Below, in pieces: positions 1 to 37,294 of a DNA stretch of 37,294 bases. The stretch covers positions 1 to 37,294 of the forward strand of contig CANNKG010000031.1 in NCBI GenBank assembly GCA_947505105.1, in the 5' to 3' direction. Numbering within the stretch: the first letter of the stretch is position 1; each line of letters starts with the position of its first letter. A model generated the notes under the pieces. That model did no database searches, was not told the origin of the DNA, and was given only the letters and a program-made list of their open reading frames with translations. This DNA comes from Methylococcaceae bacterium (GTDB lineage Bacteria > Pseudomonadota > Gammaproteobacteria > Methylococcales > Methylomonadaceae). Made by a program: the position numbers and the translations under genes.

Positions 1-102
1 TACGATTCAGTCGTCACAACTTTTGAAACTTACATGCAAGATGCCAGTAAAATTCTTTGCGTTATGGATAAATTGCGCAGAGATTTTGCGGTTGCCGTGT
101 GA
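1..102 (+). CDS. C-terminal fragment of an unknown protein (cut by window edge)
   Basis: Frame 1 is open from the first base to a TGA at 100-102, giving 33 residues that end in KLRRDFAVAV. The piece is too short to assign to a family. It ends 72 bases before yqgE on the same strand, so it may be the last gene of an upstream unit. In several gammaproteobacteria gshB or tonB precedes yqgE, but this tail does not look like either. The frame could also be open by chance. Confidence 0.35.
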   Translation, partial: YDSVVTTFETYMQDASKILCVMDKLRRDFAVAV

Positions 103-174
103 TTCATTCAAACTCGGGCAGGATATTATTTATCTGAGAAACTATAGCTAATCAATCACAAGGATAGCACTCAA

Positions 175-771
175 ATGGCAACAGTAACTCATTATAAATA
201 TACCCAAATGGATGAAAGCCGCTTCTTGAACAATCAATTTCTGATTGCGATGCCAAACTTAGCTGATCCAAGCTTTTTTCATACAGTGACCTACCTCTGT
301 CAACACAACGAAGATGGCGCACTGGGAATTGTCATTAATCGTCCTGCCGGGATGACTCTAGGCGACATATTCAAACAGATGGAGATTAAAGTCAGCGCAC
401 CAAACGTCGGTAGCATGTCTGTTTATTCAGGAGGCCCCGTCCAACAGGAACGAGGCTTTGTGATTCATGATGCAGGTGGGCACTGGGACTCTTCAATACT
501 CATTTCAGAAAATATTGCTTTAACAACCTCCAGAGACATTCTGGAAGCCATTGCCGTCGGTGCCGGTCCATCGCATTTTTTGGTTGCGCTTGGCTACGCG
601 GGCTGGAGCGCTGGTCAACTAGAACGCGAAGTAACCAATAATGCGTGGCTAAATGCCCCCTTTGCTGCAGATATTTTGTTTTCGACCCCGCCACCACTCC
701 GCTGGAACCAAGCCGCCAAACAAATCGGAGTGGATATCAATTTACTAACCTTTCAGGCGGGACATGGATAA
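175..771 (+). CDS. yqgE: YqgE/AlgH family protein
   Basis: A 198-residue protein of the YqgE/AlgH family (formerly DUF179). The family's opening signature is clear: FLIAMPNLADPSFFHTVTYL at about residues 23-42, then CQHNEDGALGIVINRP. A conserved GGPV block follows around residue 86. The molecular role of the family is unsettled; it has been linked to alginate regulation in Pseudomonas, but it is also common where no alginate genes exist. The ATG start is preceded by AAGGAT at a good distance. The last 8 bases overlap the start of ruvX, the usual gene order in gammaproteobacteria, which points to translational coupling. Confidence 0.93.
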   Translation: MATVTHYKYTQMDESRFLNNQFLIAMPNLADPSFFHTVTYLCQHNEDGALGIVINRPAGMTLGDIFKQMEIKVSAPNVGSMSVYSGGPVQQERGFVIHDAGGHWDSSILISENIALTTSRDILEAIAVGAGPSHFLVALGYAGWSAGQLEREVTNNAWLNAPFAADILFSTPPPLRWNQAAKQIGVDINLLTFQAGHG

Positions 772-1225
772 GACTCGCCCCGAGACCACTTTTTCAAATC
801 AGGATACGTATCTAGGTTTCGATTTTGGTACAAAAAAAATAGGCGTTGCCGTCGGCCAAACCACCACCACAACCGCAAGCCCTTTAGCCACCCTTCGCTC
901 ACTCAACGGCCAACCCAACTGGCCGCAAATTCAGCAACTTTGCAAAGAATGGCAACCAGCAGGCTTTGTGGTCGGTTTATCCAAACGACAGGACGGCAGC
1001 GACAATCCAGTCACTCCCCTGATGCTTAAATTCTGCCGACAATTACACGGTCGCTTTAATTTGCCGGTTCATCAAATGGACGAACAACTCTCCACTTATG
1101 AAGCCAAACAATTGCTTTATGACGATCTACGAGTCAGAGCCACCAAGCTATGGGCTGTACAAGATCAACTTGCCGCCCAGTTGATTTTGCAATCCTGGTT
1201 AAACGAACACGCCTGGAACAAATAA
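764..1225 (+). CDS. ruvX: Putative pre-16S rRNA nuclease / Holliday junction resolvase-like YqgF
   Basis: A 153-residue RNase H-fold protein of the YqgF (RuvX) family, needed in E. coli for processing the 5' end of 16S rRNA. The first catalytic Asp lies in YLGFDFGTKKIGVAVG (about D20). The loop VVGLSKRQDGSDN, the MDEQLSTYEAKQLL helix and a late Asp in DQLAAQLILQSW match the family's conserved acidic positions. The extra N-terminal ~15 residues are poorly conserved. The ATG at 764 overlaps the end of yqgE, so the two genes are read as one unit. The next gene is convergent (eda), separated by 83 bases. Confidence 0.92.
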   Translation: MDKTRPETTFSNQDTYLGFDFGTKKIGVAVGQTTTTTASPLATLRSLNGQPNWPQIQQLCKEWQPAGFVVGLSKRQDGSDNPVTPLMLKFCRQLHGRFNLPVHQMDEQLSTYEAKQLLYDDLRVRATKLWAVQDQLAAQLILQSWLNEHAWNK

Positions 1226-1308
1226 ACTTAACTTTCGCCGCCGACAGAACTTACAAGTACGTTTAGGGCGGACGTAAACAGCATGGCCCACCCAAAATCA
1301 TAATTCAC

Positions 1309-1956
1309 TTATAAGTGCGCATTCGCCACCGCAGTCTTGGCGAGCTCGGTAATCACCGCCCAATTTTTGGCCTTAACCGCATCGGCAGGCACTAACCAGG
1401 AACCACCTACACACGCGACATTCGCCAATTTCAAATAGGCCTGATAATTTTCCGGTGAAATCCCGCCGGTCGGACAAAAAGTGGCCTGTGGAATTGGCCC
1501 CGCTATCGCTTTCAACATTGGAATACCACCCGCTGCTTCCGCCGGGAAAAATTTGAAATATTCGTAACCATATTCCATCCCCAAAATTAATTCGGATAAG
1601 CTAGAAATGCCCGGTATTAAGGCGACGCTACCTTGATTAGCGGCATCGAGCAAAGTCGGTGTCAAACCCGGACTAATCCCAAATACCGCACCAGCATCGG
1701 TAACCTCCTGCAATTGCAGGGTATTGATAATCGTCCCCGCACCAACAATCGCGTCAGGCACTTCCTGTTTAATCCGCCGAATAGATTCGATGGCGGCGGG
1801 AGTACGCAGCGTAATTTCGAGCACGCGAACACCTCCGGCGCATAACGCCTTAGCCATTGGCACCGCATCATCGGCATCCTGAATGACCATGACCGGCATC
1901 ACCGGACTGGCGGTTAATACGTCTTTAGGATGAATTTTCCAGTTTTGTTGACTCAT
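1309..1956 (-). CDS. eda: 2-dehydro-3-deoxy-phosphogluconate aldolase (KDPG/KHG aldolase)
   Basis: Cleaves KDPG to pyruvate and glyceraldehyde 3-phosphate, the last step of the Entner-Doudoroff pathway. From this start it has 215 residues. Visible family features are E47 and R51 in RVLEITLRT, the GAGT turn at 72-75, and the Schiff-base lysine K135 in the FKFFPAE motif. A TTG codon at 1968 would add four residues (MSLT), but the ATG at 1956 matches the usual family length and is preferred; neither has a strong ribosome site. It is the last gene of the leftward zwf-edd-eda set. The stop codon lies inside a 12-base palindrome (1306-1317, CACTTATAAGTG). Confidence 0.95.
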
Positions 1957-2039
1957 TGTTAGACTCAAAAAGATAGCTAAAAAAGAACAGATTCAGCGTC
2001 CACTTGAGCAATGCTGAACCATGCCGTGAAAGAGTAAAG

Positions 2040-3860
2040 TTAATCGACCAGGAATAAGTTTGACGCACCAGTTTCGGCAGAAGATGCACCTAATCGAAAG
2101 CCGCCGAACATTTCGCGCCCCATGCCATAATGATGATTCTTTGCCGAGGAAGGTAATGCTACCCGAGCATTGAATTCTGCAGCATCGACCAGCACATTGA
2201 CATCACCGGTTTGCAGATTCAAGGAAATGAGGTCGCCATTAAGCACTTTCGCCAACGGACCGCCGACTTCACATTCGGGACAGACGTGAATAACCGAAGG
2301 TACTTTACCCGAGGCCCCGGACATTCTACCGTCGGTGATCAACGCAACTTTAAACCCCTTATCCTGCAATACCCCTAATGGTGGGGTCAGTTTATGCAAT
2401 TCGGGCATGCCGTTGGCACGCGGCCCCTGAAAGCGAAGCACCGCCACAAAATCTTTTTCGAGTTCACCACGCTTAAAAGCCGCCAACATATCTTCCTGAT
2501 CATCAAATACGACCGCTGGCGCTTCAACAATCTGATGATCTTCAGACACCGCCGATAGTTTCGAAATACCACGACCAATATTGCCATGCATAACATGTAA
2601 GCCTCCGCCCGTCGCGAAAGGTTTCTCAACCGTCCCCAGCACCTCAGGATCAAGCGAACTTTCCGGCACCGGCACCCAGGTTAACACATCATCAAGCAAT
2701 TTCGGTTCTTGGCTATATGACTGCATGCCGCGCTGATCCGCGACCGTCAAAATATCTTCATGCAACAGGCCATTACGCAGCAATTCTGCAATCAACACGC
2801 CCATGCCACCCGCAGCCTGAAAGTGATTAACATCGGCCGGGCCGTTGGGATAAATCTTGGCGATCAACGGAATCGCTTTCGATAAATTATCAAAATCATC
2901 CCAGTTCAACACAATTCCCGAAGCTCTGGCGATCGCGATTAAATGCATGGTGTGATTGGTTGATCCACCGGTCGCTAACAAACCAATTACCGCGTTGACG
3001 ATGGCCTTTTCGGAAATCATATGCGCAATCGGTCGATAATCATCGCCAAGCGCGGTAAACTTCAATACTTGTCTCGCGGCCGCCTTGGTCAGTTCGTCAC
3101 GGAGCGGCGTGTAGGGATTGATGAACGAACTGCCGGGCAAGTGCAAGCCCATTATTTCCATCATCATCTGGTTGCTGTTGGCGGTTCCGTAGAAGGTACA
3201 AGTGCCGGGACTGTGATACGACGCTGATTCGGCTTCAAGCAATTCCTTACGGCCAATCTTACCCACTGCATACGCTTGACGCGCTCGTGCTTTTTCCTTG
3301 TTAGTGATACCGCTCGGCATAGGACCGGCCGGCACAAAAATCGCCGGTAGATGGCCAAAACTCAACGCTCCAATCAACAGACCCGGCACGATTTTATCGC
3401 AGACACCTAAATACATCGCGCCGTCAAACATGTTATGGCTCATGCCGATTGCAGTGGCCATGGCAATCAAATCTCGACTGAACAGCGACATCTCCATGCC
3501 AGGCTGGCCTTGGGTAATTCCGTCACACATCGCAGGAACCCCTCCCGCAACCTGGGCCACTCCCCCGTGCTTACGAATTTCTTCTTTGATTAAATCCGGT
3601 GCATCCTTGTACGGTTGATGCGCCGACAACATGTCGTTATAAGAGGTCACAATCGCAATATTGGGTTTTACAGTCGCGGTCAAATCCGCTTTTTCAAGCG
3701 CGCTGCAAGCCGCAAAGCCGTGCGCCAAGTTACCACAGCCCATGCCTGAACGAATCGGTTCTTTTCTGACAATCGAATCGATATATTTTAAATATGCCGA
3801 ACGCGTCGGATGGCTTCGCTCGATAATCTCTTGGGTGACTTTTTCTATGGTTGGATGCAT
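2040..3860 (-). CDS. edd: Phosphogluconate dehydratase
   Basis: Dehydrates 6-phosphogluconate to KDPG. The 606 residues fit the full length of bacterial Edd of the IlvD/Edd family. Likely iron-sulfur cluster cysteines are C154 in VCDKIVPG and C221 in [10 protein letters not shown]. The [15 protein letters not shown] block near the C terminus is the family signature. It sits 83 bases upstream of eda and about 120 bases downstream of zwf, all on the minus strand, so the three genes probably form one Entner-Doudoroff unit. The ATG is clear and no shorter start fits. Confidence 0.97.
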
Positions 3861-3983
3861 AAAATTTGGATCTCCGGATCAGTTAACACAGTAGCGGTAA
3901 AACTATTCACCGCTACAGAGGGTAGTTACAATTTAGAAACGCTAAAGTATTCGCTTTTAGTAAAGCAAGATTTAATCCATTGA

Positions 3984-5453
3984 TCAATCTTCCCAAGTTC
4001 GTCCATCTCTGGCCAACAAAGCGTCGGCGGCATTAGGTCCCCAGGTGCCGGCCGTATAAGATCTTGGTTTATCGCTTAAATGGGCCCAAGCGCGCTGAAT
4101 CGAATCAACCCAGGTCCAAGCTTGCTCGGTTTCCTCACGACTGATAAACAATGTGGAATTGCCACGCATCGATTCGAGCAATAATCGCTCATAGCCACCA
4201 AAAACGCGTTGATTATTGAAAGTATCGGAAAAACTTAAGTCCAATTTGGTTTGCTGTAATTTAATCGCGCCATCAATTCCCGGCACTTTATTGAGCATTT
4301 CGATTTCGACCCCTTCCTTTGGCTGAAGATGAATAATCAGCTTATTCGGTGGCAAATTGCGATAGCTGTCTTTAAAGATGTTATGTGGCAACTGTTTAAA
4401 GTAAACCACAATTTCGGTGCGCTTGTAGCTCATCCGTTTACCGGTTCTTAGATAAAACGGCACGCCGGCCCAACGCCAGTTATCGATGTCGATGCGCATT
4501 GCCACAAAACTTTCAGTGGAACTATGGGTATTCGCTCCTTCTTCCTCCAAATAGCCGGGAACAAACTGCCCTTTAATATAGCCTTTAGTATATTGACCAC
4601 GCACCGTACGTTTTTCAACGTTGTAATCGGCGATGGGTCTCAACGCCTGCAAGACTTTAATTTTTTCATTATGGATGCTTTGCGCCTCCAGATTTACCGG
4701 CGGCTCCATCGCGATAAAAGTCAAAATTTGCAGCAAGTGGTTTTGCAGCATATCGCGCAATTGTCCCGACTTGTCGAAATAGTCCCAGCGCCCCTCAATC
4801 CCAATATCCTCAGCAACAGTAATCTGGATATGATCGATGGTATTGTGACTCCAATTGGTCGTAAAGATTGAATTCGCAAAACGCAATGCCAACAGGTTCA
4901 GCACTGTTTCTTTACCCAAATAATGATCGATTCGGTAAATTTGATCTTCGGCAAAGACCGCCGCCACAGTATCGTTGATTTGCCGTGAAGATTTCAGATC
5001 ATGCCCAATCGGTTTTTCAATGACGATGCGAGTTTCCTTGTTGATCAGCTTGGATTTTTGAAGGCCGCTACAAATATGATTAAACAAGAAAGGTGGAATG
5101 GCCAGATAATTCACCATCACGCGTTTTTTCTGATCGATAACTGAGGTTAATTTTTTAAACTGCTCCGCATCGGTAATATCGATCTGTACATAGGTAAAAC
5201 GCGCCGACATTCTAACCCAAACCTCATTATCCAGAGGTTCGGGTAAAAATTCACTTATACTTTTCTGCGCAATCTTAAGGTAGCCATCGGTATCTTGCAC
5301 CACTCGATCAACGGCAACGATCCGAGTTTCCGGTTCCAACAAATTGGAGCTATCGAGTCGATAAAGTGATAACAGCAATTTTCGTTTAGTCAGATCACCC
5401 AGGGCGCCAAATATGATCAAGTCGCAAGGTTTGTATCGTTTAGTTGATTTCAT
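3984..5453 (-). CDS. zwf: Glucose-6-phosphate 1-dehydrogenase
   Basis: Oxidises glucose 6-phosphate to 6-phosphogluconolactone with NAD(P)+. The 489 residues match family length. Visible features are the Rossmann dinucleotide loop GALGDLTKRKL at 16-26, EKPIG at 146-150 and the substrate-binding signature RIDHYLGKE at 174-182 with catalytic-site K181. It is first in the leftward zwf-edd-eda set. No 6-phosphogluconolactonase gene lies between or next to these genes, so that step must be encoded elsewhere or occur spontaneously. In ribulose-monophosphate methylotrophs this enzyme also feeds the oxidative cycle; that role here is inference. Confidence 0.97.
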   Translation of the reverse strand: MKSTKRYKPCDLIIFGALGDLTKRKLLLSLYRLDSSNLLEPETRIVAVDRVVQDTDGYLKIAQKSISEFLPEPLDNEVWVRMSARFTYVQIDITDAEQFKKLTSVIDQKKRVMVNYLAIPPFLFNHICSGLQKSKLINKETRIVIEKPIGHDLKSSRQINDTVAAVFAEDQIYRIDHYLGKETVLNLLALRFANSIFTTNWSHNTIDHIQITVAEDIGIEGRWDYFDKSGQLRDMLQNHLLQILTFIAMEPPVNLEAQSIHNEKIKVLQALRPIADYNVEKRTVRGQYTKGYIKGQFVPGYLEEEGANTHSSTESFVAMRIDIDNWRWAGVPFYLRTGKRMSYKRTEIVVYFKQLPHNIFKDSYRNLPPNKLIIHLQPKEGVEIEMLNKVPGIDGAIKLQQTKLDLSFSDTFNNQRVFGGYERLLLESMRGNSTLFISREETEQAWTWVDSIQRAWAHLSDKPRSYTAGTWGPNAADALLARDGRTWED

Positions 5454-5483
5454 AAGCTGGGAGTATCCATTAAATTGAGAAAA

Positions 5484-5511
5484 ATTAGATAATTTTGGCG
5501 ATGAATTTCAA
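5484..5511 (-). promoter_or_regulatory. Candidate sigma-70 promoter for zwf-edd-eda
   Basis: On the minus strand TTGAAA (5506-5511) and TCTAAT (5484-5489) are separated by 16 bases, 5/6 matches each to the -35 and -10 consensus. The -10 lies about 30 bases upstream of the zwf start codon. Found by eye only. Confidence 0.35.
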
Positions 5512-5580
5512 AGAGTTGTAGCCATGATGAATAGTAAGCAAAGCGTAGCGTCCGCGGAGCTTAAACAATGAGTTGAAACA

Positions 5581-6276
5581 TTATCTGGGCGTCACCGGAT
5601 AATTTCGTTGCCCAAATATTGCGGTTCCGATCCGCACCATCGTCGCACCTTCAAGAATTGCCGCCTCCAAATCATCGGACATTCCCATCGAAAAGGTATC
5701 CAAAAACGGCTGCTTGAGTGCGGTTATTGCCTCGAACAACATTCGAAACGGCACACGCTGTTTTTCAAGGTCATGTTCAGGCTCAGGGATAGCCATGACT
5801 CCACGCCAACGCAAGCGGGGTAAGGTTTGCATCATATTCACCCAATCACTCAGCTCTTCTAGCATAATACCAGATTTACTCGCTTCCCGACTGATATTTA
5901 CCTGGACGCAGATGTTCAAAGGCGGCAAACCATCAGGGCGCTGGTCATTTAAGCGTTGAGCAATTTTAAAGCGATCAACACTGTGTACCCAATCGAAAGC
6001 GAGCGCAATCTGCTTGGTTTTATTCGACTGGATCGGGCCGATAAAATGCCAAATCATCGGATAAGCATCTAACTGCACCTGCTTTTCGAGGGCTTCCTGG
6101 ACATAATTTTCACCAAAATCACGCTGCCCGGCCTGATAAGCCGCCACTAGCGCTGAAACCGGCTGAGTTTTGCTAACTGCAACCAGACGCACCGAGCTTG
6201 TCGGACGCTGTGCAGCCAACTCGACCGTGTGAATTCTTGCATGAATGCTTTCGAGGTTTTGTTTAATGGAATTCAT
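5581..6276 (-). CDS. yggS: YggS family pyridoxal phosphate homeostasis protein
   Basis: A 231-residue PLP-binding protein of the YggS/PROSC family, thought to buffer or deliver pyridoxal phosphate. The PLP lysine is K36 in LVAVSKTQP. FGENYVQE (54-61), WHFIGPIQSNKTKQI (76-90) and the phosphate-binding end MVRIGTAIFG are all present. The ATG start fits the family. In many gammaproteobacteria yggS lies next to pilT, and here it is divergent from pilT with a 218-base gap, the classic arrangement. Confidence 0.95.
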   Translation of the reverse strand: MNSIKQNLESIHARIHTVELAAQRPTSSVRLVAVSKTQPVSALVAAYQAGQRDFGENYVQEALEKQVQLDAYPMIWHFIGPIQSNKTKQIALAFDWVHSVDRFKIAQRLNDQRPDGLPPLNICVQVNISREASKSGIMLEELSDWVNMMQTLPRLRWRGVMAIPEPEHDLEKQRVPFRMLFEAITALKQPFLDTFSMGMSDDLEAAILEGATMVRIGTAIFGQRNYPVTPR

Positions 6277-6391
6277 AAACTACTTTGCAAAATAGAATGA
6301 CATCTATTAAACAACAGGACTTCAAAAAAGCAAAGATTTGAACTATGTTTAACACTTAAAGGAATCAAAATCAAATAACTTGGGCCTATAG

Positions 6392-6426
6392 CTCCCTCTC
6401 TCCATGGGAGAGGACTGGAATGAGGG
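6392..6426. repeat. Degenerate REP-like palindrome between yggS and pilT
   Basis: CTCCCTCTCTCC-ATGG-GAGAGGA followed by CTGGAATGAGGG resembles a common intergenic repeat of gammaproteobacteria made of CCCTCTCCC / GGGAGAGGG arms followed by CTGGGGTGAGGG. The arms are imperfect. It lies in the divergent promoter region. Recognised by eye, single copy in this window. Confidence 0.45.
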
Positions 6427-6494
6427 TTGAATTGTTCAAATTATTTGTACCCATTCCTAAGTTTTACTTTATTTTAATGCTGTCAGGAGCTGTC

Positions 6495-7532
6495 ATGGAT
6501 ATTGCTGAATTACTCGAATTCTCGTTCAAAAATAATGCATCGGATTTACACTTATCGGCGGGCCTACCCCCGATGATCCGCGTGGATGGCGATATTCGAC
6601 GCATCAATATTCCAGCGCTAACCCATAAGGAAGTCCATGCCCTGATTTACGACATCATGAACGACAAGCAGCGGCGTGATTATGAAGAATTCTTTGAAAC
6701 TGATTTCTCGTTCGGTTTACCCGGAATAGCGCGATTCAGGGTAAACGCCTTCAATCAGGAACGCGGGGCCGCCGCCGTTTTCAGGACTATTCCGTCAAAA
6801 ATTTTATCGCTGGAAGAACTCAAAGCGCCTACTTTTTTTGCCGAACTCACCAAAAAACCTCGTGGCCTAATCTTAGTGACCGGCCCCACAGGATCCGGTA
6901 AATCAACAACCTTAGCCGCGATGATTAATCACATTAACTTGAATGATTACGCCCATATCCTGACCGTCGAAGATCCGATCGAATTTGTTCATGAAAGTCA
7001 GAAATGTTTGATCAACCAACGAGAAGTCCATCGCGATACCCAAAGTTTTAATGCCGCGCTTCGCTCAGCGTTACGGGAAGATCCAGATATCATTCTGGTC
7101 GGCGAAATGCGCGATCTCGAAACCATCCGTCTCGCCCTGACCGCTGCAGAAACCGGTCACTTGGTTTTCGGCACATTGCATACCACATCAGCCGCTAAAA
7201 CGATCGACCGGATTATCGACGTGTTTCCGGCTGCGGAAAAAGACATGATTCGTTCAATGCTATCCGAATCCTTACAAGCGGTTATTTCGCAAACTTTGCT
7301 CAAAAAAATTGGTGGTGGCCGGATTGCCGCTCATGAAATCATGGTTGGAACCGCCGCTATCCGCAACCTGATTCGGGAAGCCAAAGTGGCGCAAATGTAT
7401 TCGGCAATCCAAACCGGTCGCAAAGAAGGCATGCAAACCCTGGATCAAAATCTAAAAGAACAGGTTGATGCCGGACTCATTACCGGTAAAGCTGCTATGG
7501 TCAAAGCGGTTAATAAAGATTTATTTCGCTAG
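6495..7532 (+). CDS. pilT: Type IV pilus retraction ATPase PilT
   Basis: A 345-residue hexameric ATPase that powers pilus retraction and twitching motility at the inner membrane. The N-terminal PAS-like part (1-100) begins MDIAELLEFSFKNNASDLHLSAG. Walker A is GPTGSGKS (130-137), Walker B is IILVGEMRD (199-207), the His box GTLHT is at 226-230, and the PilT-specific AIRNLIRE motif falls at about 288-295. An upstream ATG at 6420 would add 25 unlike residues; the ATG at 6495 has CAGGAG seven bases upstream and matches all PilT N termini, so it is preferred. pilU follows after 264 bases. Confidence 0.97.
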   Translation: MDIAELLEFSFKNNASDLHLSAGLPPMIRVDGDIRRINIPALTHKEVHALIYDIMNDKQRRDYEEFFETDFSFGLPGIARFRVNAFNQERGAAAVFRTIPSKILSLEELKAPTFFAELTKKPRGLILVTGPTGSGKSTTLAAMINHINLNDYAHILTVEDPIEFVHESQKCLINQREVHRDTQSFNAALRSALREDPDIILVGEMRDLETIRLALTAAETGHLVFGTLHTTSAAKTIDRIIDVFPAAEKDMIRSMLSESLQAVISQTLLKKIGGGRIAAHEIMVGTAAIRNLIREAKVAQMYSAIQTGRKEGMQTLDQNLKEQVDAGLITGKAAMVKAVNKDLFR

Positions 7533-7592
7533 ATAATAATCATTGGTTATACTGACACTTGTCACTAGTTTACCAATCTGAAATTTTGTTTG

Positions 7593-7633
7593 ATTCCGGC
7601 AACATGCTCATCGTTTTGGGGCTATGCCGGAAT
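7593..7633. repeat. Inverted repeat in the pilT-pilU gap
   Basis: ATTCCGGCA (7593-7601) and TGCCGGAAT (7625-7633) are a perfect 9-base inverted repeat with a 23-base loop. It lacks a U-tract, so it is not a standard terminator. It may be an mRNA fold or a repeat remnant. The rest of the 264-base gap holds no convincing gene. Confidence 0.4.
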
Positions 7634-7796
7634 ATCGAAAAACCGATAATTGCTGAAGCCTCTTGCTAATCAGATAAAATAGCAAACCAAGCCACCCCAA
7701 GCTCTCTAAAAAGGCAAGGGACAAAAGATAGACCAATTCAATTGTTTTATCTTGGCATTTAAATAATAACCTAAGCCCTACATTAAAGAGAACGTC

Positions 7797-8924
7797 ATGG
7801 ATTTTCACGCACTACTCGCTTTAATGGTGCAACAAAAAGCATCAGACTTATTCATTACCGCTGGGAAACCGCCTTCTTTAAAAATCAACGGTAAACTTAC
7901 TGAAGTCTCCAAGACCATATTATCTAACGAACAATCAGAACAAATTGTGTTAAGTATCATGACACAACGGCAGCGAGACGAGTTTGATAATACCAAAGAA
8001 TGCCAATTTGCGATCAGCGTCCCAAAACTCGGCCGCTTCCGCGTCAGCGCTTTCACACAACGCGACTCGGCAGGCATGGTACTTAGACGTATCGAAACCA
8101 CGATTCCAGATTCGGAAGATTTGCATCTCCCACCTATATTAAAAGATCTGTTCATGAATAAACGGGGGCTGATTTTGTTTGTCGGCGCTACCGGCACCGG
8201 AAAATCAACCTCCCTCGCCTCACTCATTAAATATCGAAATCTGAAAACCCAAGGACATATCATTACGATCGAAGATCCGATCGAATACATGCACAATCAT
8301 CTAGGTTGCATTGTGACCCAACGGGAGGTCGGTCTCGATACCGAATCCTATGAGGTAGCCTTAAAAAACACCTTAAGACAAGCGCCTGATGTCATTCTGA
8401 TCGGCGAAGTTAGAACCCGAGAAACCATGCAACATGCGATCACCTTCGCCGAAACCGGGCATCTGTGCGTCACAACGTTACATGCCAACAATGCAAATCA
8501 GGCACTGGACCGGATTCTACATTTTTTTCCTGAAGAGATGCATAACCAAATTTTCATGGACTTATCCTTGAATCTTCGCGGCATCGTTGCACAACAGTTA
8601 ATTTCTCGAATTGATGGCAAAGGACGCTACCCGGCTATCGAGATCCTTTTGAACACCCCACTGGTTTCTGATTTAATCCGCAAAGGTGAAGTCCACAAGT
8701 TAAAAGAGCTAATGAAAGCCTCACGCGAGAACGGTATGCAAACCTTCGATCAAGCCCTCTATGACCTGTATACCGCTGGCAAAATCAGCTACGAAGATGC
8801 GATCCAATCTGCTGACTCACAAAACGAAGTTCGTTTAATGATCAAATTCGGCGCGGCAAATACCGATGGTTTTGGGTCTGATGATATGACCTTAGTCGAT
8901 ACCCGAAACAATAGCCCTTACTAA
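7797..8924 (+). CDS. pilU: Type IV pilus ATPase PilU (PilT paralogue)
   Basis: A 375-residue PilT-like ATPase that assists PilT during retraction. It starts MDFHALLALMVQQKASDLFITAGKPP, the PilU form of the N-terminal domain. Walker A is GATGTGKS at 130-137, Walker B is VILIGEVRT near 200, and the His box TTLHANN follows. The longer, acidic C-terminal tail (GSDDMTLVDTRNN) is typical of PilU and distinguishes it from PilT. The ATG at 7797 has AAGAGAA upstream. Its stop codon overlaps the start of the next gene (TAATG), suggesting coupled translation. Confidence 0.95.
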   Translation: MDFHALLALMVQQKASDLFITAGKPPSLKINGKLTEVSKTILSNEQSEQIVLSIMTQRQRDEFDNTKECQFAISVPKLGRFRVSAFTQRDSAGMVLRRIETTIPDSEDLHLPPILKDLFMNKRGLILFVGATGTGKSTSLASLIKYRNLKTQGHIITIEDPIEYMHNHLGCIVTQREVGLDTESYEVALKNTLRQAPDVILIGEVRTRETMQHAITFAETGHLCVTTLHANNANQALDRILHFFPEEMHNQIFMDLSLNLRGIVAQQLISRIDGKGRYPAIEILLNTPLVSDLIRKGEVHKLKELMKASRENGMQTFDQALYDLYTAGKISYEDAIQSADSQNEVRLMIKFGAANTDGFGSDDMTLVDTRNNSPY

Positions 8925-9451
8925 TGATTAAACTGCTGCCTCCATTCGTTCTGTTAATATTCTCAACGTCATTAACCGCTGCAGGTTTCGATTGCAAAAA
9001 AGCCAGCAACTTTATCGAACACACGATATGCAATGATAAACAATTATCAGACTTGGATAGTCAGTTAACGATCATCTACAGAAACGCAATTAGGCCTGAA
9101 AATAAAAGTCGTCTGTTGCTTGAACAACGTACATGGCTTAAAACCAAACGTAATCTCTGTCAGGATTCAACCTGCCTAAAAGAGGCTTATACGCTACGCA
9201 TTGATGAATTGAGTAAAAATCAGCTTCAAAAACCAGCAAGTGACCAAGTAATTCGAAAGCACGAACCCAAGCAGACCTCCACCAAACCCCTCCGGAAAAA
9301 TAACGCCGAAACCGCCGTGCCTAATTTACTATTCCCGCCGACAAAATCTAAAACCGACCAAAATCCTCAAAAGGATGCGACGGTAAAATCTCTCGAAAAT
9401 TGGGAAAGCGATGTGTTGAAACGAATTGATAATTTGCTGGAAAAAAAATAG
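8924..9451 (+). CDS. Secreted LprI-like (DUF1311) protein
   Basis: A 175-residue protein with a signal peptide (about 1-20, cleaved near LTAA-GFDC). The mature N-terminal half reads FDCKKASNFIEHTICNDKQLSDLDSQLTIIYRN ... QRTWLKTKRNLC, the lysozyme-inhibitor LprI N-terminal (DUF1311) pattern with paired cysteines (C24/C36 and two later ones in LCQDSTC). The second half is Lys/Pro/Thr/Gln-rich, probably disordered, and ends in an amphipathic helix. Its ATG shares one base with the pilU stop. The function is unknown in this setting; the overlap suggests co-expression with pilU. Lysozyme inhibition has been shown only for some members. Confidence 0.8.
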   Translation: MIKLLPPFVLLIFSTSLTAAGFDCKKASNFIEHTICNDKQLSDLDSQLTIIYRNAIRPENKSRLLLEQRTWLKTKRNLCQDSTCLKEAYTLRIDELSKNQLQKPASDQVIRKHEPKQTSTKPLRKNNAETAVPNLLFPPTKSKTDQNPQKDATVKSLENWESDVLKRIDNLLEKK

Positions 9452-9490
9452 CAAAAATAGTTTGAGGAAAAAGCGAGGGGAACAGAAAAT

Positions 9491-9518
9491 TGTTGGGCTT
9501 CCTTGCGTCAGCCCAACA
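9491..9518. terminator. Stem-loop between convergent genes
   Basis: TGTTGGGCT (9491-9499) and AGCCCAACA (9510-9518) form a perfect 9-base stem with a 10-base loop. It lies between the ends of two convergent genes, as expected for a bidirectional terminator, though the U-tracts are weak. The loop TCCTTGCGTC also occurs in the ~72 bp repeat at 19227, so this may be a related repeat. Confidence 0.55.
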
Positions 9519-9528
9519 TAAAGCTATT

Positions 9529-9909
9529 TTAGTGAGCCGCTTCGTAAATTGGTTTCATTTCTTGGAAACCCGCTAAGGCAGCTTTTAATTCAGTTAATGT
9601 AGTTGCTGAATCGCCCGCTTTGTTAGCATTAGTTGCATTTTTGATGTGTTCTGCAGCATATTGACGTTTACGTTCAGTTTGCTCATAACGGTATTCTTTC
9701 TGAATTTGTTTTGCATCAGTAAGAGCTTGTTTAATAGCTTCTGCGTCGCCTTTTGATTCAACCAAAGTAATAGCTTCTTGCAATTTAGCAATGGTATCGT
9801 TAAGCGCTTGAGCAACTTTCGCATCATCTTTACCTGCAAAAGCAGCAGAAGAAGCTAACATAGCGAATGCTACTAAAGTTGAAACTATCATTTTTTTCAT
9901 AAAATTCAT
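9529..9909 (-). CDS. Small secreted alpha-helical protein, SmbP-like
   Basis: A 126-residue protein with a clear signal peptide (MKKMIVSTLVAFAMLASSAAFA, cleaved before GKDD). The mature ~100 residues are almost all helix-forming (Ala, Lys, Glu, Gln) with no cysteine. Repeated patterns of about 25-30 residues (AIKQALTDAKQIQKEY..., AEHIKNATNANKAGD...) suggest a helical bundle. It recalls the small metal-binding protein SmbP of Nitrosomonas, but has only two histidines in the mature part, so metal binding is uncertain. AGGA lies 9 bases before the ATG at 9909; a second ATG at 9900 would still keep the signal peptide. It appears to be a single-gene unit. Confidence 0.75.
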   Translation of the reverse strand: MNFMKKMIVSTLVAFAMLASSAAFAGKDDAKVAQALNDTIAKLQEAITLVESKGDAEAIKQALTDAKQIQKEYRYEQTERKRQYAAEHIKNATNANKAGDSATTLTELKAALAGFQEMKPIYEAAH

Positions 9910-10105
9910 CTTAATTCCTATTGTTTATTATGTAAGTAATTTTGCCCTGCTAATTAAAATGAACAATAAAATAATTTTAAGTTTCACGTTAATTTCCTAG
10001 CATTATACTAGAAAATTACGTCTTTAGCTATTGAAGCTTGACTAATGCTCAAATTAGCCTACCCTCTCGACATCCAGTCATTCAGATAACCGTTTTTTGC
10101 TTAAT

Positions 10106-11239
10106 TTACGTCAATAAAGTACGTTCGATTAACCAATAACCACCAGCAAGACAAGCCATTACTGAGCATACCGGGGTCAATCTTGGCTCAATTAATGGTT
10201 TGGTATGCAGCCACCAAATCAAAGGCAAGACAATTGCAGCCACCGTAATTTGCCCCAATTCAACCCCTAGGTTAAATGAAAATAACGGCATAAAAATATC
10301 CGTACCATTCGTTGAAATACCCATTTCGCGCAGCACGCTCGCAAAACCAAAGCCATGAATCAAACCAAAGAAAAAAGTCAGCATGCCTCGCCCTTTCGGA
10401 TGCCCCTTACGCACAATATTTTCCAATCCAACATAGATAATGGTCGCAGCAATCAAAGGTTCGACAATTGAACTGGGAAGCTCAATCAGATTAAGACTCG
10501 CAAACGCGAGCGTAATCGAGTGCGCGACCGTAAAGAAGGTGATGACTTTCAAAGCGGGCCAAAAGCTATGAGTAATCACCAACAGTGAAAACAAAAACAG
10601 CAAATGGTCGTAGCCCGTCAGGATATGTTCGATGCCTAATTTTAAGAAATCAACAAAGCTTGCCGAATGCGTTGTTGCAGTGAAATTTTCAGAGCTTTCC
10701 TTGTCGGCTACCGTCACATCCTGAATAATTTGACTATCTTGCTGCGTCAGCATTTTTTCCCCAATCAAATGACCGGTCAGATCTTTAAAGGTGACAAAAT
10801 GGCGATGCCCCGTTGAAAACTTATGTAGAAATTCGGCGTTAATCACCACTGGCGCGTTGATATCAGTGAGGTATTGAAACTCGAGATGAGCATTATTTTG
10901 ATCATCGAATTCAACAGTACCGGGGTTTGCAGGGGTAATCACCACCTGATTAATACTTAACCGAAACTCATGCGCAATCAGTTCGGCGATTTTAGGTTTA
11001 GCGGTGGCCATTTCAGCGGCAGTCACTTCGGCATCCTGATCGCTATCCATTGGCACAAAGGCCTCAATATCTTGAATCGAAAAAGTCAGTTTTGCATCTA
11101 AACCCTTAGCATTCAATGCCAATTCAGCCGAACTCAATCCAGGTGGATGCGCATTAACAATACCCCAACCGAATATTAACAACAGCATTAGTAGCAACTT
11201 ATTTATCGTATTAACCTTAATTTCACGCGCGAAAAACAT
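10106..11239 (-). CDS. HupE/UreJ-family membrane protein with periplasmic N-terminal domain
   Basis: 377 residues. A signal sequence (to about residue 30, NA-HPPG) would leave a mature N-terminal histidine. A ~170-residue periplasmic domain follows, then a six-helix HupE/UreJ_2 membrane domain (about 195-375). Its signature blocks are LGIEHILTGYDHLLFLFSLL, FFTVAHSITLAFA, FFFGLIHGFGFA and FSFNLGVELGQ, with membrane-embedded His and Asp residues typical of metal permeases. Residues 65-76 (DSDQDAEVTAAE) fit an EF-hand calcium loop except Ala at position 6. The start codon lies 3 bases after the upstream stop (TAATGAATG). It is the last gene of the copper-associated cluster. The family is usually linked to nickel or other metals; the substrate here is not known. 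Confidence 0.85.
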   Translation of the reverse strand: MFFAREIKVNTINKLLLMLLLIFGWGIVNAHPPGLSSAELALNAKGLDAKLTFSIQDIEAFVPMDSDQDAEVTAAEMATAKPKIAELIAHEFRLSINQVVITPANPGTVEFDDQNNAHLEFQYLTDINAPVVINAEFLHKFSTGHRHFVTFKDLTGHLIGEKMLTQQDSQIIQDVTVADKESSENFTATTHSASFVDFLKLGIEHILTGYDHLLFLFSLLVITHSFWPALKVITFFTVAHSITLAFASLNLIELPSSIVEPLIAATIIYVGLENIVRKGHPKGRGMLTFFFGLIHGFGFASVLREMGISTNGTDIFMPLFSFNLGVELGQITVAAIVLPLIWWLHTKPLIEPRLTPVCSVMACLAGGYWLIERTLLT

Positions 11240-11242
11240 TCA

Positions 11243-11929
11243 TTATGCTCCCGCATCGTTCATTAATTGTTTAGCTTTGCGCTTTTTCACCATCACATAG
11301 CCAATGCCACCCACAACCAGCAATATAATCAAACCTGCGCCGAGATAGATCAACATTTGGGGCGACAAGGCCAATGGGTTACTACCCACATGAAACAGTA
11401 CTTTCAGCTTGTCATCTTCAGCCAGCGCCTCTTCACCGCCAATGATCAGAATCATCGCATAATCGCCATTTTTGGTTAGATCTGCCTGCGCTTCGACTAC
11501 GCCACGCGGATAAGCCTGAGCTGCGACTTCGGCAATCGTTTTAACTTCTTTATAACTCTCAATTTTCGTCGGATCGCTGCCGGTTTTTTCAAGCTCGACG
11601 ATTTTGACCCCCACCGGCGTTTGTCTGACATCGCGATCAATCAAATCGGCACTGAAAAACAATTTGCCGGGTTTTGGAATTTCCTGGCAATACGGCTGCA
11701 ACAGCGCCTCTCGTTCGCTTTCTTTCATCTCCTGGATATTTTGGGTCGGTTTTAAATAGGCGCTGAAATGCACCGCATAAAAATCATTGGCGATTAGACA
11801 GCCGACGCTATTGAGATCTTGAATTTGGGGCGGTTTGCTCCGGTCTGGTAATTTGTCACATGCCGTTAAAGCAAGGCATAAAGTTAAAACCGACCAGAGG
11901 CTATTAATAGAAAAATACTTGCTAGACAT
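11243..11929 (-). CDS. Lipoprotein with C-terminal membrane anchor, function unknown
   Basis: 228 residues. The N-terminal signal ends in a lipobox (LTAC, C24). A ~165-residue extracytoplasmic domain with three further cysteines (C44, C81 area) follows. A C-terminal transmembrane helix (about 194-212) ends with a positively charged tail, VKKRKAKQ. A lipid anchor plus a C-terminal helix is unusual. I do not recognise the domain. It lies between copC and the hupE-like gene, with the latter starting 3 bases after its stop, so the two are surely co-translated. No good ribosome site precedes the ATG. Confidence 0.75.
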   Translation of the reverse strand: MSSKYFSINSLWSVLTLCLALTACDKLPDRSKPPQIQDLNSVGCLIANDFYAVHFSAYLKPTQNIQEMKESEREALLQPYCQEIPKPGKLFFSADLIDRDVRQTPVGVKIVELEKTGSDPTKIESYKEVKTIAEVAAQAYPRGVVEAQADLTKNGDYAMILIIGGEEALAEDDKLKVLFHVGSNPLALSPQMLIYLGAGLIILLVVGGIGYVMVKKRKAKQLMNDAGA

Positions 11930-11982
11930 GAGGATATCTTGGTGAGTAGTGGAAATTAGACCGGAGAGAAAAACTTCAAACC

Positions 11983-12375
11983 TTAAGGCGCTTTAACGGT
12001 AAATTGAAATTTACCGGTGACGATGTGAGTATCAATCGACACCACCCGATAACGAACCGTGTACGTTCCGGGTGACAAAGGCTGAACTGTCGCAAATAAA
12101 TGCGATTCGTCAAACGTTTCTTGTTGGGCATCTTTGTTATCCACCCGTTGTCCTTTGCTGTCAACAACCGCTAACGCTTTATATTCGCTACCGACTTTGT
12201 CGTTAAACCAAACGTCAACTTGTTTGGGCGATTCGGTTAAGACCGCATCTTTTTCCGGCGCCGATCTGACCATAATCGCATGCGCCATAACGGGTAATGG
12301 CGTTAAAGCAGTCAATAAAAGCACAATACCGGCACCGAAAAATTGAGAACGAAAGAAATTAATATTGTGAGTCAT
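11983..12375 (-). CDS. copC: CopC-domain periplasmic copper-binding protein
   Basis: 130 residues: a signal peptide to residue 31 (LPVMA) and a mature CopC/YobA beta-barrel domain of 99 residues. Cleavage gives an N-terminal histidine (H32), and the later VVSIDTHIV segment supplies D115 and H117. In mature numbering these are H1, D84 and H86, matching the Cu(II)-binding brace of CopC proteins. The Met-rich Cu(I) site of Pseudomonas CopC is absent, so this is probably a Cu(II)-only form. No copD follows; instead the lipoprotein and HupE-like genes do. It probably has a role in periplasmic copper handling. Confidence 0.88.
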   Translation of the reverse strand: MTHNINFFRSQFFGAGIVLLLTALTPLPVMAHAIMVRSAPEKDAVLTESPKQVDVWFNDKVGSEYKALAVVDSKGQRVDNKDAQQETFDESHLFATVQPLSPGTYTVRYRVVSIDTHIVTGKFQFTVKAP

Positions 12376-12468
12376 AGTCTTTGAGTTGAATATCCATTAA
12401 CGAGGGTCGCATTATATTACTGAATCAATCGCAAAGTGCGCAAATCTTGCGCAATCTCACCAAAAGCG

Positions 12469-13713
12469 TCATCTTGATTCAAGCAGCAGCATTGACCATT
12501 GAAGGGGCTGTTTAAAAGGCTGCTCGGTCCACAACAGTAATAGACCTTCTGACGTTTTAATGGCTCGTGGATGACTAGCCACTTCATCGGTCTTGGATAG
12601 CGAAATCGGTGCTGTCCAGGTTGTCCCGGCATTATCGGAGCGCGCATAAACAATATAAGATCCATCAGAGCCCATTTCGTCCCAAATCGCGACTAAATGC
12701 TGAGCATCAATTGCTGCAATGTCACCATGCTGTGCATTATTGCCGAATTTTTTCGGTACGCTCCAGCTAACGCCGTTATTTTTCGAACCTAGGTAATAAA
12801 GACCCTGTTGTTTTTCAAGACCGGTCCAAACCACACTGTGTAAAACATTTGTCTGACTTTCTGCAAGGCCGCCACCAATATGCGGACACCCTTCGAAACG
12901 CCAATTAAACGCGCCAACCGTGCTAACACGATGCCAGTTCGCCCCTTGATCCTTAGATTGAATCAAACCCATATCACGCGGCTCCATATCTCGATACAAG
13001 AGATTAAGTTCCCCTGAATCCAAGGAGATCAAACGATTCCAACAGCAAGAACAGGTTGAGTCATCGAGAGTACTAGCCTTTTCCCAATGCGCCCCACCGT
13101 CCAGTGATCTGGCGTAACGGACACTCTGAAAGCCATGCTCTTCCGGATCCTCCAACCACACCACATGAAAATTGCCCTGTTGATCGGCGACAAGATCCAG
13201 ATGCGCTTGATCGCCGGCATTGTTAGCAGCAGGATTCTGACTGATCAACCAGGTTTTACCCGCATCGCTGGAATAAACACCGGTCAAAGGTCCTTGATGC
13301 GGAAATTCACCGCTGGTTTGCCACAGAATGACCAGATGCTCACCCGAAGCGGCAATTTGAATATCGTTACCTCTTGAGGCAATCGGTGCCAGCGCGCCAT
13401 GACCAATCGGGACGGGCTTCAACCAATGCCGCCCTCCGTCTTCAGAACGAAGATAATAGACCGAAAGCGCGCCGCCTTTTTTCACATTACCCGCAATCAC
13501 GGCATGGACGAATTGCTTATCCACAGCAATATCAAACGATTTAATATCCGCCAGACCGAGCGCCGCTTTTGGATAAAATCGGTTTTTAGGCATCGTCTCA
13601 TCAAGGACCGTTGTTTGATATAAAGCCGGATCATGCGCGCATCCTGTCAATACCAATAACGCAAGTATCAACGCGCCACCGAAACCTGTAGTCGAAATTC
13701 TAAATTGAGACAT
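12469..13713 (-). CDS. Sialidase-fold (BNR/Asp-box) lipoprotein
   Basis: 414 residues with a lipoprotein signal (LTGC, C25). Six Asp boxes are visible: SEDGGRHW (90-97), SSDAGKTW (148-155), SLDGGAHW (203-210), SKDQGANW (253-260), SKNNGVSW (310-317, Asp replaced by Asn) and SDNAGTTW (359-366), giving a six-bladed propeller. A cysteine cluster CSCC at 221-224 and a CPH at 276-278 sit between blades. The catalytic Arg triad of true sialidases is not evident, so enzymatic sialidase activity is doubtful. Placement directly upstream of copC suggests a surface protein involved in metal handling; this is inference. Confidence 0.8.
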   Translation of the reverse strand: MSQFRISTTGFGGALILALLVLTGCAHDPALYQTTVLDETMPKNRFYPKAALGLADIKSFDIAVDKQFVHAVIAGNVKKGGALSVYYLRSEDGGRHWLKPVPIGHGALAPIASRGNDIQIAASGEHLVILWQTSGEFPHQGPLTGVYSSDAGKTWLISQNPAANNAGDQAHLDLVADQQGNFHVVWLEDPEEHGFQSVRYARSLDGGAHWEKASTLDDSTCSCCWNRLISLDSGELNLLYRDMEPRDMGLIQSKDQGANWHRVSTVGAFNWRFEGCPHIGGGLAESQTNVLHSVVWTGLEKQQGLYYLGSKNNGVSWSVPKKFGNNAQHGDIAAIDAQHLVAIWDEMGSDGSYIVYARSDNAGTTWTAPISLSKTDEVASHPRAIKTSEGLLLLWTEQPFKQPLQWSMLLLESR

Positions 13714-13907
13714 AACAGCTCTTAAGTCAAAGTTAAGTTACCAAACATGAGCACTTCGTTGGGCTCATAAGCGATCCTGAAGCGGCATTTTAGCCTAAAT
13801 ATCACTGATTTTTAATTGTGTTATTGGCGTAGCCATTCTTTGGGGTTATGCTTTTACGTGGCCTTTGCCATTGATTTTCCATCCGCACATCTTCCAAGGA
13901 GCAAGTT

Positions 13908-14699
13908 ATGGAAATAAAAATAATAAAGACAATCTCTCTAAGCGCCTCAGCGGTGACTTTTTTTGTGACGCTATTGAGCGCCCCATTAATTAATGCTGCT
14001 GATTACAAAATATTTCATGGTGCCCGCTTTGTCAAAATTGCGCCCGGTTGCTTCCAAATGGGACGCGATAAAACTTTTAAAGATAGTCTGCAAGCCGAAT
14101 TACCGACTCACAAAGTCTGTATCGAAAAAGGCTTTTGGCTCGGTGAAACCGAAGTCACTCAGGACCTTTGGGAAGACGTGATGGGCAACAACCCAAGCAA
14201 ATTCAAATTACATAACAATCCGGTCGAACGAGTCAGCTGGAATGAAGTTCAGGAATTTATCCAGCGTTTAAATAAGCTCGATAGCGACAATAACTATCGC
14301 CTACCCACCGAAGCTGAATGGGAATATGCAGCCCGCGCCGGCACCCATTCGGTGTATTCATTCGGTGATGACGCTGAAGAATTACCCAAATACGCCTGGT
14401 TCGGCAATGAAGGTTATCGTGGTAGTAGTAAAGAAGTTGCCAAGAAAAAGCCCAATCCGTGGGGTCTCTACGACATGCATGGTAATGTCTGGGAATGGGT
14501 TCAGGATTTTTATAATGAGGGCTATTATGCCCACAGCCCTAGCAATGACCCCAAAGGCCCTGACGCTGGACAATATCGCGTTTATCGAGGCGGCAGTTGG
14601 GTATCGAAGGCGTTTAATCTGCGCTCAGCATTACGCTATAGCGGTTTACCGGTTACCCGCAGCAGTGACATCGGTTTCCGGCTAGTTAAAGAAGAATAA
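13908..14699 (+). CDS. Secreted SUMF1/FGE-fold protein lacking the catalytic cysteines
   Basis: 263 residues: a signal peptide (about 1-30, LINA-AD) and one formylglycine-generating-enzyme-like sulfatase-modifying domain. Family blocks are GCFQMGR, TEVTQDLWEDVMGNNPS, PVERVSWNEVQEFIQRLN, RLPTEAEWEYAARAG, NPWGLYDMHGNVWEWVQDFY and YRVYRGGSWVSKAFNLRSALR. In true FGE the segment after GGSW carries two active-site cysteines; here it is AFNLRSALR with none, so it cannot make formylglycine by the known mechanism. A GGAG ribosome site lies 6 bases before the ATG. No sulfatase gene is nearby. A binding or structural role in the periplasm is the likely alternative. Confidence 0.85.
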   Translation: MEIKIIKTISLSASAVTFFVTLLSAPLINAADYKIFHGARFVKIAPGCFQMGRDKTFKDSLQAELPTHKVCIEKGFWLGETEVTQDLWEDVMGNNPSKFKLHNNPVERVSWNEVQEFIQRLNKLDSDNNYRLPTEAEWEYAARAGTHSVYSFGDDAEELPKYAWFGNEGYRGSSKEVAKKKPNPWGLYDMHGNVWEWVQDFYNEGYYAHSPSNDPKGPDAGQYRVYRGGSWVSKAFNLRSALRYSGLPVTRSSDIGFRLVKEE

Positions 14700-14864
14700 T
14701 TATAAATTTAAACACTTAGCCATGAAAGCATCGCTAAGGTGAAAAAAATTATCCCTAAATATTACCAAGTATTTTGATTAACTATTGCACCCGTATTTTA
14801 GTTGTGATATTAATATTGCGCTTTAACAATAAAACTAAAATTAACATTTATTTAGGAGAATCAA

Positions 14865-14987
14865 ATGAAAAAAGTAATCGCATTAGCTGCTCTGACTCTT
14901 ATGATTGTTGGTTTAACTGGCTGTTTAGATCCACAAGATGGTGAAAAACAAAAAGTTTCTAGCTCAACTTCAAGCATTCAACTGTAA
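14865..14987 (+). CDS. 40-residue small lipoprotein
   Basis: A short gene with AGGAG seven bases before the ATG. The product begins MKKVIALAALTLMIVGLTGC, a textbook lipoprotein signal with the lipobox cysteine at residue 20. Only 20 residues follow (LDPQDGEKQKVSSSTSSIQL), polar and probably disordered. A strong terminator follows 13 bases after the stop. The function is unknown; the size and shape recall entericidin-like or other small envelope lipoproteins, but the sequence does not identify one. Confidence 0.75.
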   Translation: MKKVIALAALTLMIVGLTGCLDPQDGEKQKVSSSTSSIQL

Positions 14988-15000
14988 GAAGTTGTTGTTA

Positions 15001-15036
15001 AAAAGCCCAGCATGATTATTCATGCTGGGCTTTTTT
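15001..15036. terminator. Strong bidirectional intrinsic terminator
   Basis: AAAAGCCCAGCATG (15001-15014) and CATGCTGGGCTTTT (15021-15034) form a perfect 14-base stem with a 6-base loop and T-tracts on both strands. It ends the small lipoprotein gene and, on the other strand, rlmG. Confidence 0.9.
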
Positions 15037-15044
15037 ATGTACGG

Positions 15045-16181
15045 CTATTTTTTGGCTTGAAGAATAACGAATTTGGCATTTTGGGCAATCAAGCGACTAT
15101 TACCAAAAATTTTCTTTAAGCTCACCGAATACCCCAAATGGCGATTGCCGATAATCCAGAGTTCTCCGTCAGTCTCTAGCGTTTTATAAGCATGTTTAAA
15201 CATTCTTAACGCCAAGTGGTCACCGATAGCCTGCTGTTGATGAAACGGCGGATTGCATAAAATGAGCTCCACCGAAGCCTCCTCAAACTCCGCCAAACCA
15301 TCACCAATTCGAAACTCCGCGTGGCGCTGCCCCCTAAAGACCGTATTAAAATTCTGCCGCGCCGAGGCGAGCGCCATGAATGATTCATCCACAAAAGTAA
15401 CCGTCGCCTCGGGATGCTTGAGAGCCGCCATAATCCCCAATATTCCATTGCCACATCCTAGATCAACAATCGTCTTAGCTGGAGCCGATTCCGGCAAATG
15501 TGCCAGAAAAAACCGTGTCCCGATATCGAGCTGCTCGCGTGAAAAAACATTGGAATGATTACAGATAACCCACTCAGTATGCTCCAACTTATAGCTGGTC
15601 GGATACGGATTGACAGAGACTTGCAGATTCGGATCAAAATCACAAAAAACCAGCCGAGCTTTTTTCTTCGCCAATGAACTACGAGTCAATCCGACAATTC
15701 GCTCTAACAGGGTCCACACCGACGGTGGCAAATTTTTCAGCATGCCTGCCAAAATAATCGTGGTTTGGGTCGTCAATGACGGTCGGAGGCGCAATAAGAA
15801 ATCTTCGAGCAAGGCTAAAGTCTTGGGCACTTTAATTAAAATTAGATCAAACGAAGAATCAGGCGTGTGCACACTATCCAACCACTCGACAGCATCGACA
15901 GCAAAACCGTTGGCCGTCAAATTCATAGACATCGATTGCTGGGCAAGATAGGAATCCGACCAGGACACGGGCTTAAAATCTGCCAGAGCCACTGCCAGCG
16001 CGCCAAAACTATCGTTAATCAGTAGCACTCGACTACCATGCAACGGCAAGGTCATCTCAGCCAGGGTATTGAGCAAATACTCATCGGCAGCATCCCAAGC
16101 CTGAAGCACATCGTTTGATCGCAGCGGTAGACGCCGAAGCGTAAATTCGCCCTGCGCCACCGACATCTGAGTCGTCATCAT
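15045..16181 (-). CDS. rlmG: 23S rRNA (guanine-N2) methyltransferase RlmG
   Basis: 378 residues of the RlmG/RsmC type. A degenerate N-terminal methyltransferase-like half (FTLRRLPLRSNDVLQAWDAADEYLL) is followed by a catalytic half with the SAM motif DLGCGNGILG (about 240-249) and the target-base motif NPPF (about 310-313). RlmG methylates G1835 of 23S rRNA in E. coli. A TTG one codon upstream is possible, but the ATG at 16181 shares one base with the stop of the flavoprotein gene (TGATG) and has GGGAG in front, so it is preferred. Translationally coupled to the gene upstream. Confidence 0.92.
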   Translation of the reverse strand: MMTTQMSVAQGEFTLRRLPLRSNDVLQAWDAADEYLLNTLAEMTLPLHGSRVLLINDSFGALAVALADFKPVSWSDSYLAQQSMSMNLTANGFAVDAVEWLDSVHTPDSSFDLILIKVPKTLALLEDFLLRLRPSLTTQTTIILAGMLKNLPPSVWTLLERIVGLTRSSLAKKKARLVFCDFDPNLQVSVNPYPTSYKLEHTEWVICNHSNVFSREQLDIGTRFFLAHLPESAPAKTIVDLGCGNGILGIMAALKHPEATVTFVDESFMALASARQNFNTVFRGQRHAEFRIGDGLAEFEEASVELILCNPPFHQQQAIGDHLALRMFKHAYKTLETDGELWIIGNRHLGYSVSLKKIFGNSRLIAQNAKFVILQAKK

Positions 16182-17797
16182 CAAACTCCCGCGTTTCCAG
16201 CCAGATCCCGCGCGACCGCCTCGGCTACCCGCATGCCATCGACCGCCGCCGAAATAATACCCCCGGCATAACCTGCCCCCTCGCCCGCCGGAAACAAGCC
16301 GCGAGTGTTTAGACTCTGTAGCGTATCATCACTGCGCGTAATGCGAATCGGCGAGGAAGTGCGTGTTTCAACGCCGGTCAATAAAGCATCTGGGCGAGCA
16401 AAGCCCTTGATGGTCCGATCGAAAACCGGCAATGCTTCACGAATCGCACTGATGGCATACTCCGGCAACACCTGATCCAAATTAGTCAAAGTCACGCCCG
16501 GCGTATAGGAAGGTAGCACCTCACCAAATTGCGTAGAAGCGCGATTCTGCAAAAAATCACCGACAAGTTGCGCCGGCGCAAAATAATTACTTCCCCCCAA
16601 CACAAATGCATCAGATTCCAAGCGGCGTTGCAATTCGATACCCGCAAGTGGATGATCACTTCCAAAATCAGCGGGCGTAATATCGACCACAATCCCGGCA
16701 TTAGCGTTGTGCTCGTTGCGGGAATAGTGGCTCATTCCATTAGTCACGACGCGTCCAGTTTCCGAAGTTGCCGCAACCACTTGCCCCCCTGGACACATAC
16801 AAAAACTGTAAACGGTTCGACCATTGCTGCAATGATGCACCAGCTTATAATCAGCTGCACCCAGCAAGGGATCGCCCGCATAAGTTCCCAAGCGGCAGAC
16901 ATCGATCATCTGTTGCGGATGCTCAATCCTGAAACCAATTGAAAACGGCTTCGGTTCGATATAGACGCCGCGCGCATAGAGCGCAGCAAAAGTATCCCGC
17001 GCACTATGCCCCACCGCCAAGACCACATGCCGAGTATCAATCCGGGTGTTATCCGCACAAATCAGCCCGGTAATCGCACCGTCTTCGATCACAAAATCCT
17101 GAATATGGGTCTCAAATCGAAATTCCCCGCCCGCCGCGATGATCTGACGACGCAAATTTTCGACCACCTTGACCAGACGTAAGGTCCCGATATGTGGCTT
17201 GCTGATGTACAAAATTTCCTCCGGTGCACCACAATTCACCAATTCCTGCAAGATATAGCGCATCCGATGACCTTTGTCTTTAATGCCGGTATATAGCTTG
17301 CCATCCGAAAAAGTCCCCGCCCCGCCTTCGCCAAATTGCACGTTTGACGCTGGATCGAATTGTTGCTTACGCCAAAAATTCCAGACATCTTTGGTGCGTT
17401 TTCGCACTATTTTGCCACGTTCAACAATCAAGGGCTTCAATCCCATTCGCGCTAACGCCAAAGCCGCAAGCAAACCGCACGGCCCCGAACCGATCACCAC
17501 CGGCCGACTCTTGGCTGGCTTCGCGAAATACTCGGGAAAATGATAATTCTCGTCCGGACTGAGTTGAATATGAGGATTTGTACTGAACTTCGATAACAAT
17601 GTAGCCTCATCCTTCACCTCGATATCCAAGGTATACACAAAATTGATCACCCCGCGTTTACGCGCATCATTACCGCGACGCCGAATGCGCAAGGCAAGCA
17701 ATTGGTGTTCTTTAATCGCCAGTGTCTCCAAAACCCTGGCGCGTAATTGCTCTGGCGTATGGTGTAAATCGAGCTTAATTTCGGAAAGACGTATCAT
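16181..17797 (-). CDS. FAD-dependent oxidoreductase, COG2509 family
   Basis: 538 residues. A small N-terminal domain (about 1-95) precedes a FAD-binding fold with GSGPCG at 103-108, the conserved NVQFGEGGAGTFSDGKLYT block at about 150-168, and a C-terminal FAD site (RGLFPAGEGAGYAGGIISAAVDG). This is the uncharacterised NAD(P)/FAD-dependent dehydrogenase family COG2509; its substrate is unknown. A GTG two codons upstream is an alternative start; the ATG is chosen. The stop overlaps the rlmG start by one base. The upstream region (17798-17945) is divergent with a lipoprotein gene. Confidence 0.85.
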   Translation of the reverse strand: MIRLSEIKLDLHHTPEQLRARVLETLAIKEHQLLALRIRRRGNDARKRGVINFVYTLDIEVKDEATLLSKFSTNPHIQLSPDENYHFPEYFAKPAKSRPVVIGSGPCGLLAALALARMGLKPLIVERGKIVRKRTKDVWNFWRKQQFDPASNVQFGEGGAGTFSDGKLYTGIKDKGHRMRYILQELVNCGAPEEILYISKPHIGTLRLVKVVENLRRQIIAAGGEFRFETHIQDFVIEDGAITGLICADNTRIDTRHVVLAVGHSARDTFAALYARGVYIEPKPFSIGFRIEHPQQMIDVCRLGTYAGDPLLGAADYKLVHHCSNGRTVYSFCMCPGGQVVAATSETGRVVTNGMSHYSRNEHNANAGIVVDITPADFGSDHPLAGIELQRRLESDAFVLGGSNYFAPAQLVGDFLQNRASTQFGEVLPSYTPGVTLTNLDQVLPEYAISAIREALPVFDRTIKGFARPDALLTGVETRTSSPIRITRSDDTLQSLNTRGLFPAGEGAGYAGGIISAAVDGMRVAEAVARDLAGNAGV

Positions 17798-17945
17798 GGT
17801 CACAATCAGCTAAAGATGAAGAATGTCGATATTATCGGGTAAATTTCACCCATTTGAAAACAAAGTCCGAATAACCTCGAACAATGACACTAAGAGTCGA
17901 TTATAATCTTCAGCAATTATTCACTTTCCGTAATTCCACAAATCC

Positions 17946-19184
17946 ATGAAATACTTAGTTAAATATTTATCAATCGGTCTACTCGCCAGCGACTTAAGCG
18001 GCTGTGCCAGTTTTGGAGAAGGCGTCGTTAAAGCTGTGCTTGAAAAGCAGGAAGAGAACGATACTCGGCTGTGCGAAATTTGGGGCAAGTCCTTCACCGG
18101 TATTGCACCGCATTTAGATAATTCAAACGGCATCATGAAAGTGCTAATGGTCCATGGCGTTGGCGACCATCTACCGGGTTACTCCACGCAATTTCTCGAA
18201 AAATTGACCCGAGAACTTGGTTTAGAGGTGATGTCGGCACAGCAAAAGGATCTAACGCTCTCAAGCCAAACCATCCCGAATAAAAATCTCGGCAATTTAC
18301 GAATCAAGCGCTACATGAGTAAAGACAAGCGCAGTGAAATGCTGTTCTACGAACTGACTTGGTCGATGATTACCGCCCCGTATAAGGCGGTACTGTCTTA
18401 TGACAATTCCGGCGAATATTCATTCAGACGCGCTGAAGTCAATGATTTGATGAAAAAATTCTCCAATGACACCGGCCCCGATCCGATTATTTATCTGGGT
18501 GAAAGTCAAGATGACATCCTGGTTTCATTTGCCCAATCATTTTGCTGGATGGCCAAAACCAATTGGGATGGTTTACCTGAAAGTGGCACTCATGCCTGTT
18601 CGTTTAACGATGATGCCCTGGCCCAAAACATCCGCAAAGATCAATATGCCTTCATCTCGCACAGTTTAGGCAGTCGCATTACCATTGACGGCCTACAACG
18701 GATCGCCGGTTTGCTCGATAAACGCAACCCTGCCTTCCACGAGGCGCTAAAAGATAAGGAAATTCCGATTTACATGATGTCGAATCAATTACCGATGCTG
18801 CAACTTGGTCGAAAATTACCCGACATCTACAACCAAAACGCGACATATTGCACGGCAAACGGAGAAAAATATGCGCAACGCATGGTCGCAAAAACCCCGA
18901 TCGTCGCGTTCAGCGATCCAAACGATTTATTGAGCTACGCAATTCCAAGCGGCTTTGTCGAAAAATATCTGGATTCACGACTTTGTGTAGACGTGACTAA
19001 TATCAACATTAACGTGGCCAAAATATTCGATGCGTTCGGCCTGGGCAAAATGGCAAATCCATTAGCCGCCCATGTCGGCTACGATACCGACGATAGAGTC
19101 GTTGCACTAATCGCTAAAGGTATTGGTAACACCAATACCGAAAAGGTGATTAACGAGCGTTGCCATTGGGTTGAGACGATGTAA
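17946..19184 (+). CDS. Alpha/beta-hydrolase-like lipoprotein, function unknown
   Basis: 412 residues. The lipoprotein signal ends in LSGC (C20). VLMVHGVGDHLPGYS (about 67-80) looks like the oxyanion-hole HG loop, and AFISHSLGSRITIDGL contains the nucleophile elbow with S240 (SHSLGS). A possible acid and base follow in FSDPNDLLSY and AAHVGYD. This fits an esterase or lipase fold, and its lipid anchor places it at the envelope. Substrate unknown. It stands alone, with no ribosome site that decides the start, and is followed by a 305-base gap holding repeats. Confidence 0.75.
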   Translation: MKYLVKYLSIGLLASDLSGCASFGEGVVKAVLEKQEENDTRLCEIWGKSFTGIAPHLDNSNGIMKVLMVHGVGDHLPGYSTQFLEKLTRELGLEVMSAQQKDLTLSSQTIPNKNLGNLRIKRYMSKDKRSEMLFYELTWSMITAPYKAVLSYDNSGEYSFRRAEVNDLMKKFSNDTGPDPIIYLGESQDDILVSFAQSFCWMAKTNWDGLPESGTHACSFNDDALAQNIRKDQYAFISHSLGSRITIDGLQRIAGLLDKRNPAFHEALKDKEIPIYMMSNQLPMLQLGRKLPDIYNQNATYCTANGEKYAQRMVAKTPIVAFSDPNDLLSYAIPSGFVEKYLDSRLCVDVTNININVAKIFDAFGLGKMANPLAAHVGYDTDDRVVALIAKGIGNTNTEKVINERCHWVETM

Positions 19185-19226
19185 GATGGATGACACGTTC
19201 AAACGATAATATTGTCACTACAACAG

Positions 19227-19298
19227 TATAGGATGCGCTGAACGGAGTGAAGCGTATCGTTCGCGAACGATGCGCCTCCTTGCGTCGGCACATCCTAT
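19227..19298. repeat. ~72 bp palindromic repeat, copy A
   Basis: An imperfect palindrome with TATAGGATG...CATCCTAT ends, a central TCGCGA and an inner GAAGCG/TGCGCCTCC stem. It matches the reverse complement of the element at 23566-23640 nearly base for base, with only a few mismatches by eye. The 19185-19489 gap holds this, a half-copy of a second repeat at 19441, and no gene. Confidence 0.85.
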
Positions 19299-19440
19299 GT
19301 CATTATTTTATTTACATCTTATCGAGCTGAGGAGCCTGTAAAAGTATTCTGAAATTAAGCGAAACCACCTGTTCCGGCAATTAACAATCAATAACTTACA
19401 GAGAATTTTTAGTGATTTTTGTTAACTTTTACAATCCCTG

Positions 19441-19457
19441 AAGCTTGGGAACGAGAC
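19441..19457. repeat. Half-copy of GTCTCGTTCCC palindromic repeat
   Basis: AAGCTTGGGAACGAGAC equals one arm of the inverted repeats at 20383 and 25600. The opposite arm is missing. It sits 33 bases before the metallophosphoesterase start. Confidence 0.6.
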
Positions 19458-19489
19458 ATTAAGACGGAGCTAACTGCAATTACCCTTTC

Positions 19490-20317
19490 ATGAACCGAAG
19501 ACAATTTCTTAAATACCTGCTGGCAACCGGCGGAATTGCCCTTGTCGGCTGCTATCCCACGGTTATCGAAAGAACCACCGTGCTCATTAACCGCTACAAA
19601 ATTCCTGTCGACAATTTACCGATTGCATTTCATGGTTTTACCCTCGCACATTTGACAGATGTGCATTTGGGCTTTTTAGTTTCTGAAGCCTTCGTGGCAG
19701 AACTGGTCCAGCGCACCAATAGCTTACAAACGGATATCATCGTATGCACGGGTGATTATGTGCATGATCGCAATACCACGACCGAAATAGATAAGGTTTG
19801 GCCTATTTTATCCAAATTAAATGCAAGGTATGGCGTGTACTCAGTATTAGGCAACCACGACCATTGGGCGGATACTCATAGGTCATTGTATTGGCTGGAA
19901 AGATCAGGCCAAAATATTCGGCATCAATGCAAACCTATCCATAAAGATAATCAAAAAATTCTTATCGGTGGTGCCGGAGATTTTTGGGGCGATGAGCTGA
20001 ATATTGATAAAGCTTTTGCAAATTCGGAACCAACAGATTTCCGAATTTTACTGTCACACAATCCTGATTCTGTGGATACGGACTTTTCGACACCCCTATC
20101 TTTAGTCTTAAGCGGCCATACTCATGGCGGTCAAGTAGTGATTCCGTATTGGGGGCCGCCACGCTTGCCGGTTGAAAATAAAAACTATTCCAGTGGTCTG
20201 ATTTCGACCCCCAAAACGCAATTATTTATTAGCCGCGGTACCGGCTGGTCCATTTTGCCGGTGCGCTTTAACTGCTACCCGGAAATTGCGGTATTAGAGC
20301 TATGCCTAAAAGGCTGA
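19490..20317 (+). CDS. YkuE-like metallophosphoesterase with Tat/lipoprotein-like signal
   Basis: 275 residues. The N terminus MNRRQFLKYLLATGGIALVGC has a twin-arginine-like NRRQFLK motif and a possible lipobox (C21). The calcineurin-like metal site is complete: D57 and H59 (DVHLG), D89 (GDYVHD), N122 and H123 (GNHDHW), H190 (LSHNPD), H210 and H212 (SGHTHGGQ). This arrangement matches YkuE/LpxG-like di-metal phosphohydrolases acting at the membrane. Substrate not predictable; phospholipid or UDP-sugar-lipid phosphoesters are possible. Confidence 0.88.
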   Translation: MNRRQFLKYLLATGGIALVGCYPTVIERTTVLINRYKIPVDNLPIAFHGFTLAHLTDVHLGFLVSEAFVAELVQRTNSLQTDIIVCTGDYVHDRNTTTEIDKVWPILSKLNARYGVYSVLGNHDHWADTHRSLYWLERSGQNIRHQCKPIHKDNQKILIGGAGDFWGDELNIDKAFANSEPTDFRILLSHNPDSVDTDFSTPLSLVLSGHTHGGQVVIPYWGPPRLPVENKNYSSGLISTPKTQLFISRGTGWSILPVRFNCYPEIAVLELCLKG

Positions 20318-20382
20318 TAGACACGACCTATAACGACCATGACTCAGAACACGGAATTCGTCAAGCAGAGCTTGTGATTAGG

Positions 20383-20412
20383 CGTTCCCAAACTGGAATT
20401 TGGGAACGAGAC
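20383..20412. repeat. GTCTCGTTCCC palindromic repeat, full copy
   Basis: CGTTCCCAAA (20383-20392) and TTTGGGAACG (20399-20408) form a perfect 10-base stem with loop CTGGAA, followed by AGAC. The same arm recurs at 19441 and 25600. Confidence 0.75.
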
Positions 20413-20445
20413 ACGTTGTAAGATGGAACGCGACAAAACCCCAAA

Positions 20446-20477
20446 AAAGTGCGCATAGCCAAAACTATGCGCACTTT
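20446..20477 (-). terminator. Intrinsic terminator of the transketolase gene
   Basis: AAAGTGCGCATAG (20446-20458) and CTATGCGCACTTT (20465-20477) form a perfect 13-base stem with a 6-base loop. The minus strand has a six-T run after the stem. It lies 22 bases beyond the transketolase stop. Confidence 0.88.
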
Positions 20478-20499
20478 TCGGTTTGTCAGCTATGACTGA

Positions 20500-22407
20500 T
20501 TATTTGCCCAGCAACGTTTTCACTGAAGCGATAATACCGTCTGGATCGATGCCTTGGTGTGGGAATTGTTCCCACAAGCCGCCGCAACCTTCTTTGTAGG
20601 TACCAAGATGGTTGAATTTCGGTGTATAACCGCGCTCCAGCAACCAAGAGCCGAAACGACTACCCAGACCGGTTTTACGGTTGAACGACTCAACCACCAA
20701 GACCATTGGCGATTGACCTAATTTCGCCATCATTTCTTCATCGATCACGTTTAACGTTGGTTTGTTGATCAAACCGACATCGATGCCTTCTTTTTTCAGA
20801 CGCTCAACCGCATCCAACGCACGGTATAACGCTTCACCGAAGCTGACCACGTAACCTTGAGTACCTTCACGAACCACTTCGTCTTTACCCGGAACGAATT
20901 TGTAATCGCCGCCGAACATTTCTTTGCCGTCGCTATCAAGAATCAATGGCACTTTTGAACGGGTTGAGAACACGAAACGCAGACCTGGATTGAAGAAGAT
21001 TGAATTAACACAGGCGCGCATTTGGTTTGGATCGGCCGGGAAGTACAAGCTGGTCGCATAACCATCACTCAAGCCATTGTCGGCAAACATATTGTTCAAA
21101 CCGAAGTGGCAAGTGTTGTCGGCCATATCGTCAATACCTGAGTGCGAGTAGTGGCTCAACACGTTGGAATTGTTCAAGCGCGCCATGGTGATTTCGGAAA
21201 TACACATTTCCAAGAACGCGCTGAAGGTACCGAAGATACCTTGTTTGCCCGCTTCCATACCGAAACCGGCTGCTGCCGAGAAGTTACCGCGCTCCATAAT
21301 GCCTGAAGAAATAAAGACTTCAGGATAGGCATCGTGGATTTTTTTCAAGCCGCATGAGCCTTCTAAATCGCTATCAACCACGCGAACGCTGTTGACGCGT
21401 TGAGCTTCGCTCATTTTGCTTAACACCGATACGCAAGCATCACCGAATACGTTACGGTTAGCATCCCATTTGTCAGGGCTGGAACCCAAAAATACCGCTT
21501 CGTTTTTAGGCGCTTTAATGGTTTTCAAATGATCGGCTGCCGCTTGTTGGCCGCGTGCTTCCAGATATTCGACCGCCACCTTGACTGATACCACGTCATG
21601 ACCGTGGCAAGAGCCTTCAAGGCCTGCAATGCCTGGACACATTTTACGATAGTTGATAACTGCAACCGGACCGTCAGTGTTGATAGCTTGGACGATGCGC
21701 TCGTATAAGCTGTCGACGTCTTCGCCATCACCTTCGAGAACGGTAACGCCTTGACCTGCTAAGGTTTTGGCAGTGCTGCAACCTGTCAAATACTCAGATG
21801 GGTGACCGGCAATGGTCACATCGTTATCGTCGATCAATAATTTAACGTTTAAGCCTTGAGCCACCGCGAAACGCGCAGCTTCGGCATCGTTACCTTCTTG
21901 TTGTGAGCCATCGGAACCCAAGCAGAATAATACTTTGCGCGGATTAGCGATCGCAACACCATTAACATACGGCCACATGTGACCTAAACGGCCTGAACTG
22001 AATTTAACGCCCGGTGTGAAACCTAATTCCGGGTGACCCGGTAAATGCGAATGCGCAGCACGATATTCCATTAAACGCTCGGCAGGCAAAGCACCTTCGA
22101 GGGCTGCCATCAAGTATTGAGTACCTACCCGGTGACCGGCTTCATCAAAGAAAATCGGTACGTATTTGTTTTGTGAACCGCGAAATAAGGCATCCATGAT
22201 CATGACTTCGGGTACGGTATCGTATGGGCCCCCGGTATGCCCACCTACGCCTCTTGCAGCACCCGTTGCGGTAAAGAAGACGATGGCGTCGCGGCATAAC
22301 TGAATGTTGGCTTTGAGGCTGGCTCGTTGCGCATCAGTCAGTTTTGGCACGCTAGCGTCTAATGTTACGCGCTGATAAGCACCAAGATCAATCGGGAAAT
22401 TTGACAT
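20500..22407 (-). CDS. Divergent transketolase-family enzyme
   Basis: 635 residues, ThDP-dependent. The ThDP motif is GSDGSQQEGNDAEAARFAVA (from 164) running to LLIDDND. The N-terminal part reads ARGVGGHTGGPYDTVPEVMIMDALFRG, unlike standard Tkt (which has HPGAPMG), but a domain order of ThDP-binding, pyrimidine-binding (GTFSAFLEMCISEITMARL) and C-terminal transketolase domain is kept. Such forms are usually just annotated transketolase. In a ribulose-monophosphate methylotroph it could serve C5 rearrangement, but phosphosugar use is unproven. AGAGAG precedes the ATG, and a strong terminator follows. The gene stands alone, and the upstream 22408-22686 region holds no gene I can support. Confidence 0.82.
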   Translation of the reverse strand: MSNFPIDLGAYQRVTLDASVPKLTDAQRASLKANIQLCRDAIVFFTATGAARGVGGHTGGPYDTVPEVMIMDALFRGSQNKYVPIFFDEAGHRVGTQYLMAALEGALPAERLMEYRAAHSHLPGHPELGFTPGVKFSSGRLGHMWPYVNGVAIANPRKVLFCLGSDGSQQEGNDAEAARFAVAQGLNVKLLIDDNDVTIAGHPSEYLTGCSTAKTLAGQGVTVLEGDGEDVDSLYERIVQAINTDGPVAVINYRKMCPGIAGLEGSCHGHDVVSVKVAVEYLEARGQQAAADHLKTIKAPKNEAVFLGSSPDKWDANRNVFGDACVSVLSKMSEAQRVNSVRVVDSDLEGSCGLKKIHDAYPEVFISSGIMERGNFSAAAGFGMEAGKQGIFGTFSAFLEMCISEITMARLNNSNVLSHYSHSGIDDMADNTCHFGLNNMFADNGLSDGYATSLYFPADPNQMRACVNSIFFNPGLRFVFSTRSKVPLILDSDGKEMFGGDYKFVPGKDEVVREGTQGYVVSFGEALYRALDAVERLKKEGIDVGLINKPTLNVIDEEMMAKLGQSPMVLVVESFNRKTGLGSRFGSWLLERGYTPKFNHLGTYKEGCGGLWEQFPHQGIDPDGIIASVKTLLGK

Positions 22408-22734
22408 AGTTTACTCTCTCTTTGGTTAGGGATTGGGAACGCGCTCGAACACTCGTTAAAGAAACGGTAGATCTGCAAATTGTTATTGGTTCTACTTGCA
22501 TGCAGGCTCTCGGCAAAAGTGGCAAAGCGTATTTTGAATAGGGAAAAGTCCTATCTACCGCCAACATTACACCTTGTTGATCCCACTGGGCAAGCGATTT
22601 TAGCGTTGATGTGAAAAATCCTGAGCACTAATCTTCGCGCCCGATTGGAGCTAGTGCTAAATCCTTGTTTTCGTTAAAAACCATTTTTAGGTATAAACGA
22701 ACAAATCGAAGGAAATAATGAAAAAAGCAGAAGC

Positions 22735-22801
22735 ATTGCCGATTATCGCCAAAAGGTGTCGCAAAGGCATCCGCCACAAGGGCGTTGAGGTCGCTACCTG
22801 C
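22735..22801 (-). pseudogene. C-terminal remnant of a second SCO-MauG-type gene
   Basis: On the minus strand one frame reads GSDLNALVADAFATPFGDNRQ, against GSNVKALVADAFAAPIGDSRQ at the very end of the gene at 25641. The DNA is about 80% identical over 67 bases by eye. The remnant has lost the stop codon and everything upstream. The open frame that runs across this stretch (22687-22971) is a different one and is not a real gene. Confidence 0.7.
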
Positions 22802-22808
22802 ACCGTAG

Positions 22809-22825
22809 CCTGGATGGAATCCAGG
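22809..22825. repeat. Short palindrome at the junction of two gene remnants
   Basis: CCTGGAT-GGA-ATCCAGG is a perfect 7-base inverted repeat. It lies in a ~70-base stretch joining the MauG-type remnant to the integrase remnant, and matches neither. It may be part of an inserted intergenic repeat. Confidence 0.45.
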
Positions 22826-22878
22826 AATGACGGTGTCAGACCATGGATTTCGCCAGCTCGTCCAGGTGACCTTGCTTT

Positions 22879-22971
22879 GCTGTAATGTGTAAAACGAATC
22901 TTATCGCGCACCTGATCCAGGAGTTTTTTGGGAAGCATGGATGTCGTATTTGTTTGCCTACTTTGTTCCAT
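22879..22971 (-). pseudogene. N-terminal remnant of an integron integrase (IntI-type)
   Basis: The first 31 residues end in LPKKLLDQVRDKIRFTHYS, which matches the core-binding N terminus of integron tyrosine recombinases (family pattern LLDQVRxxIRxxHYSxRTEQAY). Homology stops right after HYS, where unrelated sequence (ARSPGRAGEIHG) begins. The catalytic domain with its Arg-His-Arg-Tyr residues is gone. Its orientation, leftward and divergent from the genes to the right, is that of an integron integrase relative to its cassettes. Inactive. Confidence 0.72.
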
Positions 22972-23022
22972 TACTATATGATTTTAGTTGATTTTTATAT
23001 TAAAATAATTTAATTCTACTTA

Positions 23023-23079
23023 TTATTCGACAAATTGATTTGGGTTATTGGACAAAATGTCGTATCCATTACGTTAGGC
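23023..23079 (+). other. Candidate attI site of a decayed integron
   Basis: Two direct repeats, TTATTCGACAAATTG (23023-23037) and TTATTGGACAAAATG (23045-23059), match at 13 of 15 bases with a 22-base period. They are followed by GTTAGGC (23073-23079), which fits the integron core GTTRRRY. The site lies about 100 bases from the integrase remnant, on its upstream side, and 7 bases before the next start codon. This is the layout of attI joined to a first cassette. Confidence 0.55.
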
Positions 23080-23086
23080 TCAAAGA

Positions 23087-23527
23087 ATGCGAATTACGAT
23101 TAATTTCGGCGTAGACAATATTTTGTTCGGTATGACCGAGGCTGAAGTAATTTGTGCATTGGGCCAACCTGACAAAACAGTTGTCACCGACTACGATGAT
23201 CGCGAACTCTACTACAACCAGCATAAACTCGTACTAAAAATCGAGATAGAAAACAATGCTCGTTTAGGTTGGATTGAAGTGCATAATTGTCATGCTCGAT
23301 GGTCTGACATTGATTTATGTAATATTCAGAGAGCCACATTGCTGGAATTACTCAGTGCTGAATTAGGTGATTCATACGAATGCGAAGACTATGGTCACAT
23401 GGAATCATATAGTTTCAACAAGCACTGGATTGAACTCCAATATGAATTTGATGAGTTAACCTCGTTTAATTTCGGTGTACCCTATGATGATAATGACAAA
23501 CCACTTTGGCCTATACCGAGAAACTAA
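23087..23527 (+). CDS. Orphan protein, possible integron cassette gene
   Basis: 146 residues, soluble, acidic, with no signal peptide. It begins MRITINFGVDNILFGMTEAEVICALGQPDKTVVTDYDDRELYYNQHKL; the GMTEAEVICALGQPD stretch resembles the helix-turn of small BamE- or immunity-like folds, but I cannot assign a family. The C terminus is rich in aromatic and acidic residues. The start codon lies 7 bases after a GTTAGGC core site, and AACTAAC (an attC-like left core) overlaps its stop. These features fit a gene cassette. No clear Shine-Dalgarno is seen, which is common in first cassettes. Confidence 0.65.
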   Translation: MRITINFGVDNILFGMTEAEVICALGQPDKTVVTDYDDRELYYNQHKLVLKIEIENNARLGWIEVHNCHARWSDIDLCNIQRATLLELLSAELGDSYECEDYGHMESYSFNKHWIELQYEFDELTSFNFGVPYDDNDKPLWPIPRN

Positions 23528-23545
23528 CATTACGCTCAAACTCGA
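23522..23545 (+). other. Possible left half of an attC site
   Basis: AACTAAC (23522-23528, one mismatch to RYYYAAC), then ATTAC and GCTCAAACTCGA, resemble the left (R''-L'') half of an attC recombination site. The right half (expected as TCGAGTTTGA then GTTRRRY) was not found downstream. The palindromic repeat at 23566 starts 20 bases later and may have replaced it. Confidence 0.3.
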
Positions 23546-23565
23546 TAAGATGCGCATAAAAAATC

Positions 23566-23640
23566 ATATAGGATGTGCCGACTTAAGGAGGCGCATCGTT
23601 CGCGATTGATGCGCTTCACTTCGTTCAGCACATCCTATAT
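23566..23640. repeat. ~72 bp palindromic repeat, copy B (inverted relative to copy A)
   Basis: Ends ATATAGGATGTG...CACATCCTATAT; the centre is TCGCGA. Its reverse complement aligns without gaps to 19227-19298. The whole element folds on itself as a long imperfect hairpin. The rest of the 23528-23834 gap, 23641-23834, holds no gene or clear site. Confidence 0.85.
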
Positions 23641-23834
23641 GAACTACATCCCAACCAAAAACCACCCTGGAGCAATCTGGGCCTCTTAAGCCATCCAATA
23701 TTCAAATCTATCGGAAGTTGCCTTAAGAACGCCCAAGCTTTTTGAGTTACTCTTTAAATTGTACGCTTGCTGAAATTGTATGTTTGGTGTGATGATATTG
23801 ATCTGTATAATTATTTAAGACATCTCACTGACCC

Positions 23835-24521
23835 ATGCCAACCTCAGAAGCCTTTCCAGATGTAGCTGATGTTGAGCGATTCGGCAACCTCTTGCTCTCG
23901 GCGTGGTCGCCGCCCTCAGGTAAGCCTCTGGCCGAAGCTTGGGTTGAGTCAGTTGTCGCCGCCTTACTAAAATCTCACCACAACCTCGTTCTCCTTGGTC
24001 ACCGACCAGGAAAAGTTAAGAACCTCTGCAAAGACGAGTTGTCGGACGAAACGCGGTACTTGCTCGACTCTTTTACCCAAGACCCCAACTTCAGCTCTCT
24101 TTATCGCTTTCCTCCAGAGGCCGCACGAGTTTTATCTCCGCTATTAAGATCAGGTGATATCCATGTTCGCCAGAGGAGAACTGACGAGTCCACAGGGTTG
24201 ACGCGTATTGATTCAAGCCACCTGGGTCGAGTGCTAGTTCTCTCTTCCTTAGCTGCAACCCTCCAAGCGATTCAAAACGTTGACATAGATGCGTCACTCC
24301 AAGTCACCCTATCCTGCCTAACCAATCCATATTCGGGTCTGCGACAGCCAGATTCAAAATGGCTTCGCTCCATCAGAAACTGGTCCAGCGCAGAGGTTGC
24401 GATTGGCTGGCAAGATAAGTCTCTACAAATACTGGCAGGCCGAGACACTCTGCGTCAGTTGCGGAATAATCTTCTAGACTGGCTGTCCACCTCAGGCAAT
24501 AGAGAGTCTTTCCCCATATAA
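23835..24521 (+). CDS. Orphan protein of unknown function with possibly chimeric C terminus
   Basis: 228 residues, soluble, rich in Ser and Leu, with no signal peptide or membrane segment. I do not recognise it. No ribosome site precedes the ATG. Its last ~22 codons run antisense through the 3' end of a degraded transposase gene (24455-24991), so the natural C terminus may have been lost when that element arrived. It lies in the accessory region, so it may be recently acquired or decaying. Confidence 0.5.
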   Translation: MPTSEAFPDVADVERFGNLLLSAWSPPSGKPLAEAWVESVVAALLKSHHNLVLLGHRPGKVKNLCKDELSDETRYLLDSFTQDPNFSSLYRFPPEAARVLSPLLRSGDIHVRQRRTDESTGLTRIDSSHLGRVLVLSSLAATLQAIQNVDIDASLQVTLSCLTNPYSGLRQPDSKWLRSIRNWSSAEVAIGWQDKSLQILAGRDTLRQLRNNLLDWLSTSGNRESFPI

Positions 24522-24991
24522 GCCCTTGCTCTTGAATAACGCCAATGTTCCGGCAAGTCCACATAACCACGTTTGACAGGATTGTTATGAATATAGGCTA
24601 AGCGTTGCATCAGAATCTTGTCATTATTCATTTCTTCTGGATGAGATTCTTCTTGCCAGAATTGATATTAGCTTTCGGTTTTGTGCTTGCGTTTGTAATA
24701 CGCAAAATAGTTGAGCAACCTTGTTGCCTTGCGTTGCTCTAATAAATCGAGAACCTGTCTAGTGGTAAATGATTTGAATTGTTGTATGCGTTCGCTGTGC
24801 TGACTTGCGCTCGCAATAAAATGCAGGTGATTTTCCAAGATGACATAGGTATGGAGGCTGAAATCAGTATTTTCTTGCAACCAAATGAAGCTATCGAAAA
24901 AAAGCAGCTCTATACTAAAAAACAGCTTCAAAATATAATAGAGCCTTTCCTTATGCGGTAAATTGCAATACAAAAAGTTGCAATTATTCAA
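24455..24991 (-). pseudogene. REP-associated tyrosine transposase (Y1_Tnp/RAYT), broken
   Basis: One frame of 179 codons reads through a single in-frame TAA (24666-24668). Before it: LHTYVILENHLHFIASASQ with the HUH-type HLH motif, and FKSFTTRQVLDLLEQ. After it: YQFWQEESHPEEMNNDKILMQRLAYIHNNPVKRGYVDLPEHWRYS, the family's C-terminal signature. The catalytic Tyr region is in the second half. The residue at the stop is usually Glu (GAA to TAA is one change). The first ~40 residues do not match the family, so the N terminus is also damaged. Such enzymes move REP palindromes. Confidence 0.82.
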
Positions 24992-25080
24992 AGCAATTCT
25001 GGGAAGAGAATAAATAGCCCGGTAGACTGAGAAACGACCTTATTATTTGCTCGTGAATACACTAAAACAGGTAATTACAG

Positions 25081-25281
25081 ATGAATTTGGTTTCTGAAAT
25101 TGAAATAGCTGTAAAAAAGCTTTCACGCGATGAACTTTCTGCCTTTCGCGATTGGTTCCAAGAGTTTGACGCTGAGGCTTGGGACAAGCAATTTGAAACA
25201 GATGTTGCAGCGGGTCGCCTTGATGCACTTGCAGAGGAAGCGCTACTCGACCTTCGCGAAGGTCGGTGTACTGATTTGTGA
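25081..25281 (+). CDS. Putative antitoxin of a RelE-like module
   Basis: 66 residues: MNLVSEIEIAVKKLSRDELSAFRDWFQEFDAEAWDKQFETDVAAGRLDALAEEALLDLREGRCTDL. Small, acidic and helical; the pattern AFRDWFxEFDAxAWDxQFExDVAAGRLDALAEEAL recurs in small antitoxin-like proteins paired with RelE/ParE-like partners. The stop overlaps the toxin's GTG start (GTGA). No DNA-binding domain is evident from the sequence. Confidence 0.75.
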   Translation: MNLVSEIEIAVKKLSRDELSAFRDWFQEFDAEAWDKQFETDVAAGRLDALAEEALLDLREGRCTDL

Positions 25282-25538
25282 GACATAGAGCTAACCCAAA
25301 ATTCTGGCGGTTTTATGCTGAATTACCTGAAAATATTCAGCGTATTGCCAAAGAAAATTACAAAATACTAAAACGAGACCCTTATCATCCATCGCTTCAT
25401 TTTAAAAAAGTTGGAAGATTTTGGTCGGTTCGAATTGGTATTCATTATCGAGCCGCAGCTATCGAAGACGGGCAAGATGTTGTCTGGTTTTGGATTGGTC
25501 ATCATAGCGAGTATGACCGACTTCTAAACACTCACTAA
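25278..25538 (+). CDS. RelE/ParE-like toxin
   Basis: 86 residues with a GTG start that overlaps the antitoxin stop by four bases. The pattern FWRFYAELPENIQRIAKENYKILKRDPYHPSLHFKKVGRFWSVRIGIHYRAAAIEDGQDVVWFWIGHHSEYDRLL is the RelE/ParE-type fold (two helices, then strands with basic residues R49-type and the C-terminal HxEYDRLL). Likely an mRNA interferase or related toxin; the exact target is unknown. It lies in the accessory region with the integron remnant. Confidence 0.8.
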   Translation: MRHRANPKFWRFYAELPENIQRIAKENYKILKRDPYHPSLHFKKVGRFWSVRIGIHYRAAAIEDGQDVVWFWIGHHSEYDRLLNTH

Positions 25539-25599
25539 GTGGTTCCGCGCGAACTCCATGCTATCTATTTGCGTATTGACACTACTGTCTCGCAGCAAT

Positions 25600-25632
25600 G
25601 TCTCGTTCCCAAGCTAGAACTGGAAACGAGAC
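25600..25632. repeat. GTCTCGTTCCC palindromic repeat, third copy
   Basis: GTCTCGTTCC (25600-25609) with CAAGCTAGAACT and the opposing GGAAACGAGAC (25622-25632). One arm has drifted. It lies 8 bases from the end of the SCO-MauG gene, so it could act as its mRNA 3' hairpin. Confidence 0.7.
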
Positions 25633-25640
25633 AAACCAAC

Positions 25641-27545
25641 TCACTGCCGACTATCGCCAATCGGCGCCGCAAAGGCATCCGCCACTAAGGCTTTGACGTT
25701 GCTACCCGTCAGGCTGCTCAAGAAGTCAATCAAGTCGGCAATTTCCTGCGGCTTTAACCCCAAAGGTCTGATCAATGGATCGAGGTTTTCATTGGCAAAA
25801 CCACCCTGATTGTAAAACTGCACCACTTCTTCCAAAGTTGCCAACGAGCCATTATGCATGTAGGGCGCAGTCAGGCTGACGTTTCTGAGTGATGGCGTTT
25901 TATATTGCCAGCGATGCGCCGGATTTTGGGTGACTTCATAGTAGCCCAAATCGTTGGCTTTGGTTTCGGCGACCGACTGAATCAGTTCTTGTTTGATATC
26001 GACAAACACGCCCGGTGCGACCTGAACTTTACGCGCAGTCGGGGTTTTGTGCATCGATTGTTGATAGCCGATACCGGTATTGTGCAACTGCTGATCGGTG
26101 AATAAGGCTTGATCGGTGCCGATTTGATGACAATTCGTACAATTTGCCTTGCCACGAAATAATTCAAAGCCACGCTGCGCTGATGGCGTCAGCGCATCTG
26201 CCTCTTTGCCGAAATACCAGCGATCAAACGCTGAATCGGCAGAATTCAGCGCTCGTTCGTAACTTGCCAGCGCCATGCCGATAGTTTCCATCGTGGCTGG
26301 CTTGTCAAAAGCGTGTTCAAATAAGCCCTGATAATCGGGTTGCTGTTTAAGCTTGGCGATGACTTGTCCAATTGAGGGATTAGCCATTTCATTGGCCGCC
26401 AGTAACGGCCCCCACACTTGCTGTTCAAGCGTCGTTTCGCGCCCGTCATGAAACAGTTTTTGCGCAAAACCGACATTGTAGATCGTCGGAGCATTGCGCC
26501 GCACCGTTCGGCCCTCGATGCCGACCGAGGTCGCCATTTCGTTGCTGGTGAAACCTTGTTCAGGCACATGGCACATCGCGCATGAAAACGTGTTATTTAA
26601 AGACAAGCGCCGATCGTAAAACAATTTGCGTCCGAGCTGAATTTTGGCGTCGGTCAAGGGATTTTCCTCCGGCGTTGGCACCGGCGGCAAACCGAGTTGT
26701 GGGCGTTGCGCTTCTTGCAATAAATCCAGCGCCTGTCCCTTGCGATCAAGCAGCGCGATTGAATGGGTTTGATAGTCGGCTGAGGCATAGTTGGTTTTGT
26801 TGTCACCTGCCTGGTAAAGCTCGGCACTATTCAGCGCAGGACGAAGCGTTTCGGGCGTTTTTGAGGCATTCAGCAAGACGGTTTTTAAATCATTGATCAA
26901 GGTATCGGGATGCAGGAAAGTCACGCTGTAGATATTGCGAATTTGCTGCTGGCTGTCGATCAAGTAGACGCGCAGATCGTGATTGAAAGTGCCAGTGAAT
27001 TTACCCTCAGCGTCATAGACCTTCTGAATGTTCTGCGGGTAACGCGCCAGAATCGGCTCTAGTTCTTGTTCCGATTGCGTGGTTAAAAATTGCCAATCAA
27101 TTCCGTCGCCTTGCAGATTCTCGCCATAGACCCGCATACGTTCGGGCGTGTCGTGCTCGGGATTAAAGCTCAGGGTTAGTAAGCGCAATTGCTTTTGCAA
27201 TTCGGGCTCTTTAGCCAAACGCGCTTTTATTTTATGCAATACCATCGTTGCCAGCGGACAACCGTTGACATCACTACACGCCGAATAGATAAAACTTAGT
27301 AAAACAACTTTGCCGCGATAGAGTTGATGCAAAGTGGTACGCTGAGCATCGCTGGTCAGCACCGTACCGTCTCCGGCTTGGCCCAATACCGGCAAGGCAT
27401 AGCTGCCGGGGATGGGTGGCTGAAATTGCAGATTTTGATAGGCAGGCGCTAACTCAGGCGTGGCTTGTTGTTCCGCAAGCGCATTGATCGTGCAAATGCT
27501 TATTACAACGCTGAATATTATCTGCGTGAGCCTATGGGTCTGCAT
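25641..27545 (-). CDS. Fused SCO1-like copper chaperone / di-heme cytochrome c peroxidase (MauG-like)
   Basis: 634 residues: a signal peptide (1-24), then a SCO1/SenC thioredoxin-fold domain (about 45-225) and a di-heme CcpA/MauG domain (about 290-620). The SCO part has C90 and C96 (C-X5-C, longer than the usual C-X3-C) and the conserved H189 in FNHDLRVYLID. Heme sites are CAMCH (322-326) and CTNCH (469-473); APYMHNGS (561-568) supplies the Met common in peroxidases, where MauG has Tyr. Homologous separate genes accompany mtoX in other bacteria and are thought to mature or copper-load it. It follows mtoX after a stem-loop. Confidence 0.9.
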   Translation of the reverse strand: MQTHRLTQIIFSVVISICTINALAEQQATPELAPAYQNLQFQPPIPGSYALPVLGQAGDGTVLTSDAQRTTLHQLYRGKVVLLSFIYSACSDVNGCPLATMVLHKIKARLAKEPELQKQLRLLTLSFNPEHDTPERMRVYGENLQGDGIDWQFLTTQSEQELEPILARYPQNIQKVYDAEGKFTGTFNHDLRVYLIDSQQQIRNIYSVTFLHPDTLINDLKTVLLNASKTPETLRPALNSAELYQAGDNKTNYASADYQTHSIALLDRKGQALDLLQEAQRPQLGLPPVPTPEENPLTDAKIQLGRKLFYDRRLSLNNTFSCAMCHVPEQGFTSNEMATSVGIEGRTVRRNAPTIYNVGFAQKLFHDGRETTLEQQVWGPLLAANEMANPSIGQVIAKLKQQPDYQGLFEHAFDKPATMETIGMALASYERALNSADSAFDRWYFGKEADALTPSAQRGFELFRGKANCTNCHQIGTDQALFTDQQLHNTGIGYQQSMHKTPTARKVQVAPGVFVDIKQELIQSVAETKANDLGYYEVTQNPAHRWQYKTPSLRNVSLTAPYMHNGSLATLEEVVQFYNQGGFANENLDPLIRPLGLKPQEIADLIDFLSSLTGSNVKALVADAFAAPIGDSRQ

Positions 27546-27580
27546 ATCTTAATTCCTATCTTGTTCAGACGATAAACCTA

Positions 27581-27614
27581 AAAGCCTTGCCGGGCAGGAG
27601 CACAGCAAGGCTTT
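27581..27614 (-). terminator. Stem-loop between mtoX and the SCO-MauG gene
   Basis: AAAGCCTTGC (27581-27590) and GCAAGGCTTT (27605-27614) form a perfect 10-base stem with a 14-base loop. The minus-strand tail TAGGTTT is only moderately T-rich, so it may act as a partial terminator or mRNA stabiliser, lowering SCO-MauG expression relative to mtoX. Confidence 0.6.
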
Positions 27615-27621
27615 AATATCA

Positions 27622-29013
27622 CTACGGTTTTATAGCTGGTGGTGCGGCTTCACTTTTCGCGACATCATTTTTGACCGTATACAAGGAATACGCGCCAAAA
27701 CGCATTTGATGCGCTCGACCTAATTTTTCTTTAGTAAAGTCGATCGCGAATTGCTCTTTCAGTTTTTTGCCGTCCCAGGAATACGCTTTCAGGAATTGCT
27801 CATTATCCTGATTCTTCTTATCCCAATTCGCGAGCAACGATGAGGTGTAATACAGACGTTTGCCATCCCAACTTGAGGACACCATATTTAACTGTGCTCC
27901 GATTTTTTGCTCCATCACCTGTTTAGGTTTGAATGGATCGGTGATATCAAACGCGCGCGTTTTGCCGTCCATAAAGGTATTCACCCAGAGCATTTTGTCG
28001 TTACTTGAGATGGAAATATCCACCGGCAACGGGATTTTGCTTGGATCACCGATATCGGCGACTTCTTTGGCCTGCCAACCATTGTCTTTATCTTCGTAGA
28101 TCAACCAGATTTTGGAGGTCAATGCGGTGGTCGTGAAACAGTAATTGTGACTAGGGTCCCAGGCACAACGGATTTCAAGCGGCGCACCCGGCACGTCGAA
28201 AATCTTTTTCGGCTGTTTGGTATGTAAATCCCATTGCACGACGGTATTACCGAAACGCTTCATGGCTTCAGGATCGGCGAGCATTTTGCCGAAATCCATC
28301 ATATAGTTTGACCAGCCGGTAAACGCGGTGGTCAACATCAGGTTGCGCCGTGGCAGTACCCGAACATCGTAGCCGTAGCCATCGGCATATTTGCCGGTTT
28401 TAACTGCGCCACGCAAATCAGTATCAGTCGGCATCCAATGCGTTGCAACATATTCGCCTGCGTTGGTATATTCAACCAAGGCAGTCCGGCCACCGTGATC
28501 TTTATTATTGGACAATCCGGTAATCATGATCCGACCCGGCAAAGCGTAGGTAGAGTGCGGACCAACTACACCACCACTTTTATCGACAAAATCAGTAATC
28601 GTTTTGACCAACGTCGGTTTGGATGGATTGGTATGGACATCAAAGATAAATATTTTGTTGGTATCAAGGCCACCCGCCCATAAAAACTTACGATCATCGG
28701 TGAAATCGGAGTGATGCGCCTCGTTGCGGCCGCCAACCGATAAGGTATTGATCACCTTGCCGTATCGCGGTGATTTGGGATTCACATCGACCGTTACCAG
28801 TTTATCTTGTTCATCGCCCAAGCCTTCGACACCGAGTGTCCAGACATAAACAAAATCTTCCTGACCGGTAATCTTAGCCATGTAAGGTGATGCACACGTT
28901 TCATCGGCTTGGGCGTCGATGGTCATACCAAAACCCAAGGCCAGCGTGGAACAGGCGACCAGACTGGTTTTAAGTAATGTCTGCATGAAATTATTATTCT
29001 TGAGTTTGCTCAT
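27622..29013 (-). CDS. mtoX: Methanethiol oxidase (SBP56 family), periplasmic
   Basis: 463 residues from the ATG at 29013: a signal peptide (about 1-37, AQA-DETC) and a selenium-binding-protein-56 beta-propeller. Family blocks include RNEAHHSDFTDDRKFLWAGGLD, GPHSTYALPGRIMITG, VRVLPRRNLMLTTAFTGW, NMVSSSWDGKRLYYTSSLL and GRAHQMRFGAYSLY. The family enzyme oxidises methanethiol to formaldehyde, H2S and H2O2 and needs copper. The open frame extends to an in-frame ATG at 29073, but that 20-residue extension is unlike a signal peptide; AGAAGG precedes the chosen ATG. Neighbours DUF4242 (upstream) and SCO-MauG (downstream) fit an mto operon. Confidence 0.92.
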   Translation of the reverse strand: MSKLKNNNFMQTLLKTSLVACSTLALGFGMTIDAQADETCASPYMAKITGQEDFVYVWTLGVEGLGDEQDKLVTVDVNPKSPRYGKVINTLSVGGRNEAHHSDFTDDRKFLWAGGLDTNKIFIFDVHTNPSKPTLVKTITDFVDKSGGVVGPHSTYALPGRIMITGLSNNKDHGGRTALVEYTNAGEYVATHWMPTDTDLRGAVKTGKYADGYGYDVRVLPRRNLMLTTAFTGWSNYMMDFGKMLADPEAMKRFGNTVVQWDLHTKQPKKIFDVPGAPLEIRCAWDPSHNYCFTTTALTSKIWLIYEDKDNGWQAKEVADIGDPSKIPLPVDISISSNDKMLWVNTFMDGKTRAFDITDPFKPKQVMEQKIGAQLNMVSSSWDGKRLYYTSSLLANWDKKNQDNEQFLKAYSWDGKKLKEQFAIDFTKEKLGRAHQMRFGAYSLYTVKNDVAKSEAAPPAIKP

Positions 29014-29091
29014 ATCCTTCTCTCTTTTTAATTGTGGGGGTGAAACAACATGGTGCACGGGGTAGTTATGCAATAACTCCTTGAATTAAGC

Positions 29092-29364
29092 TTATTCAGC
29101 TCGGGTAGGATCGATAATGGTTTTCACCTGTTCGATACGATTGGCCGGAAAGCCACCTTGCTCAGCATGTTCTCGAATCGTCTCAGCATCGGGTGCCAAA
29201 TACAGGCAATAAATTTTGTTGTCGGTGACAAAACTTTCGAGCCATTGGATCTGTGGCCCCATCGCCTGTAAGATGCTACAGGACTTTTGTGAAATGGCTT
29301 GTAATTCTTCGGCACTTAATGCGCCAGCCCCTGGAATTTCGCGTTCAATAATAAATTTTGGCAT
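29092..29364 (-). CDS. DUF4242 family small protein
   Basis: 90 residues, no signal peptide. MPKFIIEREIPGAGALSAEELQAISQKSC, QIQWLESFVTDNKIYCLYLAPDAETIREHAEQGGFPANRIEQV and the ending DPTRAE match the DUF4242 (SCO4226-like ferredoxin-fold) family; a Streptomyces member binds nickel. Two cysteines (C29, C53) are present. It precedes mtoX by 78 bases on the same strand and has an operator-like site directly upstream, so it is probably the first gene of the mtoX transcript. Its role there is unknown. Confidence 0.82.
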   Translation of the reverse strand: MPKFIIEREIPGAGALSAEELQAISQKSCSILQAMGPQIQWLESFVTDNKIYCLYLAPDAETIREHAEQGGFPANRIEQVKTIIDPTRAE

Positions 29365-29379
29365 GTTTGACTCCTATAA

Positions 29380-29397
29380 TATATGACCGGTCGTCTT
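29380..29397. promoter_or_regulatory. Probable TetR operator upstream of the DUF4242-mtoX genes
   Basis: TATATGACCGGTCGTCTT, with the perfect core palindrome GACCGGTC at 29385-29392. It differs by one base from the site at 30016-30033, in front of tetR. Its centre lies about 25 bases from the DUF4242 start, where a repressor would block transcription. Confidence 0.75.
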
Positions 29398-29413
29398 CTT
29401 TTTAAATAAAAAA

Positions 29414-30007
29414 TTAGACGGTAAAATAATCGTCCAATAAATCCTCAATACACTCCTTCACGGGAGCAATCGATTGTTCGATTTTCATTCGTAGCAATGC
29501 GCCCTGCCAGCTATTTGCCAGCAAATCCGCCATGCGCCTCGCGGATCTATCGGTACGCACGCTGCCTTGTTGCTGGGCTTTGGCCAGCCCCACTTCAAGA
29601 AGATCTCGATAACGCTGCACAGCAGTTTTCAGGGCGATACGACAAACATCGCTAGTATCACCGATTTCACCCATTAAATTGCCTAACAAACAACCACCTT
29701 TAAAATCGCCTTGTTCCAGTTCCGCAATTAACTCGGCGAAATATAATCTTAAAGCGCTTAGGGCATCCAAGTTTGGATTGTTCAGATGCCCGGCCAAATG
29801 GTTAATAAATGGTTCGATGTAGTGATTGACCACTTCCGCCCCAAAGGCTTCCTTGCTGCCAAAGTAGTTATAAAATGACCCTTTGGGAATTTGGACAGTA
29901 TCCAAAATTTTTTTCAGACCCGTACCGTGATAGCCCTGCTCCATCAGCAAGCTAACGCCCTGATCGAGCAATTGTTCGCGTTTAATTTGTTTAGCTAATG
30001 TTGCCAT
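29414..30007 (-). CDS. TetR family transcriptional regulator
   Basis: 197 residues. The N-terminal helix-turn-helix is LLDQGVSLLMEQGYHGTGLKKILDTVQIPKGSFYNYFGSKEAFGAEVV (about 13-60). The C-terminal ligand domain has the KGGCLLGNLMGEIGD motif (about 102-116) with C105 in the position seen in NemR/AcuR-type thiol- or electrophile-sensing relatives, and a second cysteine C121. An operator-like site lies just upstream of its own start and a near-identical one before DUF4242-mtoX. It probably represses both and is relieved by a reactive sulfur or carbonyl compound (inference). Confidence 0.88.
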   Translation of the reverse strand: MATLAKQIKREQLLDQGVSLLMEQGYHGTGLKKILDTVQIPKGSFYNYFGSKEAFGAEVVNHYIEPFINHLAGHLNNPNLDALSALRLYFAELIAELEQGDFKGGCLLGNLMGEIGDTSDVCRIALKTAVQRYRDLLEVGLAKAQQQGSVRTDRSARRMADLLANSWQGALLRMKIEQSIAPVKECIEDLLDDYFTV

Positions 30008-30015
30008 GGAAAAAT

Positions 30016-30033
30016 TATATGACCAGTCGTCTT
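30016..30033. promoter_or_regulatory. Probable TetR autoregulatory operator
   Basis: TATATGACCAGTCGTCTT, 17 of 18 bases identical to the site at 29380-29397. It begins 9 bases upstream of the tetR ATG. Confidence 0.72.
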
Positions 30034-30053
30034 AATTTGCAAACAAATTTTTT

Positions 30054-30083
30054 GATCAGCCATGAAATTGATTCACGGCTGAC
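30054..30083. terminator. Stem-loop after cysH
   Basis: TCAGCCATG and CATGGCTGA-like arms (TCAGCC.TG / CA.GGCTGA, one mismatch) at 30055-30063 and 30074-30082, 14 bases after the cysH stop on the minus strand. The following tract is A/T-rich but not a pure U-run, so termination is uncertain. Confidence 0.4.
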
Positions 30084-30096
30084 CAAATTGATTAAA

Positions 30097-30825
30097 CTAG
30101 CTCAGCGCCTTGGCATTACCAGCATGCAAACCACATTCTTTTTTGGTACTATCTTCCCACCACCAGCGCCCCGCGCGCTCATGCTGATTAGGCAAGACCG
30201 GACGCGTGCACGGCTCACAACCGATACTGATATAGCCATGCCCATGCAATTCGTTAAACGGCACTTGGTAAGCTTCGATATGATCCCACACCTGCGCCGA
30301 GCTCCAATTTAACAAAGGATTAAACTTAAATAGTGGTTTCTCAGGCGTTCCAAAAGCACCATCCTGTTCAAGCTCCTGAAGATTCTGCCGAGTATCCAGA
30401 CTTTGATCTTTACGTTGCCCAGTAATCCAGGCATCCAAAGTTTTAAGCTTACGCCGCAACGGTTCTACCTTACGAAGGCTACAGCACTCCTGATGCCCAT
30501 CCTCATAAAAACTAAACAAGCCCTTTTGCTTAACAAAAATATCCAGCAATTCACGATCCGGCGTCAGTAATTCAATCTGAATCTGATAATGCTGACGAAC
30601 CTTATCAATAAACCGATAGGTTTCAGGATGCAAACGCCCGGTATCAAGACTGAAGACTTGAATGTCCTTGCGGATTGCGAGGGCGAGGTCAATCAACACC
30701 ACATCCTCTGCGCCACTGAACGAAATTGCAATATTGTCGAAACTTTCGAGCGCGGCTTTTAAAATCTTACGCGGATTTTTTCCGCTTAACTCAGTTTGCA
30801 TAGTAGCTAAATCAAAGGTACTCAT
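30097..30825 (-). CDS. cysH: Assimilatory adenylyl-sulfate reductase (CysH, iron-sulfur type)
   Basis: 242 residues. It reduces APS (or PAPS) to sulfite using thioredoxin or glutathione. The PP-loop is SFSGAEDV (35-42). Cysteines C114-C115 (QECCSLRKV) and C203/C206 (GCEPCTRP) bind a [4Fe-4S] cluster, the mark of APS reductases rather than the cluster-free PAPS enzyme of E. coli. The catalytic C231 is in KKECGLH. It starts 30 bases after gshA on the same strand, so the two are likely one operon joining sulfite and glutathione formation. Confidence 0.94.
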
Positions 30826-30855
30826 AGTGCTCTATATAAAGACTGTATTGAAAAA

Positions 30856-32442
30856 CTAACGCTGAGCAAAATAATTGCTCAAAAACGTATCGAATGAAAG
30901 TTGGTCAGTGCTTTCAATCGCCTTTTGCGCTTCAAGCGATTGCGTAGCCAGTGCGGTAAATTTTGCGGTAACCACGTCATCAAGCTTTAGCTCGGCAAAA
31001 TAATCGCGATTTTGTAAGGATTTACTTAGGGCAAAATCGGCAAAACACAGATTTTCTTCACGCATATCCGCCAGAATTCGGGCCGAAGGTGTCAAATCAG
31101 GATTTTGTACTGCCATTTTTTGAAGTTTGAGCGCTTTGGTATAAGGCCGCTCAGCAATACCGCCATCAAGCACCTCACAAAGTAAATGCATATCGTCCAG
31201 AATATTGCCCGCCCAATCCTTTAGCGTAATATTCTGCCCCAGCCGCTCCAATTCTAAACCCGGCTTCCGCCCGTAATGTGCAACAGCGAGCTGGTTTTTA
31301 TTATTCACCTGCTGCTCAGCACTTGAATACAAGGGACTTTCCTGCAGTAAACAATTTAACAGAAAGGCTTCAAGAAAATAAGCCGTACTCTGGTCGACGC
31401 CTAAGGGATGATATAAATTATTGTCGAGCGAACGCATCTCAACATAGCGAACCCCACGTTTTTGCAAGGCTAAGGTCGGTTTTTCACCAGAATTAATGAT
31501 TTGTTTTGGCCGAATCGTGCCGTAAAATTCATTCTCAATTTGCAAGATATTGCTGTTGAGCTGTTGATATTCTCCGTCCACTTTTACGCCGATTTTTTCA
31601 TACTCGGGATAAGGTGTACTGATCGCTTCACTCAATGTCTCAACATAACCTTCCAGACTATTAAAATCGACACGCAAACCTTCTTGATTTTTACTTTTGT
31701 AACCGATATCACTCATGCGTAACGAGGTCGCATACGGGTGATAGAGAGTTGAGGCGTTAAATTCATCAAAATGCGTGATTAGTTCAGGACGACTGCCGAA
31801 AAAGCTTTTGCAGATCGCTGGCGACGCACCAAAAAGATATAACACCAGCCAACCGATGCGTTGAAAATTACGAATCAATCCAAAATACGCCTGATTGATA
31901 AAGGTTTGCAAATCGGTATCAGCAGAACTCACCTGATGTAAAAACACCCATAAAGCGTCAGGCACTGAATAGTTAAAATGAATGCCCGCAATAGCCTGCA
32001 TGCTCCGCCCATAACGATGCCATAAACCGCGCCGATAAATGTGTTTCATTTTACCGATATTCGAGGCTCCATATTCGGCGATCGGAATACTCAAATCGCC
32101 ATCAATCCCACACGGCATACTGGTCGCAAGCAATAATTCATGATCGAGCTTTGTATAAACAAACTGATGAATTTGCTCAAGGTAAGTCAAGGTTTCCAGA
32201 ACATTTGCAAACGGCGGCGTAATAAACTCCAATAACGCTTCGGAATAATCGGTAGTAATTGAAGCATGCGCCAATGCCGACCCTAATGCGACCGGATGTG
32301 GCGTTCGAGCAATCATTCCGAACTCAGAAATGCGCAAACTTTCCCTTTCGATGCCTTTTAATCCGCCAATAAGCAGTGATTGTTGATGATGGTCGAGCAA
32401 ACATTGTAAACGGTCGCTCGCTTGGTAATTAAGTCTTGGCAT
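30856..32442 (-). CDS. gshA: Glutamate-cysteine ligase (E. coli-type)
   Basis: 528 residues, full length for the gammaproteobacterial GshA class. It joins glutamate and cysteine to give gamma-glutamylcysteine, the first step to glutathione. The active-site region GLKGIERESLR is at about 27-37, followed by TDYSEALLEFITPP, GIHFNYSVP and RYVEMRSLDNN. The ATG at 32442 is clear but lacks a Shine-Dalgarno. A perfect TATAAT -10 lies ~40 bases upstream. Co-transcribed with cysH downstream; no gshB is in the window. Confidence 0.95.
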   Translation of the reverse strand: MPRLNYQASDRLQCLLDHHQQSLLIGGLKGIERESLRISEFGMIARTPHPVALGSALAHASITTDYSEALLEFITPPFANVLETLTYLEQIHQFVYTKLDHELLLATSMPCGIDGDLSIPIAEYGASNIGKMKHIYRRGLWHRYGRSMQAIAGIHFNYSVPDALWVFLHQVSSADTDLQTFINQAYFGLIRNFQRIGWLVLYLFGASPAICKSFFGSRPELITHFDEFNASTLYHPYATSLRMSDIGYKSKNQEGLRVDFNSLEGYVETLSEAISTPYPEYEKIGVKVDGEYQQLNSNILQIENEFYGTIRPKQIINSGEKPTLALQKRGVRYVEMRSLDNNLYHPLGVDQSTAYFLEAFLLNCLLQESPLYSSAEQQVNNKNQLAVAHYGRKPGLELERLGQNITLKDWAGNILDDMHLLCEVLDGGIAERPYTKALKLQKMAVQNPDLTPSARILADMREENLCFADFALSKSLQNRDYFAELKLDDVVTAKFTALATQSLEAQKAIESTDQLSFDTFLSNYFAQR

Positions 32443-32484
32443 AAAGTTGAGTTTTCGTACTCACGATTTAAATGATAACCTACT

Positions 32485-32512
32485 ATTATACAAGGTATTG
32501 AGATTGACACAA
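32485..32512 (-). promoter_or_regulatory. Candidate promoter for gshA-cysH
   Basis: On the minus strand TATAAT (32485-32490) has TTGTGT 16 bases upstream (32507-32512). The -10 is perfect, the -35 poor. It lies 43 bases before the gshA start codon. Confidence 0.4.
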
Positions 32513-32666
32513 AAGCGAAAATCGAATAACCCAACCCGTTACGCTTCTCATAAATCAAGACCAATCAAGTATTTACTCCACCGTCAATAGCCCACTATCT
32601 TGAAAAGACAAGGGTTTGGATATTCAGTTATAATTGAATGTTTACAACGAATCATCAAAATCAAGC

Positions 32667-34247
32667 ATGTCAGAAATCCTTTCAGAATTACAACGACGCC
32701 GAACTTTTGCCATCATTTCCCACCCAGACGCCGGAAAAACCACCTTAACCGAAAAATTATTGTTATTCGGAGGCGCCATCCAGTTAGCTGGAAGTGTCAA
32801 AGGTCGAAAAGCGGCGCGCCATGCAACCTCGGACTGGATGGAAATGGAGAAGCAACGCGGGATTTCGGTCACCACGTCGGTCATGCAATTCGAGCACAAA
32901 AATAGCGTGATCAATCTTCTCGATACACCAGGCCACGAAGACTTTTCCGAAGACACTTACCGCACCCTGACCGCCGTTGATTCTGCCCTCATGGTCATTG
33001 ATGTTGCCAAGGGCGTTGAGGATAGAACGATTAAATTGATGGAAGTGTGTCGTTTACGCGCTACGCCTATTTTGACCTTCATCAACAAATTAGACCGAGA
33101 AGGCCGCGAACCGATCGAACTGATGGACGAAGTTGAATCAGTCTTAAAAATCCAATGCGCACCAATGACTTGGCCGATTGGCATGGGTAAGCGCTTCAAA
33201 GGCGTTTATCACCTTTATAAGGATGAAATTCACTTATTCAGCGCCCAACATGGTGGCCGAATTGCTGAAGCTCAAGTCATTAAAGGCTTATTCAACCCAC
33301 AACTCGATGAATTATTAAAATATCAAGCTCAAGAATTGCGCGATGAAATTGACTTGGTAAAAGGCGCAAGTCATGAATTTGATTTAGAGGCCTACTTGGC
33401 CGGAACCCTGACGCCGGTTTTTTTCGGCTCAGCGATCAACAACTTCGGCATCATCGAATTACTTGACGCCTTCGCCGAATTCGCTCCTTCGCCCCGCCCT
33501 CGCGCAACGGAACAACGATCAGTAAATCCGGAGGAAGCCAACTTTAGCGGCTTTGTTTTCAAAGTGCAGGCCAATATGGACCCCGCTCACCGTGATCGAA
33601 TCGCATTTTTAAGAGTCTGCTCTGGAAAATTCGACAAAGGTATGAAATTAAATCATGTTCGAATCGGCAAGAATATTCAGGTCGCCAATGCGATTACCTT
33701 TCAGGCCGACAGTCGAAAAAATGTCGAAGAAGCCTTTCCGGGCGATATTATCGGCTTGCATAATCACGGTACCATCCAGGTCGGCGATACCTTTACCCAA
33801 GGTGAAGCGCTAAAATATGGTGGCATTCCCTATTTTGCACCGGAATTATTTCGCCGAGTCGTCCTAAAGGACCCGCTTCGCGCCAAAGCGCTGCAAAAGG
33901 GTCTCGTACAACTGACCGAAGAAGGCGCAACCCAGTTATTCAAACCTCTGAAAAACAATGACCTCATCCTGGGTGCCGTGGGTATTCTGCAGTTTGATGT
34001 CACAGCCTTTCGCCTGAAAGATGAATATAACGTCGAATGTGCTTACGATAATGTAGCCGTTAACACAGCGCGCTGGGTCAGCTCAGAAAACCCCGTAAAA
34101 CTTGAAGAATTCAAACGTAAAGCATTTGAAAACCTAGCCGAAGACGGCGGCGGCTATTTAGTGTATTTGGCCAACAGCCGCGTTAACCTTCAACTTACTC
34201 AGGAACGCTGGCCGGACATCAAATTTAGCGCTACCCGCGAGCTTTAG
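32667..34247 (+). CDS. prfC: Peptide chain release factor 3
   Basis: 526 residues, a ribosome-associated GTPase that recycles RF1/RF2. G1 is SHPDAGKTT (18-26), G3 DTPGHEDF (86-93) and G4 NKLD (140-143). The RF3-specific domain then follows to FSATREL. The open frame continues upstream to a TTG at 32634, but [26 protein letters not shown] aligns with other PrfC N termini, so the ATG at 32667 is used. Its upstream region (32443-32666) is shared with divergent gshA. Confidence 0.96.
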
Positions 34248-34315
34248 GGCTTTTCTTATTTATCAATTTTCTCAATGGGCATTTTGCCCTTTCCCAATAT
34301 CTCTATAGGTGAACA

Positions 34316-34807
34316 ATGACTATTAATGCAGACGATTTTAAACAGGCTTTACAATATTGGGCCAGCGGCGTCACTGTCGTCACAACCCATTCTAAAACCC
34401 ACGGGCGCTTAGGTATGACGGCAACTTCCTTTTCAAGCGTTTCAGTATCACCACCGCAAATACTGGTGTGTATTAACGATTCAGCATTGTCCGCAGCCGG
34501 TATCACGGAAAGCGGCTACTTTGGCGTCAATATTTTAAACGAGAATCAAAAAGATATTTCAAATCTATTTGCAGGCGGCGCAAGCGAACAGGATCGATTT
34601 GCCAGCGTTGCCTGGAGCGAAGGCATGCAAGAAATTCCGGTTTTAGATGAAACAATCGCTACGCTTCAATGCGAAGTGGTAGAACAAGTTCGAGCAGGAA
34701 CTCATTGGATAATTATTGGAAAAGTCATGGATGCTATGTGTAGAAACGGCGAACCATTACTTTATTATCGAACTCAATACAAAAAACTGTCAGGAGAAAG
34801 TCTTTAA
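34316..34807 (+). CDS. Flavin reductase family protein (NADH:FMN oxidoreductase-like)
   Basis: 163 residues, one flavin-reductase-like FMN-binding domain of the HpaC/RutF type: DDFKQALQYWASGVTVVTTHS, GMTATSFSSVSVSPPQILVCINDSA, FGVNILNENQKDISNLFAG and LLYYRTQYKKL. Such proteins supply reduced flavin to two-component monooxygenases or act as free flavin reductases. AGGTG lies just before the ATG. The nearest potential partner monooxygenase is not in the window. It is followed by a terminator and lies 68 bases after prfC. Confidence 0.88.
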   Translation: MTINADDFKQALQYWASGVTVVTTHSKTHGRLGMTATSFSSVSVSPPQILVCINDSALSAAGITESGYFGVNILNENQKDISNLFAGGASEQDRFASVAWSEGMQEIPVLDETIATLQCEVVEQVRAGTHWIIIGKVMDAMCRNGEPLLYYRTQYKKLSGESL

Positions 34808-34855
34808 AAAGCTTTTTGCACTTTAAAGGAAGAGGTTAAAACAGAGGAGGATAAA

Positions 34856-34885
34856 AAACCCTCTCGCCAAATAACGAGAGGGTTT
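34856..34885. terminator. Strong bidirectional intrinsic terminator
   Basis: AAACCCTCTCG (34856-34866) and CGAGAGGGTTT (34875-34885) give a perfect 11-base stem with an 8-base loop, flanked by A- and T-runs. It separates the flavin reductase gene from the convergent small membrane protein. Confidence 0.9.
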
Positions 34886-34890
34886 ATTTT

Positions 34891-35085
34891 TTATTCTACA
34901 AATACGTTGTTCAATCTTTTTGTTTTTTCTAGAGCTGCAGCAGCGGCTTGTTCTGTTACTGTTGCGCCTTTCATCTCAAGATGTTTAGTTTCGTCTTGTT
35001 TCAGTAAAACTGCCAAAACTACGATTGAGAAAATGATCGCACCAATGTACACCCAAAAGTTGTCTTTCTTTTCTACTTCTGCCAT
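34891..35085 (-). CDS. 64-residue single-pass membrane protein of unknown function
   Basis: A charged N terminus (MAEVEKKDN), one transmembrane helix (about 11-28, VYIGAIIFSIVVLAVLL), then a ~35-residue helical tail rich in Glu, Lys and Ala. AGAGGAT stands 8 bases before the ATG, a strong site suggesting good expression, and a strong terminator follows the stop. Not recognised; it could be a subunit of a larger membrane complex. A 15-base dyad (GCTATA-GTT-TATAGC) lies ~60 bases upstream. Confidence 0.75.
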   Translation of the reverse strand: MAEVEKKDNFWVYIGAIIFSIVVLAVLLKQDETKHLEMKGATVTEQAAAAALEKTKRLNNVFVE

Positions 35086-35467
35086 TTTTTTATCCTCTAG
35101 GATTAATTATTATTAGTAAAGCCCAGCCCCTTAATTCAGAGCGAGCTATAGTTTATAGCCATAGCCTGTTTGTCGATGAATCTAGTGCTTCTAAACGACA
35201 TGTAATTTATATCATGGCGGCGGTTTTGTGTCAAAACCATTTTACAATTATAAATTTCAACAAGACTATTGACTTTATTAACAATGTTAATTATCGATAT
35301 ATAAGTTAACTACCTTGTAATAACATGTTAAATTCTTCTCTAAAAAAACGCCCTACAAATTTAATAGCCTACTATCTATCCATTCGGCAAGCACCAGAGC
35401 ACACAACCAATTCTTAGTTTACCATGCAAATTGAGTATGATGAAACATCTCATCTGCACACTCATTC
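35086..35467. other. Gene-free stretch upstream of the small membrane protein
   Basis: No supportable gene. It contains the GCTATA-GTT-TATAGC dyad (35145-35159) near the start of the small membrane protein gene, and GGTTTTG-TGT-CAAAACC (35222-35238), a short perfect hairpin that could mark the end of the leftward phosphatase gene although it lacks a U-tract. 35239-35460 is AT-rich with no clear signal. Confidence 0.5.
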
Positions 35468-36232
35468 CTACATCAATGGAAGCAATTGCCCTAATATTTT
35501 TCCATTGGTAACTAAAATTTGTTTAGGAAAAATTCCAGGATTACCCTTAAAGTCTGTAACCGTTGCCCCTGCTTCTGCTGCAATTAAAGCACCAGCCGCA
35601 ACATCATAGAGATTCAACTCCTGCTCCCAAAAAGCGTCCACTTGACCATCCGCAACCAAACAAAGATCTATCGCAGCCGAACCAAAACGACGATGCCCGG
35701 TCGTTTTCTGAGCTATTCTACAAAAGCGCTCCAAATTGTTCTCTTCCAAATAAGAACGCAAACAGGCGAAACCCGTAGCAATCATCGCATCATCTAAATT
35801 ATCTTCAGAAGACACCTTAATAGATCGTGCATTTTTCCAAGCGCCTTTGCCTTTTTCAGCACAATAATAATCATCCAGTGCTGGCGCATAAACAACTCCG
35901 AAAATTAATTCTTGATTAATTTCCAGCGCTACACTAATACCCCAAAAATACTGACCTTTCGAAAATGAATGCGTGCCGTCAATTGGATCAACTATCCAAC
36001 GAGATTCTTGGTTAGCGCTTTGTCCACTCTCTTCCCCCCAAAATCCGAATTGAGGATATTCATGAGCTAGAGCATTCTTAAGATATTTTTCAACGGCAAT
36101 ATCTGCTTCCGTCACAAAATCGCGCGGTTTTTTCTTACTGACTTCTATTGTATCCAGATTCTTAAAATACCCTAAAGCGATCGAACCTGCTTCACGGATT
36201 ATATTTTCGAGTATGACAGGGGAAATTGACAT
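35468..36232 (-). CDS. Inositol-monophosphatase family protein
   Basis: 254 residues of the Mg-dependent IMPase fold. The metal ligands are visible in GEESG (66-70) and DPIDGT (82-87), and the C-terminal metal Asp is D210 in LYDVAAG (usually WDxAAG; here Tyr replaces Trp). Members include SuhB, HisN and CysQ. It lacks the SuhB-like N terminus and could be a histidinol-phosphatase or 3'-phosphonucleotidase, so no symbol is given. It is a lone gene; no histidine genes are nearby. Confidence 0.88.
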   Translation of the reverse strand: MSISPVILENIIREAGSIALGYFKNLDTIEVSKKKPRDFVTEADIAVEKYLKNALAHEYPQFGFWGEESGQSANQESRWIVDPIDGTHSFSKGQYFWGISVALEINQELIFGVVYAPALDDYYCAEKGKGAWKNARSIKVSSEDNLDDAMIATGFACLRSYLEENNLERFCRIAQKTTGHRRFGSAAIDLCLVADGQVDAFWEQELNLYDVAAGALIAAEAGATVTDFKGNPGIFPKQILVTNGKILGQLLPLM

Positions 36233-36345
36233 AGGTTTAAGGTTTCACAAAGTAGTCATTAAGGCTTCGATTATAGCAATTTGCATTTAAAAACGCCCAC
36301 TTCAGTTCAGAACTAAAATCAAGCCTAACAGGAAATCAAAATAAA

Positions 36346-36373
36346 AAGGCGGTTTGAAATCACAAACCGCCTT
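36346..36373 (-). terminator. Intrinsic terminator of sodB
   Basis: AAGGCGGTTTG (36346-36356) and CAAACCGCCTT (36363-36373): a perfect 11-base stem with a 6-base loop and a T-run on the minus strand, 70 bases after the sodB stop. Confidence 0.88.
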
Positions 36374-36442
36374 ATGTTTAATCAGCACCAAGCAACAACG
36401 AATAAAAAATCACCCGGTTGCTGCGACAAAGCTAATCAGAGA

Positions 36443-37024
36443 TTACGAGGCGAAGTTAGCCGCAGCAAAATCCCAATTCACCAGCGCCCAAAATGCTTCC
36501 AAGTATTTAGGACGTACATTACGATAATCAATATAGTAAGCATGCTCCCAAACATCACAGGTCAACAATGGCGTCTGACCACTTGTCAAAGGACAACCGG
36601 CATTACTGGTACTTACCAAGGCAAGACTGCCATCCGCATTTTTGACCAGCCACGCCCAACCAGAACCAAAAGTTGTTACCGCACATTTTGCGAATTCCTC
36701 CTGAAATGCTGCAAACGATCCAAATTTCTCACCGATTGCGTCAGCTAAAGCACCTGTTGGCTGACCACCACCATTGGGCGATAAACCGTTCCAATAAAAT
36801 GTGTGATTCCAAACCTGAGCCGCATTATTAAAAATACCGCCAGATGATTTTTTTACGATTTCTTCCAGAGACAAACCTTCAAATTCAGTTCCAGGCACCA
36901 AATTATTCAGATTGGTCACATAGGTTTGATGATGCTTGCCATAATGAAAGTCAATCGTTTCCTCAGAAATATGAGGTGCTAAAGCATTCTTTGCATAAGG
37001 CAAGCTTGGAAGTTCAAAAGCCAT
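36443..37024 (-). CDS. sodB: Superoxide dismutase (iron type)
   Basis: 193 residues, standard length for cytoplasmic Fe-SOD. Metal ligands are H27, H74, D157 and H161 ([11 protein letters not shown]). Q70 in [13 protein letters not shown] and the GG-containing FGSGWAWLV region mark the iron rather than manganese form. There is no signal peptide. GGAG lies 8 bases before the ATG. A clear terminator follows, so it is a single-gene unit. Confidence 0.97.
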
Positions 37025-37073
37025 GGGGTTTCTCCGTCAATTAAAAAACAAAATTTCAAATACATTCAACTGA

Positions 37074-37101
37074 ACCATATACCAACTTAAGTTTAGGTCA
37101 A
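37074..37101 (-). promoter_or_regulatory. Candidate sigma-70 promoter for sodB
   Basis: On the minus strand TTGACC (37096-37101) and TATGGT (37074-37079) with 16-base spacing. By eye; about 50 bases before the start codon. Confidence 0.3.
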
Positions 37102-37247
37102 TTGAACATTACCTACTAAATTACTATAGTATTATTACTTTATCACTGCTATAGACTTTCATAAATTAAATTTCCGAAAATACGAAAATTCCCTCTTTTG
37201 TCGGTATGCTTGACGCCATAAGAAAATACCGCCAAAGGAATGCTTGA

Positions 37248-37294
37248 ATGATAGCGCTCACCTTCTCCAAACTGATTTTAGAAAAACTGAAAGA
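37248..37294 (+). CDS. Possible start of a gene running off the right edge
   Basis: ATG at 37248 with AAGGA 8 bases upstream, then MIALTFSKLILEKLK before the edge. Too short to identify; the good ribosome site is the only support. The stretch 37102-37247 holds no other gene. Confidence 0.4.
   Translation, partial: MIALTFSKLILEKLK

Follow-up and report, generated by a model that had tools for sequence, protein, structure and literature searches.

Two residues of methanethiol oxidase appear to track separately the SCO and di-heme domains of a fused SCO1-MauG partner

Comparison of methanethiol oxidase (MtoX) sequences indicates that two residues of the enzyme track the two domains of its SCO1-MauG partner separately, Trp234 (W234) with the di-heme domain and Cys40 (C40) with the SCO domain. 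The partner is a fusion protein encoded in the window, a stretch of 37,294 nucleotides from a Methylococcaceae bacterium, which lies in contig C31 of a draft genome of 5.1 Mb. With a rough probability of 0.55, the fusion would serve as a periplasmic maturase of MtoX with two separable jobs, in which W234 would be acted on by the di-heme domain and C40, along with copper, by the SCO domain. MtoX catalyses a key step in organic sulfur cycling, and it has been asked since 2017 whether MtoX carries a Trp-derived cofactor and what role its SCO and MauG partners play. Of these results, the residue tracking most deserves pursuit: it leads to a direct test on a single peptide (W234) and a single cysteine (C40), for which natural MtoX proteins without one or both partners are ready-made controls.

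Background

The fusion cannot be regarded as a novelty, as SCO1-MauG fusions beside mtoX have been published, and the window fusion does not differ from them in kind (PMC5739008, PMC6548844). Since the fusion and its maturation role were both published between 2017 and 2019, the core of the finding is already known; the maturation role, which was also put forward in the first-pass annotation, is plausible. What is added here is the clade of partner domains, the CX5CP motif, the co-occurrence of unlinked genes, and the separate tracking of the two domains by residues. MtoX is described as a copper enzyme in PMC5739008, where a SCO1/SenC protein is suggested to mature MTO, MTO is suggested to carry TTQ, and the TTQ tryptophans are stated to be conserved in all domains of life. 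Both fusion genes of Methylophaga thiooxydans are induced on dimethylsulfide, as are catalase and peroxiredoxin, and its periplasmic MTO was proposed to be processed by the fusion proteins (PMC6548844). In Ruegeria pomeroyi, Trp223 and Trp386 were chosen from a structure as the proposed TTQ pair, and the only cysteine of the enzyme, Cys28, binds methanethiol as Cys-S-S-CH3 and is indispensable for activity (PMC10936201). MtoX has also been reported to make H2O2.

The fusion protein and its locus

The reverse strand of 25641-27545 holds a single 634-aa frame from ATG to stop (Table 1). The proposal of the first-pass annotation that one polypeptide carries a SCO1/SenC and a MauG/CcP domain with specified residues is borne out by Pfam matches and by motifs at the claimed positions; its coordinates for the gene were also right, and the strand, which it did not state, is minus. 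Pfam places SCO1-SenC at aa 64-201 (57.6 bits, cut-off 22.8), CCP_MauG at aa 300-448 (190 bits, cut-off 25.6), and Cytochrom_C at aa 456-612 (32.7 bits, cut-off 21.3). The motifs start at residues 90 (CSDVNGC, with C90 and C96), 188 (NHDLRV, with H189), 322 (CAMCH), and 469 (CTNCH). C90, C96, H189, and the cysteines and histidines of the heme motifs are unchanged across 52 aligned fusion proteins. Judged by eye, the N-terminus resembles a Sec-type signal peptide. The predicted structure models have a mean pLDDT of 82.9 for the fusion and 91.9 for MtoX.

Both domains lie in one open frame in 23 of 31 genomes of relatives; 21 of these 23 give one match, and in the other two (G011 and G018) the single frame gives two matches. 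In G024 the SCO and di-heme domains are separated by a stop. As the single frame recurs in relatives, the fusion is not an assembly error, a reading that the first-pass annotation had allowed for and that is thereby ruled out.

The neighbouring gene is mtoX according to NCBIfam NF052453 (781 bits, cut-off 650). The order on the minus strand is TetR-family regulator, SCO4226-like gene, mtoX, and fusion, the last being directly downstream of mtoX and reading through the SCO and then the di-heme domain in one frame. A near relative of the SCO4226-like gene precedes mtoX in locus L188 (6441-6716), which belongs to a genome of the family f6 without the fusion. The near-identical 17-base AGACGACYGGTCATATA is present at two sites in the window, and at least two sites were obtained in 1 of 100 shuffles; it may be the operator of the TetR-family regulator. 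We also note that CopC-domain, HupE/UreJ, and BNR-repeat genes are grouped at 10106-13713 (minus strand), ~14 kb from the fusion, and are possibly copper-related.

Table 1. Coordinates of the features in the window
Feature	Position	Strand	Basis or remark
SCO1-MauG fusion gene, 634 aa	25641..27545	minus	ORF, Pfam, NCBIfam, motif positions
SCO1/SenC domain, aa 64-201, C90-X5-C96-P and H189	26943..27356	minus	Pfam, motif alignment
Di-heme domain, aa 300-618: CAMCH 322-326, CTNCH 469-473, Y578 on MauG Y294	25692..26648	minus	
mtoX, 463 aa from ATG at 29013 (TTG at 29073 gives 483 aa)	27622..29013	minus	NF052453
Codon of MtoX W397 (Trp386 of R. pomeroyi MTO)	27823..27825	minus	other published TTQ candidate
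Codon of MtoX M239	28297..28299	minus	Arg in 22/27 MauG-less MtoX
Codon of MtoX W234 (Trp223 of R. pomeroyi MTO)	28312..28314	minus	proposed di-heme target
Codon of MtoX C40 (Cys28 of R. pomeroyi MTO)	28894..28896	minus	kept wherever SCO was found
SCO4226-like (PF14026) gene, 90 aa, between regulator and mtoX	29092..29364	minus	
AGACGACCGGTCATATA, candidate operator upstream of PF14026-mtoX genes	29380..29396	minus	
TetR-family regulator	29414..30007	minus	top NCBIfam match AcuR, 148.6 bits, cut-off 247
AGACGACTGGTCATATA, same candidate operator upstream of regulator	30016..30032	minus	

Distribution of the fusion and its link to mtoX

One scan across named genome contigs gave 192 stretches coding for a relative, the best 80 of which were kept; the nearest named relatives of the fusion among these are Methylococcaceae and Methylobacter records. 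The SCO domain was readable in 76 of the best 80, comprising 53 fused genes with mtoX in the locus, 15 fused genes with no mtoX in the fetched stretch (several of which are short contigs), and 8 cases of separate genes with mtoX. This sample is tilted towards fusions because the query was a fusion. Separate SCO and di-heme genes were seen, among the best 80 of the 192, in Rhodobacterales (e.g., Sedimentitalea and Actibacterium) and Cycloclasticus. Some loci have SCO beside mtoX and no di-heme partner (e.g., Skermanella and Microvirga), and a di-heme gene is present and SCO absent in locus L166.

A search of 151 Methylococcales genomes gave mtoX in 113 at E up to 1e-100 and the partner in 101 at E up to 1e-88. 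Both genes are present in 99 genomes, mtoX only in 14, the partner only in 2, and neither in 36, the last count being obtained by subtraction with both order-level searches taken as the same 151-genome draw. The Fisher p for this co-occurrence is 6e-21, uncorrected for kinship. The tie between fusion and mtoX that had been claimed from the window is therefore upheld in this order, and the fear that the domain pair might be widespread without mtoX is not realized in Methylococcales, where two partner-bearing genomes lack mtoX. The two genes are both present or both absent even within genera; in genus g26, for example, G084, G090, and G132 have both, and G043, G047, G094, and G118 have neither. 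Ten of the 14 mtoX-only genomes belong to the one family f6, and the others are G026, in which the SCO part runs off the contig end, G037, and the fragmented assemblies G107 and G119. The mtoX of G037 has an in-frame stop (C1:545192-546097, L199) and the partner is also absent from this genome, a possible case of joint decay.

Of the 99 genomes with both genes, 56 have the partner directly downstream of mtoX and 7 have it 1.5-10 kb away. In 13 it shares the contig but is more than 10 kb distant, and in 23 the two genes are on different contigs, which leaves 36 of the 99 without a fusion gene at 10 kb or less from mtoX on one contig. An unlinked fusion might stand next to some other common target gene; in the ORF listing of three such loci (L225, L095, and L226), the neighbours on both sides of the fusion are on the opposite strand in at least L225 and L095. 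The co-occurrence despite distance and separate contigs makes the link between mtoX and the partner independent of adjacency.

MtoX residues that track the two domains

The equivalences with R. pomeroyi MTO in Table 1 were taken from the residue list of its coding sequence, in which the single Cys is residue 28 and, of the 12 Trp, the 4th is residue 223 and the 11th residue 386. Out of the 12 Trp in the window MtoX, W234 is the only one missing from all ten f6 MtoX (His in eight, Tyr in one, Arg in one), which are without both domains; the position is Trp in the 115 other MtoX of the same set. Counted over distinct MtoX frames of more than 300 aa, with the interrupted or truncated mtoX of G037 (L199) and G119 (L201) left out, position 234 is Trp in 126 of 126 MtoX with a di-heme partner. 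It is Phe, His, Lys, Leu, Gln, Arg, or Tyr in 18 of 27 MtoX without the partner and Trp in the other nine. Three rows are without a MauG label (L198, L237, and L204) and two without an SCO label. At position 239, 125 of the 126 partner-bearing MtoX have Met and 22 of the 27 partner-less ones have Arg; the Arg occurs also in some MauG-less MtoX that retain W234. C40 is Cys in all 138 readable MtoX with SCO, and the 11 readable MtoX without SCO have Pro (nine), Gly (one), or Cys (one, G107) at this position, one more being unreadable.

The two residues come apart where the two domains do. Skermanella provides a test case, as its mtoX neighbours include SCO and no di-heme gene: in the plasmid records examined of Microvirga and Skermanella, position 234 is replaced (Lys, Lys, Leu, and Phe) and C40 is retained. 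The reverse holds in L166, where W234 is retained and C40 is replaced by Gly. No partner-grade di-heme gene was found in the whole genomes G967, G1013, G1114, and G1122, which have Leu or Gln at 234.

Evidence against a dependence of W234 on the di-heme domain comes from the nine of 27 MauG-less MtoX that retain it. Seven of these belong to genomes of one clade (g449/g451) without a partner-clade di-heme gene; five of the seven have an MbnH-like paralog elsewhere, and G1128 and G997 have none. The remaining two are G881, with a CX3CP-type SCO, no di-heme match, and an interrupted mtoX in which W234 and C40 are present, and G107, in which neither domain was detected, yet both residues are retained.

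In the f6 MtoX (L188-L197), the residue at C40 is Pro in nine of ten and unreadable in one. The Cys at this site is the one reported to be catalytic in R. pomeroyi, and the f6 enzymes with Pro would test that claim.

Strength of the residue signal

The column statistics were derived from a tree of 102 thinned MtoX rows of at least 390 aa each. Of the 357 variable columns scanned, 234 takes first place: 7 of its 7 changes fall on MauG-less branches, whose share of the tree length is 21% (nominal p 2.1e-5). Column 239 ranks third with 6 of 7 changes on such branches, and C40, with two losses, has column rank 4 and a nominal p of 0.010. In MtoX with the partner, 113 columns reach a conservation of 99% or more. 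Of these, f6 has lost four and the Microvirga-Skermanella clade two; the two W-less clades have the loss of 234 alone in common, and the chance of such an overlap is 0.07.

The tracking might instead be clade drift, the change of an active-site loop and the loss of the partner being unconnected events in a few lineages. The independent losses are indeed few: the tree requires two W234 changes and four partner changes, which leaves an independent-pairs test powerless. When clade sets of comparable size were drawn at random, 32 of 400 draws yielded a column as extreme as 234, and W234 is kept by seven MauG-less MtoX of one clade. We consider drift unlikely, though deserving of serious weight, for the top column is one of the two cofactor residues that others proposed from a structure (PMC10936201), and seven other residues occur at 234 in MauG-less MtoX and none in the 126 with the partner. 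The weight of the signal at 234 and C40 is raised because others named the same residues on different grounds.

Alignment by hhalign with generic SBP56 pairs position 234 with the Pro of a TEWxxPN motif and F231 with its Trp, unlike MAFFT, which places that Trp at 234 for L266 and L267. W193, W261, and W397 pair with Trp in generic SBP56 (hhalign), and W397 is also Trp in MauG-less MtoX, so the retention of W397 is uninformative on TTQ. In the predicted MtoX model, W234 directly follows a strand and forms part of a short helix (mature residues 199-202). Such post-strand loops of a propeller share a face with the loops before the inner strands, the site of the copper histidines.

The SCO domain

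The fusion SCO does not have the canonical CX3C copper motif; its C90-X5-C96 is two residues longer than the motif of the aligned solved Sco proteins. CX5CP is present in 140 of 142 distinct partner SCO sequences, some of which share a genome, and the other two are one CX3CP (L180, beside an interrupted mtoX) and one truncated sequence. CX3CP occupies the same site in solved Sco proteins and also in a second SCO gene of the same genome (L008). H189 is the conserved distal His, which is invariant in the 52 fusions and aligns with the Sco His. A literature search for SenC with CX5C gave no paper.

Replacement of CX3CP by CX5CP would suit a role not as a copper chaperone but as a periplasmic thiol-disulfide reductase by which the catalytic Cys40 of MtoX is kept reduced. 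The losses of C40 where SCO was not found and the methanethiol adduct of Cys28 in R. pomeroyi MTO (PMC10936201) are in line with this function. It is nevertheless doubtful, if far from negligible: the domain retains H189, a His conserved among SCO proteins that bind copper, MtoX is a copper enzyme (PMC5739008), and the losses of C40 number only two.

The di-heme domain

The top NCBIfam match of the di-heme domain is MbnH (TIGR04039), at 246 bits and under the cut-off of 362.85; the TTQ_mauG model (TIGR03791) scores 186.6, under its cut-off of 443.85. The best solved relative is MbnH 6e1c, both by sequence and by fold. The match to MauG 3l4m ends at query 580 and chain 296 and thereby sets Y578, invariant in the 52 fusion proteins, on MauG Y294. 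Y294 is the heme ligand typical of MauG, and a tyrosine at this position is a MauG-type trait, not one of bacterial cytochrome c peroxidases. The mtoX-associated domain, with its two CXXCH hemes, thus scores higher with the MbnH model than with that of MauG, yet has the MauG-like tyrosine. No MbnP gene was seen beside the fusion, where the scanned neighbours were SBP56, TetR, PF14026, and part of the small neighbours.

A quick tree of 96 di-heme domains, made without bootstrap, included 33 chosen mtoX partners and that of the window. The partner domains form one set of 34 rows with an SH-aLRT of 97, and outside it lie the MbnH-like paralogs of f6 and g449, MbnH 6e1c, CcpA-type domains, and MauG-like rows below cut-off. 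None of 299 genomes has a match above the TTQ_mauG cut-off, which is why the MauG-like rows of the tree are all below it. The MbnH-like paralogs of the f6 and g449 genomes were considered as hidden partners and rejected on their position outside the partner clade; a distant substitute di-heme gene may be present in these genomes. Two Thiogranum records have a second di-heme domain after the fusion, 62% identical to the partner domain (L131 2333-3337; L167 8055-9140).

The product at W234 could be a kynurenine-type copper-site residue formed by MbnH/CorB-like chemistry, with W397 not cross-linked. The higher score of the MbnH model, the solved structure nearest to the domain, and the release of W234 and not of W397 in MauG-less MtoX point in this direction, as do the methanotroph proteins CorA and MopE, whose copper site contains a kynurenine and whose genes are transcribed together with that of a di-heme protein (PMC3912023). 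We judge this product rather improbable, as the MbnH cut-off was missed by the domain (246 of 362.85 bits), W397, being Trp also in MauG-less MtoX and generic SBP56, does not inform on the choice, and the role of CorB was itself inferred in PMC3912023. That the di-heme domain is a peroxidase which guards MtoX or the periplasm from the H2O2 of MtoX and modifies nothing, with SCO supplying copper, agrees with its CCP_MauG family, the reported H2O2 production, and the induction of catalase and peroxiredoxin on dimethylsulfide, but is quite improbable in view of the MauG-type tyrosine, the CcpA-type genes in the same genomes, and the tracking of W234 with the partner.

Proposed mechanism

MauG-type enzymes modify Trp residues of partner proteins. 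In the two-job maturation that we favour, the C-terminal MauG/MbnH-type di-heme domain would use peroxide, possibly H2O2 from MtoX, and oxidise Trp234 to a Trp-derived cofactor beside the copper site; a W234-W397 cross-link (TTQ) is slightly favoured over a kynurenine-type product. The N-terminal SCO domain, with its CX5C loop and conserved His, would act at Cys40 and the copper site, by copper loading or by holding Cys40 reduced. The domains, their conservation, the co-occurrence, and the tracking of domains by residues are observed; W234 and C40 as the actual targets, the step order, the product, and the peroxide source are what we infer.

R. pomeroyi MTO produced in E. coli from a plasmid carrying MTO alone was reported to be active and to make no H2O2 (PMC10936201), and human SELENBP1 from E. 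coli is a Cu-dependent methanethiol oxidase (PMC10362175). The essentiality of either domain is hence unsupported, and the cofactor, if it exists, serves to tune the chemistry and not to make it possible, or else the recombinant activities are partial. The first-pass annotation had also proposed that the fusion couples copper delivery and oxidation in one step. This is not supported, given the separate genes of Alphaproteobacteria and Cycloclasticus, the loci with SCO beside mtoX and no di-heme gene, L166 with the opposite arrangement, and the tracking of different domains by W234 and C40.

It is a long shot that the domains act on two separate MtoX residues of a shared active site, that the di-heme domain makes Trp234 a kynurenine-type cofactor and not TTQ, that the CX5C SCO is a Cys40 thiol reductase and no chaperone, and that the lineages which lost them have SELENBP1-like enzymes. 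If true, lineages that have lost one domain or the other would keep a stripped-down MtoX that lacks the cofactor, the cysteine, or both.

Comparison with known systems

MbnH 6e1c is the closest solved relative of the di-heme domain, yet lies outside the partner clade; unlike MbnH, the window domain falls under the family cut-off and has no MbnP among its scanned neighbours. With MauG of methylamine dehydrogenase it shares the two CXXCH hemes and the tyrosine aligned with Y294, whereas it is under the TTQ_mauG cut-off, is fused to SCO, and has a different substrate protein. The CorA/CorB and MopE/SACCP systems resemble the present one in combining a copper protein with a di-heme protein and in a modified Trp at the copper site (PMC3912023); their substrates, in contrast, are unrelated to MtoX.

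The operons of Hyphomicrobium sp. VS and R. pomeroyi (SPOA0269-0271) have the same gene order of mtoX, SCO, and di-heme, and the R. pomeroyi di-heme domain (L258) shares the partner clade with that of the window. They differ in having two genes where the window has one fused gene. The window differs from Methylophaga in the TetR-family regulator and PF14026 gene before mtoX, and none of the sulfide-oxidation genes described in Methylophaga was seen beside the window fusion. The M. thiooxydans fusions are like that of the window in having the two domains in one polypeptide, in lying directly downstream of mtoX, and in the same proposed role in MtoX maturation (PMC5739008, PMC6548844).
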